Assembly: GCF_001984155.1 (NCBI RefSeq)
Contig: NZ_MTQO01000037.1
Location: 124,001-188,000 of the forward strand
Source: Actinosynnema sp. ALI-1.44
GTDB lineage: Bacteria; Actinomycetota; Actinomycetes; Mycobacteriales; Pseudonocardiaceae
Direction of reading: 5' to 3'
DNA length: 64,000 nucleotides
The position numbers were made by a program, and so were the translations under genes. Positions within the stretch are counted from its first letter, which is position 1. Each line of letters opens with the position of its first letter. The notes below the pieces were generated by a model that saw only the letters and a program-made list of their open reading frames with translations, was not told the origin of the DNA and did not search any database. Positions 1 through 64,000 of the stretch are shown piece by piece.

Positions 1-612
1 GGCGTCCTTCGCGGTCATCTCCAGCCCACCGGCCTGCAACACCATCAGGCTCACGCGGTGGGTGACGACGTCGTGCATCTCGGCCGCCAGCCTGGCGCGT
101 TCCTCCGCCCTCGCCGACTCCATCCGCAGCTGGTACACGCGATCCCGCGCCCCGAACGTCATGCCCATCACCGAAGGCACGGCGATCAACAGCAACGACG
201 TGGCCAGCCGGGCGCCGGTGAGCTCCCATGGCCGCACCGCCAGCACCAGCAGCAGCCCGGCGGGCAACCACGCCGCCCGGACGTGGGTGGAGGCCATCGC
301 GGTGCACACCACGAACGGCGTGACTGCCTGCGGTATCCACAGTGTGCTTTCGTCACGGGCGAGGTCGATCACCGTTCCCGGCGCGGCCAGTTCGGTGATC
401 GTCATGCCCGCCGAGGTCGCGACCGTGAACCAGAGGATCCCCAGCGGTGCCTTGCGGCGGAACACCAGGATCCCCACGGCCATCACCTGGATCGCCGTGC
501 CCACCGCGGTGTAGGCGACGCCACCTGGCGAGCCGACCAGCGACACGACCAGCAACGACGTCGCTCCGGCCAGGGAGAGGACGTCGAACAGCCGGTCTCG
601 GGTCACGGTCAC
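1..612 (-). CDS. Sensor histidine kinase, NarL/DesK type (partial, 3' end outside window)
   Basis: The first 204 residues of a two-component sensor kinase are in the window; the rest of the DHp and the ATPase domain lie beyond position 1. Hydrophobic segments between about residues 10 and 150 predict a polytopic membrane sensor with little extracytoplasmic sequence. They are followed by a short linker helix and the HisKA_3 phosphoacceptor motif ARLAAEMHDVV, with the probable phosphorylated His at residue 180. I took the GTG at 612; in-frame GTGs at 606 and 621 are alternatives. This gene is absent from a naive ORF list because no stop codon falls inside the window. A divergent MMPL transporter remnant lies upstream, a pairing common for actinobacterial NarL-type systems. 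The ligand is unknown. Confidence 0.88.
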   Translation of the reverse strand, partial: MTVTRDRLFDVLSLAGATSLLVVSLVGSPGGVAYTAVGTAIQVMAVGILVFRRKAPLGILWFTVATSAGMTITELAAPGTVIDLARDESTLWIPQAVTPFVVCTAMASTHVRAAWLPAGLLLVLAVRPWELTGARLATSLLLIAVPSVMGMTFGARDRVYQLRMESARAEERARLAAEMHDVVTHRVSLMVLQAGGLEMTAKDA

Positions 613-674
613 GAACCCCACGTTATTCGCCGCGCCCCCGCCGGCGACGGGGTTCGCCGCAAGACCTGACGAAA

Positions 675-691
675 GTCATCCGGTCGATGAC
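675..691. promoter_or_regulatory. Small inverted repeat between kinase and MMPL remnant
   Basis: GTCATC and GATGAC flank a 5-bp spacer, 63 bp upstream of the kinase start. A short dyad in this place is compatible with binding by a NarL/LuxR-type response regulator, but nothing else supports that. The rest of 613-800 shows no gene. Confidence 0.25.
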
Positions 692-800
692 CTTCGGCCG
701 TGCCGTTGGTGAGCTAACGGACTGCCGGTGTGACCCGGTCACCCGCTGTGCTTGAGCGGTCGGTTCGAGACGAGCCATTCCGAGATGGGGGGAACCACAG

Positions 801-961
801 GTGCACGTCATCGCCCACTGGTGCGTCCAGCACCGATACCTGGTGATCGGCCTGTGGCTGGTCGCACTGCTGGGCCTGGGGGTGCCCAGCAGTCGACTGG
901 ACCGGCCCGCACCGGCACCTTCGCCATCCCCGGCTCGGCGTCGACGAAGGAATGCCAGGCG
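801..961 (+). pseudogene. Remnant of an MMPL-family transporter (N-terminus only, frameshifted)
   Basis: From the GTG at 801 the frame reads a typical MMPL start, with a basic patch and then a first membrane helix (CVQHRYLVIGLWLVALLGLG). The frame then runs into unrelated proline/arginine-rich sequence and stops at about 966. The next conserved MMPL block, TFAIPGSAST, the usual F-x-IPG segment a few residues after helix 1, appears from about position 910 but in the +1 frame. So the gene carries a small deletion or frameshift near 880-905, and everything after residue ~55 of a normal ~700-residue transporter is missing. The position next to a divergent sensor kinase fits the original arrangement. 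It cannot make a transporter. Confidence 0.7.
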
Positions 962-1498
962 ATGATCACGTTGCGCAGCACACTGCACCTGACCGGCCTG
1001 ACCGGCGTGACGATCGAGGACATGGTGATCGACACCGACGGCGACGGGATCGTGCTGGACGACTGCCGTGACATCACCATCTCCCGCGTGCTCGTCAACG
1101 CGTGCGGTGGTCACGGGATCCGGCTGACCAACTCGGCTCACGTGTCCATTGAGGACTGCGCGGTCTACGGCTACGACACGGGTTCGGTCGCTGCGGGGAC
1201 GTTCACGTTCCTGCACCCGCGACCGTGCGGCGGGATCAGGGTGCTCAGCGGTTCGCGCGACATCACGCTGACCTCGACGGTGATCGAGCACAGCCGCGGT
1301 CTCGTGCTGGACACAGTGGACGACGTGGTGGTGCGCGGCCTGCACATGGCCGACGTCCTCGGCGTCCCGCTGGTCGTGCGCGGCCGGGGACGCCGGGTCG
1401 ACATCGGTGACATCGACATCCTCAACGTGCTGTCAGACGTCGCGCGACCGGTACAACCAGTGCACATCCCGGCCGAACGACCACGACAGAGCGCCTAG
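962..1498 (+). pseudogene. Truncated right-handed parallel beta-helix protein fragment
   Basis: The reading frame that contains the displaced MMPL block runs straight into about 150 residues of beta-helix rungs. These show repeated short strands with D/N/G turns, for example GVTIEDMVIDTDGDGIVLDD, DITISRVLVNACGGHGI and DITLTSTVIEHS. This is the pectin-lyase-like fold seen in NosD-type and glycan-active proteins. It has no signal peptide of its own, begins abruptly at the MMPL junction, and its last ~22 codons are antisense to the 3' end of the CDP-alcohol phosphotransferase gene, so both ends look lost. An ATG at 962 with a weak upstream AAGGA could allow translation of 178 residues. I regard it as a deletion scar, not a functional gene. 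Confidence 0.55.
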
Positions 1499-2116
1499 CG
1501 CGATGCCCGTGACGATGTACGACACCGTGGCGGGCAGCAAACCGGACGCGGCGGCCACGAGCACAACTCCTTGCATCGCGGCGACGGTCTTGCGCGCCAT
1601 GCTGTGCGGCAGTGCGGCGGTCAGCCACGGCAAAGCCCAACTGGCCGCGACGAACAGGTACCGCATGGCACCGATCAGCAACACCCACGGCCCGAGGAAC
1701 TTCGCCACGAACAAGCTCAGGATGAGGATCAGGAACGCGTCCACTTCCATGTCGAACCGTGCGCCCAAAGGCGTGACGCATCCGGTCCGGCGGGCGATCT
1801 GGCCGTCGATCGCGTCGCCGACCAACGCGACTGCCGCGATCACCGCCAACAGGGTCAGGGGAACAGGCCGCCAGAACGAGTCGATCACGATGGCGGTCAC
1901 GCTGCCGACGAGCCCAGCCCGAGCCAGCGTCACCCGGTTGGCCGCGCCGACCGTCTCCGCTCCGGCACGGAACAACGCCGTCATCAGCCACCCGCCCAGC
2001 ACGACCGCGTAGGTCGCGCCGGCCAGCCACCCCTCGAAGCCCAACGGCGTGACCATGGCCAGCGCGGTTACCAGCAGTAACTGCGCTACCACCCCCACGA
2101 GGGGCTCGTAGGCCAA
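1433..2116 (-). CDS. CDP-alcohol phosphatidyltransferase family membrane protein
   Basis: An integral membrane enzyme of about 227 residues that transfers a phospho-alcohol group from a CDP-linked donor to a second alcohol. It carries the family signature D-x2-D-G-x2-A-R-x8-G-x3-D-x3-D in the stretch GDAIDGQIARR to GARFDMEVD, which supplies the metal and CDP ligands. Several hydrophobic helices surround it. The open frame extends upstream to an ATG at 2239, but that would overlap the divergent dehydrogenase gene. The TTG at 2116 is preceded by GGGAGG at good spacing, so I use it. Donor and acceptor cannot be told from sequence. Divergence by 54 bp from the 2171-6981 operon makes a role in the same pathway likely (inference). 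Confidence 0.85.
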   Translation of the reverse strand: MAYEPLVGVVAQLLLVTALAMVTPLGFEGWLAGATYAVVLGGWLMTALFRAGAETVGAANRVTLARAGLVGSVTAIVIDSFWRPVPLTLLAVIAAVALVGDAIDGQIARRTGCVTPLGARFDMEVDAFLILILSLFVAKFLGPWVLLIGAMRYLFVAASWALPWLTAALPHSMARKTVAAMQGVVLVAAASGLLPATVSYIVTGIALGALSWSFGRDVHWLYRSRDV

Positions 2117-2170
2117 CGCGGCCCTCCCACTACTTAAGGTGATCGAAAGCCTCAAGGGAGGGTAGAACGG

Positions 2171-3139
2171 ATGGAACGGGCGTTCTGGGTGCGTTCGGCT
2201 GGTCACGGCGAGATCGAACCTGCTCATGTGCATCAACACGCGTCAGACGAAGTGTTGGTTCGAACTCTTTTCAGCGGGGTGAGCCGCGGCACCGAAACCC
2301 TTGTTTTCCGCGGCGAGGTGCCGCCGAGCCAGTACACGGCGATGCGAGCGCCGTTCCAGGAGGGCGACTTCCCCGGACCGGTCAAGTACGGCTACCTGAA
2401 CGTGGGCGTGGTCGAGGACGGACCCGCGCACCTCGCAGGCAGAACGGTGTTCTGCCTCTATCCACACCAGACACGTTACGTCGTGCCGGTGACGGCGGTC
2501 ACCGTCGTGCCGGACACCGTCCCGGCGGAGCGAGCGATCCTGGCAGGCACCGTGGAGACGGCCGTGAACGCGGTGTGGGACGCCGCGCCACTGGTCGGCG
2601 ACCGGATCGCCGTCATCGGCGCTGGCATGGTCGGCGCGTCCGTCGCCAAGATCATCGCCGGTTTCCCCGCGACGAGGGTGCAACTGGTCGACTCCGACCC
2701 CGCCAAGGCCGAGGTCGCCGCGGCGCTGGGCGTCGAGTTCACCTCGCCGGAGGACGCCGAAGGCGGGTGTGACCTGGTCGTGCACGCCACCGCGTCCGAA
2801 GCGGGCCTGGCCAGGGCACTGGAACTGCTCGCCGAGGACGGCGAGGTGATCGAGCTGAGCTGGTACGGCGACCGGCGGGTGAGCGTGCCGCTCGGCGAGT
2901 GGTTCCACTCCCGGCGGTTGACCATCCGGGCCAGCCAGGTCGGGGCGGTGGCCCAGGCGCGGCGCGGCAGCCGCGGTTACGCCGACAGGCTGGCGGTCGC
3001 GATGGACCTGCTGGCCGATCCGGGTTTCGACATCCTGATCAGTGGGGAATTCCCGTTCGGCGATCTACCTGCGGTGCTGAGTTCTCTCGCGAGCGGTGAA
3101 CTACCCGGCCTTTGCCACCGTATTAGGTACGACGGTTGA
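2171..3139 (+). CDS. MDR-superfamily (zinc-type) dehydrogenase, first gene of the cyclohydrolase cluster
   Basis: A 322-residue medium-chain dehydrogenase/reductase. It has an N-terminal GroES-like domain (SGVSRGTETLVFRGEVP) and a Rossmann nucleotide-binding motif IAVIGAGMVGASVAK near residue 150. An acidic residue at the end of the second beta-strand (VDSDPAK) suggests NAD rather than NADP. The four-cysteine structural zinc lobe of alcohol dehydrogenases is absent, and the catalytic zinc ligands are not obvious, so it resembles the BchC-like branch of the family. It starts at an ATG behind AGGGAGGG. The QueD-like gene follows after 30 bp in the same direction. It probably oxidises a hydroxyl group of the pathway intermediate; the substrate is unknown. 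Confidence 0.85.
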   Translation: MERAFWVRSAGHGEIEPAHVHQHASDEVLVRTLFSGVSRGTETLVFRGEVPPSQYTAMRAPFQEGDFPGPVKYGYLNVGVVEDGPAHLAGRTVFCLYPHQTRYVVPVTAVTVVPDTVPAERAILAGTVETAVNAVWDAAPLVGDRIAVIGAGMVGASVAKIIAGFPATRVQLVDSDPAKAEVAAALGVEFTSPEDAEGGCDLVVHATASEAGLARALELLAEDGEVIELSWYGDRRVSVPLGEWFHSRRLTIRASQVGAVAQARRGSRGYADRLAVAMDLLADPGFDILISGEFPFGDLPAVLSSLASGELPGLCHRIRYDG

Positions 3140-3169
3140 CGAGTTCGAACCGAATGGGAGGGCCCCCGG

Positions 3170-3604
3170 GTGTTCAGCATCACCGTCCGCGATCACGTCA
3201 TGGTCGCCCACAGCTTCCAAGGCGAGGTCTTCGGACCCGCGCAGCGGCTGCACGGCGCGACGTTCCTCGTGGATGCCACGTTCCACCGTGCCGAGCTCGA
3301 CGACGACAACATCGTCGTCGACATCGGACTGGCCACCGAGCAGCTCAAGGACGTGCTCGCGCCGCTCAACTACCGCAACCTCGACGACGAGCCGGAGTTC
3401 AAGGGCGTCAACACCTCCACCGAGTTCCTGGCCAAGGTGATCGCGGACCGGCTGGTCGAGCGGATCGGCGACGGAAAGCTCGGCGAAGGCGCGCGTGGGC
3501 TGGCGGAGATCACCGTCACCCTGCACGAGTCGCATGTGGCGTGGGCGAGCTACCGTCGTGCCGTGGAGTCATCCCCGGAGTCATCCCCGGAGTCATCACT
3601 GTGA
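3170..3604 (+). CDS. 6-pyruvoyl/6-carboxy-tetrahydropterin synthase (QueD)-fold protein lacking the catalytic triad
   Basis: A 144-residue T-fold protein of the PTPS/QueD family. Aligned by eye to E. coli QueD, zinc ligands H14 and H28 remain, but the third (the HGH motif) is Ala30. The nucleophilic Cys of the C-x3-HGH motif is Ala24, and the Asp-His pair of LDHxxLND is Asn67-Tyr68. The pocket Glu near the C-terminus is kept ([11 protein letters not shown]). So it should bind a pterin-like or pyrimidine ligand but not use the known QueD chemistry. It starts at a GTG. The stop overlaps the next start (GTGA). The last codons consist of a 12-bp tandem repeat encoding [12 protein letters not shown] recall a conserved actinobacterial subfamily with the same HGA motif, so the loss is probably not a local accident. 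Confidence 0.85.
3565..3597 (+). repeat. 12-bp tandem repeat at the 3' end of the QueD-like gene
   Basis: GGAGTCATCCCC is repeated 2.75 times, ending three bases before the GTG of the glycosyltransferase. In frame it encodes a Ser-Pro-Glu tail. Each unit contains GGAG, so the repeat may also supply ribosome-binding sequence to the overlapping downstream start. Confidence 0.85.
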
Positions 3605-4653
3605 TCGGCTTCGTCGTTCCGGGCGACATCGACGACAGATCGGTGCCCAGCGGCGGCAACGTCTACGACCGACGGATGAGCACCGCCCTGGGCGCCAACG
3701 AGGTCGCGGTCGCGGGGACGTGGCCGACACCGGACGGCACCGCACGCCGGGAGTTGGCGAACGTCCTCGCCGGATTCGACGATGACGCCACGGTGCTGAT
3801 CGACGGGCTGGTGGCGTGTGGCGTCCCCGATGTCGTGGCCGCGCAAGCCCGGCGGTTACGCCTGGTGGTGCTGGTGCACCTGCCGCTCGCGGACGAGACC
3901 GGCATCGAACCCGACCTCGCCGCGGACCTCGACGCCCGCGAACGCCAGACGTTGCAGGCCGCGACCATGGTCATCGCGACCAGCCCGTGGGCGGCACGGC
4001 GTGTCGTGTCACACCACCGGTTGGACCCAGGCCGCGTGCACGCCGTGCCGCCGGGCACTGATCCCGCGCCGCTCGCGCTCGGCACGGACTGCGGCTCGCG
4101 GTTGCTGTGCGTGGCCGCCGTGACGCGGCGCAAGGGTCAGGACCGGCTCGTCGAGGCGCTGGCCAGCGTGCGTGACCTGCCGTTCAGCTGCGAACTCGTC
4201 GGCTCGCTGCGGCGCGACAGCGAGTTCGTGCTGCGGCTGAGCACGATGATCAAGGAACACGGGCTGGCCGACCGGGTCACGCTGGCCGGGCCGAAGACCG
4301 GCGCCGAGCTGAACGCGGCGTACGCGGCAGCGGACCTGTTCGTGCTGCCGTCCCGCACCGAGACCTACGGGATGGTCCTCACGGAGGCGCTGGCGCGGGG
4401 GATCCCGGTACTGGCCACGAACGTCAGCGCGATCCCGGAAACCGTCGGGCACGCGCCCGACGGGACCGTGCCCGGCATCCTCACCTGGCAGTTCGCTGAC
4501 TCGCTGCGCCGCTTCCTGACCGACGAGCAACTGCGCGACGCGCTGCGGGCGTCGGCACACGCCAGGCGCGCGACGCTGACCGACTGGGACACCGCGGCGC
4601 TGCACCTGCGGGATGTACTGGCAGAGCTGGAGGAACCGGCATGTCGCAGATAA
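3601..4653 (+). CDS. Glycosyltransferase family 4 (GT-B, retaining)
   Basis: A 350-residue GT-B fold glycosyltransferase. The C-terminal nucleotide-sugar domain shows the GT4 pattern: a basic residue pair in [13 protein letters not shown] and the E-x7-E motif in [17 protein letters not shown], where the donor phosphates and ribose are bound. There are no membrane helices. I chose the GTG at 3601 because it overlaps the QueD-like stop (GTGA), a pattern repeated through this operon; a longer open frame reaching back to 3136 is only the shadow of the previous gene. The 3' end overlaps the methyltransferase by 13 bp. Tight coupling implies that a sugar is added to a pathway product. Donor and acceptor are unknown. 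Confidence 0.9.
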
Positions 4654-5447
4654 GCAACAGCACGATGTACCCGGCCGAGTGGCTGTCGCTGCGCGAGGAC
4701 GCGGACGCGGCGGCCCGGTCGGACGAGCTGGCCCAGTCGCTGCGGGCGCACTTCGGCGACCGGCCCGGCCTGATCATCCGCGACCTGGGCTGCGGGATCG
4801 GCTCGATGGGGCGGTGGCTGGCCGCCCGGCTGCCCGGCCCGCAGCACTGGATCCTGCACGACCGCGACCCCGGTCTGCTGTCGCGTGCGGTGGCCGGGAT
4901 GCCGCGTGGGGTGACCGTGACCGGTGAGCTCCAGGACATCACGCGGTTACGGGTCAATGACCTGAGCGGGACGTCGCTGGTGACCGCGTCGGCACTGCTC
5001 GACCTGCTGACCGCGGAGGAACTGGCCGCGTTGGCCGAGGCGTGCGCCAAGACCCCGGTGCTGTTCGCGCTGTCGGTGGTCGGACAGGTCGAGCTGGACC
5101 CGTTCGACGAGTTCGACGACGAGGTCTCGAAGGCGTTCAACGCCCACCAGCGGCGGGTCACGCAAGGCAGGCGCCTGCTCGGGCCGGACGCCGCCGGTAC
5201 CGCGGCGGAGCTGTTCCAACGACAGGGCGCGACCGTGCACCGCAGGCCCAGCCCATGGCGGCTGGGCCGCGACGACGCCGCCCTGATCGCGGAGTGGCTG
5301 CGCGGCTGGGTGGCGGCCGCGGTGGAAGAACAGCCGGAGCTGGCCGAACACGCCGATGCCTACCTGGAACGCAGGCTCGGCGACAGCGAGCTGGCGATCG
5401 TCGTCCACCACGAGGACCTGCTCGCGCTTCCGGCGGGTGCGGCATGA
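4641..5447 (+). CDS. Class I SAM-dependent methyltransferase
   Basis: A 268-residue Rossmann-fold methyltransferase with the AdoMet motif I IRDLGCGIGSMGRWLA near residues 46-61 and an acidic ribose-binding loop (ILHDRDPGLL) after strand 2. The start ATG lies inside the end of the glycosyltransferase gene, and its stop overlaps the start of the membrane protein gene (ATGA), so all three are probably translationally coupled. Nothing in the sequence says whether O, N or C is methylated. It belongs to the same pathway by operon position (inference). Confidence 0.88.
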   Translation: MSQISNSTMYPAEWLSLREDADAAARSDELAQSLRAHFGDRPGLIIRDLGCGIGSMGRWLAARLPGPQHWILHDRDPGLLSRAVAGMPRGVTVTGELQDITRLRVNDLSGTSLVTASALLDLLTAEELAALAEACAKTPVLFALSVVGQVELDPFDEFDDEVSKAFNAHQRRVTQGRRLLGPDAAGTAAELFQRQGATVHRRPSPWRLGRDDAALIAEWLRGWVAAAVEEQPELAEHADAYLERRLGDSELAIVVHHEDLLALPAGAA

Positions 5448-6361
5448 AGAAGAACGTCTGGGCGTGGGCGAAGCTGCTGATCGGCGCGGGAATCATGGTT
5501 GCGTTGTTCCTGCAACTGGGTACCAGCAGCTTTGTGGACGGGCTGCGCGTGATCACCTTCGGCGAGGTGTTCGCGGCATTGGGGATCGGCTTGGCGACCA
5601 CTGTGCTCAGCGCGTGGCGCTGGTGCCTGGTGGCTCGCCGCCTTGGCTTGAACTTGTCGCTGTCGCGGGCGGTGCTGGACTACTACCGTGCGTTGTTCCT
5701 CAACGCGGTGCTGCCCGCGGGCGTGCTCGGTGACGTACAACGCGCGGTCGAACACGGGCAGCAGGAAGGCGACCTCGGGCGAGGCGTGCGAGCTGTTGTG
5801 CTGGAACGGATCGCGGGTCAGGCCGTGATCATCGTCGCCGGGGTGGCCGTGTTGCTGGCAGTGCCGTCGTTGGGATTGCCGCGGGACATCATCCTGATCG
5901 TCCTCGGTGTGATCGCGGTGATCGCGACGGCTTTTGTCGCCGCGCGACGCTGGGCGCGCGCCAACACCGGACTGTCCCGGACCATCGCCGACATCCGCGC
6001 GGGACTGCTCGCCCGCGACGCGTGGCCCGGAATCACGCTACTGTCGGCAGCGGCACTGGCGGGGCACATCACCCTGTTCGTCGTGGCCGCGCACGCGGTC
6101 GGGTCGACCGCGCCGATCGCGCAACTGGTGCCGCTGATGGTGCTGTCGCTGCTGGCGATGGGACTGCCGGTGAACATCGGGGGTTGGGGGCCCAGGGAAG
6201 GCGTTGCCGCGGTGGTGTTCTCAGCCGCCGGGCTGGGCGCCGCACAAGGATTGACCACAGCGGTGGTGTACGGGGTGCTGGCGCTCGTCGCGAGCCTGCC
6301 CGGTGCCGGAGTGCTGCTCCTGCGTACACCGGTGTTGCGGAGATTGGAAAAGGCACTATGA
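5444..6361 (+). CDS. Lysylphosphatidylglycerol synthase-like transmembrane protein (UPF0104/PF03706)
   Basis: A 305-residue polytopic membrane protein with about eight hydrophobic helices and the conserved family blocks: a basic loop after helix 2 (SAWRWCLVARRLGL), YRALFLNAVLPAGVLGD, and MGLPVNIGGWGPREG. This corresponds to the flippase half of MprF without the cytosolic transferase domain, the stand-alone form common in actinobacteria. Such proteins are associated with moving or modifying lipid-linked or glycolipid substrates. Its presence, with a CDP-alcohol phosphotransferase and a glycosyltransferase, suggests that the pathway product ends on or crosses the membrane (inference). ATGA overlaps at both ends. 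Confidence 0.88.
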   Translation: MKKNVWAWAKLLIGAGIMVALFLQLGTSSFVDGLRVITFGEVFAALGIGLATTVLSAWRWCLVARRLGLNLSLSRAVLDYYRALFLNAVLPAGVLGDVQRAVEHGQQEGDLGRGVRAVVLERIAGQAVIIVAGVAVLLAVPSLGLPRDIILIVLGVIAVIATAFVAARRWARANTGLSRTIADIRAGLLARDAWPGITLLSAAALAGHITLFVVAAHAVGSTAPIAQLVPLMVLSLLAMGLPVNIGGWGPREGVAAVVFSAAGLGAAQGLTTAVVYGVLALVASLPGAGVLLLRTPVLRRLEKAL

Positions 6362-6981
6362 CCGAACTTGCCGGATTCACCCGACGTGCGGCGGAAACAC
6401 GCCTGCCGACCCGCTACGGCGACTTCAACGCGGTGGGCTACCAGGACCCGACGTTCGGGCACGAGCACATGGCGCTGGTGTACGGCGACGTCACGAAAGG
6501 GCGCGATCCGCTGACCAGAGTGCACTCGGAGTGCCTGACCGGTGACGTCTTCGCGTCCACCAGGTGCGAGTGCGGGGACCAGTTGGCCGCGGCGATGCGG
6601 GCGATCGTGGCCGAGGGCGCGGGAATCCTGATCTACTTACAGGGCCATGAAGGACGTGGGATCGGCCTGCTGGCGAAGCTGAAGGCGATGCGCCTGCAGG
6701 AAGAAGGCATGGACACCGTGGACGCGAACGTGGCGCTCGGCCTGCCGGTCGACTGCCGCGACTACCAGGCGGCCGCGGACATCCTGCAGGACCTGGGAAT
6801 CCAGTCGATCCGGCTGCTGTCGAACAACCCGCACAAGGTGGAGTCACTGAGCGAGTACGGGATCAGGATCTCCGAGCAGGTGCCCCTGCTGATCGAGGTG
6901 AACGACGACAACCTGCCGTACCTGAAGGCGAAGCGGGAACGGCTCGACCACCACCTGCCCCAACTCGACGACATCCTCTGA
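6358..6981 (+). CDS. GTP cyclohydrolase II homologue with Met in place of the catalytic-loop Tyr; predicted FAPy-forming
   Basis: A 207-residue GTP cyclohydrolase II. Zinc cysteines are C59, C70 and C72 (HSECLTGDVFASTRCEC), the phosphate-binding block is GHEGRGIGL, and the C-terminal NNPHKVE block is present. The residue equivalent to Tyr105 of E. coli RibA (in KIRAYALQ) is Met111 here (KLKAMRLQ). From the literature as I recall it, the same Tyr-to-Met change in a Streptomyces coelicolor paralogue (SCO6655) stops the reaction at the formamidopyrimidine (FAPy) nucleotide. There is no fused RibB domain, no riboflavin gene is near, and the neighbours are pathway-type genes, so this is probably a dedicated paralogue. 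The start overlaps the preceding stop (ATGA). FAPy output is a prediction. Confidence 0.9.
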   Translation: MTELAGFTRRAAETRLPTRYGDFNAVGYQDPTFGHEHMALVYGDVTKGRDPLTRVHSECLTGDVFASTRCECGDQLAAAMRAIVAEGAGILIYLQGHEGRGIGLLAKLKAMRLQEEGMDTVDANVALGLPVDCRDYQAAADILQDLGIQSIRLLSNNPHKVESLSEYGIRISEQVPLLIEVNDDNLPYLKAKRERLDHHLPQLDDIL

Positions 6982-7015
6982 GCACCCGCGCCACCCTGGC
7001 GGGGGCGGCGCGGTC

Positions 7016-7699
7016 TCAGCCCAGGGCTTCGAGGACTCCGGCGAACGTCGTGACCAGACTGTCCAGGACCTTGCTTCCCTTGTCCTTGCTTGCTTTGGAC
7101 GGGCGGCCGATGACGCCGGCCGTCGTGTAGGGCGCGAGACCCAGTGTCAGCATGTGGTCGCGCTCGTCCGCCAGGTGGTCGTGATCCGCGTAGTCCGCTT
7201 TCACGACCTCCGGGTGGGCGTGCAGCAGGATCGACACTTCCAGTTCGCCCGCGTGCATGTCGCTGACCATCGGCGTCTCGATCCCGCCCGCGGTCCGCGC
7301 CTTCTGCCAGTCCGCTTCTGTGGGGAACAGGGCCATGCCGCTGGATTCCTGGACCAGATTGGACAGGACGTAGTTGCCGCCGTGCCCGTTGATCAGCACC
7401 AGTTTGTCCACCCCCGACCGGCGCAGCGAGTCCGCGACGTCCCGCACGACGGCGTACAGGGTCGGCGCCGTGATGCTCACGGTTCCCGGCCACGCCGCGT
7501 GTTCGTGGGAACAGGACATGGTGATCGGCGGCAGTTCGAACACCGGGTAGGCCGTGCTCAGCGCGCGGGCCACGGTCGACGCGATCATCGTGTCCGTGGC
7601 CAGCGGCAGGATCGGCCCGTGCTGTTCGTGGCTGCCGACGGGGAGGATCGCGACTGCCGGGTCCCGGACGTCCAGCGTGGTGTGCGACGGGAGGAACAT
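7016..7699 (-). CDS. Creatininase-family amidohydrolase (FAPy deformylase/MftE-like)
   Basis: A 227-residue metal-dependent amidohydrolase of the creatininase fold. Conserved metal and active-site blocks are PVGSHEQHGPILPLATDT (Glu, His and Asp ligands), the SHEHAAWPGT loop, INGHGGN, and DMHAGELEVS. The family includes creatininase, the mycofactocin peptidase MftE, and the archaeal ArfB enzyme that removes the formyl group from FAPy nucleotide. It is convergent with the predicted FAPy-forming cyclohydrolase (34 bp between stops), which makes a deformylase role attractive. It starts at ATG 7699, 25 bp from the divergent nucleoside hydrolase; the open frame extending to 8374 is a shadow. The role is inferred from context. 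Confidence 0.87.
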   Translation of the reverse strand: MFLPSHTTLDVRDPAVAILPVGSHEQHGPILPLATDTMIASTVARALSTAYPVFELPPITMSCSHEHAAWPGTVSITAPTLYAVVRDVADSLRRSGVDKLVLINGHGGNYVLSNLVQESSGMALFPTEADWQKARTAGGIETPMVSDMHAGELEVSILLHAHPEVVKADYADHDHLADERDHMLTLGLAPYTTAGVIGRPSKASKDKGSKVLDSLVTTFAGVLEALG

Positions 7700-7724
7700 G
7701 GCCCGCACTCTATCGTTGCCGACC

Positions 7725-8630
7725 ATGATCCCCGTGGTGCTCGACTGCGACCCCGGCCACGACGACGTGTTCGCCATGCTCCTCGCCGCCGCGCACCCGG
7801 CGATCGACCTGCGCGCGATCACGACCGTGGCGGGCAACGGCCCGCTGGACAAGGTGACCACCAACGCGCTGCGCGTCTGCGCCTTGGCGGGCATCGACGT
7901 TCCCGTCGCCGCGGGTCTCTCGCAGCCAGCGGCCGGGAACGCGCCATCCATCCACGGCGAGAGCGCGCTCGACGGCACCGACCTACCCGAACCAGCCGAC
8001 CTGCTGGCCGACGAGGACGCGGTGACCCTGACCGAGCGTTTGCTCGACAAAGCCGGGCCGGTGACCATCGTCGCGACCGGGCCGTTGACGAACGTGGCCG
8101 CGTTGCTGCGCAAACGGCCGGATCTGCGGCCACGCGTCGCGTTCATGGGCGGCAGTTGCGGTCGTGGCAACTGGACGCCGTTGGCGGAGTTCAACATCTG
8201 GGCCGACCCGGAGGCCGCGGACGTCGTGCTGTCCAGCGGCCTGGAGGTCACGATGTGCGGACTGGACGTCACCCACCAGGCCACGGCCACACCGGACGTG
8301 TTCGAGCGCCTGAGGGCGATGCGGACGCCGATCGCCGACCGCATGGGCGACCTGCTCCGGTTCTTCGCGTCCACCTACGACGAGGTGTTCGGCATGCCCG
8401 ACCCGCCGGTGCACGACCCGGTCGCGGTCGCCGCGGTCGCGGCGCCCGAGTTGCTGAGGTTCGTCGACGCCCCGATCGCCGTCGAGTTGACCGGGACGCA
8501 CACCCGTGGTGCGACGGTGGTGGATCTGCACGGTGTGACCGGGAAACCCGCCAACGCACGCGTCGCGCTGGACCTCGATCGCGCGGAGTTCTGGGATGTC
8601 ATGCTCGCCGCTGTCGAACGGCTCGGATAG
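7725..8630 (+). CDS. Inosine/uridine-preferring nucleoside hydrolase family (IUNH)
   Basis: A 301-residue hydrolase with the IUNH N-terminal calcium-binding motif DCDPGHDD at residues 7-14, the VATGPLTNVAALL block and FNIWADPEAAD near the middle. A C-terminal His-Asp (VHDPVAV) supplies the last metal ligand. The family cleaves N-glycosidic bonds of ribonucleosides. It is divergent from the creatininase-family gene with only a 25-bp gap, so the two may share control. A role in releasing a base from a nucleoside intermediate of the neighbouring cluster is possible, but ordinary nucleoside salvage is just as likely. The 3' end overlaps the MocR regulator tail to tail by 32 bp. Confidence 0.9.
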   Translation: MIPVVLDCDPGHDDVFAMLLAAAHPAIDLRAITTVAGNGPLDKVTTNALRVCALAGIDVPVAAGLSQPAAGNAPSIHGESALDGTDLPEPADLLADEDAVTLTERLLDKAGPVTIVATGPLTNVAALLRKRPDLRPRVAFMGGSCGRGNWTPLAEFNIWADPEAADVVLSSGLEVTMCGLDVTHQATATPDVFERLRAMRTPIADRMGDLLRFFASTYDEVFGMPDPPVHDPVAVAAVAAPELLRFVDAPIAVELTGTHTRGATVVDLHGVTGKPANARVALDLDRAEFWDVMLAAVERLG

Positions 8631-10092
8631 CCCGGCCGATCGTGGCGACGCCCGCGGCGATGTCGCTCGGTGTGTTGGCCGCGTAGCCGAGGATCAGGCC
8701 CGGCGGGTGCGGCCGTTGACAGTGCCAGGAAAGCGGCTGCACCTTCACGCCGTGCCGTAGCGCCGCGGCGGCCAGGTCCACATCGGAACGCGGGGTGTCC
8801 AGTGTGATCATCAGGTGCAGCCCGGCGGCGGCGCCGTGCACCACAGCACCCGGCAGGTGGGCGTGGACGGCGTCGACCATCGCGTCGCGGCGCCGGACGT
8901 GGCGCCTGCGCAGGTACCTCAGCTGTCGTTCCAGTTCGCCGGACGACATCAGCTCGGCCAGAACCAGTTGGGGCAGGGCGGCGTTGCCGAGGTCGGCGAG
9001 GCGTTTCGCGGCGATCACGGCGTCCCGGTACCTCGCCGGGACGAGCAACCAGCCGACCCGCAGCGCCGGAGCGAGCAGTTTGGACACACTGCCCGCGTAG
9101 AACACGCGCTCGGACACCATGGATCGCAGCGCGGACACGGGCGGCCGGTCGTAGCGGTGCTCGGCGTCGTAGTCGTCCTCGACGATCAGGCCGTCCCATC
9201 TCATCAGCTGGCGCCTGCGTTCGCCGTCGAGGACGACGCCGGTCGGGAACTGGTGCGCCGGGGTCATCATGACCGCGCCGACTCCGCTGTCCCGCAGGAC
9301 ATCCACGCGCAACCCGGCATCATCCACCGGAACAGGAGGGGTTTCCATGCCCGCGTTGCGCAGGTGCTGCCGTACGCCCAACGATCCCGGGTCCTCCACC
9401 GCGATCTGCGTGATGCCGTCCTCGCTCAGCACCTTGGCGACCAGACCGAGCGCTTGCGCGACACCGGCGACGATGAGGACCTCGGCCGGGTCCACCCTGA
9501 TCCCACGGGTCCGCGCCAGCCAGGTCGCCACGGCGAGCCGCAACGCCGGAGTGCCACGGGGATCGCCGTACCCGAGCGCCGCGGGCTCCACCGCGTTGAA
9601 CACCGTCCGCTCGGCACGCAGCCACGCCGAACGGGGAAACGCCGCGAGGTCGGGGACACCGGGGGAGAGGTCGAACCGCGCGGCGGCGGCGCGGAACGAG
9701 TCGAAGACGTCGTCCGCCGGGTCGGTCGCGAACACGTCCGCGGTCGACGGCGGCTGGTACGTCCGGACGGTCGGCGCCGCGACGGGCACGGCGACGACCA
9801 CGGTCCCGCCACGACCGCGACCGGCGACGTGGCCGTCCTCGACCAGGCGTTGGTAGGCCTCGGTGACCACGCCCCGCGAGACCTCCAGATCGGCCGCGAG
9901 CACCCGGGTCGCGGGCAGCCTGCTGCCCACCGGCAGCCGCCCGTCGGAGATCGCCAGCCGCAGTTGTCCGGCCAGCCACTCGGCGCGGCCGCCGGCGGGC
10001 GCGTCGGCGATGGTGAGCTGGAGGAAGTCCGACCCCCGCGTTGCGGACCCCGTTATGGACCCCTCAGCGGGGCGTGGTTTGGCCCTACTCAT
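8599..10092 (-). CDS. MocR/PdxR-type transcriptional regulator (GntR wHTH + aminotransferase-like domain)
   Basis: A 497-residue chimera. An N-terminal GntR winged helix (QLRLAISDGRLPVGSRLPAT, then ADLEVSRGVVTEAYQRL) is followed by a fold-type I aminotransferase domain. The PLP-lysine region (YAGSVSKLLAPALRVGW) and the Asp-containing block (IVEDDYDAEHRY) are intact. Proteins of this type sense PLP or an amino compound and commonly control a divergent gene. The LysE-type exporter diverges 29 bp away and is the likely target. ATG 10092 is the only sensible start. Direct repeats of GGACCCC lie just inside the 5' coding end. Confidence 0.92.
   Translation of the reverse strand: MSRAKPRPAEGSITGSATRGSDFLQLTIADAPAGGRAEWLAGQLRLAISDGRLPVGSRLPATRVLAADLEVSRGVVTEAYQRLVEDGHVAGRGRGGTVVVAVPVAAPTVRTYQPPSTADVFATDPADDVFDSFRAAAARFDLSPGVPDLAAFPRSAWLRAERTVFNAVEPAALGYGDPRGTPALRLAVATWLARTRGIRVDPAEVLIVAGVAQALGLVAKVLSEDGITQIAVEDPGSLGVRQHLRNAGMETPPVPVDDAGLRVDVLRDSGVGAVMMTPAHQFPTGVVLDGERRRQLMRWDGLIVEDDYDAEHRYDRPPVSALRSMVSERVFYAGSVSKLLAPALRVGWLLVPARYRDAVIAAKRLADLGNAALPQLVLAELMSSGELERQLRYLRRRHVRRRDAMVDAVHAHLPGAVVHGAAAGLHLMITLDTPRSDVDLAAAALRHGVKVQPLSWHCQRPHPPGLILGYAANTPSDIAAGVATIGRAIRAVRQRRA
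10045..10063. promoter_or_regulatory. Direct repeat GGACCCC x2, possible MocR operator
   Basis: Two GGACCCC heptamers start 12 bp apart (10045-10051 and 10057-10063), inside the first codons of the MocR gene and 59 bp upstream of the exporter start. MocR proteins often bind direct repeats near a divergent promoter. This is weak evidence on its own. Confidence 0.25.
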
Positions 10093-10121
10093 CGGGCCAT
10101 TGTGGCAGCACAGTGAACGCC

Positions 10122-10736
10122 ATGAGCATCGCTTTCCTGGTCACGACCCTCATCGCCGTGGCGACGCCCGGCACGGGCGTGCTCTACACACTGGCCACGG
10201 GCCTGGCCCGGGGCCACCGGGCGAGCGTGATCGCGGCGTTCGGCTGCACACTGGGCATCGTCCCGCACATGGTCGCCACCATCACCGGCCTCGCCGCGTT
10301 GCTGCACACCAGCGCGCTGGCGTTCGAGCTCGTCAAGTACCTCGGCGTGGCCTACCTGGTCTACATGGCCTGGAGCACCCTGCGGGACAAGGGCGCGCTC
10401 GTGGTCGAGCAGGCGCAGACGCAGCCCGTGTCCGCCACGAAGGTGATCGTCTCGGCGGTCCTGCTGAACCTGTTGAACCCGAAGCTGACGATCTTCTTCG
10501 TGGCGTTCCTGCCGCAGTTCGTCAGCGTGGGCGACCCGGGGCAGCTCTGGCGGATGGTCGAGCTGAGCCTGGTGTTCATGCTGCTGACGTTCGTGGTGTT
10601 CGCGCTGTACGGGATCTTCGCGGCGGCCATGCGCGACCACGTGATCTCACGGCCCCGCGTGATGGCGTGGCTGCGAAGGTTCTTCGCCGTGTCGTTCGTC
10701 GCGCTCGGTGCGAAGCTCGCGTTCACCCAGGTGTGA
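10122..10736 (+). CDS. LysE/RhtB-family amino-acid exporter
   Basis: A 204-residue membrane protein with six predicted helices and the usual LysE family length. It has the N-terminal TPGTGVLYTLATGLARG block, with T where many members have G in the GPG motif, and a mid-region LLNPKLTIFFVAFLPQFV, the family NPK-x2-FF signature. It exports amino acids or related small amines. It is divergently transcribed from a MocR-type sensor, a classical arrangement for inducer-controlled efflux. It starts at ATG 10122. It ends two bases before the convergent DJ-1 gene. Confidence 0.92.
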   Translation: MSIAFLVTTLIAVATPGTGVLYTLATGLARGHRASVIAAFGCTLGIVPHMVATITGLAALLHTSALAFELVKYLGVAYLVYMAWSTLRDKGALVVEQAQTQPVSATKVIVSAVLLNLLNPKLTIFFVAFLPQFVSVGDPGQLWRMVELSLVFMLLTFVVFALYGIFAAAMRDHVISRPRVMAWLRRFFAVSFVALGAKLAFTQV

Positions 10737-10738
10737 GG

Positions 10739-11332
10739 TCAGCTGCTGCGCCAGACGCTGCCGCGGCGCTCGTACTCCAGCACCGTCTCCACCCGCTGGG
10801 CCTGCTTGGCGCCGACGAACCGTTCGACGAGCCACAGCGCCACTTCGAGACCGGAGGTGATGCCGCCGCCGGTGATCAACGTCCTGTCGTCGACAACACG
10901 GGCGTTGACCAGCTTGGCGCCCTGCGCCTGGAGTTCGGCCTTCGCCCCGGCGTGCGTCGTGGCCGGGCGGCCCCGGGTGATGCCTGCCGCGGACAACACC
11001 ATCACACCGGTGCAGATCCCGACCGGCAACGCCTTGACGGCCGCCAACGTGGCAAGGAAGCCCTTGTCCGCGATGAGCCTGTGCACCCCGGGACCGGTGC
11101 GGTCGGTGTACCCGCCGCCGGGGACGATCAGGATGTCCGCGTCCTGCGGCGACCACCCGTTCGGCACCTCGACCCGGGTACCGTGCATACAGGTCACCGT
11201 GCCCGGTGGACCCGTGGTCACCAGCTTCGAGGTGAACCCCGCGCCCATCTTCCCCGCCAGCCCGAGCACTTCGACCGGCGCGATGAAGTCCTGTTCCTCC
11301 ACACCGTCGAAGAGCAGCGTCTGCACCCGCAC
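10739..11332 (-). CDS. DJ-1/PfpI-family protein (isonitrile-hydratase-like)
   Basis: A 197-residue class I glutamine-amidotransferase-like protein. The nucleophile elbow with the reactive cysteine is GICTGVMVLSAAG, and a conserved Thr-His follows (ATTHAGAKAEL). The strand EEQDFIAPVEVLG at the N-terminus is typical of the ThiJ/isonitrile hydratase branch. The GTG at 11332 has AAGGAG seven bases upstream, so I prefer it to the longer frame starting at 11362. No helix-turn-helix domain is fused. The substrate is unknown. Confidence 0.87.
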   Translation of the reverse strand: MRVQTLLFDGVEEQDFIAPVEVLGLAGKMGAGFTSKLVTTGPPGTVTCMHGTRVEVPNGWSPQDADILIVPGGGYTDRTGPGVHRLIADKGFLATLAAVKALPVGICTGVMVLSAAGITRGRPATTHAGAKAELQAQGAKLVNARVVDDRTLITGGGITSGLEVALWLVERFVGAKQAQRVETVLEYERRGSVWRSS

Positions 11333-11426
11333 TGGATCACTCCTTCGCCTCGTCCACCCCACAGGTCGGCTGGCGCGAACCGATGGTTCCCGGCGCGGGG
11401 ACCTGATCCAGTGCGGGCATGTGCCG

Positions 11427-12596
11427 CTACCAGGTCAACGGCAGCGATTCCACGCCGTGGATGAACGAGTACGACCGGAACGGCACCTCGTCGTAGTCCA
11501 CGGCCAGTGCCAGCTTCGGGAACCGGCTCAGCAGTGCGGGGTAGGCGATCTTCATCTCCATCCGGGCGAGCGGTGCGCCGAGGCAGTGGTGCAGGCCGTG
11601 CCCGAACGCCATGTGGGCGGAGATCTTGCGGGTGATGTCGAACGTCTGCAGGTCCTCACCCAGCGCCGGGTCGCGGTTGGCCGACGGCAGCGAGCACATC
11701 ACGATGTCCCCGGCGGCGATCCGTTGCCCGGACAGCTCCACGTCCTCGATCGCGGTGCGGAACACTCCCGTGTGGACGATCGAGAGGTAGCGCAGCATCT
11801 CCTCGATGGCCTCGTCGACGCGTTCCCCGTTGCGCACGGCCGCCGCTTGTTCTGGGTGGCGCAGCAACAGCAGTGTGCCCATGGCGAGCATGTTCGACGT
11901 TGTCTCGTGCCCGGCCAGCAGCAGCAGGTCGGCGACTCCGGTCAGTTCGCGGTTGTCGACGTCGTCGCCGTGGTCGCGGACCAGCATGCCGATCATGTCG
12001 TCGCCCGGGTTCCTGCGGGCCTCTTCGACGAGCTTGGCCATGTAGGCGCGGGACGCCTCCATCGCCGCCACCCGCTCGCTCATGTCGCGGCCCATGTCCA
12101 GCCGGACCTTCGCTGTCTCCTGGAACTCGTCGCGGTGCTCGTACGGCACGCCCAGCAGTTCGCAGATCACCAGCGACGGGATCGGCAGTGCGAACGTCGG
12201 CACCAGGTCGGCGGGCGGGCCCGCCTGCTCCAGCGCGTCGAGGTGTTCGGTGACGATCGCTTCGATCCGCGGTTGCAGCCTGCGGATGCGCCGGACGGTG
12301 AACTCGGGTGTGAGCATCCTGCGCAGCCGGGTGTGCTCGGGCGCGTCGTAGCCGAGCAGGAACCCGCTGCGGCCCTTGTTCCCTTCGCTGAACGGGCCGA
12401 TCGGGGCGTTGCTGAACCTGCCGGACCCGCTGAGCACCTCCCTGATGTCGCTGTAGCGCGTGACCAACCAGGCTTCCCCGCCGATCGCCAGTTCCACCCG
12501 CGTGACCGGCTGCTCCTCCCGCAGCCTGATCAGTTCGGGAACCGGGGCGAACTTGTCCCGCCTCGCCTGGATCGGGATTTCGGGCGCTTGTGTCAT
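11427..12596 (-). CDS. Cytochrome P450
   Basis: A 389-residue soluble bacterial P450. It carries the I-helix oxygen-activation motif AGHETTSNM, the K-helix E-x-x-R (EEMLR) and the haem loop FGHGLHHCLGAPLARME with the Cys ligand. Length and motifs fit CYP105/107-like actinobacterial enzymes that hydroxylate small lipophilic or macrolide-like substrates. ATG 12596 follows GGAGGGG; the frame extending to 12638 has no better signal. No ferredoxin gene is adjacent, so electrons must come from elsewhere. A TetR regulator diverges across an 89-bp intergenic region. Confidence 0.95.
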   Translation of the reverse strand: MTQAPEIPIQARRDKFAPVPELIRLREEQPVTRVELAIGGEAWLVTRYSDIREVLSGSGRFSNAPIGPFSEGNKGRSGFLLGYDAPEHTRLRRMLTPEFTVRRIRRLQPRIEAIVTEHLDALEQAGPPADLVPTFALPIPSLVICELLGVPYEHRDEFQETAKVRLDMGRDMSERVAAMEASRAYMAKLVEEARRNPGDDMIGMLVRDHGDDVDNRELTGVADLLLLAGHETTSNMLAMGTLLLLRHPEQAAAVRNGERVDEAIEEMLRYLSIVHTGVFRTAIEDVELSGQRIAAGDIVMCSLPSANRDPALGEDLQTFDITRKISAHMAFGHGLHHCLGAPLARMEMKIAYPALLSRFPKLALAVDYDEVPFRSYSFIHGVESLPLTW

Positions 12597-12685
12597 GACC
12601 CCTCCGATAAGTGATATGGACCTATCGTTTACAGCCACGCTAGCACAAGTGGTAGTTGGCTATCAGTCTGTTAGCGTTGCCGGAT
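12597..12685. promoter_or_regulatory. Divergent P450/TetR promoter region with CGATA...TATCG dyad
   Basis: The 89-bp gap contains CGATA and TATCG arms around a 13-bp spacer (about 12604-12626) and a second CTATC element near 12660. The sequence is visibly AT-richer than its surroundings. It is the likely binding region for the TetR protein encoded on its right. Confidence 0.45.
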
Positions 12686-13339
12686 ATGAGCGGCCCATCG
12701 CAGCGCCCGTTGCGGGTGGACGCGGCGCGCAACGCGGAACTGATCGTGCGCGCGGCTTGGCGCGCCTTCGGGGAGTCGGGCGCGGAGGTCCCGCTCGAGG
12801 AGATCGCCAGGCGCGCGGGAGTCGGCGTCGCGACTCTCTACCGGCGCTTCCCCAGCAAGAGCGACCTGCTCCTGGCGATCATGGAATGGCGATACGCGGA
12901 CTCTATCCAGCCCGCGGTGGCCAGCGCGCTCGTCGATGAGGACCCCTGGCGGGCAGTGGTCACTGCCCTTGAGGCCGCGCTGACCGTCATGGGGCAGGCC
13001 CACCCGGTGATCAAGGCGGTGCACGACCCCCGGTCGATGCTGGTCGGGCTGAAGAACCGGTTCCTCAACGACTTCACCACCATCGTGGGACGCGCTCAGG
13101 CCGCCGGGGTGGTCCGCCCGGACCTGCGCCCGAGCGACCTGCCGATGGTGGTGTACATGCTGATCAGCACGGTGCGCGCGACCACCGACCCGGCCGACGG
13201 CTGGCGCCGTCCGCTCGCTCTGCTGCTGGCCGGGTTGCGGTCGGGCTCGGACGTCCCGCTACCCGACATCTCGGCGGTGGACGTCATGCCTTGGGGCCCG
13301 GCCAAGGGTGGGGACTGCTCGGACCACGGCTCTCGGTGA
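12686..13339 (+). CDS. TetR-family transcriptional regulator
   Basis: A 217-residue TetR repressor. The helix-turn-helix is LEEIARRAGVGVATLYRRF at residues ~33-51, preceded by AAWRAFGESGAEV, and a C-terminal ligand domain follows. It lies divergent to the cytochrome P450, which it probably represses. It starts at ATG 12686. Its 3' end overlaps the convergent acyl-CoA ligase gene by 56 bp, so its last ~18 codons are under antisense constraint. Confidence 0.92.
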   Translation: MSGPSQRPLRVDAARNAELIVRAAWRAFGESGAEVPLEEIARRAGVGVATLYRRFPSKSDLLLAIMEWRYADSIQPAVASALVDEDPWRAVVTALEAALTVMGQAHPVIKAVHDPRSMLVGLKNRFLNDFTTIVGRAQAAGVVRPDLRPSDLPMVVYMLISTVRATTDPADGWRRPLALLLAGLRSGSDVPLPDISAVDVMPWGPAKGGDCSDHGSR

Positions 13340-14894
13340 GCTGGCGCAACTTGAAGCGCTGGATCTTGCCGCTGCTGGTCTTGGGCAGTTCGTCGAGGAA
13401 CTCCACCGCGCGGGGGTACTTGTACGGCGCGATGGTCCGTTTCACGTACTCCTGCAGTTCGGCGACCTCGGACTGCCCCGCGCGGACGCCGGGGTGGAGC
13501 ACCACGAACGCCGTGACGATCATGCCGCGGTCCGGGTCCGGCGCGCCGACCACCGCCACCTCCGCCACGTCCGGGTGCGCCGCGAGCACGCTCTCCACTT
13601 CGGGCCCGGCGATGTTGTACCCCGCCGAGACGATCATGTCGTCGGTCCGGCCCTGGTACCAGAAGTAGCCGTCGGCGTCCCTGACGAACGTGTCGCCGGT
13701 GATGTTCCAGCCGTTGTGGACGTACGTGCGCTGGCGGTCGTCGGCGAGGTAACGGCAGCCGGTGGGGCCCTTCACGGCCAACCGCCCCGGTGTCCCGTCG
13801 GCGACCGGCTCGCCGTCGTCGTCCAGCACGGCGGCCTGGTAACCGGGAACGGGTTTTCCGGTGGAGCCGGGCCGGATGTCGTCGTCCGCCGCGGAGATGA
13901 AGATGTGCAGCAGTTCCGTTCCGCCGATGCCGTCGATGATCCGGACGCCCGTGGTGCGGTGGAACGACTCCCACACCGGCGGCGGCAGGTGCTCGCCGGC
14001 CGACACGCACCTGCGCAGGCTCGTGAGCCCGGATGCCCTGCCGGTGGCCAAGATCGCCTTGTACGCCGTGGGCGCGGTGAACAGCACGCTGACCCGGTGG
14101 CGGGCGATGGCGTCGACGAGGTCGTCCGGTGTGGCGCGTTCCAGCAGCAGGGTCGACGCGCCGACGCGCATCGGGAAGATCACCAGGCCGCCGAGGCCGA
14201 ACGTGAACCCGAGCGGCGGGGTGCCGGTGAACACGTCGTCCGGCTTGGGGCGCAGCACGTGGTCGCCGAACGTGTCGGCGATCGCCAGCACGTCGCGGTG
14301 GAAGTGCATGGTGGCTTTGGGTTTCCCGGTCGTGCCCGAGGTGGCGGCGAGCAGGGCGACGTCGTCCGCGGCGGTCTCGACGGCGTCGAACGACCCGGGT
14401 TTGGCCGCCGCGGCCGCTTCGAGTTCGCCGGGGTAGGTCACGACCGGCAGGTCGGCCTCGGCCAGGTCGGCGGTGAACCGGTCGTCGCTGACGATCAGGC
14501 GCGGCCGGGTGATCTCGACCATCGTGGCGATCTCGCCCGCGCGCAGCAGCGGCATCGTGGTCACCACGACGCCGCCCGCCTTGAGCACACCGAACCACGT
14601 CGCCACCAGCCATGGGTTGTTCGGCCCGCGTAACAGCACGCGGTTTCCCGGTACCAGGCCGTGATCCTCGGTCAGTACGTGTGCGATCTGGTTGCTGCGC
14701 TTGTCCAGTTCGCCGTAGGTCCAGACCTCGGTGCCGGTCCGCAGGCACGGGCGGTCCGAGTGGGCGGGGTCAAGCAGGGCCGTCGCGCAGTTCAGTCGTT
14801 CGGGCACGGCCGGGTCGAGCAGGAACTCGGGCTGCTCGTCGGCGGGCGGGAGGTTGTCCCGGCAGAACGTGTCCACGTGGGCGGTGCCCGCCAT
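13284..14894 (-). CDS. AMP-dependent acyl-CoA ligase (benzoate/2-aminobenzoate-CoA ligase-like)
   Basis: A 536-residue ANL-superfamily ligase. It has the P-loop AATSGTTGKPKATMHFHRD, the adenine-binding GGTE block, the TGD motif (NITGDTF) and the hinge YQGRTDDMIVSAGYN. The C-terminal PKTSSGKIQR carries the catalytic lysine. The length and the MHFHRD block resemble the benzoate/anthranilate-CoA ligase branch, which activates aromatic acids before degradation. ATG 14894 has GGAGGG upstream; the frame to 14942 is less good. No aromatic degradation genes adjoin, so the substrate is uncertain. Confidence 0.9.
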   Translation of the reverse strand: MAGTAHVDTFCRDNLPPADEQPEFLLDPAVPERLNCATALLDPAHSDRPCLRTGTEVWTYGELDKRSNQIAHVLTEDHGLVPGNRVLLRGPNNPWLVATWFGVLKAGGVVVTTMPLLRAGEIATMVEITRPRLIVSDDRFTADLAEADLPVVTYPGELEAAAAAKPGSFDAVETAADDVALLAATSGTTGKPKATMHFHRDVLAIADTFGDHVLRPKPDDVFTGTPPLGFTFGLGGLVIFPMRVGASTLLLERATPDDLVDAIARHRVSVLFTAPTAYKAILATGRASGLTSLRRCVSAGEHLPPPVWESFHRTTGVRIIDGIGGTELLHIFISAADDDIRPGSTGKPVPGYQAAVLDDDGEPVADGTPGRLAVKGPTGCRYLADDRQRTYVHNGWNITGDTFVRDADGYFWYQGRTDDMIVSAGYNIAGPEVESVLAAHPDVAEVAVVGAPDPDRGMIVTAFVVLHPGVRAGQSEVAELQEYVKRTIAPYKYPRAVEFLDELPKTSSGKIQRFKLRQLTESRGPSSPHPWPGPKA

Positions 14895-15061
14895 CGCACC
14901 CTCCTGCGGTCGGCGGTGTGTCACTTTGGCGACGGTCGTCATGCTCGCGCTACATGCAGGCGGGTGTCAAGGGCGTGTACTGTCGCCGGGGAAGGACCGA
15001 TCGAGGAGGTGAGACCCATCAACGTCATGTCAGACCGGGTGCTCGCCGAGGTCCGCCGAGG

Positions 15062-15865
15062 GTGAGACAGCGAGCGCCTGCGCAGCATCGAAAGGCGCTT
15101 GAGATCCACACCGAGATCGTTGGCAGGCTTCGTGCCGCCGGCTGCGTGTTCGCCGAGGACGAGGCCCAGTTGCTCATCGACAACGCACACGGCCCCGAGG
15201 ACCTGGCCGCCATGGTCGACCGCAGGGTCGCGGGCCTGCCGTTGGAACACGTCCTCGGCTGGGCGGAGTTCTGCGGACTGCGGATCGTGGTGCACCCCGG
15301 CGTGTTCGTGCCACGCCGCCGCACCGAATTCCTGGTCGCCCAAGCCATGGCGTTGATGGACGGCACACATGTGGTGGTCGACCTGTGCTGCGGCTCCGGT
15401 GCGGTCGGCGCCGCCCTGACAGCGGCGGCCCCCGAGTTGCACGCCGTCGAGTTGCACGCCGTGGACATCGACCCGGCCGCGGTGGAGTGCGCGCGGCACA
15501 ACGTCGCCAACGTCCACCTCGGCGACCTGTACACGCCTTTGCCCGCCGAGTTACGCGGCCGCGTCGACATCCTGGTCGCCAACGCGCCCTATGTGCCGAC
15601 CGACGCGATCGCCCTGATGCCGCCGGAAGCCCGCGACCACGAACCGCTCGTCGCGCTCGACGGCGGCGCGGATGGCCTTGCCGTGCAACGCCGTGTGACC
15701 GCGCAGGCACGGGACTGGCTCGCGCCGGGCGGTCACCTGCTGATCGAAACCAGCGACCGGCAGGCCGCGCACACCGCCGCCGCTTTCGTCGAACACGGCC
15801 TGGCGCCGCGGATCGCCCGATCCGACGAAGCAGGCGCGACCGTGGTGATCGGCCGCACCCCCTAG
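15062..15865 (+). CDS. HemK/PrmC-like methyltransferase (putative protein N5-glutamine methyltransferase)
   Basis: A class I methyltransferase with a PrmC-like layout. An N-terminal helical part (AEDEAQLLIDNAHGPEDL) precedes LEHVLGWAEFCGLRIVV and PRRRTEFLV, motif I is VVDLCCGSGAVGAAL, and the catalytic loop reads NAPY instead of the usual NPPY. The family methylates glutamine side chains of release factors; this shorter actinobacterial paralogue is of unproven specificity. The start is uncertain: I chose GTG 15062, which overlaps the stop of a 12-codon upstream frame (15027-15065) lying behind a strong AGGAGG. The reading frame itself is open from 14612. Confidence 0.75.
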   Translation: MRQRAPAQHRKALEIHTEIVGRLRAAGCVFAEDEAQLLIDNAHGPEDLAAMVDRRVAGLPLEHVLGWAEFCGLRIVVHPGVFVPRRRTEFLVAQAMALMDGTHVVVDLCCGSGAVGAALTAAAPELHAVELHAVDIDPAAVECARHNVANVHLGDLYTPLPAELRGRVDILVANAPYVPTDAIALMPPEARDHEPLVALDGGADGLAVQRRVTAQARDWLAPGGHLLIETSDRQAAHTAAAFVEHGLAPRIARSDEAGATVVIGRTP

Positions 15866-15885
15866 CGCTCGTGCCCCTGTTGGCA

Positions 15886-15936
15886 ACCAATGTGGCCTTC
15901 GTTGCGAAATCCGCTACCAATGTGGCCTTCGTTGCG
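15886..15936. repeat. Two 21-bp direct repeats, 30-bp period
   Basis: An identical 21-bp unit containing CCAATGTGGCCTTCGTTG occurs at 15886-15906 and 15916-15936, separated by 9 bp. The pair sits in the 93-bp gap between two convergent genes. I believe this unit is a recurrent short intergenic repeat in Pseudonocardiaceae genomes, but that is recollection and cannot be confirmed in this window. Confidence 0.9.
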
Positions 15937-15958
15937 CCCCGGGCACACCGCTAGAGCG

Positions 15959-16675
15959 TCATAGCTTCTGCCAGACGGACACGTGTTTGCCGCTGTCGCT
16001 GGTGAACGGGCCGCGGTCCCAGTCGGTCACGCGTTCGTGCAGCCGCATCCCGGCCATCCGCGCCATCAGGTCGAGTTCAGCGGGCCAGACGTACCGGAAC
16101 GGCATCGAGACCGTGCGGGCGGCGCCGTCGACTATCCGGTAGTGGTGGGAGATCAGGCCCTGGGTGGCGATGTCGTACTCGTCGAAGCCGAGCCGCTCGG
16201 GGGTCACGGCGAACGGGCGGACCGTCTCACCGGCCGGAAGTCGTTGCAGGTCCGGCACTTGCACCTCGATCACGAAGAACCCGCCAGGTTCGAGGTGCTC
16301 GGCGACGTTGGCGAAGCACGCGACCTGGTCGTCCTGCGTGGTCAGGTTCATGATCGTGTTGAACACCAGGTACGCCAGCCGGAACGGGCCGGGCGCCTTG
16401 GCGGTGGCGAAGTCGCCGACCGTGACGCCGATGCGTTCGGCCCCCGGCTTGGCGCGCAGGCGGTCGAGCATCTCCTCCGACAGGTCGATGCCGTGCACGG
16501 CGACCCCGGCCCGGCTCAGCGGCAACGCGATCCGGCCGGTGCCGATGCCCAGTTCCAACGCGGATCCGTCGCCTGCCAAGCCTTTCAGGAAGTCGACGAC
16601 CGGTTGGACCGGCATGGGCTCGCAGTCGGTGTCGTAGTCCTTGGCCACTGCTTCGCCGAAGTGGTTCACACGCAC
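15959..16675 (-). CDS. Class I SAM-dependent methyltransferase
   Basis: About 238 residues. It starts VNHFGEAVAKDYD, then motif I is LELGIGTGRIALPLSRAG and the acidic residue after strand 2 is in VHGIDLSEEMLD. A C-terminal beta-rich region has YRIVDGAARTVSMPFRYVW and EVQVPDLQRL, as in UbiE/SAM-dependent enzymes acting on small molecules. There is no clear ribosome site, and GTGs at 16675 and 16669 are both possible. A longer frame to 16954 would overlap the RraA-like gene. The RraA-like gene lies upstream in the same direction (41 bp). Substrate unknown. Confidence 0.82.
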   Translation of the reverse strand: MRVNHFGEAVAKDYDTDCEPMPVQPVVDFLKGLAGDGSALELGIGTGRIALPLSRAGVAVHGIDLSEEMLDRLRAKPGAERIGVTVGDFATAKAPGPFRLAYLVFNTIMNLTTQDDQVACFANVAEHLEPGGFFVIEVQVPDLQRLPAGETVRPFAVTPERLGFDEYDIATQGLISHHYRIVDGAARTVSMPFRYVWPAELDLMARMAGMRLHERVTDWDRGPFTSDSGKHVSVWQKL

Positions 16676-16716
16676 ACCGGCCACTTTGGCACCGCCGAAC
16701 ACCTGCCACCACTCAA

Positions 16717-17364
16717 TTACTTGAAGCTGAGCTTGCTCGGTTCGCCACGCTCCAGCGCCGCGACGTGGTCGGCGAGGTTGGTGCCCTCGCTCAACGTCCT
16801 GCCCGCGGCCAGGTGCGCGGCCAGCTCGGACTCCGCCTGCTTCACCGCCGCCGCGGCGTCGAGCAGACCCTCGACACGAGCCGGATCGGCGACGAGCACG
16901 CCTTCCTCGTCGCCCAGGATGATGTCGCCCGGGTTCACCACGACCCCGCCGCACGTCACCGGCACCTGCAGTTCGCCGAGTTTCACGGTGGTCCCGGCCA
17001 TCGGCGTGACGAACCGGCTGTAGATCGGCAGCGCGCAGCTCGACACGTACGCGATGTCGCGGTAGCCGCCGTCGATGATGATGCCGCCGAGCCTGCGGAC
17101 CAACGCACCGCGTGCGAACATCTCCCCGGCGAGGGCGAGTTCCCGTCCGCCGCCGTCCACCACGACCACGTCACCCGGCTGCGCGGTCTCGATCGCCCGC
17201 AGCACACCGAGGAAGTCGTCACGACAGCGGACCGTGAACGCCGGGCCGAGGACACGCGGCTGCGCCGAACGCGCCCTGATCCCGCTGTCCATCACCCTGG
17301 TCGTCTTGTCCGCGTCGCAGATCGCCGTCGTGTCCACGTCGGCGAAGCGGTCGATCAGTTCCAT
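16717..17364 (-). CDS. RraA-like / 4-hydroxy-4-methyl-2-oxoglutarate aldolase-family protein
   Basis: A 215-residue RraA-fold protein. The ring-forming core has GDVVVVDGGGRELALAGEM and the metal- and pyruvate-binding block GGIIIDGGYRD, where the Arg-Asp pair is the hallmark of HMG/CHA aldolases. A VVVNPGDIILGDEEGVLV strand pair is also typical. Members are divalent-metal-dependent retro-aldolases or oxaloacetate decarboxylases in aromatic-acid meta-cleavage pathways; regulators of RNase E share the fold but usually lack the full catalytic set. No ring-cleavage genes are nearby. Confidence 0.88.
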   Translation of the reverse strand: MELIDRFADVDTTAICDADKTTRVMDSGIRARSAQPRVLGPAFTVRCRDDFLGVLRAIETAQPGDVVVVDGGGRELALAGEMFARGALVRRLGGIIIDGGYRDIAYVSSCALPIYSRFVTPMAGTTVKLGELQVPVTCGGVVVNPGDIILGDEEGVLVADPARVEGLLDAAAAVKQAESELAAHLAAGRTLSEGTNLADHVAALERGEPSKLSFK

Positions 17365-17435
17365 GCGGTCAGGCTAGGGGAGAACACCGGGTAGTTTGGT
17401 GTCCTGAAGGTCATCTTCGCCCGGAAGGTCGTTCT

Positions 17436-18587
17436 TTGTTCCTGTTGTTGCTCGGTGTTCCCGCTGCGCTCGCGCACTACTACCTGTGGCGGAGACTCGT
17501 CCGCGACACGACGCTGCGCGGTGGCCGCGGCAGGCTGTTCGGCACGGTCGCGCTGGCCGGGGCGTTCGTCCTGATGATGGCCGCCGTGACGTTGTCACGC
17601 AGCATGCAGTGGCTGGCCTGGCCCGGCTACCTGTGGCTGGCGGTGATGTTCTACCTGACGCTCGTGCTCGGCGTGCTGGAGATCCCCAGGCTGCTGGTCA
17701 ACCGGCGGGTCAAGGCGCCGGTGGTGGCCGGTGTCCAGGAGCCCGCGGCGGTCCCGCTGCCGAGCAGGCGGGTGTTCATCGCCCGCACGTTCGCCGTCGC
17801 CGGTGGCATCACCGCGGGCGGCATCGTCGGCTACGGTGCCACGAAAGCGCTCGGCGCACCGGAGATCACGTCGGTGCCGGTGCCGATCAGGCGGCTGGGC
17901 CCGTCGCTCGACGGGTTCCGGATCGCCGTCGTCAGCGACATCCACCTCGGCCCGTTGCGCGGCCGCGGACACACCGAGCGGATCGTCCGGATGATCAACG
18001 AGCAGCAGCCGGACCTGGTCGCCATCGTCGGCGACCTGGTCGACGGCACGGTCGACCTGCTCGGCGACGACGCGGCACCGTTGAAGGACCTGGTCAGCAA
18101 GCACGGCAGCTTCTTCGTGACCGGCAACCACGAGTACTACTCCGGCTTCCAGCCGTGGCTGGCCGAACTCGAACGCCTCGGCGTGAACCCGCTGCGCAAC
18201 GAACGGGTCGCCATCCAACGCGGTGGCGCCACCTTCGACCTCGCCGGGGTCAACGACGTCACGGGCAAGCAGTTCGAAGACGCCCCGGACATCGCCCGTG
18301 CGCTGGACGGCCGCGACACCGGCAACCCGGTCGTGCTGCTGGCACACCAGCCGGTGCAGGTCGAGGAGGCCGCCAGACACGGCGTGGACCTGCAACTGTC
18401 CGGGCACACCCACGGTGGCCAGATGTTCCCGTTCCACCTGGCCGTCCCGCTCCAGCAGCCAGTCACCGCCGGGTTGGAGAAGATCGACGACACCTGGGTG
18501 TACGTGACCAGGGGAGCCGGTTTCTGGGGTCCGCCGGTCCGGGTGGGCGCGCCGCCGGAGATCTCCATGATCCGGCTGTCGGCGTAG
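17436..18587 (+). CDS. Membrane-anchored metallophosphoesterase
   Basis: A 383-residue protein. Three N-terminal membrane helices (about residues 1-90) and a further hydrophobic stretch with a twin-arginine-like RRVFIARTFAVAGG precede a calcineurin-type phosphoesterase domain. The complete metal set is present: VSDIHLG, VGDLVDG, TGNHEYY, LAHQP and SGHTHGGQ. The family (YkuE/YaeI-like) hydrolyses phosphodiesters or pyrophosphates of lipid or cell-wall precursors. TTG 17436 follows GGAAGG at seven bases. It is divergent from the RraA-like gene. Confidence 0.92.
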   Translation: MFLLLLGVPAALAHYYLWRRLVRDTTLRGGRGRLFGTVALAGAFVLMMAAVTLSRSMQWLAWPGYLWLAVMFYLTLVLGVLEIPRLLVNRRVKAPVVAGVQEPAAVPLPSRRVFIARTFAVAGGITAGGIVGYGATKALGAPEITSVPVPIRRLGPSLDGFRIAVVSDIHLGPLRGRGHTERIVRMINEQQPDLVAIVGDLVDGTVDLLGDDAAPLKDLVSKHGSFFVTGNHEYYSGFQPWLAELERLGVNPLRNERVAIQRGGATFDLAGVNDVTGKQFEDAPDIARALDGRDTGNPVVLLAHQPVQVEEAARHGVDLQLSGHTHGGQMFPFHLAVPLQQPVTAGLEKIDDTWVYVTRGAGFWGPPVRVGAPPEISMIRLSA

Positions 18588-18603
18588 GGGCAGGGGGAAG
18601 TTT

Positions 18604-18990
18604 CGGGGCGTCCTGCGGGCGCGGCACGACGGCGTCGGCGAACTCGTCCAGGCCGCCGCGAGTCACGTGCGGTACGAGGATGAAGCCGTGCATCCGCACG
18701 CTGGCGCGTCCCTTGGCGACGGTGTTCTCGCCGACCAACGGGTCCACTTCGGGCAGTGGACCGTCCGGGTCGTGACCGCTGAGGTCCCTGTTCCACAGCT
18801 GCTCAGCAGTTTGATCGCCGTCTGCCCGCTGACCTGCTGGCGCCGCACGATCGCGGCGTTCTGCCGTGCGTCCGCGTCGGTGTCGCCGAGCACGAACGTG
18901 GCCGCGGGCAGGATCTTGAGCTGCTCGTGGGTGCGACCGTACTTGGCCAGGCCCGTGCTGTTCGCGGCGGCGTCCGCTATGTGGACGCGC
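18604..18990 (-). pseudogene. Frameshifted, truncated FMN-dependent monooxygenase (NtaA/SnaA/DszA-type luciferase-like)
   Basis: Reading on the minus strand, HEQLKILPAATFVLGDTDAD and AIVRRQQVSGQTAIKLL match the C-terminal third of nitrilotriacetate-monooxygenase-type enzymes. The frame then breaks: a single G is missing from CTGCTG(G)AGCAG around 18800-18806, and the expected EQLWNRDLSGHDPDGPLPE continues in the next frame. Farther on, RASVRM is joined directly to HGFILVPHVTRGG, so about 50 residues are deleted. The N-terminal ~300 residues are absent; the gene end is cut by the start of the sulfite-oxidase-like gene. Clearly dead. The interval 18588-19026 holds nothing else. Confidence 0.8.
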
Positions 18991-19026
18991 TGGATCCAGC
19001 CGTTGTTGATGCGGTGTGGTGTGCGC

Positions 19027-20226
19027 ATGCGCGAGGCGACCTACGATCGATCACGTCCGCACTTGTCCCGGCGTACAGTGCTGCGTCTCTCCGCGATGGG
19101 AGGAGCCGCGATGGCTGTCGGTGTGACGTCGGCAGCGCAGGCGTCCGCGGCGAGCTCGATCGTGAAGCCGCTCCCGCCCGAGTTGTTCGAGGTGTACGGG
19201 ACCAACGCGGAGACGAGGTGGGAAGCCCTCAGCGGACAGGGGTTTCTCACGCCGGTCGACCGCTTCTTCGTACGCAACCACACGTCGACGCCGCTCATCG
19301 ACGCGAGCACCTGGCGGCTGCGGCTGTTCGGCACCGGACTGCGGCACGGCCCGGTCGAGTTCGGCTACCGCGACCTGCGGTCGCTGCCGTCGGAGACGAT
19401 CACCGCCGCCGTCGAGTGCGCGGGCAACGGCCGCAGCTTCTACACCAGCCAGCAGGGCCAGCAGGTGACCGGCACGCCGTGGAAACTCGGCGCGATCGGT
19501 GTCGCGCGCTGGCGTGGCGTGCGGCTGTCCACCTTGCTGGCCAGGGCCGGGCTGAGCAGGCGGACCGTGGACGTGCAGCCGTCCGGGCTGGACGCGGACT
19601 ACGTGACCGGTGGCGTGAACCTCGGCAAGGTCCGCAGGCCGCTGCCGATCGGCAAGGCACTGGAGGACGTGCTCGTCGCGTACGAGATGAACGGCAGGCC
19701 GCTGCCGCCCGACCACGGGTACCCGGCGCGTCTGGTGGTCCCGTCGTGGATCGGCATCTCGTCGATCAAGTGGCTCGGCGAGATCGAGGTGTCCGACACC
19801 CCGCTAGCCTCGCCGTGGAACACGCAGTTCTACCGGCTCGTCGGGCCGTCGTACCCCGCCGAGGGCACAGTGATGGGCCGACAGGTCGTCAAAAGTGCGT
19901 TCGAACTGCCCCGTGCGGCCGTTTTCCGAGCGGGCGAGCGGCACGTGCTGCACGGCCGTTCGTGGTCGGGCAACGGCCGGATCCGCAACGTCGACGTGAG
20001 CGTGGACGGTGGCGAGCGCTGGCACCCCGCCAGGCCGACGAGCACAAGGCACGAGAACGGCTGGCTTCAGTGGGAGTTCCCGTGGCGGCCGAAGGACCCG
20101 GGCGCGTACACGCTGCGTGCACGCGCGACGGACTTCACCGGCGCGACCCAGCCCGAGACCACGCCGTACAACACGCAGGGCTACCTGTTCGACGGGATCG
20201 TGGCGCACCCGGTCACAGTGGTGTGA
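19027..20226 (+). CDS. Tat-exported sulfite oxidase-like molybdopterin oxidoreductase
   Basis: A 399-residue enzyme. A twin-arginine leader (SRRTVLRLSAMGGAAMAVGV) predicts export of the folded cofactor-containing protein. The molybdopterin domain includes FFVRNHTSTP and the cofactor-ligating cysteine in AAVECAGNGRSFY; a C-terminal immunoglobulin-like dimerisation domain includes VDVSVDGGERWHPA. There is no haem domain, as in the bacterial YedY/SorA-like forms. No dedicated electron acceptor is adjacent. ATG 19027 is chosen because the Tat motif follows immediately; the frame extends further upstream through the pseudogene region. The stop overlaps the convergent Nudix gene by 14 bp. Confidence 0.92.
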   Translation: MREATYDRSRPHLSRRTVLRLSAMGGAAMAVGVTSAAQASAASSIVKPLPPELFEVYGTNAETRWEALSGQGFLTPVDRFFVRNHTSTPLIDASTWRLRLFGTGLRHGPVEFGYRDLRSLPSETITAAVECAGNGRSFYTSQQGQQVTGTPWKLGAIGVARWRGVRLSTLLARAGLSRRTVDVQPSGLDADYVTGGVNLGKVRRPLPIGKALEDVLVAYEMNGRPLPPDHGYPARLVVPSWIGISSIKWLGEIEVSDTPLASPWNTQFYRLVGPSYPAEGTVMGRQVVKSAFELPRAAVFRAGERHVLHGRSWSGNGRIRNVDVSVDGGERWHPARPTSTRHENGWLQWEFPWRPKDPGAYTLRARATDFTGATQPETTPYNTQGYLFDGIVAHPVTVV

Positions 20227-20737
20227 ACTCGGCAGGTCCGTCGAAACCGAGATACTCCTGTGCGACCACCTCGTGCAAGGGGAACACGAGGCCACGTGGC
20301 CCGAAGACCACACCGCGCTCGGACACTTCCCCGTTCAGCGCGAACGGCGGCAGGTCCGAGACATCGACCGGGGGCGTGACGCCGAACAACAGCACGAGGT
20401 TCGGGTTGGGTGTGGTCGAGGAGAACGACAGCGGCCGCAGGGCTGCGGAGTCCACGACCAGGCCTGTCTCCTCGTACACCTCGCGCGCGCCCGCTTGCTG
20501 CCATGTCTCGTCGAGGTCGATGAACCCGCCGGGCAGCGCCAGCCCACCGACCGGCGGGATCGCCCGCCGGATCACGAGCAACCCCGTGCGGTCCGCGACG
20601 ACCACGGGCACCAGCACGACGGCGACCGGTTTCGGGTTCGCCCACACCACGGCACCGCACGCGGCGCACTCGCGGGGATAGCGAGTGGTGTCGTCGTACT
20701 GCGTGCCGCAGGACGAGCAATAGGCATCACGACTCAT
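20213..20737 (-). CDS. Nudix hydrolase with N-terminal zinc ribbon
   Basis: A 174-residue protein. An N-terminal zinc ribbon (CSSC at residues 7-10, CAAC at about 24-27) precedes a Nudix domain whose box is GGFIDLDETWQQAGAREVYEETGL in overall form, matching G-x5-E-x7-REUxEExGU. The architecture resembles NADH pyrophosphatase NudC and the smaller ADP-ribose or NAD-type hydrolases. It starts at ATG 20737. Confidence 0.92.
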   Translation of the reverse strand: MSRDAYCSSCGTQYDDTTRYPRECAACGAVVWANPKPVAVVLVPVVVADRTGLLVIRRAIPPVGGLALPGGFIDLDETWQQAGAREVYEETGLVVDSAALRPLSFSSTTPNPNLVLLFGVTPPVDVSDLPPFALNGEVSERGVVFGPRGLVFPLHEVVAQEYLGFDGPAEFTPL

Positions 20738-20835
20738 GGTGGGAATCTACGGTAACGATGATCGTGCGTAGCCGCGCTCGATGAGGAGCCCAATGTCGCA
20801 CGTGGACACCGTTCGTGACCGCTAGAGTCGCTGTT

Positions 20836-21657
20836 GTGACTGGACAAGCGCTTGTGCTGGGTGGCGGCGGTGTCGCGGGGATCGCGTGGATGACCGGACT
20901 GCTGGCCGGGCTCGCCGACGCGGGCAAGGACGTGACCAACGCGGACCTGGTCGTGGGGACGTCGGCCGGGTCGACCGTCGCCGCGCAACTGGGCAGTGGG
21001 CTCAGCCTGGACGAGCTGTACGCCCGGCAGGTCGATCCCGCGCTGCGGAGCAAGGAGATCGACCCGGGCGTCGACATGGAAACCTACGGGGCGCACCTGG
21101 CTGCGGCGATCGAGGCCGCGTCGTCGGAGGTGGATGCCCGGCGGCGGGTCGGGGCGCTGGCCCTCGCGGCCCGCACGGTCCCCGAGGCGGACCGGTTGGC
21201 TGTGGTCGCTTCGCGGCTGCCGTCGCACGAGTGGCCGTCGTTCCGGTTGCGGATCGTCGCGGTGGACGCGGAAACCGGCGAGCCGCGCGTGTTCGACAAC
21301 GACTCGGGCGTGCCGCTCGTCGACGCGGTCGCGGCGAGCTGTGCCGTGCCCGGGATCTGGCCGACCGTGTCGATCGACGGCCGCCGGTACGTCGACGGCG
21401 GTGTCCGGACGATCGACAACGCCGACCTGGCGGCGGGCTTCGAGCGTGTGGTGATCCTGTTGCCGTTGGGAACGCAGTCGCTGTTCCCGTTGGGGAAGCC
21501 GCTCGACGAGGTCGTGGCGGACCTGTACGCGGACGTCACCGTGATCAGCCCGGACGAGGCGTCCGCCGAGGCGATCGGCCTGAACCCGCTGGACCCGGAA
21601 ACACGGGCACCGGCGGCGAAAGCAGGCCGCGCGCAGGGCAGGCGTCGGCTAGGCTAG
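20836..21657 (+). CDS. Patatin-like phospholipase
   Basis: A 273-residue patatin-domain protein. It has the oxyanion loop LGGGGVAG at residues 8-15, the nucleophile elbow GTSAGS with the catalytic Ser, and the Asp of the dyad in VDGG. It is cytoplasmic, with no signal peptide. Such proteins hydrolyse acyl ester bonds of phospholipids or other lipids. GTG 20836 is preferred over GTG 20815 because it directly precedes the first strand. The 3' end overlaps the convergent hydroxylase gene by four bases. Confidence 0.9.
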   Translation: MTGQALVLGGGGVAGIAWMTGLLAGLADAGKDVTNADLVVGTSAGSTVAAQLGSGLSLDELYARQVDPALRSKEIDPGVDMETYGAHLAAAIEAASSEVDARRRVGALALAARTVPEADRLAVVASRLPSHEWPSFRLRIVAVDAETGEPRVFDNDSGVPLVDAVAASCAVPGIWPTVSIDGRRYVDGGVRTIDNADLAAGFERVVILLPLGTQSLFPLGKPLDEVVADLYADVTVISPDEASAEAIGLNPLDPETRAPAAKAGRAQGRRRLG

Positions 21658-22787
21658 TGGTCGGCGTGCTGTCCGATGTAGATCTCGGCGAAGGACTCCG
21701 CCGCCTTGCGTGAGTTCAGCAGGCGGCGCAGCCGGGCCTGGATGAGCTGGTGGGTGAACGGGTCGCGCGAGCCGTGGAAGAGGTCCGACAGCCACTGGGA
21801 GAACTCCTGGTACTGCCAGACGCGGCCGAGGCACGCCGCCGAGTAGCCGTCCAGCGCGGACTTCTCGCCGTCGTACCACGCGGAGATGCCTTGGGCGAGC
21901 AGGACGGCGTCGTGGATGGCGAGGTTCATTCCCTTGGCCGCGATGGGCGCGACGAGGTGGGCGGACTCACCGGCGAGGTGGAGCCGTCCCGCGGACATCC
22001 GGTCGAGGACGTAGTTGTGCATCCGAAGCACGCGCTTCTCGATCAACGGGCCTGCCACGATCGGTTCGCCGGGCAGGGCCAGCCGAGCGCGGAGTTCCGT
22101 CCAGACCCGCTCGTCCGGCCAGTCGTCGGCGGTGTCGTCGGCCGAGCATTGCAGGTAGTAGCGGGTGACCGACGGCGTGCGCGCCATGTGCCCCGCGAAA
22201 CCGTTCGGGTGGATGCCGAAAACGACGCTCTCCGCCGACGGTGGCGCCTCGGCCAGCAAAGCCAGCCAGCCGATGCCGTAGTCGTGCCGAGCGACAGTGG
22301 CGGGAACGTGGGATTGGCAGACGCCCCGCGCGCCATCGCACCCGGCCACGAAATCGCAGTCGACCCGCTCGCCGTCGAACGCGACGTACGGGCTGCTGTC
22401 CAGTGAACGCAGCTGGATGTCGCCGACCGAGAACCGGATCGGGCCGGGGTAGCAGGCGAGCAGGTCCTTGACCAGTTCCTGTTGTGGGTAGACGAAATGC
22501 CGGTGGCCGGTGAGATCGGCGTAGTCGAACCGGTGACTCGTGCCGTCGACCCGGAACTCGAATGAGCCCTGCGTCGCGGCCCGCCGGAGCAACCGGTCCG
22601 CCAGGCCGTTGCGCTCCAGCGCGCGGACGGCCCACTCCTCGACGAACCCGGCACGCGCCCGGTTCTCGATGAACTCCCGGGTCTCCCGCTCCAAGACCAG
22701 ACAGCCGATGCCCGCCCGGTGCAGCAAGTTGGCGACGGTCAGCCCGGCGGGCCCGGCTCCGATGACGACGACGTCGGTTCGCCCCAT
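21654..22787 (-). CDS. FAD-dependent aromatic hydroxylase, 4-hydroxybenzoate 3-monooxygenase-like
   Basis: A 377-residue class A flavoprotein monooxygenase. It has the N-terminal FAD motif VVIGAGPAGLTVANLL, the middle DG motif CDGARG, and a C-terminal GD-type motif that reads LAGESAHLVAPIAAKGMN, where the usual GDAAH is GESAH. Length and the ENRARAGFVE block place it near p-hydroxybenzoate hydroxylase, which makes protocatechuate from 4-hydroxybenzoate with NAD(P)H and oxygen. The altered GD motif is a point of caution for activity. It is divergent from an ArsR-type regulator (87 bp between starts), but that regulator is more likely to control its own operon. Confidence 0.88.
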   Translation of the reverse strand: MGRTDVVVIGAGPAGLTVANLLHRAGIGCLVLERETREFIENRARAGFVEEWAVRALERNGLADRLLRRAATQGSFEFRVDGTSHRFDYADLTGHRHFVYPQQELVKDLLACYPGPIRFSVGDIQLRSLDSSPYVAFDGERVDCDFVAGCDGARGVCQSHVPATVARHDYGIGWLALLAEAPPSAESVVFGIHPNGFAGHMARTPSVTRYYLQCSADDTADDWPDERVWTELRARLALPGEPIVAGPLIEKRVLRMHNYVLDRMSAGRLHLAGESAHLVAPIAAKGMNLAIHDAVLLAQGISAWYDGEKSALDGYSAACLGRVWQYQEFSQWLSDLFHGSRDPFTHQLIQARLRRLLNSRKAAESFAEIYIGQHADH

Positions 22788-22838
22788 CGCCCGAACGTAA
22801 CACCGCCGCCCGAAAACGCACACGGATCCACAACCGCC

Positions 22839-22856
22839 TTGACAACAAACCTTGTC
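22839..22856. promoter_or_regulatory. Probable promoter/operator of the ArsR operon (dyad over a -35 box)
   Basis: GACAA (22841-22845) and TTGTC (22852-22856) form a perfect dyad with a 6-bp spacer. The left arm lies inside a consensus -35 hexamer TTGACA at 22839-22844, 31 bp before the GTG of the ArsR gene. This placement suits autorepression by the ArsR protein. Confidence 0.5.
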
Positions 22857-22874
22857 CGGACGACGATCACTGTC

Positions 22875-23453
22875 GTGAAGGCGATAGCCGAGGTCATCGA
22901 CACCGACGCGCTGCAGGCAATGGCGCATCCCATGCGGCTGGAGATCCTGGCCGCGTTACGCGAGCCCAACTCCGCGGCGGCCGTGGCGCGCGGCCTCGGG
23001 CAGCCGCGTCAGAAGGTGAACTACCACGTCAAAGAGCTCGAACGGGCCGGTCTGGCGCACCGGGTGGGGGAGCGGCGCGCGGGCAACCTCGTGGAGAGCC
23101 TCTACCAGGCCACCGCGGCCACCTACGTCGTCTCACCGCGGCTGGCCTGGGTCGACCGGCCGCGGATCGACGCGCTCGCCGAGCAGGTCGCGTTGGAGAA
23201 CCTGGTCGCGGTCGGCGAACGGCTGCAGCAGGCCGCCGCGCTGCTGCTCGACCGGGCGGCGTTCGACGGCGAGCAGATCGCCAGCGCCGCCGTGGAGGCC
23301 GAGGTCCGCTTCGCCGACGCCGCGCAGCGCAAGGCGTTCCTCGCCGAGTACGTCTCGGCCATCGGCCCGTTGTTGAAGAAGTACGGGGACGCGCAGGGGG
23401 ATTCGTATCGCCTCGTCCTCGCCGTACACCCGGATTCCAAGGAGACGTCGTGA
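22875..23453 (+). CDS. ArsR-type winged-helix regulator
   Basis: 192 residues. An N-terminal ArsR-like winged helix (ALQAMAHPMRLEILAAL; SAAAVARGLGQPRQKVNYHVKELERAG) is followed by a ~110-residue C-terminal helical domain with no metal-binding cysteines. Regulators of this layout are regularly paired with AHSA1/SRPBCC genes. Here the stop overlaps the AHSA1 start (GTGA), so the two are translationally coupled. It starts at GTG 22875; the longer frame to 22719 overlaps the hydroxylase. Confidence 0.9.
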   Translation: MKAIAEVIDTDALQAMAHPMRLEILAALREPNSAAAVARGLGQPRQKVNYHVKELERAGLAHRVGERRAGNLVESLYQATAATYVVSPRLAWVDRPRIDALAEQVALENLVAVGERLQQAAALLLDRAAFDGEQIASAAVEAEVRFADAAQRKAFLAEYVSAIGPLLKKYGDAQGDSYRLVLAVHPDSKETS

Positions 23454-24145
23454 CATACGGCAAGTTTCGCAAGACCTTCTCGCTGTCGGTCCCGGTCGAG
23501 CGCGCGTGGCAGGCGTTCACCGATCCGAAGGACCTCGAGGTGTGGCAGACCGGCACGGTCGAGCAGGCCGACGTCCGCCCCGGCGGCCGGATCGCCTGGA
23601 CGGCCGACGAATACGGCCAGCTCGTCTGGGACATCGTCGAAGTCGACCCGCCGAACACGTTCGTCTACAAGGAAGGGGCGACGTTCCTGCCCGCCGAGAG
23701 CGAGGTGACCGTCACCTTCGAGCACGAGGACACCGGAACGCGGGTCACCGTGACACAGGCGGGTTTCGGCGACGACGAGGACTGGGAGACGCACCTGGAG
23801 AACGTCGGCCTCGGCTGGGTGCAGACGCTGGCCGCGCTGGACCTGTACCTGCGGACAGGGGTGCGCTACGACAGGTTCTTCACGTTCCAGTCGGGGCTGG
23901 GCATGATGACCGACGACGTGCTCGCCGGTTCGCTCGTCCGGTCGGTCGTCGACGGCGCGTTCGCCGCCAAGGCGGGAATCCGGCCGGGCGACGTCATCCT
24001 CAAGCTCGGGACCGCGCCGGTGTTCTCGCGCACGGACCTGTGGATGTACACGCGAGAACACGCTATCGGCGAGGAGATCGACGTGGCGTTCGCGCGCGAC
24101 GGCGAGGTGATCACCGCCCGCGCCGCGTTGACCGAACCGATGTGA
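23450..24145 (+). CDS. SRPBCC (AHSA1-type) domain fused to a C-terminal PDZ domain
   Basis: A 231-residue two-domain protein. Residues ~1-140 are a START-like AHSA1 domain (FSLSVPVERAWQAFTDPKDL, VTVTFEHEDTGTRVTVTQAG), a hydrophobic-ligand-binding fold. Residues ~150-231 are a PDZ domain like those of HtrA or CtpA proteins (LVRSVVDGAFAAKAGIRPGD, VILKLGTAPV, then the TREHAIGEEIDVAFARDGE strands). There is no signal peptide or protease domain, so it is cytoplasmic. The PDZ part could bind a partner C-terminus or act as a ligand-gated lid. It is co-expressed with the ArsR gene. I do not know a characterised protein with this architecture. Confidence 0.87.
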   Translation: MTYGKFRKTFSLSVPVERAWQAFTDPKDLEVWQTGTVEQADVRPGGRIAWTADEYGQLVWDIVEVDPPNTFVYKEGATFLPAESEVTVTFEHEDTGTRVTVTQAGFGDDEDWETHLENVGLGWVQTLAALDLYLRTGVRYDRFFTFQSGLGMMTDDVLAGSLVRSVVDGAFAAKAGIRPGDVILKLGTAPVFSRTDLWMYTREHAIGEEIDVAFARDGEVITARAALTEPM

Positions 24146-24154
24146 GCCCTCCTG

Positions 24155-24436
24155 CTATTCGGTCCGGGTGAAGTCCATGGTCCAGTTGGTGCGCCAGGTG
24201 GCTCCGCCGTCATAGGAGAACGCCTGCTCCCAGCGGGCGGTGTCGGCGGTGGGGTTGGTCCACTCGACATGACCGAGACCGCCGAGGATCGGCTCGGTCG
24301 CGGCGGCGGAGTCGAATCCGACCCACTCGTCACAGGTCGGGTCGACGACGTCCACCAGCTTGCGGTTGCGCACCTGCCAGCGGCCGAAGACGAAATCGAA
24401 GTCGGAACGCCCGTCGGCGGGCACAGGTGAAGTCAC
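24155..24436 (-). CDS. Small protein of the DUF1579-like family with an internal deletion
   Basis: A 93-residue protein. The N-terminal part (FDFVFGRWQVRNRKLVDVVD, EPILGGLGHV) and C-terminal part (ADTARWEQAFSYDGGATWRT, NWTMDFTR) match the two ends of an actinobacterial family of about 165 residues. The central ~65 residues, which normally hold GF-x-LRLFDP and WWSS motifs, are missing without loss of frame. GTG 24436 has GAGGAG six bases upstream, so translation is still likely. The beta-barrel core cannot be complete. Whether this is a recent deletion or a genuine short form is open; I lean to a decayed gene. Confidence 0.65.
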   Translation of the reverse strand: MTSPVPADGRSDFDFVFGRWQVRNRKLVDVVDPTCDEWVGFDSAAATEPILGGLGHVEWTNPTADTARWEQAFSYDGGATWRTNWTMDFTRTE

Positions 24437-24553
24437 GGTCGAGCTCCTCGGGAGGTGGTCCACGCACAGCCTGTGGGGTGCCGGGTATGGCCCGGCACCG
24501 ACAGTTTCGGTGCCGTCCGGTCATCCCTTCTCTTCCGGCGTTCCACGCCTGAT

Positions 24554-24569
24554 TCGAACATGCGTTCGA
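24554..24569. promoter_or_regulatory. LexA (SOS) box upstream of the CynX/NimT-type transporter
   Basis: TCGAACATGCGTTCGA matches the mycobacterial/actinobacterial LexA consensus TCGAAC-N4-GTTCGA at all twelve fixed positions. It lies 37 bp upstream of the transporter ATG, where LexA would block the promoter. A second perfect box is at 28463. Confidence 0.75.
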
Positions 24570-24606
24570 CGTCGTGCTAGGGTCTGCCCTCGACCAAGGG
24601 GGAGAG

Positions 24607-25815
24607 ATGGACCGCGGCACGGCTTGGCCCGCTGGAGTGGTGTTTCTGCTGGGACTCAACCTCCGGCCCGCCGTGACCGGGCTGGGGGCGGCGTTGCCGG
24701 ACATCGCCACCGCGAGTGGTGCGGTCGCGGCGGTTCTTGTCGCGCTTCCCTTGTGGGTCTGTGGAATCGGTGGCCTGCTGGCGCCGAGGCTGCAAGCCAT
24801 GAAGGGGACACAGAGGACGGTACGGGCCGCGTTGGTGCTGCTCGCCGCCGCGCAGGTGGCCCGGGTCGCGGGTGGCCCGGTTCTGTTGGTGGTGGGAACC
24901 GCGTTGGTGTGCGTGGCGATCGCGTTGATCGCCACCATGCTTCCCTTGCTGGTCGGTGGGAAGTCAACGGTGTTCAGCGTGTGCTACACCGTTTCACTCG
25001 GGTGTGGCAGCACGGCCGGTGCGCTGGTCACGCCGTGGATCGTCGGTCACTCGTCGTGGCGGTTCGGCCTGGCCGCGTGGGCGCTTCTCGCGGCCGTCAC
25101 GATCCCGGTGGCCGGGCGGTTGGACGAAGCCCCGCCGCGGTCGGGAATCCCGCGCCTGCGGACAGTGGCTGGGTCCCGGGTCGCGCGCGGTCTGACCGTC
25201 TATTTCGGACTTGTCTCGACGGTGACGTTCCTCGTGATGGGGTGGTTGCCCGCGATCCTGCGCGACGCAGGCGTACCTGCCGATGTCGCCGGTGCCTGCC
25301 TGAGCCTGTGCATGGTGCTTGGGTTACCGATGATGTGGCTTGTGCCGTGGTGGCTGCACCGGCGGCGCAGCCAGCCGGTCCTGCTGGCGGTTCTGGTGCT
25401 GCCGAGCATGGTCGGCGTGACGGGCCTGCTCGTCGCGCCCGCTGCGGCACCGTGGTTGTGGGCTGCTGGGCTCGGTGTCGGCATGGGTGGGGTCGCATTG
25501 GTGCTGACCAGCATTCACCGCCGCGCGGCAGGCAATCCGCGAATCACCACCACGCTGTCGGCGATGGTGCACGGTTGCGGGTATCTGATCGCGGGCGTGT
25601 GCGCGCTCGTGTGCGGACTGGTCCACAGCGCGACGCAGTCATGGCAGGTCTCGCTCGTGATGGTGCTGATTGTCCTGTGTGGACAAGCTGTCGCCGGGTT
25701 CAACGCGGTCCGGCCCGGCTCGATCCGGCCGGACGCGCTGCCCCGGCAACGCGTCCCTGACCGGCTGGATCGAGCTGACCGGTTCAGTGCCAGTGTTGCT
25801 TGTCGACCACGTTGA
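24607..25815 (+). CDS. MFS transporter, CynX/NimT (cyanate/nitroimidazole-type) family
   Basis: A 402-residue, 12-helix major facilitator. The first helix contains the CynX/NimT hallmark LGLNLRPAVTGLGAALP. The family includes the cyanate transporter CynX and the 2-nitroimidazole exporter NimT. It starts at ATG 24607 behind GGGGAGAG. A perfect LexA box precedes it, so it may be induced by DNA damage; export of a DNA-reactive compound is a reasonable inference. Its last ~32 bp overlap the convergent dehydrogenase gene. Confidence 0.9.
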   Translation: MDRGTAWPAGVVFLLGLNLRPAVTGLGAALPDIATASGAVAAVLVALPLWVCGIGGLLAPRLQAMKGTQRTVRAALVLLAAAQVARVAGGPVLLVVGTALVCVAIALIATMLPLLVGGKSTVFSVCYTVSLGCGSTAGALVTPWIVGHSSWRFGLAAWALLAAVTIPVAGRLDEAPPRSGIPRLRTVAGSRVARGLTVYFGLVSTVTFLVMGWLPAILRDAGVPADVAGACLSLCMVLGLPMMWLVPWWLHRRRSQPVLLAVLVLPSMVGVTGLLVAPAAAPWLWAAGLGVGMGGVALVLTSIHRRAAGNPRITTTLSAMVHGCGYLIAGVCALVCGLVHSATQSWQVSLVMVLIVLCGQAVAGFNAVRPGSIRPDALPRQRVPDRLDRADRFSASVACRPR

Positions 25816-26749
25816 TCAGCGGGTCGCCTGCGGCGAACCGTTTGGCGTTCTCCTCGATGACGGCGAACCTGCGTTCCTCGCTGTGCGGCCCGGCGCCCGC
25901 GACATGCGGCGTCAGCAGCACGTCCGGCCGCGTCCACAACGGGTGATCCGACGGCAGCGGCTCGGTCTCGTAGACGTCCAGCGCCGCGCCCGCGAGTTTT
26001 CCCCGCTCCAGCGCCTCGTTGAGGGCGTCCAAGCGCAGCGTCGGGCCCCGTCCGACGTTGATCAGGTAGGCGTCCGCGCGCAGCCGTCCGATCCGCTCGG
26101 CGTCGAACATGCCCTCGGTCTCGGGGGTGTGCGGCACGGTGACGATCACCAAGTCGGCCTTGCCGAGCATGCCGTCCAGCTCGGTGGTCGGCAGGACCTC
26201 GGCGAACCCGGGCGCGTCCTGCGGACGTGCGTCGACGCCGACGACCCGGGTGCCGAACGCCGACAGCATCCGGCCGACCGCCCTGCCGATCGCGCCGACG
26301 CCGACGATCAGCGCGGTCGTCTCAGCCAGGGTCAGCACCGAAGCCGGGTTCCAGTCCGGCGCCCAGGTGGACCGGGCCTGCGCGCGGACGTACTGCGGGA
26401 TGCCACGGGCGAGCGCCAGCACCAGCGCCATCGTGTGCGTGGCGACGTGGTCGGTGTAGGTGTCCCGCATGTTGGTCACCACGACCGGGTGCTCGATCAG
26501 CCGGGGGTGGTAGAAGCCGGCGGGCGGCCCGGCCTGCGGCGCCTGCAACCAACGCACGTTCTCGGCGTGCGCCAGCAGGTCCTCGGGCAACGCGCCGTAC
26601 GCCGCGTCTGCCTCGCGCAGCGCCACGGCGGCCTCCTGCACGGTGTCAGGACGCAGCACGCGCAAACCGGGCACGGCTTCGGCAAGTCGTCGCGGCCAGG
26701 TCGCGGTGTCGTCGTGATGCGGAGGCACCATCACCAGGGTCAAGCTCAT
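25784..26749 (-). CDS. D-2-hydroxyacid dehydrogenase (D-isomer specific)
   Basis: A 321-residue NAD(P)-dependent dehydrogenase. The nucleotide-binding motif is ALIVGVGAIGRAVGRML. The catalytic Arg is in LINVGRGPTLRLDAL, the Glu in DVYETEPLPSDHPLW and the His in TPHVAGAGPHSEER, so the Arg-Glu-His triad is complete. It reduces 2-ketoacids such as glyoxylate or hydroxypyruvate, or oxidises the D-hydroxyacids. It is close in style to GhrA/YcdW-type enzymes. Divergent from the chorismate mutase gene by 35 bp. Confidence 0.93.
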   Translation of the reverse strand: MSLTLVMVPPHHDDTATWPRRLAEAVPGLRVLRPDTVQEAAVALREADAAYGALPEDLLAHAENVRWLQAPQAGPPAGFYHPRLIEHPVVVTNMRDTYTDHVATHTMALVLALARGIPQYVRAQARSTWAPDWNPASVLTLAETTALIVGVGAIGRAVGRMLSAFGTRVVGVDARPQDAPGFAEVLPTTELDGMLGKADLVIVTVPHTPETEGMFDAERIGRLRADAYLINVGRGPTLRLDALNEALERGKLAGAALDVYETEPLPSDHPLWTRPDVLLTPHVAGAGPHSEERRFAVIEENAKRFAAGDPLINVVDKQHWH

Positions 26750-26784
26750 GCCGCATTATCGGCCGGGCCTGTACCGTTGACGGC

Positions 26785-27372
26785 ATGCGGGTGCGGTACC
26801 TGTTCGTAGTGGTCCTGACCGCGGTCGTCGTCGGCGGTGCGGGCGAGGCGGTGGCGTCGCCCGCCACCGAACAACTCGGCCGAGTCGGGCCGTTCGGCCA
26901 GCTCGCCGAACTGGCCGTGCGCCGGATTCTGCTGGGTGACCTGGTCGCGGCCGCGAAGTTCGGCACGACGCAGCCGATCGACGACCCGGTCCGCGAGAAG
27001 CAGGTGCTCGACACGGTCGCCGCGGAGTCGGTGCGGCTGGGGATGGCGCCCGAGCCGAACGTCCGCTTCTTCCAGGCCCAGATCGACGCGAGCAAAGTTG
27101 TCCAACGTGGACTGTTCGCCCGGTGGGAACGGCACCCGGCGCAGCGGCCGAGTCACCGACCGGACCTGGCCAAGGAGGTCAGGCCGCAGCTGGACCGGCT
27201 GACCACGCAGCTGCTCGACGAGCTGCGCGCCACGCTCCAGGCGCGTAGACCCACCGTGGTGTGCCGGATCTGGCGGATCGAGGCCGAGACGTTCGCCGAT
27301 TTCGTCCACCGACTGGACAAACTGCACCGGGATGCGGTGTCGGTCTCGCTGCGTCCCGTTTGTTCCCGTTGA
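26785..27372 (+). CDS. Secreted chorismate mutase (AroQ gamma type)
   Basis: 195 residues with an N-terminal signal peptide ending near AVASPA and an all-helical AroQ domain. Active-site residues expected from the M. tuberculosis exported enzyme are present: an Arg in AELAVRRILLGDLVAAAKFG with the Lys at residue 58, and Arg70 in IDDPVREKQVLD. QAQIDASKVVQRG and the C-terminal two-cysteine helical part also match. It converts chorismate to prephenate outside the cytoplasm, for no agreed purpose. It starts at ATG 26785. No other aromatic amino-acid genes are near. Confidence 0.9.
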   Translation: MRVRYLFVVVLTAVVVGGAGEAVASPATEQLGRVGPFGQLAELAVRRILLGDLVAAAKFGTTQPIDDPVREKQVLDTVAAESVRLGMAPEPNVRFFQAQIDASKVVQRGLFARWERHPAQRPSHRPDLAKEVRPQLDRLTTQLLDELRATLQARRPTVVCRIWRIEAETFADFVHRLDKLHRDAVSVSLRPVCSR

Positions 27373-27377
27373 CCGGA

Positions 27378-27809
27378 CTACTGGTAGTCGCAGCCGGGGT
27401 TCGGGTCGTCGACTGACAGCGGTGCGCCTTCCGGCAGGACGTACAGCACATCCAGCACAATCGGTGTCGGGCCCAAGTTCCGGCCGACGTGCACGTTGTC
27501 CGTGCCGGGCTGTTCGACGATGGGATCACCCGTCTCGTAAATGCCGTCGAGCGAGCAGTCCGACCGGTTGTGCGTCAGCGTCCCGCCGCGCACCACGCCG
27601 TAGAGGGTGCCCAGGTGGTGGTGCCACCCGGTCGACCCGCCCGGGGCGATCGTGATCTCCCGGAGGATGTAGTCCTTGCCGTTGGCTGTCGTCTTGCTGA
27701 TGATCGTGCCCGTGACACCGCTGGGCGGGGTCGCGCCCGCCACGGGCGCCGTCGAGGTCAGCGCGCTGACGGCCACCGCTGCGGCCAGGGTCATCGCGGT
27801 CCTACGCAT
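27378..27809 (-). CDS. Secreted cupin-domain protein
   Basis: 143 residues: a signal peptide (AMTLAAAVAVSALTSTAPVA) followed by one cupin barrel with the metal-binding motif GSTGWHHHLGTLYGVVRGG and a second motif HVGRNLGPTPIVL with its conserved His. Two cysteines near residues 84 and 140 could form a disulfide. ATG 27809 follows GGAAGGAG. The family is widespread in actinobacteria and unassigned in function. It is convergent with the chorismate mutase gene (5 bp between stops). Confidence 0.87.
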   Translation of the reverse strand: MRRTAMTLAAAVAVSALTSTAPVAGATPPSGVTGTIISKTTANGKDYILREITIAPGGSTGWHHHLGTLYGVVRGGTLTHNRSDCSLDGIYETGDPIVEQPGTDNVHVGRNLGPTPIVLDVLYVLPEGAPLSVDDPNPGCDYQ

Positions 27810-27996
27810 TCGGTGTCTCCTTCCGCTAGGGTCCATTGTCCACGCGGGTGTCCGTGCGGCTGCCGGGTGGCAACCATCGTGGACTGTCCACTGTCGACGG
27901 TCTTCCTGGGCGAATGCCCGAATGGCCACCACACTTTGCGCGAAAACTCCAGGCCGAACGCCTTGTCGACCGTCTTTGGCGGTGTAGCGTCGTTCT

Positions 27997-28021
27997 TGTC
28001 GCACTGCGATGGAGTGCGACA
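27997..28021. terminator. Perfect 9-bp hairpin in the 382-bp gap before the LuxR-type gene
   Basis: TGTCGCACT and AGTGCGACA pair perfectly around a 7-nt loop. There is no T-run, so it may be an operator or a processed structure, not an intrinsic terminator. The interval 27810-28191 holds no convincing gene; it contains this hairpin, a second one at 28124 and several TGTCCAC motifs near 27840-27885. Confidence 0.4.
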
Positions 28022-28123
28022 GCCTCCGTAGGCGCTTCGAACGGGTATGAGGGCAGGGCTCGTATCCGTCGTTTCCCGCTGCCGATACCCCCTTCGGTGC
28101 CGGGGGGAGCGCGCGAGGCATGG

Positions 28124-28157
28124 CCTGGTGTGGTGTCGGCGCTGGCGCCACACCAGG
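28124..28157. promoter_or_regulatory. 10-bp stem-loop immediately upstream of the LuxR-type gene
   Basis: CCTGGTGTGG and CCACACCAGG are perfect complements separated by 14 bp that themselves contain GGCGC/GCGCC pairs. The structure ends 34 bp before the ATG of the orphan helix-turn-helix gene, inside the probable leader. It could be an operator bound by the LuxR-type protein or an attenuating leader hairpin. Confidence 0.45.
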
Positions 28158-28191
28158 TGACATACCGACGTCGTATCGGGAGCCAGGCGAG

Positions 28192-28452
28192 ATGAACCCC
28201 ACTACTTCTCCACGTGTCGTTGTCCTCGATCGCGAGCAGCGGGAGCTGTTGCGCCTGCTGGCCACCGGTCTGCCGGACACCGCGATCGCACGCCGGATGT
28301 CGCTGGCGCCACGCACTCTCGCGCGCCGGATCTCCAGCCTGTACCAGACTCTCCAGGCGGACAACCGGTTCCAGGCCGGTGCGGCGGCTGAGCGGCTCGG
28401 CCTGCTCGCCGGTGCCCGTGCGGACGGCCGGGCGGACTCGGTAGCCGTCTGA
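28192..28452 (+). CDS. Orphan LuxR/GerE-type helix-turn-helix protein (86 aa)
   Basis: An 86-residue protein that is essentially one GerE domain: VVLDREQRELLRLLATGLPD, then the recognition region TAIARRMSLAPRTLARRISS and a dimerisation helix QADNRFQAG. There is no receiver or ligand domain. Stand-alone LuxR C-terminal domains of this size regulate differentiation or metabolism in actinobacteria. It starts at ATG 28192 with GGCGAG upstream. A LexA box follows 11 bp after its stop but belongs to the next gene. Confidence 0.8.
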   Translation: MNPTTSPRVVVLDREQRELLRLLATGLPDTAIARRMSLAPRTLARRISSLYQTLQADNRFQAGAAAERLGLLAGARADGRADSVAV

Positions 28453-28462
28453 GCGCATTCGT

Positions 28463-28478
28463 TCGAACACGTGTTCGA
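28463..28478. promoter_or_regulatory. LexA (SOS) box, perfect 16-bp palindrome
   Basis: TCGAACACGTGTTCGA is a perfect palindrome and a perfect match to TCGAAC-N4-GTTCGA. It lies between the LuxR-type gene and the small gene at 28538, followed by an AT-rich TGATATTTT stretch that could be the -10 region. It predicts SOS control of the downstream gene. Confidence 0.78.
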
Positions 28479-28537
28479 CTTGTGATATTTTCTCCGTCGG
28501 TGCTGTGGTGTTGATGAGCCGACGGGGATGGACGGAC

Positions 28538-28852
28538 ATGCGTAGTCGAGTGATCAGGGTCTACCAGCCGTGGCCGACGCCCGTCCGGGCTGCCTGCTAC
28601 ACCGAGCCCGCCGTGTTACCCGAGATCGACGCGTGGGTGGACCGGCTGCGGGAGCAAGGGCTGGTTCCGCCGGACGTCGACTTCGTGATCAGGGACGGCG
28701 GCGGTGGCCCGGTGGGCGTGCTGGACGATCACGAGGGTGAGCACGAGTTGCACCCGGCCGGTTTCCTCGTCTTCGGGCGCGGCAAGCTGCGTGTGCTGGA
28801 CGAGTCCGCGTTCTTCGGGCAGTACCACGACCCGGCGCGCGAGGAGATCTGA
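28538..28852 (+). CDS. Hypothetical protein (104 aa) behind a LexA box
   Basis: I do not recognise the family. It is a compact acidic protein beginning RVIRVYQPWPTPVRAACYTE, with a possible helix VLPEIDAWVDRLREQGLVPP and a strand-rich second half (LHPAGFLVFGRGKLRVLDES). There are no membrane helices, signal peptide or obvious catalytic motif. An in-frame ATG at about 28505 would add 11 residues. The perfect LexA box 60 bp upstream suggests that it belongs to the DNA-damage response. Confidence 0.7.
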   Translation: MRSRVIRVYQPWPTPVRAACYTEPAVLPEIDAWVDRLREQGLVPPDVDFVIRDGGGGPVGVLDDHEGEHELHPAGFLVFGRGKLRVLDESAFFGQYHDPAREEI

Positions 28853-28870
28853 GATCGACCATTGCAAAAC

Positions 28871-28884
28871 TGAAACGTGTTCTA
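28871..28884. promoter_or_regulatory. KstR-like operator upstream of the F420-type oxidoreductase
   Basis: TGAAACGTGTTCTA fits T-n2-AAC-n2-GTT-n2-A, the core of the mycobacterial KstR (sterol catabolism) operator. It lies 16 bp upstream of the GTG start and is followed by TAATACT, a possible -10. Sterol control is only a suggestion. Confidence 0.35.
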
Positions 28885-28899
28885 ATACTGTGCGGAGCT

Positions 28900-29751
28900 G
28901 TGCGGTACGGAATCGTTCTGTTCACCAGTGATCGCGGCATCGCGCCCGCGGCGGCGGCGGCCGCTGCCGAACGGGCCGGATTCGACTCGTTCTACGTCCC
29001 GGAGCACACCCACATCCCGATCAAGCGGGAGTCGCCGCACCCGCGGACGGGCGACGCGTCGCTTCCCGACGACCGGTACATGCGGACGCTGGATCCGTGG
29101 GTGGCGCTCGCTTCCGCGGCGTCGGTGACCACGCGGATCAGGCTGGCGACAGCGGTCGCCCTGCCGGTGGAAAGCGATCCGATCACACTAGCCAAGACCA
29201 TCGCCAGCCTCGACCACCTCTCCGGCGGCCGGGTCACCCTCGGTGCCGGGTTCGGCTGGAACGTGGACGAACTCGCCGACCACGGCGTGCCGGGCGCGAG
29301 ACGCCGGACCGCGTTGCGCGAGTACCTGGAAGCCATGCGTGCGTTGTGGACGGACGACGAGGCCAGCTACGCCGGGGAATTCGTGTCGTTCGGCCCGAGT
29401 TGGGCGTGGCCGAAACCCGCGCAGGCCAGGATCCCGGTGTTGATCGGTGCGGGCGGTACGGAGAAGACCTTCGCCTGGATCGCGCGTTCGGCCGACGGCT
29501 GGATCACCACCCCGTACGAAGTGGACATCACCGCACAGGTGGCGTTGTTGCGGGACATCTGGCGAGACGCCGGGCGGCGCGGTCAGCCGACGGTCGTCGC
29601 CCTCGGCGGCCGGCCGGACCCAGATCGCCTGGCACACTTGGCATCCATCGGGGTGAGCGAAGCGGTGTTCGGCCTGCCGGACCGGGCCGCGTCGGACGTC
29701 GAACCGTGGATCGGCCGCCTCGGCGGCAAACTGGGCCTCCAGGCGAGTTGA
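28900..29751 (+). CDS. F420-dependent luciferase-like oxidoreductase (TIGR03619-type)
   Basis: A 283-residue TIM-barrel LLM-family protein. It shows FDSFYVPEHTHIP near residue 30, a DPWVALASAASVTTRIRLAT segment, and the classical SGGRVTLGAGFGWN cofactor-phosphate loop. This matches actinobacterial F420-dependent subfamilies, where the deazaflavin replaces FMN. The substrate is unknown; relatives oxidise or reduce secondary alcohols or sterol-like compounds. It starts at GTG 28900. A KstR-like site overlaps its promoter. Confidence 0.88.
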   Translation: MRYGIVLFTSDRGIAPAAAAAAAERAGFDSFYVPEHTHIPIKRESPHPRTGDASLPDDRYMRTLDPWVALASAASVTTRIRLATAVALPVESDPITLAKTIASLDHLSGGRVTLGAGFGWNVDELADHGVPGARRRTALREYLEAMRALWTDDEASYAGEFVSFGPSWAWPKPAQARIPVLIGAGGTEKTFAWIARSADGWITTPYEVDITAQVALLRDIWRDAGRRGQPTVVALGGRPDPDRLAHLASIGVSEAVFGLPDRAASDVEPWIGRLGGKLGLQAS

Positions 29752-29805
29752 TCCACACACAGCGCGGGGCACGAAGGCGTGCGGCAGGGCAACATCGACC
29801 TTGAC

Positions 29806-29863
29806 CTCGTGAGCGGTTTGTTCGTGTACAAGCATGCGCAATATCCGACAAACCACTCACGAG
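29806..29863. terminator. 16-bp inverted repeat between convergent genes (plus a third half-copy)
   Basis: CTCGTGAGCGGTTTGT (29806-29821) and ACAAACCACTCACGAG (29848-29863) are complementary with one G-T mismatch, around a 26-nt loop. A related half-copy ACAAACCACGCACGA starts at 29875. The element lies between two convergent genes and could act as a bidirectional terminator. The extra half-copy suggests a dispersed repeat unit. Confidence 0.6.
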
Positions 29864-29891
29864 GGCCCCTCGCGACAAACCACGCACGAAG

Positions 29892-31265
29892 TCAGAGCAG
29901 GTGCTGGGCTTCGGTGAGGACCTTGCGCAGGATCTGTTCGATCTCGTCGAACTGCGGCTGGTCGCAGATCAGCGGCGGGGAGAACTGGATCACCGGCTCG
30001 GCCCGGTCGTCGGCGCGGCAGTACAGCCCGGCGTCGAACAGCGCCCCCGACAGGAAGCCGCGCAGCACGCGCTCGCTTTCCTCGGCGGAGAAGGTCTCCT
30101 TCGTCGCCTTGTCCTTGACCAGTTCGATGCCGTAGAAGAACCCGGCGCCGCGCACGTCGCCGACGATCGGCAGGTCAGTCAGCTTGTCCAACGTGGACTT
30201 GAACGCGGCTTCCTTCGACAGCACGTGGCCGTAGAGGTCCTCGTTCTCCATCAGGTCGAGGTTGGCCATCGCCACCGCGCAGGACACCGGGTGTCCGCCG
30301 TAGGTCGAACCGTGCAGGAACGTGGTGGTGCCCGTCAGGTACGGCTCCGTCAGGCGGTCGCTGACCAGCACCGCGCCGAGCGGGGCGTAACCGGAGGTCA
30401 GGCCCTTGGCCACGGTGATCATGTCCGGCTGGTAGCCGTAGCGCTTCGCGCCGAAGTCGTGGCCCAGCCTGCCGAACGCGCAGATCACCTCGTCGGACAC
30501 GAGCAGGACGTCGTACTGGTCGCAGATCTCCCGGACGCGTTCGAAGTACCCGGGCGGCGGCACGAAACAGCCGCCGGTGTTCTGCACGGGCTCGAGGAAC
30601 ACCGCGGCGACGGTGTCCGGGCCTTCCATCTCGATGGCCTGCGCGATCTGGTCGGCGGCCCAGCGGCCGTAGGCCTCCGGGTCGTCGCCGAACACCGGCG
30701 CGCGGTAGATGTTGGTGTTCGGGACCTTGATCGCGCTGGGCACCAGCGGTTCGAAGTCCTGCTTGGCCGCCGGGATGCCGGTGATCGACAACGCCCCCTG
30801 CGACGTGCCGTGGTAGGCCAGCGAGCGGCTGATCACCTTGTGCTTGGTGGGTTTGCCGGTCAGCTTGAAGTAGTGCTTGGCCAGTTTCCACGCGGTCTCG
30901 ACGGATTCGCCGCCGCTGACGGTGAAGAACACCCGGTTGAGGTCGCCGGGCGCGGCGGCGGTCATGCGCTCGGCCAGTTCGACGGCGGTCGGGTGGGCCG
31001 TGCCCCACAAGGGGAAGTAGCCGAGCTTGCGGGTTTGCTCGGCGGCGGCCTGGGCGAGTTCCTCGCGGCCGTGCCCGACCTGGACGGCGAACAGACCGGC
31101 GAGGCCGTCGAGGTAGCGCTTGCCTTCCGCGTCGAACACGTAGGCACCTTCACCGCGCACGATCACCGGCGGCGGCGTGTCGGCGAACGTCGAGTGGCGG
31201 GTGAAGTGCATCCACAGGTGCTCGCTGGCGGAACGGGCCAGGTGGGCGGCGTCGTAGGCGGTCAT
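29892..31265 (-). CDS. Class III PLP-dependent aminotransferase (probable diamine/putrescine transaminase)
   Basis: A 457-residue omega-transaminase. It has FFTVSGGESVETAWKLAKHY, VFLEPVQNTGGCFVPP, the Asp of the PLP pyridine contact in LLVSDEVICAFGR, and the Schiff-base Lys in ITVAKGLTSGYAPLGAV. It is divergent, through an Lrp/AsnC gene, from an APC permease and an aminoaldehyde dehydrogenase. That context indicates a diamine or polyamine amino donor: putrescine to 4-aminobutyraldehyde. ATG 31265 is chosen over the longer frame to 31316. Confidence 0.88.
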   Translation of the reverse strand: MTAYDAAHLARSASEHLWMHFTRHSTFADTPPPVIVRGEGAYVFDAEGKRYLDGLAGLFAVQVGHGREELAQAAAEQTRKLGYFPLWGTAHPTAVELAERMTAAAPGDLNRVFFTVSGGESVETAWKLAKHYFKLTGKPTKHKVISRSLAYHGTSQGALSITGIPAAKQDFEPLVPSAIKVPNTNIYRAPVFGDDPEAYGRWAADQIAQAIEMEGPDTVAAVFLEPVQNTGGCFVPPPGYFERVREICDQYDVLLVSDEVICAFGRLGHDFGAKRYGYQPDMITVAKGLTSGYAPLGAVLVSDRLTEPYLTGTTTFLHGSTYGGHPVSCAVAMANLDLMENEDLYGHVLSKEAAFKSTLDKLTDLPIVGDVRGAGFFYGIELVKDKATKETFSAEESERVLRGFLSGALFDAGLYCRADDRAEPVIQFSPPLICDQPQFDEIEQILRKVLTEAQHLL

Positions 31266-31327
31266 ATCTGCTTTATCGCACACCGGCAGCCAGGATGCAA
31301 GTGAATCAGTCGTCATTCACCCTCGCG

Positions 31328-31344
31328 ACTACGAAATCCGTCAT
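31328..31344. promoter_or_regulatory. Operator-like motif, copy 1 (Lrp/AsnC module)
   Basis: ACTACGAAATCCGTCAT, in the gap between the AsnC gene and the aminotransferase start. It is related to copies at 31359 and 31930. Confidence 0.5.
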
Positions 31345-31358
31345 TCAGGTCGCCTCAA

Positions 31359-31375
31359 ACTACAGATTCCGTTGT
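31359..31375. promoter_or_regulatory. Operator-like motif, copy 2 (Lrp/AsnC module)
   Basis: ACTACAGATTCCGTTGT, 31 bp from copy 1 (three helical turns). It touches the stop codon of the AsnC gene and lies upstream of the aminotransferase. Confidence 0.5.
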
Positions 31376-31869
31376 CATCGCGTGCCCCACTGGTACGACT
31401 GCTTGCGCAGCTTCAGGTAGACCAGCGTCTCGGCCTTGCGCACACCGGGGATCGCGCGGATGCGGGTGGAGATCAGTTCGAGCAGGCTGGCGTCGTCGCT
31501 GCAGATCGCCTCGCAGAGGATGTCGAACCGGCCCGCGCACACCACCACGTAGTCGATCCCCTCCATCTCGGCGAGGGCGTCGGCCACCGGGTCGAGCGGG
31601 CCGTCCACGTTGATCGCGATCATGGCCTGGCGGAACAGGCCGACCTGCATCGGATCGGTGACCGCGACGATCTGGATCACGCCCGCGTCCGACAGCCGCT
31701 GCACCCGTTGGCGCACCGCGGCCTCGGACAGCCCGACGATCTTGCCGATGGTCGAGTACGGCATCCGGCCGTCCTGTTGCAGCTGCTCGATGATCTGTTT
31801 GGCGATGTCGTCGAGCAGCGGGGCCGTCGATCGCTCCGGTGCCGTGTTTTTCCGGTTCACGCCGGGCAT
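31375..31869 (-). CDS. Lrp/AsnC-family regulator
   Basis: 164 residues. An N-terminal helix-turn-helix (IIEQLQQDGRMPYSTIGKIV; LSEAAVRQRVQRLSDAGV) and a C-terminal RAM ligand-binding domain (AMIAINVDGPLDPVADALAE, DYVVVCAGRFDILCEAIC) are complete. It sits between the aminotransferase and the divergent permease/dehydrogenase pair, where it can control both sides, probably in response to the amine or an amino-acid product. It starts at ATG 31869. Three copies of a 17-bp motif lie on either side of it. Confidence 0.92.
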   Translation of the reverse strand: MPGVNRKNTAPERSTAPLLDDIAKQIIEQLQQDGRMPYSTIGKIVGLSEAAVRQRVQRLSDAGVIQIVAVTDPMQVGLFRQAMIAINVDGPLDPVADALAEMEGIDYVVVCAGRFDILCEAICSDDASLLELISTRIRAIPGVRKAETLVYLKLRKQSYQWGTR

Positions 31870-31929
31870 TATGACCGCTCGGTCAGGCCCCGTTCGGGAC
31901 GGACGTATCCGGGACGTGTCGCGATGTGA

Positions 31930-31946
31930 ACAACGAAATTCGTAGT
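31930..31946. promoter_or_regulatory. Operator-like motif, copy 3 (Lrp/AsnC module)
   Basis: ACAACGAAATTCGTAGT is the reverse complement form of the motif and is itself almost palindromic. It lies between the AsnC gene and the permease gene. Confidence 0.5.
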
Positions 31947-32023
31947 TGACGACCGTTGACATCGCGGGATTCGCGTTGTTCGATGCCTCACACCACGGTG
32001 TCGTGATGCGAGGAGGCTGGTGG

Positions 32024-33403
32024 ATGACCGAAACAGCGTCTCCCGTCGAGGCCGCGACCGGTGAATCCGGCCGCCCGAGGGCTTTGACCAGGTCGATCGG
32101 GGTGTTCGGGGGAACGCTGTTGACGTTGAGCTGTCTGACGCCAGCGTCGTCGTTGTTCGTCGTGGTGCCACCGTTGCTGGGAGAGACGGGCACCGGCACC
32201 GCGCTGACGATCGGGTTGGCCGCGCTGCTCTGCGTCGGCGTCGCGCTGTGCTACTCGGAGTTGGGCACGCTCGTGCCCAGCGCGGGCGGCGAGTACGCGA
32301 TGGTCGGGACAGTCGCCGGACGGTTCGCCGGATGGATGATGTTCGTGCTGTCCCTGATCATCGTGTTGATCATCCCGCCGATCATCGCACTGGGCACCGC
32401 CGACTACCTGCACGCGGTGCTGGACGTCGACCCCCGCGTCGCCGGTGCGGTGGTGATGCTGCTCGGCACCCTGATGGGCCTGCTGAACCTGCGTGCCAAC
32501 GCGTGGATCACCGGCATCTTCCTGGCGCTGGAGATGGTCGCGATCGCCGTCGTGGCGTTCCTCGGGTTCGGCAACGCCCAGCGCCCGGTGTCGGTGCTGG
32601 TCAACCCGACGGTCACCGACACGGCCGAGCCGTTGAAGGCGATCACGATCATCGCCGGGCTCGCGGTGGCCCTGTTCGTCCTCCAGGGTTTCTCCACAGC
32701 GGTCTACCTGTCCGAGGAAATGCACAACCCCCGTCGTACGGTCGTCCGTACGGTGTTATGGACGTTGGGTATCGGCTCGCTCGTCGTGCTCGTCCCTGTC
32801 GTCGCGATCACGTTGGGAGCGCCCGACATCGCGACACTCACCGGCGGCGACATCGCCGCGATGGTGACCGCGTGGAGCACCAGCGGCCTGGGTGTGTTCG
32901 TCAGCCTCAGCATCGCGCTCGCGATCATCAACGCGGTCATCGTGATGGTCATCCAGAACTCCCGCGTGCTGTACGCCTCCGCACGCGACCAAACCTGGCC
33001 GGACGCGTTGAACAAAGCTCTCAGCACGGTCGGCAACCGGTTCTCGTCGCCATGGGTGTCCACTTTGGTCGTCGGTGTCGGCGGCGCCGCCCTGTGCTTC
33101 GTCTCCGTCGACACGCTCAACGGCGTGACCAGCGTTGTCGTCGCCGCTCTCTACCTCGGTGTCGCCGTCGCGTCGCTCACCGGCCGCCGCCGGGCACACC
33201 GCGACACACCGGCGTGGCGGATGAAGGGCTGGCCGGTCCTGCCCGCCGTCATCGCCCTGGTGCTGATCCACGTCGTCGTCCAGCAGGCACCGCAGGACCT
33301 GTTGATCACCCTCGGCGTGCTGATCGCGGCTACCGTGTACTGGGTGGCGTACCTACGCCCACGCTCAGCCAACCGCTTCCTCGTCACTGTACCGACCGAA
33401 TGA
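32024..33403 (+). CDS. APC-superfamily amino acid/polyamine permease
   Basis: A 459-residue, 12-helix APC transporter. The first helix block is LTRSIGVFGGTLLTLSCLTP, and the helix 2-3 region has SELGTLVPSAGGEYAMVG, the conserved substrate-site Gly-Glu-Tyr. FSTAVYLSEEMHNPRRTV marks the helix-6 region. It probably imports putrescine or a related amine for the linked catabolic enzymes. ATG 32024 follows GAGGAGG; the frame to 31946 is less likely. The stop overlaps the aldehyde dehydrogenase start (ATGA). Confidence 0.9.
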   Translation: MTETASPVEAATGESGRPRALTRSIGVFGGTLLTLSCLTPASSLFVVVPPLLGETGTGTALTIGLAALLCVGVALCYSELGTLVPSAGGEYAMVGTVAGRFAGWMMFVLSLIIVLIIPPIIALGTADYLHAVLDVDPRVAGAVVMLLGTLMGLLNLRANAWITGIFLALEMVAIAVVAFLGFGNAQRPVSVLVNPTVTDTAEPLKAITIIAGLAVALFVLQGFSTAVYLSEEMHNPRRTVVRTVLWTLGIGSLVVLVPVVAITLGAPDIATLTGGDIAAMVTAWSTSGLGVFVSLSIALAIINAVIVMVIQNSRVLYASARDQTWPDALNKALSTVGNRFSSPWVSTLVVGVGGAALCFVSVDTLNGVTSVVVAALYLGVAVASLTGRRRAHRDTPAWRMKGWPVLPAVIALVLIHVVVQQAPQDLLITLGVLIAATVYWVAYLRPRSANRFLVTVPTE

Positions 33404-34848
33404 CATCGGAGAATCTGTTGTCCGACAAGCAAGTGTTCCGCAACTTCGTCAACGGCGAGCACGCCGACGCGGCCGACGGGCGCACGCTCGACATCGTCAA
33501 CCCCGCGACCGGCGAGGTCTACGCCACGTCACCGCTGTCCGGCCAGTCCGATGTGGACGCCGCGTTCGCCGCGGCCGGGACGGCGTTCGACACCTGGCGG
33601 GACACCACCCCGGCGGAACGCCAGCTCGCGCTGCTGCGGATCGCCGACGCGCTGGAGGCCCGCGCCGAGGAGTTCGTCGTCCGAGAAGGCGAGAACACCG
33701 GTAAACCGCTGGCGGTGACCCGGGTGGAGGAGCTGCCCGTCGCGGTCGACCAGATCCGGTTCTTCGCAGGCGCCGCCCGTGTGCTGGAAGGCAAGTCGGC
33801 GGGCGAGTACATGAACGGCTTCACCTCGTACGTCCGCCGCGAGCCGGTCGGCGTGTGTGCGCAGGTCACGCCATGGAACTACCCGCTGATGATGGCGATA
33901 TGGAAGATCGCGCCCGCCATCGCGGCAGGCAACACCCTGGTGCTCAAGCCGTCGGACACCACCCCGGCCACCACCGTGCTGCTGGCGGAGCTGGCCGCCG
34001 AGTTCCTGCCGCCGGGCGTGCTCAACGTCGTCTGCGGCGACCGGGACACCGGTCGTTCACTGGTCACGCACCCCACGCCGCAGATGGTGTCCATCACCGG
34101 CTCGGAGCGCGCCGGGATCGAGGTCGCGGGCGCGGCCGCCGCGGACGTCAAACGCGTGCACCTGGAACTGGGCGGCAAGGCGCCGGTCGTGGTGTTCGCC
34201 GACGCCGACATCGCCGCCGCGGCCAAGGCGATCGCCGCGGCCGGGTACTTCAACGGTGGCCAGGACTGCACCGCGGCGACCCGTGTGATCGCCGCGGCCG
34301 AGGTGCACGACGACTTCGTGGCCGCGCTCGCCGAGGAGGCCAGGCAGACCACGACCGGCACCCCCGACGAGGACGTCTACTACGGCGCGCTGAACAACGC
34401 CGGCCAGCTGGACAGGGTCAGCGGCTTCATCGACCGGCTGCCGGACACCGCGACCCTCCACAACGGAGGATCACGGGTCGGTGAGCGCGGCTACTTCTAC
34501 GCGCCGACCGTGGTTTCCGGGCTGAACCAGGGCGACGAGATCGTCACCGACGAGGTCTTCGGCCCGGTCATCACGGTCCAGCGGTTCGCTGACGAGGCAG
34601 AGGCCGTGCGCATGGCCAACAGCGTGCGCTACGGCCTGGCCTCGTCGGTGTGGACGCGCGACCACGCCACGGCGATGCGCACGTCACGGCGGCTGGACTT
34701 CGGCTGCGTCTGGGTCAACACCCACATCCCGATGGTCGCCGAGATGCCGCACGGCGGGTTCAAGCACTCCGGCTACGGCAAGGACCTGTCCATGTACGGC
34801 CTGGAGGACTACACCAGGATCAAGCACGTGATGTCCGCATTGGACTGA
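33400..34848 (+). CDS. Gamma-aminobutyraldehyde dehydrogenase-like aldehyde dehydrogenase
   Basis: A 482-residue NAD(P)+ aldehyde dehydrogenase. Key blocks are the oxyanion Asn in VTPWNYPLMMAIWKIAPA, the general-base Glu in LELGGKAPVVV and the catalytic Cys in YFNGGQDCTAATR, in the form typical of PatD/PuuC-type aminoaldehyde dehydrogenases. A C-terminal PHGGFKHSGYGKDLSMY is also typical. It would oxidise 4-aminobutyraldehyde to GABA, following the transaminase. ATGA-coupled to the permease. The last gene of the module, followed by a strong hairpin. Confidence 0.9.
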   Translation: MTSENLLSDKQVFRNFVNGEHADAADGRTLDIVNPATGEVYATSPLSGQSDVDAAFAAAGTAFDTWRDTTPAERQLALLRIADALEARAEEFVVREGENTGKPLAVTRVEELPVAVDQIRFFAGAARVLEGKSAGEYMNGFTSYVRREPVGVCAQVTPWNYPLMMAIWKIAPAIAAGNTLVLKPSDTTPATTVLLAELAAEFLPPGVLNVVCGDRDTGRSLVTHPTPQMVSITGSERAGIEVAGAAAADVKRVHLELGGKAPVVVFADADIAAAAKAIAAAGYFNGGQDCTAATRVIAAAEVHDDFVAALAEEARQTTTGTPDEDVYYGALNNAGQLDRVSGFIDRLPDTATLHNGGSRVGERGYFYAPTVVSGLNQGDEIVTDEVFGPVITVQRFADEAEAVRMANSVRYGLASSVWTRDHATAMRTSRRLDFGCVWVNTHIPMVAEMPHGGFKHSGYGKDLSMYGLEDYTRIKHVMSALD

Positions 34849-34865
34849 ATCTGTCGTTGCTGTAC

Positions 34866-34909
34866 CGGGTGACCCACGAGGCGAGCGTGAGCGCCTCGCG
34901 GGTCACCCG
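34866..34909. terminator. Strong hairpin after the aldehyde dehydrogenase
   Basis: A long GC-rich stem (CGGGTGACCC-a-CGAGGCG pairing with CGCCTCG-c-GGGTCACCCG) with an 8-nt loop begins 17 bp after the stop. There is a short TTTCT downstream but no long T-run. The remainder of 34849-35103 holds no gene; the lipase ribosome site GAAAGGA is at its right end. Confidence 0.65.
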
Positions 34910-35103
34910 CGTTTCTCCGTCGGTCGGTGTGGGGTGACGCGGTGTTGTGATCGTCGCCGAGCCGGGTGAGAAACAGCTGGATGTGGTCACCTGTTCGGGC
35001 CGAGTTGTGGTCGGAGCCTGGTATTCCGCGGCGGGGTCTGTTGATGCTTTTGGACATCGGCAGTGTGTCGAGCCATCACATGAACTCCCGAAAGGACTTG
35101 TAG

Positions 35104-35928
35104 ATGCGAGTGCAAACGCTCGACCATCACGCCACCGGATACAGCCTCCGACTGGCGTACGGGATGGCCGAGGCCGCGAAACTTGCCTACCAGCCGCGGG
35201 ACACGATCGAGCGCACCGTCCACGACTGGGGCTTCGACCGCGTCCACCACCACGAAACGACCTTCCGGCCACCGTTCCCCCTTGAGGACACACAGGCCTA
35301 CACCGCGGCCAGCGACCACATGATCATCACCGCCTTCCGCGGCACGGAACCCAGGAAGATGCAGGACTGGCTGTCCGACGCCACCACACCGCCGTGGCCG
35401 GGACCGGCGAACAAGGGGTTCGTGCACTACGGATTCGGCGAAGCCCTGCAATCGATCCACCCACAGGTACGCGACGCCGTCGACGAGTTGTACGACAACG
35501 ACCAGACGATCTGGTTCACCGGCCACAGCCTCGGTGGCGCCCTCGCCGCACTGGCGGCCATGCGACTGCACTTCGAGGAACCCCACCTGCTCGCCGACGG
35601 CGTCTACACGTTCGGCCAGCCACGAGTGTGCGACCGCACGCTCGCCCAGGCACACGACGACGCGTTCCGGGACCGTACTCACCGCTTCGTGAACAACAAC
35701 GACGTCGTTCCGCAGATGCCGCCGGAACCGGCCTTCCACCACATCTCCGCCACGCACTACATCGACTCCGGCGGCAGGATCCGCGACAAGATGTCCGTGC
35801 TCGGCGGCGTCACCGACCGTGCCAAAGGGTTGACTGCGGACCCCTTCGCCCCGGCCAGCGACGGTATCCGTGACCACTCCATGGACCGCTACCTCGATGC
35901 GTTGAAGAACGCCGTCCAGGCCGACTAG
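35104..35928 (+). CDS. Class 3 lipase family protein
   Basis: A 274-residue alpha/beta hydrolase of the fungal-lipase-like class 3. It has the nucleophile elbow WFTGHSLGGALAALAAM, a preceding ITAFRGTEPRKMQDWLSD block, then the catalytic Asp in NNNDVVPQMPP and the His in the THYIDSGG region. There is no signal peptide, so it appears cytoplasmic, unusual for a lipase. It ends overlapping the convergent cystathionine-synthase-family gene by four bases. Confidence 0.9.
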   Translation: MRVQTLDHHATGYSLRLAYGMAEAAKLAYQPRDTIERTVHDWGFDRVHHHETTFRPPFPLEDTQAYTAASDHMIITAFRGTEPRKMQDWLSDATTPPWPGPANKGFVHYGFGEALQSIHPQVRDAVDELYDNDQTIWFTGHSLGGALAALAAMRLHFEEPHLLADGVYTFGQPRVCDRTLAQAHDDAFRDRTHRFVNNNDVVPQMPPEPAFHHISATHYIDSGGRIRDKMSVLGGVTDRAKGLTADPFAPASDGIRDHSMDRYLDALKNAVQAD

Positions 35929-37073
35929 AGCGAGTCCAGCGCCTGCTCGATGTCGGCCCACAGGTCGTCGGGGTGCTCGACGCCCACGGCGATCCGGACC
36001 ATGTTCTCGCTGACCCCGGCGGCTGCCAGCTCAGCGGCGGACAGGCCCTTGTGCGACGTGGTCGCCGGGTGCATCACCGTGCTGTCCGTGCCGCCCAGGG
36101 ACGGCGCGTTCAGCACCAGTTTCAGACTGGTCATGAACTTCGGCGCGTCGGCGACCTCGACGGCGAACGTGGCGCCGTAGTCGCTCAGCAGCTTGGTCGC
36201 CCTGCCGTGGCTGGGATGCGTCGGCAACCCCGGGTGGTGCACGGCAGACACTGCCGGGTGCTTCTCCATCCGCTCGGCCAGCGTCTGGGCGCTCTCGCAC
36301 TGCCGGTTGACCCTGAGCGCCAACGTCTTCAGGCTGCGGATGATCAACCACGCGGTGAACGGATCGACAACCACACCGAGGTTCGTCGCGCGTTTCCACG
36401 CATCGAGGTAGAGCTCCTCGGTTGCGAACACGACAACACCGGCGATCACGTCATGGTGCCCACCGAGGTACTTCGACGCCGAGTGGATCACGATGTCGGC
36501 GCCGTGCTCGATCGGACGGCACAGCAGCGGTGTCGCGAACGTGCTGTCGATGGCGGTCAGCACGCCGTGGCGGTTGGCTTCGGCGGCGAGCCCGGGCAGG
36601 TCGGGGACGAGACCGATCGGATTGGCGATCGTCTCCAGGTACAGCAGCTTGGTCGTCGGTCGCAGTGCGTCAGTCAACTCCGCCGGGTTCACGCCGTCGA
36701 TGTAGGTCACCTCGACGCCCCACCGCTCGACGAGGTTGTTGAACATCGAGACCGTGCCGCCGTACAGCGCCTTCTGGGCGACGATGTGGTCGCCGTGCCG
36801 CAGCGTCGCCTGCAGGACGGCGCTGATCGCGCTGCTGCCCGACGACGTGACCAGCGCGTTCGTGCCACCTTCCAGGTCGGCCATGGCTTCCTCGAGCGCG
36901 CGGACGGTCGGGTTGGTGTCACCGCTGTAGCCGAAGCGGTTCGGCGACCCCAGTGCCTCGGCGACCTCGTCCGGGTGCCCGAACCGGAAGTTCGCCGTCT
37001 GGTACAGCGGGACGGACACAGGCTGGCCTGGGGAGGGTGCGGTGATCTTCGCCGCTCGGGTTTCTCGGTGCAT
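35925..37073 (-). CDS. Cys/Met metabolism PLP enzyme (cystathionine gamma-synthase/methionine gamma-lyase family)
   Basis: A 382-residue fold-type I enzyme. It has SVPLYQTANF near the N-terminus, TSSGSSAISAVL, the Asp in TAIDSTFATPLLCRPIEHGA, the PLP Lys in HSASKYLGGHHDVIAG and APSLGGTDSTVMHPATTSH in the C-terminal domain. The reaction (synthase, beta-lyase or gamma-lyase) cannot be fixed from motifs alone. It is divergent from a MocR-type regulator with a clear dyad between, so it is probably induced by an amino acid or PLP signal rather than being housekeeping. Confidence 0.92.
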   Translation of the reverse strand: MHRETRAAKITAPSPGQPVSVPLYQTANFRFGHPDEVAEALGSPNRFGYSGDTNPTVRALEEAMADLEGGTNALVTSSGSSAISAVLQATLRHGDHIVAQKALYGGTVSMFNNLVERWGVEVTYIDGVNPAELTDALRPTTKLLYLETIANPIGLVPDLPGLAAEANRHGVLTAIDSTFATPLLCRPIEHGADIVIHSASKYLGGHHDVIAGVVVFATEELYLDAWKRATNLGVVVDPFTAWLIIRSLKTLALRVNRQCESAQTLAERMEKHPAVSAVHHPGLPTHPSHGRATKLLSDYGATFAVEVADAPKFMTSLKLVLNAPSLGGTDSTVMHPATTSHKGLSAAELAAAGVSENMVRIAVGVEHPDDLWADIEQALDSL

Positions 37074-37091
37074 GATCCGAGTCTGGCCGGA

Positions 37092-37129
37092 GAATTGGCC
37101 CTATGGCAGAGCCAATCTGGCAGAATTGG
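37092..37129. promoter_or_regulatory. MocR operator candidate: GAATTGG direct repeat and CCAAT...ATTGG dyad
   Basis: GAATTGG occurs at 37092-37098 and 37123-37129, and CCAAT at 37112-37116 pairs with ATTGG at 37125-37129. The three half-sites fill the 60-bp gap between the divergent MocR gene and the PLP-enzyme gene. Mixed direct and inverted half-sites are characteristic of MocR binding regions. Confidence 0.6.
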
Positions 37130-37133
37130 TCTG

Positions 37134-41640
<4,507 letters not shown>

Positions 41641-41647
41641 TCAAGGA

Positions 41648-42637
41648 TTACGCGGAGCCCCGCAGCAGGAGCGTGCCTTTGACCGTGGCGATGTCCGGTT
41701 TCGACCCGGCGAGCAACTGGCCGACCTGGCCGATCGCGATCGCGCCGACCTCGCGCGTGTCGATCCGCACGCTGGACAGCGGCGGTTCGACCATGCTGCC
41801 GATCACCAGCCCGTCGAACCCGATCACCGCGAACTCGGCGGGGACCCGCCTGCCGAGCAGCCGCGCCTGGAACATCGCGCCGATCGCGATCACGTCGTTG
41901 TACGTGAGGATCGCGTCCAGTTCCGGGTGCTCGCCGAGCATGGCGGCCATGGCACGCTGGCCGCCCTCGATCGACTGCGCCGCCACGCCGGCGTACGTCG
42001 GCAAACCGCGTTCCGCCATGGATTCCCGGTACCACGTGTACCGGACGCTGGCCTTGCCGTGGTGGTCGTGGTCGAGCATGCCGATGTGCCGCCTGCCGCT
42101 GTCGGCCAGGTGGGCGACGGCCGCGCGCACCCCGTCCTCGCCGTCCACCCTGATCTGGCCGAACCGGGAGCCGACGACCTCGCGTCCGATCTGGACGACC
42201 GGCATCCCGCCGGTGTACCGGTCGATCACGTCGTCGGGCTGGCCGAAGTACCCGACCACAGCGTCCACTTGCGACCCGAGCATGCCGAGTGTGGACAGTT
42301 CCTGTGCGTCGTCGTCGGCGGTGTCGTAGACGACGACGTGCCAGTCGCGCCGCCGCGCGGCCTCCAGCGCGCCCGCCGCGACCTCGGTGAAGTACGGGTT
42401 GAGCAGGTTGGGGATGACCAGGCCGACCGACGTGCTGTCCTGCCGGACGAGCCCGCGTGCGAACCGGCTCGGCCGATACCCGAGGCGTTTGGCGGTGTCG
42501 AGCACGCGCTGCTTGGTGGTCGTGTCGATTTCGCCTTTGTCGTTCAGCGCTCGCGACACCGTCTGGTATGACACCCCGGCCGACTTCGCGACGTCCCGGA
42601 TCGTTATCCGTTTGCCCGGCACCGGCCCACCCGTCAT
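41648..42637 (-). CDS. LacI-family transcriptional regulator of the beta-galactosidase gene
   Basis: 329 residues. The LacI headpiece is TIRDVAKSAGVSYQTVSRAL with the hinge helix (KRLGYRPSRFARGL), followed by a periplasmic-binding-protein-like sensor domain (SVGLVIPNLLNPYFTEVAAG; FAVIGFDGLVIGSMVEPPLS). It lies directly upstream of lacZ in the same direction, with palindromic operators in the gap, so regulation of lacZ by a galactoside is the straightforward reading. The inducer is unproven. Confidence 0.93.
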   Translation of the reverse strand: MTGGPVPGKRITIRDVAKSAGVSYQTVSRALNDKGEIDTTTKQRVLDTAKRLGYRPSRFARGLVRQDSTSVGLVIPNLLNPYFTEVAAGALEAARRRDWHVVVYDTADDDAQELSTLGMLGSQVDAVVGYFGQPDDVIDRYTGGMPVVQIGREVVGSRFGQIRVDGEDGVRAAVAHLADSGRRHIGMLDHDHHGKASVRYTWYRESMAERGLPTYAGVAAQSIEGGQRAMAAMLGEHPELDAILTYNDVIAIGAMFQARLLGRRVPAEFAVIGFDGLVIGSMVEPPLSSVRIDTREVGAIAIGQVGQLLAGSKPDIATVKGTLLLRGSA

Positions 42638-42734
42638 TTCGTCGACGTTAGCAGCACGCCTCTTGATTCGCGCCGATCGCTGCGCCTACGCTGAGGACCC
42701 CGCCGCCTCTGGGAACCCTGCACCGGAGGATTCT

Positions 42735-43337
42735 GTGGCAAAGAAAATCCCCATTCTCGCCGCCGTGCTCGTCGGCGCCGGCAGTCTCATGCTGTCGGCA
42801 CCCGCCGCGACCGCGCAGGTCGACGGATCGGGCTGGTCGTCCTACTCTCCCGGATACTCGACCCAGCAACAGGGCTGCGGCACGGTCAGCGGGCTGACCT
42901 TCAGCCTCAGCTGCACCTCCACCAGCGGCGTGCAACGAGCCGAGCGCCGCTACGACACCTACTGCGGTGGAAACCGCCAGTTCCAGGGCACGTTCAAGGT
43001 CAACAGCATGTCCGGGGACCGGATCAGCCTGAAGCAGACGTTCGGCCCGTCGGACGCGGACTTCATGCTCGCGGTCGACAGCGGGCGCAGGCTGTACTCC
43101 GTGCGCGGGGGTGGCGCGACCATCGCACCGGCCGGAACCGCCCCGAACGGCCGGTCGGTCACGGTCAACACGGTGCACTCCGGCTCGACGCACAAGATCT
43201 ACGTCAACGGCCAGCTGAAGCTGACGTACGGCGGACTGAGCGGTTGCCACTACGACAAGTTCGGCGCCTACCGCACCGACAGCGGAAAGGGCGCCATTTC
43301 GGTGACCTGGAGCAACATCAGGTTCTGGCAGAAGTGA
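42735..43337 (+). CDS. Secreted jelly-roll protein (polysaccharide lyase/lectin-like)
   Basis: 200 residues with a signal peptide (AAVLVGAGSLMLSAPAATAQ) and a beta-sandwich domain. ERRYDTYCGGNRQFQGTFKV, DRISLKQTFGPSDADFMLAV and HKIYVNGQLKLTYGG resemble concanavalin-A-like alginate or glucuronan lyase folds (PL7/PL20-like). Four cysteines in the mature part could form two disulfides. I cannot identify a full lyase active site, so it may be a glycan-binding protein. GTG 42735 follows GGAGG. The stop overlaps the next start (GTGA). Confidence 0.75.
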   Translation: MAKKIPILAAVLVGAGSLMLSAPAATAQVDGSGWSSYSPGYSTQQQGCGTVSGLTFSLSCTSTSGVQRAERRYDTYCGGNRQFQGTFKVNSMSGDRISLKQTFGPSDADFMLAVDSGRRLYSVRGGGATIAPAGTAPNGRSVTVNTVHSGSTHKIYVNGQLKLTYGGLSGCHYDKFGAYRTDSGKGAISVTWSNIRFWQK

Positions 43338-43888
43338 TCAGGCAACTGGTGGCGGTGTCGCTCGTGGTGCTGGCCGGGTGTTCGGCCGGCCCCGCGGGCG
43401 ACGCCCCGAACCTCACGGCGACATTGGTGGCACCTGTCGACGTCGACCTGGCGTGACGCGCCGCGGACGCGACGGCGGCCGGTCAGGTGGTCGAGTACGC
43501 CAACGAGGAGAACGGGCCGTACACAATCCTCGATTTCCTCCCGGTGACCACGACTTCCTACCAGCACACGGATCTGATCCCGCGGACGAAGTTCTTCTAC
43601 CGGGTCCGGCCGTACTACGGCGCCGCGTCGCCGCCGTCGTCAGCGGTCGCGACGGCGGACAGCGTGACGTTGACGTGGAACGACAAGAGCACCGACGAGG
43701 AAGGCTTCATCGTCGAGATCAAGGCCGAAGGCGCGCCGGACTTCACAATGGCCGCGATGGTGGATCCGAACGTCACGACCTACGAGTTGAGCGTGCGCCC
43801 GGAGGAAGGAAAAGGGACATATCGGATACGGCCGTACGTGTTCGGCGCGTCGACCAACATCGCCAACCAGACAACGGGTTCGGCTTAG
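43334..43888 (+). pseudogene. FN3-domain lipoprotein interrupted by an in-frame TGA
   Basis: From GTG 43334 the frame encodes a lipoprotein signal (VSLVVLAGC, lipobox Cys at residue 16) and the start of a fibronectin type III domain. It hits TGA at 43454-43456 and then continues without another stop to 43888, through TDLIPRTKFFYRVRPYYG and a second FN3 domain (SVTLTWNDKSTDEEGFIVEI; TYRIRPYVFG). The stop replaces the Trp expected in the first FN3 strand (DVDLA-stop-RAADA versus VTLTWN), a TGG-to-TGA change. The upstream overlap with the secreted jelly-roll gene is intact. Either a recent nonsense mutation or, less likely, readthrough in the TGA-C context. Confidence 0.78.
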
Positions 43889-43900
43889 TAGGGTTCTCGT

Positions 43901-44299
43901 GTGGCGACTTGGGATGAGCTTGCGGCGTACGTCCGGACCGAATACGACGTCATCTCCGACGAACCAGGCGAGATACGCCTGGAGTACACCTTCGACGAGG
44001 AAAGCGACCGCACCCAGGTGATGATCGTGGTGCGCGAGGAACTGGACCGGAAGTACGAATGGGTCCAGATAGCCACCCCGCTCGGCCTGGCCAAGGACTG
44101 CGACCTGCACCGGTTGCTGGAAACGATCGGTCACACGACGGTGTCGGGTGGCGCGGCCATCATGGGCGAGCACATCGTGATCCGGCACTCGCTGCCGCTG
44201 GAGAACCTCGACATCAACGAGTTCACGGACCCGTTGGCGCTGATCGCGGGGGCGGCTGACGAGCTCGAGTCGGAATTCTTTGGCGGCGACTACTACTGA
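43901..44299 (+). CDS. Hypothetical protein, YbjN-like (T3SS-chaperone-fold) candidate
   Basis: 132 residues, acidic, with no membrane segment. The pattern of an N-terminal helix (DELAAYVRTEYDV), long strands with alternating hydrophobics (EIRLEYTFDEESDRTQVMIV; EWVQIATPLG) and a C-terminal helix with an acidic tail resembles YbjN-type proteins. I would not claim more. GTG 43901 follows the FN3 pseudogene by 12 bp in the same direction. Confidence 0.7.
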   Translation: MATWDELAAYVRTEYDVISDEPGEIRLEYTFDEESDRTQVMIVVREELDRKYEWVQIATPLGLAKDCDLHRLLETIGHTTVSGGAAIMGEHIVIRHSLPLENLDINEFTDPLALIAGAADELESEFFGGDYY

Positions 44300-44435
44300 C
44301 CGGGCATACTGGCGTCGATCTGGCCACCGGCGGAGGGAGTCGAAGTGCGCGTGACCGTGGGTGTGATTGCCGCTTCGATTCGAGGGTTCTGACGGTTCTC
44401 GGTTTTGGTGTCTGTCTTTGGCCCTCTGTGGGTTG

Positions 44436-44550
44436 AAGACGGTCCCTCGCCGGGGGGCTGACCTCTGGGCAGGAGGTTCTTCGCGGGGGTGTTCTTCCGC
44501 CCAGGCCGACGGGCAGGAGACACCCCCGAAGCACCACTCTGCGCTGGCGC
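44436..44550. repeat. Dispersed intergenic repeat, copy 1
   Basis: Shares AAGACGGTCCCTCGCCGGG, GACCTCTGGGCAGGAGGT and a 25-bp block containing GGGCAGGAGACACCCCCGAA with 52033-52130 in the same orientation, with a longer middle. It lies in the 579-bp gene-free stretch 44300-44878. The rest of that stretch contains several GCGCTxGCGC palindromic units (about 44540-44710) and no gene I can support. Confidence 0.8.
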
Positions 44551-44828
44551 GCAGGGCCGCAAACCCCTCTGCTTGCCCGCACCCCCCGGGGCCGGGCTGC
44601 GGTTGCTTGCCTGGTTGAAGTCGCAGGCCTGGCTGCGGTTGCTCTGCGCTGGCGCAGGCCGTGAACCTCTGCGTTGGCGCATGGGCTGGTTGTGCGCTTG
44701 CGCAGGCTGGCTGTGGTTGTGGACAACCGGGCGTAGTTGATCACTGCGTGGCTGGCGTTGTCGGCACCTGCCGATAGGCTGGATTCCGGGGGCCGGAGGC
44801 TGCTCTTCCCGCCGCCGCTTTCCTCGTG

Positions 44829-44859
44829 TCGAAGCGGTCATCCGTCATGACCGTTTCGA
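44829..44859. promoter_or_regulatory. 13-bp inverted repeat upstream of the MFS transporter
   Basis: TCGAAGCGGTCAT and ATGACCGTTTCGA are complementary with one mismatch around a 5-bp spacer. The element ends 20 bp before the transporter start and just before its GAGGAG, so it would lie over or downstream of the promoter. A regulator binding site is the likely function. Confidence 0.55.
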
Positions 44860-44878
44860 TTGACTGAGGAGCTTTCTT

Positions 44879-46069
44879 TTGTGTGCCCGGATTTCGGTGC
44901 GGTTCGACTTCGCCAAGTTGTGGACCGCTTCCGCTGTTTCCAATATCGGTGACGGGGTGACCATGGCCGCGGGGCCATTGTTGGTTGCTCAACTGACGGA
45001 TGATCCCGCGTGGGTCGCGGGTGCTGCCTTTGTTCAACAACTGCCGTGGCTGTTGTTCGCACTGGTGAGCGGGGCTTATGTCGATCGGGTTGATCGGCGG
45101 CGGCTCATCGTCGTGGTCAATGTTCTCAGGGGCCTCGCTCTTGGTGGTCTCGCCGCCGCGATCGCCACTGGCGTGGCTGTGATTCCCGTGATCTACGTCG
45201 TCTTCTTCATGCTCGGTGTCGGGGAGAGCTTGGCGGACACGGCCTCCGCCGCGCTCCTGCCAGCCATCGTGCCGCCGGAAAGACTGCCGTCGGCCAACGC
45301 GAAGCTGATGGCCACGTTCACCGTCAACAACCAGTTCATCGCGAAACCGTTGGGGGCGTGGCTGTTCGCCTCGGCCGCCGCGTTGCCGTTCGCCTTCGAC
45401 GCGGCGACGTTCCTGCTCGCGGCGGGCCTGCTGGCGACGCTCCGGCAGGTTCCCGGCAGGCCGGAACCCAAGAACACCAACCTGAGGGCCGACATCGCCG
45501 AAGGCGTGAACTGGTTGATGAACCACCGTCTGCTCAGGACCCTCGCGTTGACGATGTCCGCGGCCAATGTCGTCTTCTGCGGTGGGTTCGCCGTGTTCGT
45601 GCTCTACGTGAAGCAGCGGCTCGGTCTCGACGACCTCGGCTACGGCCTGCTGCTCACGACCTTCGCCGTCGGCGGACTGGTCGGCACGTTGGTCACGCCA
45701 CGGCTGGCGCGTCTGGTTCCCGCCAAGGTGCTGCTCAGGGGCGGTCTTGTTGTCGAGACCCTCACGCACCTCGCACTGGCCGCGACGCAACTGTGGCAGG
45801 TCGCGGCGGCGGTTCTGGTGTTGTTCGGTGTGCACACCATGGTGTGGGGCACCATTGTCGTCACCATCCGACAGCGGGACGTGCCCAGCGGCTTGCTGGG
45901 ACGGGTCACCAGCGCCTACTCGCTGGTGGACTTCGGGGGAGCGGCCGTCGGTTCGTTGCTCGGCGGGGCGTTCGCCCGGATGCTCGGCATCACAGCCCCC
46001 TACTGGATCGCGGCGGTGGTGATGGTGCTGATCAGCGCGGTGGCGTGGCGGCCGTTGCGGGAAGCCTGA
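44879..46069 (+). CDS. MFS efflux transporter (enterobactin exporter EntS/macrolide-efflux type)
   Basis: A 396-residue MFS protein with about 12 helices. It has FAKLWTASAVSNIGDGVTMA at the first helix, the A-motif-like GAYVDRVDRRRLIVVVN loop, and FTVNNQFIAKPLGAWLF in the third block, typical of the MFS_3 branch that includes EntS and MefA. TTG 44879 lies 9 bp after GAGGAG. A LysR gene follows after 11 bp, so the two probably form one unit. Confidence 0.88.
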   Translation: MCARISVRFDFAKLWTASAVSNIGDGVTMAAGPLLVAQLTDDPAWVAGAAFVQQLPWLLFALVSGAYVDRVDRRRLIVVVNVLRGLALGGLAAAIATGVAVIPVIYVVFFMLGVGESLADTASAALLPAIVPPERLPSANAKLMATFTVNNQFIAKPLGAWLFASAAALPFAFDAATFLLAAGLLATLRQVPGRPEPKNTNLRADIAEGVNWLMNHRLLRTLALTMSAANVVFCGGFAVFVLYVKQRLGLDDLGYGLLLTTFAVGGLVGTLVTPRLARLVPAKVLLRGGLVVETLTHLALAATQLWQVAAAVLVLFGVHTMVWGTIVVTIRQRDVPSGLLGRVTSAYSLVDFGGAAVGSLLGGAFARMLGITAPYWIAAVVMVLISAVAWRPLREA

Positions 46070-46080
46070 AAGATTCCCGT

Positions 46081-46968
46081 ATGGACGCCAGGCAGTTGGA
46101 GTACTTTCTCGCGGTTGTCGACCACGGTGGGGTCAACCGGGCCGCGTCCGCGCTCTTCCTGACGCAGCCGTCGCTGTCCCAGGCGATCCGGGCGTTGGAG
46201 CGCGACCTCGGCCAGGAGCTGTTCCACCGGGTCGGCCGCCGTCTCGTACTCACTGATTCCGGGCGGGCGCTCGTCGAACCCGCCCGGAACGTGATGAGGG
46301 GACTCGCGGTGGCCAGGGACAGCGTGTCGCGTGTCGGGGAGCTCGCCACCGGATGTGTGGAGATCGCCTCCATGCCCTCACAGGCGGTCGAGCCGTTGAG
46401 CGGGATGATCAAGGCCTTCACCGCACGCCACCCCGGGATGCGGGTGTCCATCAAATCCGCGTTCACCGCGCCCGGCGTGCTGGAGATGGTCCGGACCGGC
46501 GTCACCGAACTCGGGCTGCTCGGCAGCAGCGAGCCGCCCGGCGCCGTCGGTCTCACCCTGCGGACGCTGGGGCGGCAGCGGTTCGTCGTCGTCGCGCCCG
46601 CCGGTCGGTTCGCCGGGCGGCGGGCGCTCAAGGGCGAAGACCTGCACGGCGAGTCGGTGATCGTCGGCCAGCCGGGTACCGGGATGCGCCGGGTCGTCGA
46701 CCGGATCCGGGCCGGCGGTGTCGACCTGCGGCTGGTCGTCGAGTCCGAGCACCGCGAAGCCATCCTGCCGCTGGTCCTCGGCGGCGTCGGGCTGGCGGTG
46801 CTCACCGAGTCGTGGGCGTCGCTGGCTCGGCAGGCCGGGGCGGACGTGCTCGACCTCGACCCGCCCGCGTACCTGCACATCGCGTTGGCCTGCCGGGACA
46901 CGTGGCTCAGTCCGGCGGCCGACGCGTTCGTCCAGGTGATAGGCACTGCCTATAAGCCCGGCCGTTAA
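46081..46968 (+). CDS. LysR-family transcriptional regulator
   Basis: 295 residues. The LysR helix-turn-helix is YFLAVVDHGGVNRAASALFL, TQPSLSQAIRALERDLGQEL, followed by two PBP2-like effector subdomains (VEIASMPSQAVEPLSGMIKA; GGVGLAVLTESWASLARQAG). It begins 11 bp after the MFS gene, and the tartrate/malate dehydrogenase-like gene follows 43 bp downstream in the same direction. This differs from the usual divergent LysR arrangement, so the target is not obvious. Confidence 0.92.
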   Translation: MDARQLEYFLAVVDHGGVNRAASALFLTQPSLSQAIRALERDLGQELFHRVGRRLVLTDSGRALVEPARNVMRGLAVARDSVSRVGELATGCVEIASMPSQAVEPLSGMIKAFTARHPGMRVSIKSAFTAPGVLEMVRTGVTELGLLGSSEPPGAVGLTLRTLGRQRFVVVAPAGRFAGRRALKGEDLHGESVIVGQPGTGMRRVVDRIRAGGVDLRLVVESEHREAILPLVLGGVGLAVLTESWASLARQAGADVLDLDPPAYLHIALACRDTWLSPAADAFVQVIGTAYKPGR

Positions 46969-47011
46969 CGTCAGTTGGACGTGGCACCGTCCGCGGTGGT
47001 GCTATCGGATC

Positions 47012-48067
47012 ATGAAGACGCACCGCATCGCGCTCATCCCCGGCGACGGCATCGGCCAGGAGGTGACGCCCGCGGCGTGCGCCGTCCTCGACACCGTGGG
47101 CAAACGCCACGGCTACGTGCTCAGCTACGACACCTTCGACTGGTCGTGTGCCCGCTACCTGAGCGAAGGCGCGATGATGCCCGGCGACGGCATCGACATG
47201 CTCCGCCACCACGACGCCATCTTCCTCGGCGCGGTCGGCGATCCCGCGGTCGCCGACCACATCTCGTTGTGGGGCCTGCTGATCCCGATCCGCCGCCGGT
47301 TCGACCAGTACGTCAACCTGCGGCCGATCCGTGTCTTCGACGGTGTGCCGAGTCCGCTGCGCGCGGCCGGCTCCGACGTGGACTTCGTCGTCGTGCGGGA
47401 GAACGTCGAAGGCGAGTACAGCGAGATCGGCGGCCGGATGAACCGGGGCCTGCCCTCCGAACTGGCCGTCCAGGAGGCAGTGTTCACGCGGACAGGCGTG
47501 TCCAGGATCGCCGACTACGCCTTCACCCTCGCCCAGGGCCGCCGCAAGCACGTCACGTCCGCGACCAAGTCGAACGGCATCGTGCACACGATGCCGTTCT
47601 GGGACGAGGTCGTCGCCGAGCGCGCCGCGGCTTTCGACGGCGTGGAGTGGACACAGGAACACATCGACGCGTTGTGCGCCAAGGTGGTTCTCGATCCCGC
47701 GCGGTTCGACGTGATCGTCGCGTCCAACTTGTTCGGTGACATCCTCAGCGACCTGGCCGGGGCGGTCGCGGGGAGCATCGGCATGGCTCCCGCGGCGAAC
47801 CTCAACCCCGAGCGGGACTACCCGTCGATGTTCGAACCGGTGCACGGCTCCGCGCCGGACATCGCCGGGCAGGGCGTGGCCAACCCGGTCGGCATGATCT
47901 GGACCGGTGCGATGATGCTGGAGCACCTCGGCCACGAGGAGGCCGCGACCGAGATCCGCGAGGCGATCGCCCGCGTCTTCGCCACCACCCCGCTGCGCAC
48001 CCGTGACCTGGGTGGAACAGCGACGACAGCCCAGTTCACCGACGCGGTGCTGGACTCGCTCGGGTGA
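47012..48067 (+). CDS. Tartrate/D-malate dehydrogenase-like beta-decarboxylating dehydrogenase
   Basis: A 351-residue member of the isocitrate/isopropylmalate dehydrogenase superfamily. It shows the N-terminal IALIPGDGIGQEV, the substrate-binding arginines in LLIPIRRRFDQYVNLRPIRV, the Lys in TSATKSNGI, metal-binding aspartates in SNLFGDILSDLAG and EPVHGSAPDIAGQGVANP before the cofactor loop. The length and the RRRFDQYVNLRP form match TtuC/DmlA (tartrate dehydrogenase or D-malate dehydrogenase). It oxidises and decarboxylates a 2-hydroxy-dicarboxylate with NAD+. Confidence 0.9.
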   Translation: MKTHRIALIPGDGIGQEVTPAACAVLDTVGKRHGYVLSYDTFDWSCARYLSEGAMMPGDGIDMLRHHDAIFLGAVGDPAVADHISLWGLLIPIRRRFDQYVNLRPIRVFDGVPSPLRAAGSDVDFVVVRENVEGEYSEIGGRMNRGLPSELAVQEAVFTRTGVSRIADYAFTLAQGRRKHVTSATKSNGIVHTMPFWDEVVAERAAAFDGVEWTQEHIDALCAKVVLDPARFDVIVASNLFGDILSDLAGAVAGSIGMAPAANLNPERDYPSMFEPVHGSAPDIAGQGVANPVGMIWTGAMMLEHLGHEEAATEIREAIARVFATTPLRTRDLGGTATTAQFTDAVLDSLG

Positions 48068-48072
48068 GTTCC

Positions 48073-48426
48073 TCAGTTCGTGCCGGACCGTTCCGGCCGG
48101 TCGATGATCCGCAGCCAGGAGCCGTCCGGCTGCCTGCGGGCGACCTGGGTCCGCCCGCCTGTCCCGTCGGCCGGGACGGTCGAGGTCAGCGCGATGTCAC
48201 CGGTGATCAGCGTCGGCAACGGTGGCTCGACGGTGAACTGCGGCCGGGCAGCCACCAGTTGCTTGAGCACGGCGCGGATCGCGTCCCGGCCGACAGTCGG
48301 GTTGCCCGCGGGGAAGTCGATCACGGCGTCCTCGGCGTACAACTGGGCCATGCTGTCGGCGTCACCCGCGTTGGCGTACTCGACGAACAGGCGGGCCAGG
48401 TCTTCTGGGTGCGTCGCTTTCTTCAT
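48073..48426 (-). CDS. SnoaL-like domain protein
   Basis: 117 residues with the NTF2-like cone fold of the SnoaL-like family: LARLFVEYANAGDADSMAQL, YAEDAVIDFPAGNPTVGRDA and a C-terminal SWLRIIDRPE strand. The family includes isomerases, polyketide cyclases and many general hydrolases; no catalytic Asp-His pair can be assigned with certainty here. Divergent from a LysR gene (70 bp), which may control it. Confidence 0.82.
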   Translation of the reverse strand: MKKATHPEDLARLFVEYANAGDADSMAQLYAEDAVIDFPAGNPTVGRDAIRAVLKQLVAARPQFTVEPPLPTLITGDIALTSTVPADGTGGRTQVARRQPDGSWLRIIDRPERSGTN

Positions 48427-48496
48427 GACTTCAGCCTGCGCCGAACTTGATCAGAAGTCCAAGAGCTGGATCGTCTGATAGCTAGAATCATCGCTT

Positions 48497-49369
48497 ATGG
48501 AACTCAGGCAGCTGGCGTACTTCGTCGCGGTGGTCGAGGAGGCGGGCTTCACCAGGGCGGCCGAGCGGATGCACGTCGCCCAGCCCGGGATCAGTGCGCA
48601 GATCCGCCAGCTGGAGAAGGAGTTCGGCCACCAGCTGCTCGACCGTTCCGGACGGACCGTCCGGCTGACCGAGATGGGGGCGGCGGTCCTGCCGTACGCC
48701 AAGGCAGCGCTCAAGGCCGTCGAGGACGCCCGACTGGCGGTGGACGAACTGGCCGGGCTGGTGCGCGGGCACGTCGCGATCGGCATGGTCACGTCCCACC
48801 CCGTGGACATCCCCACGCTGCTGGCGGACTTCCACGACGAGTACCCGGCGGTGGAGATCACACTGGTGGAAGCCAACTCCGGCAAGCTGGTCGACGACCT
48901 GCACGGCGGACGACTGGACGCGGCGATCATCGGCGTCGCCGCCGACCTGCCGGGACTGGACCTGCACGTGCTGTCCGACGAGCGCCTCGTCGCGGCTGTC
49001 GGCCACGGCGATCCGCGCGCGACAGCCGGTCGGATGGCGCTGGCGGACCTGCGTGACCAGCCGCTGATCTGCCTGCCGAGCGGGACGGTGATCAGGGCGA
49101 TCCTGGAGAACGCCTGCACCGCAGCGGGTTTCCGGCCGCGCGTGGCGTTCGAGGCCGGTACCCCGCTGGTGCTGGCCGAGTTGGCCGCCCGCGGCCTCGG
49201 GATGGCGATCCTGCCGGAGTCGTTCGTGCACAACCGGCCTGACCTGAGTCCGGTCGCGCTGACCGGCGGTGGACTGCGTGGGCGGCTGGCGTGGGCGTGG
49301 CGTGCGAACGGCCCGTTGAGCCCTGCTGCCAGGGCATTCACGACCCGGCTGGCGGGTGAACCCTCGTGA
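48497..49369 (+). CDS. LysR-family transcriptional regulator
   Basis: 290 residues with the LysR helix-turn-helix (YFVAVVEEAGFTRAAERMHV; AQPGISAQIRQLEKEFGHQL) and a complete effector domain (VAIGMVTSHPVDIPTLLADF; GLGMAILPESFVHN). It is divergent from the SnoaL-like gene, the classical layout, so that gene is its first candidate target. The stop codon lies inside the left arm of the 20-bp inverted repeat at 49365. Confidence 0.92.
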   Translation: MELRQLAYFVAVVEEAGFTRAAERMHVAQPGISAQIRQLEKEFGHQLLDRSGRTVRLTEMGAAVLPYAKAALKAVEDARLAVDELAGLVRGHVAIGMVTSHPVDIPTLLADFHDEYPAVEITLVEANSGKLVDDLHGGRLDAAIIGVAADLPGLDLHVLSDERLVAAVGHGDPRATAGRMALADLRDQPLICLPSGTVIRAILENACTAAGFRPRVAFEAGTPLVLAELAARGLGMAILPESFVHNRPDLSPVALTGGGLRGRLAWAWRANGPLSPAARAFTTRLAGEPS

Positions 49370-49406
49370 GTGTTCTGCCGGGTTGGAACCCGGCAGAACA
49401 CTCACG
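49365..49406. terminator. Perfect 20-bp inverted repeat with 2-nt loop, between convergent genes
   Basis: CGTGAGTGTTCTGCCGGGTT (49365-49384) is followed after GG by its exact reverse complement (49387-49406). It overlaps the LysR stop and ends 11 bp before the M64 peptidase stop, so it probably works as a bidirectional terminator. I believe such GTGAGTGTTCT elements recur in related genomes, to be checked. Confidence 0.8.
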
Positions 49407-49417
49407 GCGTCAAGACG

Positions 49418-51238
49418 TCATGGGCGGTTCAGCGTGACGACGAACTTGCCCGTCTCGCCGATGTTGCCCGCCGGGTCGACCGCGCGGTACTCGACGGTGT
49501 GCCGTCCGTATCCCGGCGGCACGTTGTCCCAAGGGGACAGTCTTGGTTCGCCGAGTTTGCCGTACACCAGGTTGTCGATGGTCGTTCCCGCCGCGGTGAA
49601 CCGGAAGGGCGCGTTGGCGTCGGTCGGCCAGCCGAAGTAGTTGTACCAGCCGTCGCCGTCCACGCGGAACTCCAGTATCCCGGAACCCGGAGTGTCGTCC
49701 GTGGACGTCAGCTTCATCGTGAAGGGGCCGTCGAAGACGTACTCGGTCGGGCGGCCGTGGCGGTGGATCGTCCTGACCGCCTTGGACAGTTCGAACTTCG
49801 CGACGGGGTCGGTCGCGTCGACCTTCCACATCAGCGTCCTGCCGGGGATCGACGCGGTCAACGTGTGCGAGCCCTTGAGGTCCAGGCGCTTCAGTTCGAG
49901 GTCCCGGTCGTTGCCACCGGTGCGGACCGGGCGGCCGTCCACCGCCCACGACACCGCGACCGGCTTGCTGGTCTCGACGTACACGACGTCTTCCGCGCCG
50001 ACGGGCCGGTCGGCCGGAGTCGACGAGGTGAACCCGAGCGGCGTGGTGTCCGGCGGGGTCTTGATCGCCGTGTCCACGGTCCACGTCCGGGTCTTGGTCA
50101 ACGACGCCCGGATCGCCGGGTCGCGTACGAACGGCGTGGGGTCGACCACGGTCGCGGTCAGCGAGTGCTTGCCGGGCTTGAGCCGCTGCCGGCTGAGATC
50201 CACGCTGCGACTGCCGTTGGTGTGCAGGTCCCTGCCGTCCAGTTGCCACGTCACCGCCAACGAATGACCGGCCGGGTGCAGCGTTTCCACCCAGACCACC
50301 CGGTCCGCCCCGATCGGCGCCGTGTTCGGCGTCCCGCCCTGCAGGATCGAGGTCTTGGCCGAGATCCGCTGGGTCATCCGCTCCCGGCTGATCTGGTCGA
50401 AGTAGTACCCGAGCGACTTCATCATCGAGTGCTTGCTCGGTCGCCACACACCGGTCCCGCTGTACAGGCCGCCTTCGAACCGGTCGATGGTGCCGCCGGA
50501 CTCGCTCGGCTCGCCCAGCCAACGCCACCACTTGGCCCGCTGCGCCCGCATCTGCTGCGTCGTGAGGAGGCTGTGGTGGATAGAAGACGGCTCGGCGCCG
50601 CTGTACTTGTCGCCGCGGACCCCGCGTGAGTAGTAGTCGTACTCGTCGTCCAGCCCGCCGAGCGAATGGCCTAGTTCATGTGGCGTGATCAGCGCGGACA
50701 ACGCGTTGCCGCCCGACGCGGTGGCGTATGTGCCGCCTGCCCCGCCATAGGTGTTGCTGTTCCCGATCGCGAGCAACTGCCGGTTGCCCGAGTTCGTACC
50801 GGTCACCAGATCGGCGTAACGCGTCAGCGCCGCGTTGTCGACAGTGAGCAACCGTTGGACGCTCGACGAGTTGCATCCACCCCAGAATCCCATGCCGAGC
50901 GGGGTGTTGCGGCGTGGCGAGGTCAGGTCGGGGTCACAGCTCACGCCCGACTCGGTCGACGGGACCTCCACGGTGTACACGTTGAGATAACTGCGGTACG
51001 TCTTGAACGGCTCCAGGGTCAGCAGCACGTTCACGTGCCGGTCGACGTGTTCCCGGAACTTCGGCATCTCCGCGGCGGTGTACCCGTCGCCGACGATCAC
51101 GATGTTGAAGCGTTTCGCTGGGTCGCCGGTGATCCGTACCGGGACGACGGTCGCGGCCTCGGCAGACGCCTGAGCCGGTAACGCCACCAGGAAGGGGATC
51201 ATGACGACGCCTGCCATCACGAGCGCGCGTCTCCACAT
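49418..51238 (-). CDS. Secreted M64-family (IgA peptidase-like) metallopeptidase
   Basis: 606 residues. A signal peptide (ALVMAGVVMIPFLVALPAQA) leads into the M64 catalytic domain: FNIVIVGDGYTAAEM, VEVPSTESGVSCDPDL, and the zinc site PHELGHSLGGLDDEY (HExxH plus the downstream acidic residues). A C-terminal half of Ig-like domains (HSLTATVVDPTPFVRD; YEVRAVDPAGN-like end GRHTVEYRAVDPAGNIGE) probably binds cell-wall or protein substrates. ATG 51238 directly precedes the signal; the longer frame to 51328 does not fit. It is an exoprotease. Confidence 0.92.
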   Translation of the reverse strand: MWRRALVMAGVVMIPFLVALPAQASAEAATVVPVRITGDPAKRFNIVIVGDGYTAAEMPKFREHVDRHVNVLLTLEPFKTYRSYLNVYTVEVPSTESGVSCDPDLTSPRRNTPLGMGFWGGCNSSSVQRLLTVDNAALTRYADLVTGTNSGNRQLLAIGNSNTYGGAGGTYATASGGNALSALITPHELGHSLGGLDDEYDYYSRGVRGDKYSGAEPSSIHHSLLTTQQMRAQRAKWWRWLGEPSESGGTIDRFEGGLYSGTGVWRPSKHSMMKSLGYYFDQISRERMTQRISAKTSILQGGTPNTAPIGADRVVWVETLHPAGHSLAVTWQLDGRDLHTNGSRSVDLSRQRLKPGKHSLTATVVDPTPFVRDPAIRASLTKTRTWTVDTAIKTPPDTTPLGFTSSTPADRPVGAEDVVYVETSKPVAVSWAVDGRPVRTGGNDRDLELKRLDLKGSHTLTASIPGRTLMWKVDATDPVAKFELSKAVRTIHRHGRPTEYVFDGPFTMKLTSTDDTPGSGILEFRVDGDGWYNYFGWPTDANAPFRFTAAGTTIDNLVYGKLGEPRLSPWDNVPPGYGRHTVEYRAVDPAGNIGETGKFVVTLNRP

Positions 51239-51350
51239 GTGCGCGCACGCTATGCAGGACCCGTCGTGGTTGTGCAGAGCCGAAAGTAGCGACTTCGCAG
51301 GTGTCTGCGAACGCCGGTGGTGCGGCATCGACGCAGGTTATGCTCTTGCG

Positions 51351-51950
51351 GTGGCGCGTGTCCCTGCAGAACAACGTCGCCGGCAATTGCTTGCTGCCGC
51401 CCTGCGGGTAGTCGCCGCGGAAGGCGTGGCCGCCGCGAGCACGCGCCGGATCGCCGGTGAGGCCAGGCTTCCGCCTGCCGTCGTGCACTACTGCTTCCGT
51501 TCGGTCGAAGATCTGCTCGACGCCTTGACGGCGTCGCTTTTCAGTGAGATGGCCGAAGTCGCGGCCGTCGCGCTACGGGCAGGCGGCGCGGTCGAGCCTT
51601 CCGTGCGCGCGGCCGTGCACCGGCTGTGGACGCCCTACCGCGTCGACCCGGCCAGGTACAGGGCGGTGCTGGACCTGATACCGTACGCGCTGCGCCGTCC
51701 GTCCGCGACGATGGCCGTGCGCGCCTATGAGGCCAAGGTGTGCGCACTCGCCGAGCGGTTCCTGGTGGATGTCGCCGCCCACAACGACATCAGGTGGCTG
51801 GACCCGACCGAAGTGGTCGGCCGAGTCCTTTTGTCCACTGTGGATGGACTGTTGCTCGCCTGGCTGATCGACAAGGACGACGGCAGGACCGAGGCCGCGC
51901 TCGACTGGCTCGCGGCCTCGATCGCCGCCCGCGTCACGGATAGTCGGTGA
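51351..51950 (+). CDS. TetR-family transcriptional regulator
   Basis: 199 residues. The helix-turn-helix is ASTRRIAGEARLPPAVVHYC after QLLAAALRVVAAEGVAA, with a C-terminal domain containing YRAVLDLIPYALRRPSATMA. Divergent from the M64 peptidase gene (112 bp between starts). GTG 51351 is used. Whether it regulates the peptidase is unknown. Confidence 0.9.
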   Translation: MARVPAEQRRRQLLAAALRVVAAEGVAAASTRRIAGEARLPPAVVHYCFRSVEDLLDALTASLFSEMAEVAAVALRAGGAVEPSVRAAVHRLWTPYRVDPARYRAVLDLIPYALRRPSATMAVRAYEAKVCALAERFLVDVAAHNDIRWLDPTEVVGRVLLSTVDGLLLAWLIDKDDGRTEAALDWLAASIAARVTDSR

Positions 51951-52032
51951 CGTCACTGACCTGATTGGCGGTGTTGGCCGTGGGGCCGCTGTCGTTGACG
52001 ACCCGGTCGATCGTGCCGACGCCAACGTTGTC

Positions 52033-52130
52033 AAGACGGTCCCTCGCCGGGTGGCAGACCTCTGGGCAGGAGGTCTTCGCGCCGCGACGGGCAGGAGACA
52101 CCCCCGAAGGCCCTCTCTGCGCTTGCGCGC
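52033..52130. repeat. Dispersed intergenic repeat, copy 2
   Basis: Second copy of the element at 44436, followed by GCGCTTGCGCGC palindromic units near 52120-52165. The flanking gap 51951-52187 holds no gene. On the minus strand the 30 codons to the left of the repeat read like the end of a secreted protein (NDSGPTANTANQVSDVTDYP, then stop), possibly a coding remnant cut by the repeat. Confidence 0.8.
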
Positions 52131-52187
52131 TTGCCGTTGTGGGTTGCTTTGCGCTTGCGCGCAGGCCTGCGTTGTGATGGGTCTCTG

Positions 52188-53180
52188 TCAGGCCGATTCT
52201 CTGATCACCAGGGATGTCGGGATGATCTCGGGTTGCTGGGACAGTGTTTCCCCGGCCAGTCTGGACAACAGCATTCGCGCTGCGGCCTCGCCCATCTCTC
52301 GTGATGGTTGGCGGACAGTGGTCAGGGCGGGTTGGGTGTGCGAGGCGATCGGGATGTCGTCGAACCCGATCACGGCCACGTCGTCCGGCACGGTTCGCCC
52401 GGCGGCGCGCAGTGCGTCGAGGACTCCGACGGCCATCAGGTCGTTCTGGGCGAACACGGCGTCGACCGGCACATCGGAATCCACAAGGGACTGCACTGCT
52501 TCCTTGCCGCCTTCCCTGGTGAAATCGCCTTCCAGCACCAGACTCGCGGGCAGCTTCCGGCCGTAGCCGTCCACAGTGCTCCGGAAACCCTCGGTCCGGT
52601 CACGGGTGCAGCCGAACTCCGTTGGGCCGGTGATCACCGCGAGGTTGGTGCGGCCGTTGGCCAGCAGGTGGTGGGCCGCTGAGGCCGCGCCCTCGCGGTT
52701 GCTTGTCGCCACGGACGGGAACTCCGGGTGGTGGCCCCGGTCGTCGATCATCACCATCGGGAAGCCGGACTCGTGCAGGCCGCTGATGTAGCTCAGGGTG
52801 TCCGGTGGTTCGATCAGCAGCAGGCCGTCGAACGCGTTGGCCGACACGTGTTTCGCGAACTGGGTCAGTGATTCCGCGCCGCGGTTCATCGTGTTCAGCA
52901 GCAGGCCGTATCCCTGTGCTTCGAGGACGTCCGCCACGCCTTGCAGCACGTCGCCCACCCACGGCCAGGTCAGCCCCGGGACCAGCATGCCGACGGTCTG
53001 GGTGCGGCCTTTGGCCAGGCCGACGGCGCGGGCGCTCGGGGTGTAGCCGGTCGCGGCGATCACCTCGCGGACACGGATCGCGGTCGCGGCGTCGACATCG
53101 CCCTTGTTGTTGAGCACGCGCGAGACCGTCGCCTTGCTCACTCGTGCCCGGCGGGCGACTTCGGCGATGGTGACGCGCAC
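52188..53180 (-). CDS. LacI-family transcriptional regulator
   Basis: 330 residues. The headpiece is VTIAEVARRARVSKATVSRV with a hinge helix (AVGLAKGRTQT), then a sugar-binding-type sensor domain (VGMLVPGLTWPWVGDVLQGV; VAVIGFDDIPIASHTQPALT). No sugar transport or hydrolase gene adjoins it, so its regulon must be elsewhere, or its partner genes have been lost; the repeat lies immediately downstream. GTG 53180 is preferred to the frame start at 53213. Confidence 0.9.
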   Translation of the reverse strand: MRVTIAEVARRARVSKATVSRVLNNKGDVDAATAIRVREVIAATGYTPSARAVGLAKGRTQTVGMLVPGLTWPWVGDVLQGVADVLEAQGYGLLLNTMNRGAESLTQFAKHVSANAFDGLLLIEPPDTLSYISGLHESGFPMVMIDDRGHHPEFPSVATSNREGAASAAHHLLANGRTNLAVITGPTEFGCTRDRTEGFRSTVDGYGRKLPASLVLEGDFTREGGKEAVQSLVDSDVPVDAVFAQNDLMAVGVLDALRAAGRTVPDDVAVIGFDDIPIASHTQPALTTVRQPSREMGEAAARMLLSRLAGETLSQQPEIIPTSLVIRESA

Positions 53181-53219
53181 GTGATCAGGATAGCGAGTGC
53201 CGCTCACCGGCAAACCGGT

Positions 53220-53858
53220 TCAGCCCGGCACCACCCCTGGTCGTGGGAACAGGCCGAGGAATCTGACGGCCGAGCGTTCGTCACCCGAGACTATCTCCCC
53301 GGTTGCGCCTCGTCCGCCGAAGACGATGCCACGCAGCGTGGCCGCGTCTGTCTCGACCACGGCGTCGGGGTTTTCGGCGCGTCCCGGGGTGATGTCGATG
53401 TGGCCGTCGGCGACTGCCGCGCGGAAGTGCTCGCCCGACACGCGTAGTTCATACGTCGCGTTCAGGTCTCCGGCGAGGTCGGGGGAGAAGGTCGTCAGCA
53501 ATGCGATCATCAACGCCGCCACGCTCAACGGCGCCGCGGAGGCGGTCGGCGCGTGGCAGCCCCATTTGGCCAGTTCGATGATCACGGGTCGCAGGTCGTA
53601 GCCGCGGTCAGTCAGCTCGTAGACCGACGCGCCCACGGGCGGGCCGAGCTTGGCGCGCCGGACGACACCGCTCTCCTCCAACTCCTTGAGCCGGTGGGAG
53701 AGCACGTTCTGGCTGGCTGTCGGCAGGCCGGCGCGCAGGTCGGTGAAGCGCTTCGGGCCGAACAGCAGTTCGCGGACCACCAGCAACGCCCATCGCTCAC
53801 CGACCAGGTCGAGCGCTCGGGCGATCCCGCAGGGGTCGTCGTAGCTCCGGTCCGACAT
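53220..53858 (-). CDS. HxlR-type regulator fused to an SCP2-like domain
   Basis: 212 residues. The N-terminal half is an HxlR winged helix (CGIARALDLVGERWALLVVR; TASQNVLSHRLKELEESGVV). The C-terminal half resembles a sterol-carrier-protein-2-like fold (YELRVSGEHFRAAVADGHID; VVETDAATLRGIVFGGRGAT), a lipophilic ligand pocket. So the repressor probably senses a lipid-like molecule directly. It is divergent from an alpha/beta hydrolase, the likely target. ATG 53858 is used. Confidence 0.87.
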   Translation of the reverse strand: MSDRSYDDPCGIARALDLVGERWALLVVRELLFGPKRFTDLRAGLPTASQNVLSHRLKELEESGVVRRAKLGPPVGASVYELTDRGYDLRPVIIELAKWGCHAPTASAAPLSVAALMIALLTTFSPDLAGDLNATYELRVSGEHFRAAVADGHIDITPGRAENPDAVVETDAATLRGIVFGGRGATGEIVSGDERSAVRFLGLFPRPGVVPG

Positions 53859-53861
53859 TGA

Positions 53862-53901
53862 TGCTCCTCTTTTAGGACTGCCTGGTGCTAGTGTAGGAGC
53901 A
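53862..53901. promoter_or_regulatory. TGCTCCT...AGGAGCA dyad between HxlR and hydrolase genes
   Basis: Perfect 7-bp arms (53862-53868 and 53895-53901), 33 bp apart from start to start, in the 65-bp divergent promoter region. Three helical turns between arms fits binding by a dimeric regulator on one face of the DNA. Confidence 0.45.
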
Positions 53902-53923
53902 ACAAGCGACGGAAGGAACTGTG

Positions 53924-54613
53924 ATGAGCACCTACGTCCTGATCCCAGGCGCGGGCGGTAGGTCCGACTACTGGCGATTCGTGGCACCGGAACTGCGTGA
54001 CCGTGGGCATGACGTGGTCGCGGTCGACCTGCCCGCGGGCGACGACAGCGCCGGTATCGAGGAGTACGCGGACGCGATCGTGACCGCCATCGGCGATCGG
54101 CGTGACCTGATCCTGGTCGCCTCGTCGCTCGCGGGTTTCAGCGCCCCGCTCGTGTGCGAACGCCTCAAGGTCGACCTGCTCGTCCTGCTCGCCGCGATGA
54201 CGCCGAAGCCCGGTGAGTCGGCGGGGGAGTGGTGGTCGGCGACCGGCCAGGACCAGGCCGAGCGGGACCTCAAGCAAGCGCTCGGCTATGCCCGGGACAG
54301 CGAGTTCGACCCGGTCTACTCCTTCCTGCACGACCTCCCGGTGGAGCTCGCCGTCGAGATGATGGCCGAGGGGGACATCGTGCAGTCGGGCACGCCGATG
54401 GTGAAACCGTGGCCGCTCACGGCATGGCCGGACGTGCCGACCAGGTTCCTGCTCGCCAGGGACGACCGGCTGTTCCCCGCCGAGTTCCAGCGCCGGATCG
54501 TCAAGCAGCGCCTCGGTTTCGTGCCGGACGAGATGCCCGGTGGGCACCTCGTGGCACTGGCCCGGCCGCTGGAACTCGTCGAACGCCTTGAGGCGTACCG
54601 GCTATCGGCGTAG
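53924..54613 (+). CDS. Alpha/beta hydrolase
   Basis: 229 residues. It begins with a classic first strand and oxyanion loop (STYVLIPGAGGRSDYWRFVA), the nucleophile elbow is VASSLAGFSA (Ser with Ala at the second Gly position of G-x-S-x-G), the acid is in LLARDDRLFP and the His in MPGGHLVALARP. This resembles the MhpC/salicylate-esterase-like group of small actinobacterial hydrolases. Probable substrate: an ester or lactone, unknown. Divergent from the HxlR-SCP2 regulator. Confidence 0.9.
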   Translation: MSTYVLIPGAGGRSDYWRFVAPELRDRGHDVVAVDLPAGDDSAGIEEYADAIVTAIGDRRDLILVASSLAGFSAPLVCERLKVDLLVLLAAMTPKPGESAGEWWSATGQDQAERDLKQALGYARDSEFDPVYSFLHDLPVELAVEMMAEGDIVQSGTPMVKPWPLTAWPDVPTRFLLARDDRLFPAEFQRRIVKQRLGFVPDEMPGGHLVALARPLELVERLEAYRLSA

Positions 54614-55237
54614 GTACGCCCGCTCCACCACGGTCCACGTTGTCGTGGTGAACAGGTACAACCCCGCCGCCAGCGGGATCACCGCCACGGCGAAAGACGT
54701 GCCGAACGGCAGCAACCGCAGGAACCTGGGGGTTTCGACGGGCATCGCGCGTGACGAGAAGTAACCGACCACCAGCAGCGCGAGAAACAACCCGACGAAC
54801 ACGAACGCGTCAGCCCCTGAGCCAGGGAAATGGCTGCCGAGCGGCGCCCCGAACAGCACGTCCGACAAGAGGTTGTTCGGTGTGCCGTCGAACGAACCGG
54901 CCGTGAACAACCGGTACAGCACCATGAAGAACGGCAGTTGCAGCAGCATGGGCAGGCAGCCCGCGAACATCGACACGTTGTTTTCCTGGTATAGCGCCAT
55001 CAACTCCCGTTGCATCCGGTCGGGGTTCTTCCTGTGCTTGTCCCGCAGCTTCGCCGCCTGCGGGGCGAGCGCGGCACGAGCCTTCTCGCCACGGACCGCG
55101 GACCGGGCGAGTGGGTGCAGTATCAATCGGACGGCCGCGGTGAACAACACGATCGCCGCGGCGGTTCCCGTCGCACCGGCGATCAGGGAAACCAGGTGGT
55201 ACGCGCCGTTCGCGGGCACGTCGAGGAAATCGAACAC
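54602..55237 (-). CDS. yidC: YidC/Oxa1-family membrane insertase (short paralogue)
   Basis: About 211 residues with five helices typical of YidC2-like proteins: ATGTAAAIVLFTAAVRLILH, the basic cytosolic loop HPLARSAVRGEKAR to KLRDKHRKNPD, VSMFAGCLPMLLQLPFFMVL and YRLFTAGSF. The conserved positively charged Arg in the first inner helix (VRLILHPL) is present. The housekeeping yidC normally sits near rnpA and oriC; this one is a second copy paired with a DUF6412 gene. GTG 55237 has GGAG upstream; ATG 55255 is possible. Its stop overlaps the hydrolase gene end by 12 bp. Confidence 0.88.
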   Translation of the reverse strand: MFDFLDVPANGAYHLVSLIAGATGTAAAIVLFTAAVRLILHPLARSAVRGEKARAALAPQAAKLRDKHRKNPDRMQRELMALYQENNVSMFAGCLPMLLQLPFFMVLYRLFTAGSFDGTPNNLLSDVLFGAPLGSHFPGSGADAFVFVGLFLALLVVGYFSSRAMPVETPRFLRLLPFGTSFAVAVIPLAAGLYLFTTTTWTVVERAYLRR

Positions 55238-55305
55238 AGGGCAGCACTCCGGCATGTCAGAAAAAGGACAAGGACAGGCGGAAAGCGGCTGCTCGGCGGG
55301 AAGTG

Positions 55306-55590
55306 TCAGGCAGCCGCGCGGGCTGCGCCAGGCGCTCGGGGACGCGGACGACCGGCGGCGTCCGGATCCCGCAGGCGCAGGAAAACGCTTCTCCGTGCGC
55401 GTTCTCGCAGCGAGACGGCCCGGATCCCGGCCGGGCCGCCAGTCGGGGCAGGCAGGACGCGGATCGTCAGCAGCAGCGCGATACCCGCGGTCAACGCGGT
55501 CGCGAGCGCGGCTGAGAAGAGGGTGTCGACCGTCAGCAGGATGAACGCGGCGGGGAGGAACACGGCCAGCAGCAACTGAAACCGCAGCAC
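55306..55590 (-). CDS. DUF6412-type small membrane protein
   Basis: 94 residues with two N-terminal hydrophobic segments (FLPAAFILLTVDTLFSAALA; LTAGIALLLTI) and the conserved C-terminal block IRAVSLRERARRSVFLRLRD, PDAAGRPRPRAPG. I recognise this block from small proteins encoded next to short YidC paralogues in many actinobacteria. The function is unknown. Cotranscribed upstream of yidC with a 50-68 bp gap. Confidence 0.8.
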   Translation of the reverse strand: MLRFQLLLAVFLPAAFILLTVDTLFSAALATALTAGIALLLTIRVLPAPTGGPAGIRAVSLRERARRSVFLRLRDPDAAGRPRPRAPGAARAAA

Positions 55591-55694
55591 GGCGCCTCCT
55601 CTCGAACTACTTGGACACCAGCCTAGCGCGCGCCAGCCGCGACTTCGGCGGCACGCGGCACTTGGCCACCGCGTCGTCCGGCATAGTCACGGCC

Positions 55695-56168
55695 ATGCCG
55701 ACGCCAACGGGCTTCTTCTGGGACATGATGGCCGGCCGCACGCCCGCACCCGCGGCCGCCGACACGCTGGGCTGGAAACTGCGGGCGGTCGACCCGGACG
55801 AGGGGACCATCGAAGTCGAGTTCGCCGCGACCGACAGGTTCACCAACCCCGCCGGGCACGTGCAGGGCGGTTTCCTCGCCGCGATGCTCGACGACACGAT
55901 GGGGCCCGCGCTGGCCGCGACGCTCGGGCCAGGCCAGTTCGCGCCCACACTGGACCTGCACGTGCAGTTCCTGCGGGTGGCGTGGCCGGGCACGCTGATC
56001 GGCAAGGCGACAGTTGTGCGTCGGGGCAAGCAGGTCTGTCATCTGCGTGGCGAACTCAGCGACAACGCGGGCCGTGTGATCGCGACGGCCGTGGCGACCG
56101 CGATGGTGCAACGCGGCGAGCGGGTCCGCGACCGCAGCAGGACGTCAGCCGAGTCGCTGATCGGCTGA
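55695..56168 (+). CDS. PaaI-type hotdog thioesterase
   Basis: 157 residues with a hotdog fold: VEFAATDRFTNPAGHVQGGF is the helix entrance containing the conserved HxxG/QGG and catalytic acid region (MLDDTMGPALAATL). LDLHVQFLRVAWPGTLIGKA and VCHLRGELSDNAGRVIATAV are the central strands. Members hydrolyse acyl-CoA thioesters, often aromatic or phenylacetyl-CoA types. ATG 55695 is used. The 3' end overlaps the convergent TetR gene by 24 bp. Confidence 0.9.
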   Translation: MPTPTGFFWDMMAGRTPAPAAADTLGWKLRAVDPDEGTIEVEFAATDRFTNPAGHVQGGFLAAMLDDTMGPALAATLGPGQFAPTLDLHVQFLRVAWPGTLIGKATVVRRGKQVCHLRGELSDNAGRVIATAVATAMVQRGERVRDRSRTSAESLIG

Positions 56169-56810
56169 GACCCCGTAGGCGGCAAGGAAAACGCGTGCGC
56201 CCTCGTCGGCGAGGTGGTCGAGCTCCGCGCTGGTGAACCCGGTGTCGTCACCGAAGAACATGGCCTTGTCCAAGGGGACACCCAGCACCAGGAACGCGAA
56301 GTGCTTGGCCGCCAGCGCCGGATCTGGCACGCGCAACAAGCCGCGCTCGTTCAGGTGCGCCAGTTCCGGCGCCAGCGCCGTCAGAACCCGTTCGGGCGCC
56401 TGCTCGTAGTAGGTGCGCGCGAGTTCGGGGAACCGTGACGCCTCGCCGACCAGCAGCCGCCGCATCTGCAGCACTTGCGGGCGCATCACCGAGTGCAGGT
56501 ACTGCCGTGCCAGTACTGGCAGTTCCGTGCCCAGGTCCTTGGCGTTGTGCAGTTTGTCCCCGATCAGCTTGATGAAGGCGTCGACCGTGCTCGCGACGCC
56601 CATGATGATCTCGCTGAACAGCGTTTCCTTGTCGGTGAAGTTCTTGTAGACCGTCTGTTTGGACACCGCCGCGAGCGCGGCAACCTCGTCCATGCTGGTG
56701 CCCTGGTAGCCGTTGCGCAGGAACAACGTGGCGGCCGACTCCATGATCAGCCGCCGTTTGCGAGCCGAGCGGCCTTCTTCGTTCCCGACACCCACACCCG
56801 CGATTCCCAT
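56145..56810 (-). CDS. TetR-family transcriptional regulator
   Basis: 221 residues. The helix-turn-helix is TSMDEVAALAAVSKQTVYKN following RLIMESAATLFLRNGYQG, and a TetR_C-type domain (VLARQYLHSVMRPQVLQMRR; HFAFLVLGVPLDKAMFFGD) of the AcrR branch follows. It is divergent from the DUF998/hydrolase pair, with a long imperfect dyad between, so it probably represses that pair. ATG 56810 is used; the frame to 56909 overlaps the divergent gene. Confidence 0.92.
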   Translation of the reverse strand: MGIAGVGVGNEEGRSARKRRLIMESAATLFLRNGYQGTSMDEVAALAAVSKQTVYKNFTDKETLFSEIIMGVASTVDAFIKLIGDKLHNAKDLGTELPVLARQYLHSVMRPQVLQMRRLLVGEASRFPELARTYYEQAPERVLTALAPELAHLNERGLLRVPDPALAAKHFAFLVLGVPLDKAMFFGDDTGFTSAELDHLADEGARVFLAAYGVSADQRLG

Positions 56811-56831
56811 GATCGGCCTCCTCGCCAGAAG

Positions 56832-56876
56832 AGTACTAGACGGACCAGTACCCGGCAGAGTACTGTACGGTCTAGT
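56832..56876. promoter_or_regulatory. Long imperfect dyad: TetR operator candidate
   Basis: AGTACTAGACGGACCAGTAC is followed after 7 bp by AGTACTGTACGGTCTAGTT, an approximate inverted copy with repeated GTAC/AGTACT elements. It fills the 97-bp divergent region between the TetR gene and the DUF998 gene. Confidence 0.6.
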
Positions 56877-56907
56877 TCTCAGAAACCCGCTGACCAGGGG
56901 AAATGTC

Positions 56908-57576
56908 ATGATTCATGCCATCTGGACGCCGCAGACCGTCGGGACCAACGTCGAACGCGCAGTGCACATCACCAAGTCGCTGCTGGGCTACGGCGTGCTC
57001 GCGGGCCCGTTCTACGTCGTCGTCTCGCTGATCCAGGCGGTCACCAGAGACGGGTTCGACCTCACGAAACACCCGTGGAGCGTGCTGGCCAACGGTGACA
57101 TCGGCTGGATCCAGACCACGAACCTGATCCTCACCGGCCTGATGGTGCTCGCCGCCGCGGTCGGCATGCGCAGGCTGCTCACCGGAGGCGCGGGCGGCAC
57201 ATGGGGACCGGTGCTGATCGGTGTGTTCGGCCTGAGCATGGTCGCCAGCGGGATCTTCACCGCCGACCCGGTCGACGGATTCCCAGCCGGGGCGTCCCTC
57301 CCCGCGGAGCCGAGCCTGTCCGGCACACTGCACTTCGCCTGTGGTGCGGTCGGGTTCGTGTGCTTCGCGATCGCGTGTTTCATCATCGCGCGCCGGTTCG
57401 CCGGGCACGGCTGGGCGCTGTACTCCCGGATCACGGGCGTGGCGTTCCTGCTGTCGTTCGGGGCGATCGCGGCAGGTCCGGGCGCCGGGGTGCTGATCTT
57501 CACCGCCGGTGTCCTCGCCGCCTTCACGTGGCTCGCGACGACCTCGGTCCGGTTCTACCGCGGCGCGGACAGGTGA
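56908..57576 (+). CDS. DUF998 membrane protein
   Basis: 222 residues with six hydrophobic helices: LLGYGVLAGPFYVVVSLIQA, then the conserved loop FDLTKHPWSVLANGDIGWIQ typical of DUF998, TNLILTGLMVLAAAVGM, and VASGIFTADPVDGFPAGA. The family is of unknown function and is often regulated by TetR proteins. It starts at ATG 56908 behind AGGGG. The following hydrolase begins within 6 bp of its stop. Confidence 0.9.
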   Translation: MIHAIWTPQTVGTNVERAVHITKSLLGYGVLAGPFYVVVSLIQAVTRDGFDLTKHPWSVLANGDIGWIQTTNLILTGLMVLAAAVGMRRLLTGGAGGTWGPVLIGVFGLSMVASGIFTADPVDGFPAGASLPAEPSLSGTLHFACGAVGFVCFAIACFIIARRFAGHGWALYSRITGVAFLLSFGAIAAGPGAGVLIFTAGVLAAFTWLATTSVRFYRGADR

Positions 57577-57581
57577 TCGAC

Positions 57582-58361
57582 ATGGGAACCGTGATCTCCG
57601 CCGACGGCACACCGATCGACTTCGACCGCACCGGTTCCGGACCGGCCGTGGTCGTGCTGAGCGCGGGACCGAACGACCGGTCGCCCAACCAGCCGCTGGT
57701 CGACGCGCTCAAACCGTTCCTCACGGTGTACACGTACGACCACCGCGGCCGGGGCCGCAGCGGCGACACACCCCCGCACACCGCGGAACGCGAGTTCGAG
57801 GACCTCGCCGCGGTCATCGCCGAGGCCGGCGGGTCCGCCGGGGTGTTCGGCAGTTCGGGCAACGGCAACATCGCGATCGAAGCCGCGCTGCACGGCGTGC
57901 CGATCAGCCGGATCGCGATGTGGGAGCCGCCGTACATCGTGGCAGGCGCGCGGTCGGCCGTCCCGCCGGACTGGGGCAAGACCGTCCAGCGGGCGATCGA
58001 CGCGGGGAAGCCGGATGAAGGCATCTACTACTGGCTCACCGAGGTGATCGAGGTCCCGGCGGAGTTCGTCACGCAGATGCGGGGCACACCGTTCTGGGAC
58101 AGCATGACCGCAGCGGCGCAGGGCCTGGTTTACGACGCGGAAGTGTTGCGGGGCTTCACTTTGCCCAGCACGGCTCCAGATGTCCCCGCCTTGGTGCTCG
58201 ACGGCGGCAGCACGGCGCTGCCGTGGCTCAGGACTGGCATCGAGGCACTGCTCGAGTTGCTGCCCGACGCCCGCCACGAGTCGTTGGAAGGGCAGCCGCA
58301 CGACGTCGCCCCGGACGCGATCGCGCCGACGCTGATCAAGTTCTTCGAACCAGGTCCATGA
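57582..58361 (+). CDS. Alpha/beta hydrolase
   Basis: 259 residues. It has ADGTPIDFDRTGSGPAVVVL with a first-strand oxyanion region, YTYDHRGRGRSGDTPPHT (the DHRGRGRS block after strand 4), the nucleophile elbow GVFGSSGNGNIAIEAAL, and a C-terminal His in LEGQPHDVAPDA. It is probably cotranscribed with DUF998 under TetR control. An in-frame GTG at 57573 overlaps the DUF998 stop (GTGA) and is an alternative start. The 3' end overlaps the convergent carboxylesterase by 26 bp. Confidence 0.88.
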   Translation: MGTVISADGTPIDFDRTGSGPAVVVLSAGPNDRSPNQPLVDALKPFLTVYTYDHRGRGRSGDTPPHTAEREFEDLAAVIAEAGGSAGVFGSSGNGNIAIEAALHGVPISRIAMWEPPYIVAGARSAVPPDWGKTVQRAIDAGKPDEGIYYWLTEVIEVPAEFVTQMRGTPFWDSMTAAAQGLVYDAEVLRGFTLPSTAPDVPALVLDGGSTALPWLRTGIEALLELLPDARHESLEGQPHDVAPDAIAPTLIKFFEPGP

Positions 58362-59775
58362 CGCCGAACCGCCGGTCGCGCCAGATCTCGCGTGAGCGTT
58401 CTTCGGGGTACGGGCCGACTGTGGGCGCGGTGTCGTAGACCCGGGTGGCTCGTCCGCGCGGTTCGTAGCGCGGCCAGCCGGGGTCACCCGTCGCGGCGAA
58501 GGCCACGTGCTCGGACCGGATCAGCTCCGAAAGATCCCGCGCCTGCGTCATCGTGTCCGGCCCTTCTTGAGTGAGCCCGGTGTTGATGTGGGTCGTGCCG
58601 AACACGAGCAGGGTGTCCAGGCCGTGTGTGGCACCGGCAGCGTTGAATCCCCAGCGCAGCTCGTACAGCCACACCCGTGCCCCGCCAGCGTGCGCAGCAT
58701 CGGCGAGGTGGACGGCGGGCATCCGGAACAGCCAGTCCGACAAAGCCGTTTCGCGCAGTGCGCTGGGAGACAAGGTGGGATAGGCCGCCCGATAGCGCTG
58801 TGCGCCAGGTGTCGTCGGCAGGCCGTCGATGAGCGTGTCCACCTCGGTGTCGCTGATGTCGCCGAGCCTGGTGGCGAGCAGGCTGAACTCGTCACGGGTG
58901 TGGCCGACCAGCAGTTCGACACCCCGGGCCGCGCCGCCGCTGAGCGCGGCCCACGGACTGTCGACGACCGGCGAGAAGGGCGTGGGTGTGTGGGCGACGG
59001 CGCCCCACCGGTCCAGCCGTCGGGCAAGGCGGACGGTCACGTTCCGGGTGGCTTCCACGAGATCCGCTGGTGGTACCTCGGCGAGGTCGTCGGCTCGCGG
59101 CGCACGGCCGAGTTCGGCGCTGATCTCGGTCGCGATGTCGGTGGCGAGCTCGGGGGTGAAGAAGGTCCCCGGGATGCTCTGCGGGATGGCGCGGCGAATG
59201 AGCCCGGCCGCCGCGGGCATCGTCAGCAAGGCGGCGATGGAGCCCGCTCCCGCCGACTGCCCGAGGAGGGTGACGTTTCCCGGGTCGCCGCCGAAAGCGG
59301 CGATGTTGTCGTGCACCCACCGCAGCGCGGCGAGCTGATCGAGCAGGCCGCGGTTGTCCGGTGCGCCACCGAGGCGGGCGAAGCCTTCGAACCCGCTGCG
59401 GTAGTGGGCGCTGACCACGACCACACCGGCTTTGGCCAGAGTGGTGCCGTCGAGGTGCGGGTTGGCGCTGTCGCAGTCGAGGTACCCGCCGCCGCTGATC
59501 CAGAAGACGACGGGCAGTCCGGTACGGCCGGGCGACGGCGTCCAGACGGCCAGGTTCAGCCAGTCGTCGCCCGTGGTCGGGCGGCTCGGCTGCGGCGGTG
59601 GCGGGCCGAACGCCGTGGCGTCCCGGACCCCTTCCCACGGCACCGGCGGGCGGGGTGCGGCGAAACGAAGCGGTCCGACTGGTGGTGCGGCGAAGGGAAC
59701 GCCGCGGAACGCGGCCACGCCGTCAGCCTGAAGCCCTTGGACAGTACCGGCGGTGGTGCGCACCCGGGGACTCAT
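58336..59775 (-). CDS. Carboxylesterase type B
   Basis: 479 residues of the para-nitrobenzyl-esterase family: FRGVPFAAPPVGPLRFAAPR near the N-terminus, VVFWISGGGYLDCDSANPHL (oxyanion hole GGG), WVHDNIAAFGGDPGNVTLLG and the nucleophile elbow GQSAGAGSIAALL, with Gln in place of the usual Glu before Ser. The Glu and His of the triad are in VGHTRDEFSLL and ATHGLDTLLVF. No signal peptide is seen, so it is cytoplasmic. ATG 59775 follows GGTGGAG. Confidence 0.9.
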   Translation of the reverse strand: MSPRVRTTAGTVQGLQADGVAAFRGVPFAAPPVGPLRFAAPRPPVPWEGVRDATAFGPPPPQPSRPTTGDDWLNLAVWTPSPGRTGLPVVFWISGGGYLDCDSANPHLDGTTLAKAGVVVVSAHYRSGFEGFARLGGAPDNRGLLDQLAALRWVHDNIAAFGGDPGNVTLLGQSAGAGSIAALLTMPAAAGLIRRAIPQSIPGTFFTPELATDIATEISAELGRAPRADDLAEVPPADLVEATRNVTVRLARRLDRWGAVAHTPTPFSPVVDSPWAALSGGAARGVELLVGHTRDEFSLLATRLGDISDTEVDTLIDGLPTTPGAQRYRAAYPTLSPSALRETALSDWLFRMPAVHLADAAHAGGARVWLYELRWGFNAAGATHGLDTLLVFGTTHINTGLTQEGPDTMTQARDLSELIRSEHVAFAATGDPGWPRYEPRGRATRVYDTAPTVGPYPEERSREIWRDRRFGVMDLVRRT

Positions 59776-59884
59776 GATCTCCACCTTCCCGGCGCCGTAA
59801 AGTTCTTTTCGATTGAGGACGGAAACTGACCGCTATCGCTCGTAGAGTTGCTCTCAACAGGGAAAACGAGGAAGGCGGAAGACG

Positions 59885-60403
59885 ATGAGCAGCACCTACA
59901 CTGAGCCGGTGACCACCGTGACAGGCGAGCGGGCCGACTTCCTGCAGATGTTGGCCAAGCACCGCGGCTTCCTGAAGTTCACCGTTCAGAACCTGACCGA
60001 CGAGCAGGCCAACCAGCGCACCACGGTCAGCGAGCTGACCCTCGGCGGGCTGATCAAGCACGTGGCCTCGACCGAGCTCGGCTGGACGAACTTCATCATC
60101 GGCGGCGCCGAGAAGATGTTCTCCGAACCGGTCGACTGGGAAGCGCAGTTCTCCATGAAGGACGGCGAAACGCTCGCCGGGCTGCTCGAGCGCTACGAGG
60201 AGGTCGCGCGCAGGACCGACGAGCTGGTCGCCACCGTCGACCTGGACGAGTCGCACCCGTTGCCCGAGGCACCGTGGTTCGAGCAGGGCGCGTCGTGGTC
60301 CAACCGCCGCGTGCTGATGCACATCATCGCCGAGACCTCGCAGCACTCCGGCCACGCCGACATCATCCGTGAATCCCTGGATGGTGCGAAGACCATGGGT
60401 TGA
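59885..60403 (+). CDS. DinB-family (DUF664) metalloprotein
   Basis: 172 residues of the four-helix DinB fold. The metal-binding histidines are expected in LGGLIKHVASTELGW (first), and RVLMHIIAETSQHSGHADII (second and third). Members include bacillithiol and mycothiol S-transferases; in an actinobacterium a mycothiol-dependent transferase is a reasonable guess. First gene of an operon with the DAO-Rieske and PLP decarboxylase genes (27- and 29-bp gaps). Confidence 0.9.
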   Translation: MSSTYTEPVTTVTGERADFLQMLAKHRGFLKFTVQNLTDEQANQRTTVSELTLGGLIKHVASTELGWTNFIIGGAEKMFSEPVDWEAQFSMKDGETLAGLLERYEEVARRTDELVATVDLDESHPLPEAPWFEQGASWSNRRVLMHIIAETSQHSGHADIIRESLDGAKTMG

Positions 60404-60430
60404 CGGGCCAGGACTGGGTACACGGATGCC

Positions 60431-61894
60431 GTGACCACCACCACGGCAACCCAGTCCCTTTGGCTCGAAGCGCTTTCCCCGGACGGTTTCCCGCCGCTGC
60501 AGGCGGACGAGACGTTCGATGTCGCCGTGATCGGCGGCGGCATCGCCGGGATGACCACCGCCCTGCTGCTCACGCGAGCCGGCCTGGGGGTCGCCGTGCT
60601 CGAGGCCGGTCTGGTCGGCGCGGGCGTGAGCGGCAACAACACCGCGAAGGTCACCGCGCTGCAATCCACGGTGCTCTCCACGATCAGCCAGAAGCACGGC
60701 GAGTCCGCCGCCAGGGACTACGCCACCGCGAGCCTCGCGGGCGTCGAGAAGGTCGCGGAGCTCGGGGCGGACATCGACTGCGACCTGCAACGACGCCCGG
60801 CCTTCACCTACGCGCTGAGCCCCAGCGAGGTCGAGGCCGTCGAGCAGGAGGCGGATGTCGCCGCGCGGGCCGGGCTGCCGGTCACCAGTGGTCCGATGGA
60901 CGTGCCGTTCCCGGTGCACGCCACGGTCGAGTTGGCCGACCAGATCCTCATCCACCCGGTGAAGTACGTGCGCGGCCTGGCCGCGCGGTTCGCCGCCGCG
61001 GGCGGCCGGATCTTCGAGCACACCAGGGTCGTGCAGGTGGACGGCAACCGGGTGGTGACGTCGACCGGGACCGTCCGAGCCGACCGGATCGTCGTGGCCA
61101 CGCACTACCCGATCCTCGACCGCGGGCTGTACTTCGCCCGGATGGAACCGACCCGTGCCTACTGCGTCGCCGCGAAACTGCGGTCGGGATCACCGCCGGA
61201 GGCAATGGCCATCAACCCCGGCACCCCGTCCCGCTCGTTGAGCTCGTCCGGTGATTCGCTGATCGTCGCGGGGGAGAGCCACCCGACCGGTGAACGCGGT
61301 GTCGACGCGGGCCGTTACGACAACCTGGCGAGGTTCGCCCGTGAGTACTGGGATGTCGAGGCGATCACGCACCGGTGGTCCGCGCAGGACCCGATCCCGT
61401 ACGACAACCTGCCGATGATCGGCCCCTACACGCCGAAGTCCGGCCGTCTGTTCGTGGCGACGGGCTTCATGAAGTGGGGACTGGCGACCGGCACCTTCGC
61501 CGGGATGATCCTCGCCGATCTGCTGACCGGCAAGGACAGCCCGATGGCCGAGCGGTTCGCCCCGCAGCGGCTGACGCTGAAGTCCGTGCCGGACCTGGTG
61601 AAGATGAACGCGAAGGTCGCCGCCGACCTGGTCGGCGATCACCTGCGGCCGGACGACCCGCCCGCCGACAACGTCCGGATCGTCCGTGACGGCCTCGGCA
61701 AGACCGGCATCTACCGCGACCCGGACGGCAAGGAGCACGCGGTTTCCCTGCGGTGCACGCATCTCGGGTGTCTCGTGCGGTTCAACGCGGCCGAGACCAG
61801 CTGGGACTGCCCGTGCCACGGTTCGCGGTTCGATGTGGACGGAAACGTCCTGGAAGGACCGGCGACCAAGCCGTTGCCGCGCCGCGACGTTTGA
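60431..61894 (+). CDS. FAD-dependent oxidoreductase (DAO) with C-terminal Rieske domain
   Basis: 487 residues. The N-terminal DAO domain has [20 protein letters not shown] and [20 protein letters not shown], with [20 protein letters not shown] near its end. The C-terminal Rieske [2Fe-2S] domain carries [10 protein letters not shown] and [15 protein letters not shown], giving the C-x-H and C-x2-H ligands. The architecture joins an amine or amino-acid oxidase fold with an electron-transfer centre. The substrate is unknown. It starts at GTG 60431. Confidence 0.92.
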
Positions 61895-61923
61895 GAAGCG
61901 CACGCGCTGGTGACCCGGAGGGC

Positions 61924-63378
61924 ATGGACCACAGCAGGGCACCGGTGCTGGAGGCACTGCACCGCTACCACCAGGATGGTTTCACCCCGTTCAGCGCTCC
62001 CGGCCACAAGCAGGGCCGCGGCATCGACTCGCGTGTCCTCGACGTCCTCGGCGAAGGCGTGTTTCGCTCCGATGTGTTGACGCCCAACGGACTCGACACT
62101 CGCCGGGTCGAGAACGGGGTGCTCCAGGAGGCACAGGACCTGATGGCCGACGCGGTCGGCGCGGACCAGACGTTCTTCTCCACGTGCGGCAGTTCGTTGT
62201 CGGTCAAGAGCGCGATGATCTCGGTGGCCGGTCCAGGGGAGAAGTTGCTGGTCGTGCGGCACGCGCACAAGTCGGTGATCGCCGGTCTGATCATCAGCGG
62301 CGTCGACCCGGTCTGGGTGCACCCGCGTTGGGACACCGAGCGGCACCTGTCGCATCCGCCTGGCGTGGCTGACGTGCGAGCGGCGTTCGAGACGGAGCCC
62401 GAGGCCAAAGGCATGCTCCTGGTGACTCCCACCGACTACGGCACCTGCGGGGACATCAGCGCGATCGCTGACGTGTGCCACGAGTTCGACCGGCCGCTGA
62501 TCGTGGACGAGGCATGGGGCGCGCACCTGCCGTTCCACGCGGATCTGCCGCCGTGGGCCATGGACTGCGGCGCGGACCTGTGCGTGACGAGCGTGCACAA
62601 GATGGGCGCGGCCGTCGAGCAAAGCTCGGTGTTCCACCTGCAAGGCGACCGCGTGGACCCGGCGGTGCTCAAGATGCGTGAGGACTTGCTCGGTACGACC
62701 AGCGCGTCGTCGCTGGTGTATCTGGGCCTGGACGGTTGGCGCAGGCAGATGGTCCAGCACGGCAAGGAACTCCTCGGCATCGCGCTGTCGCTGGCGCGGT
62801 CCGTGCGGTCCGAGATCGACCGGATCCCGGGGCTGCACGTCGTCGGCGACGAGGTGGTGGGACCGGACCGTGCCGCGTCTCTGGACCCGCTCAAGGTGAT
62901 GATCGACGTGACGGAGCTGGGGATCAACGGCTACCAGGCCGCGGACTGGCTGCGTGCGCACCAGCACGTCACGGTCGGTCTGTCCGATCACCGCAGGATC
63001 GTCGCGATGTTCACCCACGCGGACAACCAGGAAACGGCCGAACGGTTCCTGCACGCGATGCGTGAACTCACCAGGGCCTCGTTGCCGACACCCCCGAAGG
63101 TGGATCTCCCCTCGCCGGACGAGTTGGAGCTTCGTACAGAGATCCTGCCGCGGGACGCCTTCTTCGGGGAGACCGAGCAGGTTTCCGTCGACAAGGCCGT
63201 CGGCCGCGTGGCGGCGGAGATGATCACGCCGTACCCGCCGGGTGCCCCGGCTGTGTTGCCCGGTGAGGTGATCAACCAGCCGGTGCTCGACTACCTGCGG
63301 TCCGGTCTGGCCGCTGGGATGTACATCCCAGACGCCGTCGACCCGGAGCTCAACTCAGTGCGGGTGGTCGCGAAGTAG
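61924..63378 (+). CDS. Orn/Lys/Arg decarboxylase-family PLP enzyme (class I, short form)
   Basis: 484 residues. It has FTPFSAPGHKQGRG near the N-terminus, STCGSSLSVKSAMISVAGPG, the PLP region LIVDEAWGAHLPFHADLP, the Schiff-base Lys in TSVHKMGAAVEQSSVFHL and the C-terminal block VGRVAAEMITPYPPGAPAVL. It is a short form like the Bacillus SpeA/arginine decarboxylase-like enzymes, making cadaverine, agmatine or putrescine. Last gene of its operon, followed by a strong terminator. A link to the putrescine module at 30-35 kb is possible but not shown. Confidence 0.9.
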   Translation: MDHSRAPVLEALHRYHQDGFTPFSAPGHKQGRGIDSRVLDVLGEGVFRSDVLTPNGLDTRRVENGVLQEAQDLMADAVGADQTFFSTCGSSLSVKSAMISVAGPGEKLLVVRHAHKSVIAGLIISGVDPVWVHPRWDTERHLSHPPGVADVRAAFETEPEAKGMLLVTPTDYGTCGDISAIADVCHEFDRPLIVDEAWGAHLPFHADLPPWAMDCGADLCVTSVHKMGAAVEQSSVFHLQGDRVDPAVLKMREDLLGTTSASSLVYLGLDGWRRQMVQHGKELLGIALSLARSVRSEIDRIPGLHVVGDEVVGPDRAASLDPLKVMIDVTELGINGYQAADWLRAHQHVTVGLSDHRRIVAMFTHADNQETAERFLHAMRELTRASLPTPPKVDLPSPDELELRTEILPRDAFFGETEQVSVDKAVGRVAAEMITPYPPGAPAVLPGEVINQPVLDYLRSGLAAGMYIPDAVDPELNSVRVVAK

Positions 63379-63395
63379 TCGCGTTTCTCCAGATC

Positions 63396-63430
63396 AGCCC
63401 ATACGAGACAAGTTCTCGTATGGGCTTTTT
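63396..63430 (+). terminator. Intrinsic terminator
   Basis: AGCCCATACGAGA and TCTCGTATGGGCT pair perfectly (13 bp) around a 5-nt loop (63396-63426), followed by TTTTT to 63430. It is the clearest rho-independent terminator in the window and closes the decarboxylase operon. Confidence 0.95.
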
Positions 63431-63473
63431 GGATGTCGGGACAGTTGACGCGCGCACGGTGTCGGACGTACTG

Positions 63474-63509
63474 TTTCGTCAGATGGAAGGTTAATTCCGC
63501 AAGACGAAA
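63474..63509. promoter_or_regulatory. Tandem IclR/AllR-type operator sites upstream of hydroxypyruvate isomerase
   Basis: TTTCGTCAGATGGAA (63474-63488) and TTCCGCAAGACGAAA (63495-63509) each fit the TTTCCG-N5-CGGAAA pattern of IclR-family glyoxylate/allantoin regulators with one or two mismatches. They are spaced 21 bp, two helical turns. Outer TTTCGTC and GDAC-complement arms also form a dyad. The isomerase GTG follows 15 bp later. Confidence 0.5.
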
Positions 63510-63523
63510 ATCAAGGAGCGACG

Positions 63524-64000
63524 GTGGACCATCGCTTCCGGTACGACGTGAACCTGTCGATCTTGTTCACCGAGCTGGATGTGCACAGCCGGGCGGCCGC
63601 GGCCAAGGCGGCCGGGTTCGACGCGGTCGAGTTCTGGTGGCCGTTCGACGTGGCGGTGCCGAAGGACTCCGCAGTGGACGCTTTCGTCCGCTCGGTCCGC
63701 GACGAGGGTGTCCGGTTGGTGGGCCTGAACTTCTTCGCGGGCGACATGCCCGGCGGCGAGCGGGGCGTGCTGTCCGCGCCCGCGCGCACCACGGAGTTCA
63801 GGGAGAACGTCGAAGTCGCCGTCGAGATCGCCGACCAGCTCGGCTGTCGCGCGTTCAACGCGTTGTACGGCAACAGGCTCGACGGCGTCGCGGCCGAGCG
63901 GCAGGACGAAGCGGCACGCGAGAACCTGGTGGCCGCGGCGAAGGCCGCGAGCCGCATCGGCGCGACGATCCTCGTCGAGCCGCTGAGCGGGGCTCCGGCG
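63524..64000 (+). CDS. hyi: Hydroxypyruvate isomerase-family protein (partial, 3' end outside window)
   Basis: The first 159 residues of a TIM-barrel isomerase are present: FRYDVNLSILFTELDVHSRA, AAAKAAGFDAVEFWWPFDVA, VRLVGLNFFAGDMPGGERGV and LGCRAFNALYGNRLDG, with the metal-site Glu in IGATILVEPLSG. The NFFAGDMPGGERG segment is characteristic of Hyi, which interconverts hydroxypyruvate and tartronate semialdehyde. GTG 63524 has AAGGAG upstream. Probably the first gene of a glyoxylate-utilisation operon that continues beyond the window. Confidence 0.9.
   Translation, partial: MDHRFRYDVNLSILFTELDVHSRAAAAKAAGFDAVEFWWPFDVAVPKDSAVDAFVRSVRDEGVRLVGLNFFAGDMPGGERGVLSAPARTTEFRENVEVAVEIADQLGCRAFNALYGNRLDGVAAERQDEAARENLVAAAKAASRIGATILVEPLSGAPA

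Follow-up and report, generated by a model that had tools for sequence, protein, structure and literature searches.

A gene cluster conserved across Actinomycetes was identified in the window, the whole 64-kb stretch of DNA analysed here, and eight of the nine genes first placed in it belong to it. Taken as a whole, the cluster probably encodes a conserved actinobacterial pathway in which GTP is converted to a formamidopyrimidine (FAPy) nucleotide, then to 2,5-diamino-6-ribosylamino-4(3H)-pyrimidinone 5'-phosphate (DARoPP), and finally to a decorated, sugar-bearing, membrane-linked product. The two-step opening of GTP by a FAPy-type cyclohydrolase and a creatininase-family deformylase, put forward in the preliminary description, is well supported as a prediction by a Tyr-to-Met switch in the cyclohydrolase, by the co-distribution and joint change of the two genes, and by the precedent of the enzyme BrbF.

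All nine genes were found at or near the positions first given, and the couplings described between them were borne out. An ORF on the minus strand (1433..2239) encodes a CDP-alcohol phosphatidyltransferase family protein (PF01066, CDP-OH_P_transf, 43 bits), and its true start probably lies inside this ORF because the dehydrogenase gene starts at 2171. The plus strand carries this medium-chain dehydrogenase with BchC-like similarity (2171..3139; PF00107, ADH_zinc_N, 26.9 bits, below the cut-off of 31.8), followed after a 30-bp gap by a PTPS/QueD-fold protein (3170..3604; PF01242, PTPS). The latter gene shares a GTGA overlap (3601-3604) with that of a GT4-family glycosyltransferase (3601..4653; PF00534, Glycos_transf_1, 97 bits), which in turn overlaps by 13 bp (4641-4653) with the gene of a SAM-dependent methyltransferase (4641..5447; PF13649, Methyltransf_25, 29.1 bits). 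ATGA overlaps at 5444-5447 and 6358-6361 connect an LPG_synthase_TM/flippase-like membrane protein (5444..6361; PF03706, 112 bits) and a GTP cyclohydrolase II paralogue, the start of which was corrected to the ATG at 6358 (6358..6981; PF00925, GTP_cyclohydro2, 230 bits). Convergent with this operon, the gene of a creatininase-family amidohydrolase was corrected to 7016..7699 on the minus strand (PF02633, Creatininase, 200 bits). A nucleoside hydrolase with its start corrected to the ATG at 7725 lies next to it on the plus strand (7725..8630; PF01156, IU_nuc_hydro, 321 bits).

The preliminary description had proposed comparing the co-occurrence of the nine genes across actinobacteria, and homologous clusters were found to keep eight of them together, so that this comparison did not refute the proposal. 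Among 147 non-redundant loci that extend 6 kb or more to each side of the PTPS-like gene, the dehydrogenase occurred in 146 (134 of them within 500 bp), the glycosyltransferase in 145 (all within 500 bp), the LPG_synthase_TM protein in 141, the CDP-alcohol transferase in 133, the methyltransferase in 127, the cyclohydrolase II in 126, and the creatininase in 95. The nucleoside hydrolase had been counted as a member and was rejected, as it was nearby only in the window and in Kibdelosporangium philippinense (2/124 loci). A beta-helix ORF at 752-1498 was likewise rejected, since among the matches listed it appeared only in the window and one further locus (L077). The PTPS-like protein was detected in 43 of 296 genomes and 21 of 115 genera of the class of the window's organism, and in 99 of 298 genomes and 25 of 67 genera of its order. 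All 44 matches of the class sample were used (43 fetched regions and the window), while further matches, hand-picked for diversity, were fetched for 55 of 96 in the order and 5 of 11 in the phylum. Another 80 named loci were the closest of more than 537, mostly Streptomyces. Four duplicate loci and loci with a PTPS match score of 100 or less were left out, giving 177 non-redundant loci.

The motif D..DG..AR.{8}G...D...D was found in 156 of 157 scored copies of the CDP-alcohol transferase and places them in that family, and the Rossmann pattern G.G..G occurred in 174 of 174 dehydrogenase copies. The dehydrogenase scored 46 bits against TIGR01202 and the LPG_synthase_TM protein 28.1 bits against TIGR00374, both below the cut-off. 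For the glycosyltransferase, the best curated relative was MshA, far under its cut-off, and relatives in the PDB included MshA and phosphatidylinositol mannosyltransferases. By synteny, the methyltransferase corresponds to SCO6652; a structure predicted for it from a single sequence reached a mean pLDDT of 42.9 and was set aside. An ordinary secondary-metabolite cluster producing a soluble nucleoside or pteridine, without a lipid link, is possible but doubtful. The diaminopyrimidine proposed here, produced by E. coli RibA, was carried to 8-azaguanosine monophosphate in work on 8-azaguanine, according to PMC7109123, and an MFS transporter group was located near 8 of 68 chosen loci in which unassigned ORFs were scanned all against all. 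However, the genes are linked across many genera, the CDP-alcohol transferase motif is intact in all copies scored but one, and the flippase-like protein is retained in 141 of the 147 full loci, which argues against this reading.

The QueD-like protein and SCO6650 are orthologues, and the structure of the latter has been solved (PDB 3d7j; phmmer 1.7e-67). The view of this protein as an ordinary pterin enzyme was not upheld, as its catalytic residues are replaced. In the alignment with E. coli QueD, C27 is changed to Ala, D70-H71 to Asn-Tyr, and the third zinc His (H33) to Ala, while the Glu aligned with Glu110 is retained; the Cys, the Asp-His pair, and the three zinc His of QueD/PTPS enzymes are thus not all present. 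The QueD model TIGR03367 gave 36.5 bits against a cut-off of 89. The C..LHG and LHGH motifs were found in 0 of the 177 loci, and LHGH or THGH was retained in two remote loci that were scored separately (L260 and L261). The paper on the 3d7j structure reportedly pointed out earlier that the catalytic triad and the zinc are absent.

The profile score and the zinc-binding cysteines (C[LVM]TGD.{5}[RHC]C.CG in 150 of 151 scored copies) assign the cyclohydrolase to the GTP cyclohydrolase II (GCHII) family. At the position of Tyr105 in E. coli RibA, which we take to be the switch residue with Tyr needed to complete deformylation, the window enzyme has Met111 (codon 6688-6690) and so lacks the Tyr expected for RibA function. 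The biochemistry of SCO6655 of S. coelicolor appeared in 2006 and is reported to concern a FAPy-forming GCHII in which a change from Tyr to Met makes the enzyme stop at FAPy. On the basis of this residue, the window enzyme is predicted to stop at FAPy as well. Two other GCHII were found in the window's genome, both with Tyr at the switch position. A cyclohydrolase tree that took in 30 of the 107 non-Tyr enzymes placed the loss of Tyr in one single change.

The creatininase-family protein was recognised by its PF02633 profile and by motifs whose residues are presumably metal ligands. The patterns EQHG..TD and [DE].H.GE.E[TVA]S were found in 107 of 107 cluster copies, and NGHGGN in 99 of 107. 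Equating the protein with archaeal ArfB was not supported, since it scored 39.5 bits with the ArfB model NF033501, for which the cut-off is 180. The best curated match was MftE (TIGR03964) with 130 bits, under the cut-off of 172. The protein is predicted to be a FAPy deformylase. According to PMC9478397, BrbF of Sinorhizobium is a creatininase-family FAPy formamidase with proven activity that was first annotated as a creatininase, and its FAPy-forming partner is described there as unidentified.

The distribution of the creatininase followed the switch residue. Within the fetched stretches of the 177 loci, it was present in 107 of 107 clusters with a non-Tyr cyclohydrolase, in 0 of 36 with a Tyr cyclohydrolase, and in 0 of 34 without an in-cluster cyclohydrolase, although most of the contrast between the 107 and the 36 reflects shared ancestry, given the single loss of Tyr. 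In the cluster tree, the non-Tyr cyclohydrolase and the creatininase changed jointly six times with 0 mismatches in 123 rows. For these trees, one in four Streptomyces loci was kept, and the joint-change test was run after manual removal of six loci truncated at contig ends. All five supported independent pairs ran in the same direction (sign test p 0.0625), and the CDP-alcohol transferase, LPG_TM protein, and methyltransferase showed no difference in an average of 3.7 to 4.1 of the five pairs. As the two genes adjoin in many loci, a single deletion could account for some of the joint losses; the joint losses at L050 and L073 fall in a group with the two genes at opposite cluster ends. An action of the creatininase on another substrate, for example as an MftE-like peptidase linked to the non-Tyr cyclohydrolase by shared ancestry only, is unlikely. 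It would fit the MftE match, the single origin of the non-Tyr enzyme, and five genomes (G851, G760, G653, G705, and G300) which carry a creatininase of cluster type (52-61% identity; two partial pieces in G705) in stretches without any other cluster gene, and in which all nine cyclohydrolases II found were of the Tyr type. Against it stand the unreached MftE cut-off, the six joint changes without mismatch, and the FAPy deformylation performed by BrbF within the same family (PMC9478397).

Of the 36 Tyr loci, 35 have a stand-alone RibD_C reductase within the roughly 10 kb fetched on each side; among the 107 non-Tyr loci, one lies nearby in only 16. None of the 33 listed copies had the PC-PC pattern of the deaminase. 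The archaeal diaminopyrimidine reductase model TIGR01508 was the top match for two of four stand-alone reductases scanned (L037 and L225), and its cut-off was reached by none of the four. The Tyr clusters with their stand-alone RibD_C point to the deformylated diaminopyrimidine ribotide as the branch point. No stand-alone RibD_C was found within the window, and the best RibD_C match in the window's own genome has the deaminase motif; with RibD_C sparse near non-Tyr loci, the reduction step is putative here. In Streptomyces-like genomes, ORFs suspected of encoding a RibD_C of the cluster type away from the cluster were rejected because of their deaminase motif. A second riboflavin supply, in which the cyclohydrolase and creatininase feed ordinary riboflavin synthesis beside a separate neighbouring pathway, would agree with RibD_C near many clusters and with the requirement of BrbF for riboflavin in S. 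meliloti (PMC9478397) but is improbable, since RibB, RibH, and RibE are absent from the seven named recurrent families (40 groups listed, most unnamed), a cyclohydrolase II was also present outside the cluster in 33 of 36 genomes searched (the cluster's own being the sole match in G033, G221, and G273), and the two genes are lost together while the dehydrogenase, PTPS-like protein, and GT4 remain linked.

In the favoured pathway to a membrane-linked product, the cyclohydrolase II paralogue would open GTP to the FAPy nucleotide without deformylation, as predicted from the residue switch, and the creatininase-family protein would remove formate to give DARoPP. A single Tyr-type cyclohydrolase of a different family branch would make DARoPP alone in other lineages, where the nearby RibD_C probably reduces the ribosyl group with the 2-amino group retained. 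From the third step on, the dehydrogenase, the degenerate PTPS-fold protein, and GT4, which together form an almost invariant core, may alter the side chain of the 2-amino-4-oxo pyrimidine, perhaps close a pterin-like ring, and add a sugar. The methyltransferase would methylate the product, the CDP-alcohol transferase would link it to a lipid or phospho-alcohol by a phosphodiester, and its transfer across the membrane would fall to the LPG_synthase_TM protein. A more detailed version, to which we give little credence, is a development-linked, membrane-anchored, glycosylated pterin-like lipid made without GTP cyclohydrolase I. There, the creatininase would deformylate FAPy, RibD_C would reduce the ribosyl group, and the dehydrogenase would re-oxidise it; within the degenerate PTPS-fold protein, the freed 5-amino group would then close the pterin ring, followed by glycosylation, methylation, lipid attachment by the CDP-alcohol transferase, and outward flipping. 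If the favoured pathway is correct, a cluster carried by one third of the order's sampled genomes and by many Streptomyces would have a function, and the two partly studied orphans SCO6650 and SCO6655 would gain a pathway. Bacteria would then be known to use a cyclohydrolase that stops at FAPy together with a deformylase of the creatininase family for a purpose other than riboflavin synthesis, and the pathway would lead to a pyrimidine or pterin, probably new, that is glycosylated, membrane-linked, and formed during differentiation.

Most Streptomyces loci carry PTPS, GT4, methyltransferase, LPG_TM, creatininase, and cyclohydrolase in this order, which fits SCO6650-SCO6655; the matching of SCO numbers to genes rests on synteny, and for SCO6650 on 3d7j. 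In contrast, the creatininase of the window lies beyond the cyclohydrolase, and its operon is tighter. The SCO locus tags were found in the literature searched as table rows only: in mycelium, SCO6652 expression is given as log2 +4.3 at 48 h and log2 +4.1 at 72 h, and SCO6655 is listed among genes that are expressed contrary to the predicted flux, the majority of which are up in the stationary phase. No account joining this gene set, pathway, or product was found in the literature searched, and no pterin work was among the matches listed for pterin glycosides. QueD and 6-pyruvoyltetrahydropterin synthase share the PF01242 family and the Glu with the window protein but differ in catalytic residues. 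The archaeal 2,5-diamino-6-ribosylaminopyrimidinone 5'-phosphate reductase (TIGR01508) was the best curated match for two of four reductases taken from other clusters, and none was found in the window. Archaeal GTP cyclohydrolase III (ArfA) and ArfB catalyse the same two reactions as proposed here, whereas the first enzyme of the window is a GCHII and the ArfB model matched weakly. BrbF, first annotated as a creatininase, deformylates the same intermediate as proposed here but, according to PMC9478397, serves riboflavin, whereas the window pair sits in another gene set; the likeness drawn here is one of reaction. The first two steps therefore have precedents elsewhere, and SCO6650 (structure) and SCO6655 (biochemistry) have already been partly studied.

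The nine genes lie at or near the positions given in the preliminary description, whose gap and overlap values between the coupled genes proved exact when checked against the sequence. The coupled run comprises six genes encoding a dehydrogenase, the PTPS-like protein, a GT4 protein, a methyltransferase, the LPG_TM protein, and a cyclohydrolase II. The CDP-alcohol transferase gene is divergent from the head of this run. At the tail, the creatininase gene is convergent with the run and divergent from the nucleoside hydrolase gene. Positions 8599-13339 of the window hold the downstream genes for a GntR-aminotransferase (MocR-type) regulator, a LysE translocator, a DJ-1/PfpI protein, a cytochrome P450, and a TetR regulator. 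The source genome is 11.7 Mb in size, and the nearest named kin of its cluster is that of Kibdelosporangium philippinense (L077), with 84% over 789 columns of concatenated proteins.

Met111 of the window's cyclohydrolase is aligned with Tyr105 of E. coli RibA. Spoonamore and co-workers reportedly found in 2006 that, with the same Met, S. coelicolor SCO6655 stops at the formamidopyrimidine nucleotide (FAPy). The window's genome yielded two other cyclohydrolases II, both with Tyr. Among 177 non-redundant loci, the residue was Met in 84, His in 18, Leu in 3, Gln in 2, and Tyr in 36, while 34 had no in-cluster cyclohydrolase, some of these being cut by contig ends. A creatininase gene occurred at all 107 non-Tyr loci, at none of the 36 Tyr loci, and at none of the 34 loci without an in-cluster cyclohydrolase.

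In a tree of 105 cyclohydrolases, including 30 non-Tyr enzymes from clusters, the cluster enzymes with and without Tyr fell on separate branches with a single loss of Tyr (support of 85 for the non-Tyr group, not starred). The pattern thus reflects chiefly one replacement event, in which a complete enzyme gave way to a FAPy-type enzyme and a creatininase. In the cluster tree, built on the dehydrogenase, PTPS-like, and GT4 proteins, the cyclohydrolase and creatininase change together six times with no mismatch in 123 rows. All five supported independent pairs agree (p 0.0625), whereas the CDP-alcohol transferase, LPG_TM, and methyltransferase show no difference in 3.7 to 4.1 of these five on average. 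The later joint losses lend partly independent support to the link. As the two genes are adjacent in many loci, one deletion could remove both; however, they lie at opposite cluster ends in the L034/L041/L042 group, and the losses in L050 and L073 fall in the branch holding this group. The 23 genomes without a cluster cyclohydrolase have Tyr at every readable cyclohydrolase locus (24 of 25 new loci, L302 having no readable motif, plus five retrieved previously; no locus was available for three partial matches).

Against the link stand unlinked creatininases of cluster type, found in four genomes with Tyr clusters (G851, L303; G760, L304; G653, L305; G705, two partial pieces at L306 and L307), with 33 of the 36 Tyr genomes searched whole, and in G300 (L195). 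They sit on stretches without other cluster genes, and all nine cyclohydrolases II found in these genomes have Tyr; another role for a creatininase of this type is possible. Streptomyces-like genomes (L318-L320, L322-L326) carry a second cyclohydrolase II, assigned by profile score to the branch that Tyr clusters use. It is unlinked to the cluster and adjoins a RibD whose deaminase part has an unusual PC.{8}PC motif. Tyr was read in this enzyme at L318, L319, and L324.

Two metal-site motifs are kept in all 107 cluster creatininases. Curated scores rejected an assignment as ArfB (39.5 bits against a cut-off of 180) or MftE (130 against 172). According to PMC9478397, Sinorhizobium BrbF, annotated at first as a creatininase, deformylates the same intermediate, and its FAPy-making partner is given as unknown; the cluster creatininase is likened to BrbF by family and predicted activity. 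With Met111, the joint change, and the BrbF precedent, the two-step opening of GTP proposed earlier, by a FAPy-type cyclohydrolase and then a creatininase deformylase, is a well-supported prediction. The predicted enzymology is of known type, within a pathway for which no description was found in the literature searched; this included only a minority of subscription papers, so a published account may exist.

Searches for the PTPS-like protein detected it in 43 of the 296 class genomes (21 of 115 genera), in 99 of the 298 order genomes (25 of 67 genera), and in 30 of the 396 genomes in the phylum sample (13 of 246 genera), where ten matches were down at 33-38% identity. Among the 147 full loci (those of the 177 with at least 6 kb on each side), the dehydrogenase occurred in 146, GT4 in 145, LPG_TM in 141, CDP-alcohol transferase in 133, methyltransferase in 127, cyclohydrolase II in 126, creatininase in 95, and the RibD_C reductase in 62. 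For the 86 full loci from genome sampling, the respective counts were 85, 84, 81, 72, 67, 67, 36, and 53. At L260 and L261, two remote loci from the same phylum, just four of these families were found, namely the dehydrogenase, the PTPS-like protein, GT4, and RibD_C, so these four look like a minimal core.

The region retrieved around the cluster contained RibD_C at 36 of 37 Tyr loci (35 of 36 once L263, an incomplete cluster, is set aside), at 22 of the 37 loci lacking a cyclohydrolase, and at 16 of the 107 with a non-Tyr enzyme, totals that include loci with weaker PTPS matches than the 177 above. The deaminase PC-PC pattern is absent from all 33 of the cluster copies listed. Of four copies scanned, those of L037 and L225 best matched TIGR01508, the archaeal reductase acting before deamination, below its cut-off, and those of L067 and L260 matched the general RibD_C model best. 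Reduction ahead of deamination would preserve the 2-amino-4-oxo pattern, which PTPS-fold proteins bind via a Glu. No stand-alone RibD_C reductase was found within the 64-kb window, and the best RibD_C match in its genome bears a deaminase motif, so this reduction is only a possible step of the window's pathway.

The PTPS-like protein is an orthologue of S. coelicolor SCO6650 (structure 3d7j). Its residues aligned with Cys27, Asp70-His71, and His33 in E. coli QueD are Ala, Asn-Tyr, and Ala, while the Glu aligned with Glu110 is retained; in QueD, the Cys and the Asp-His pair are catalytic and His33 is the third zinc-binding His. Neither the QueD Cys pattern nor the third His pattern occurred in any of the 177 loci, and the SCO6650 structure paper is said to have reported loss of the triad and zinc. 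The protein may bind a pterin-like or diaminopyrimidine substrate or perform different chemistry on it.

According to PMC3610822, expression of SCO6652, which by synteny occupies the methyltransferase position, rises about 17- to 20-fold in mycelium at 48 and 72 h (log2 4.3 and 4.1), with log2 0.8 at 24 h. A table in PMC2853524 lists SCO6655 with genes whose expression opposes the predicted flux, the majority of which increase in stationary phase. Expression of both S. coelicolor genes points to differentiation.

Assignments for the steps after pyrimidine formation are putative and drawn from protein families. In L101, L104, L206, and L207, the cyclohydrolase is followed by related ORFs of about 280-300 aa; the L101 copy belongs to the inositol-monophosphatase family and is a candidate 5'-phosphatase. 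A protein of about 600 aa with a weak Sulfatase-family match lies at 6048-7883 of L037, with similar proteins in 12 more loci (13 of 68). The CDP-alcohol transferase motif is intact in 156 of 157 copies, and kin of the GT4 protein include MshA and phosphatidylinositol mannosyltransferases. The CDP-alcohol transferase and the flippase-like membrane protein (LPG_TM) would together fit the scheme of a glycolipid pathway, for instance that of phosphatidylinositol mannosides, with the difference that a pyrimidine or pterin may stand in the place of inositol.
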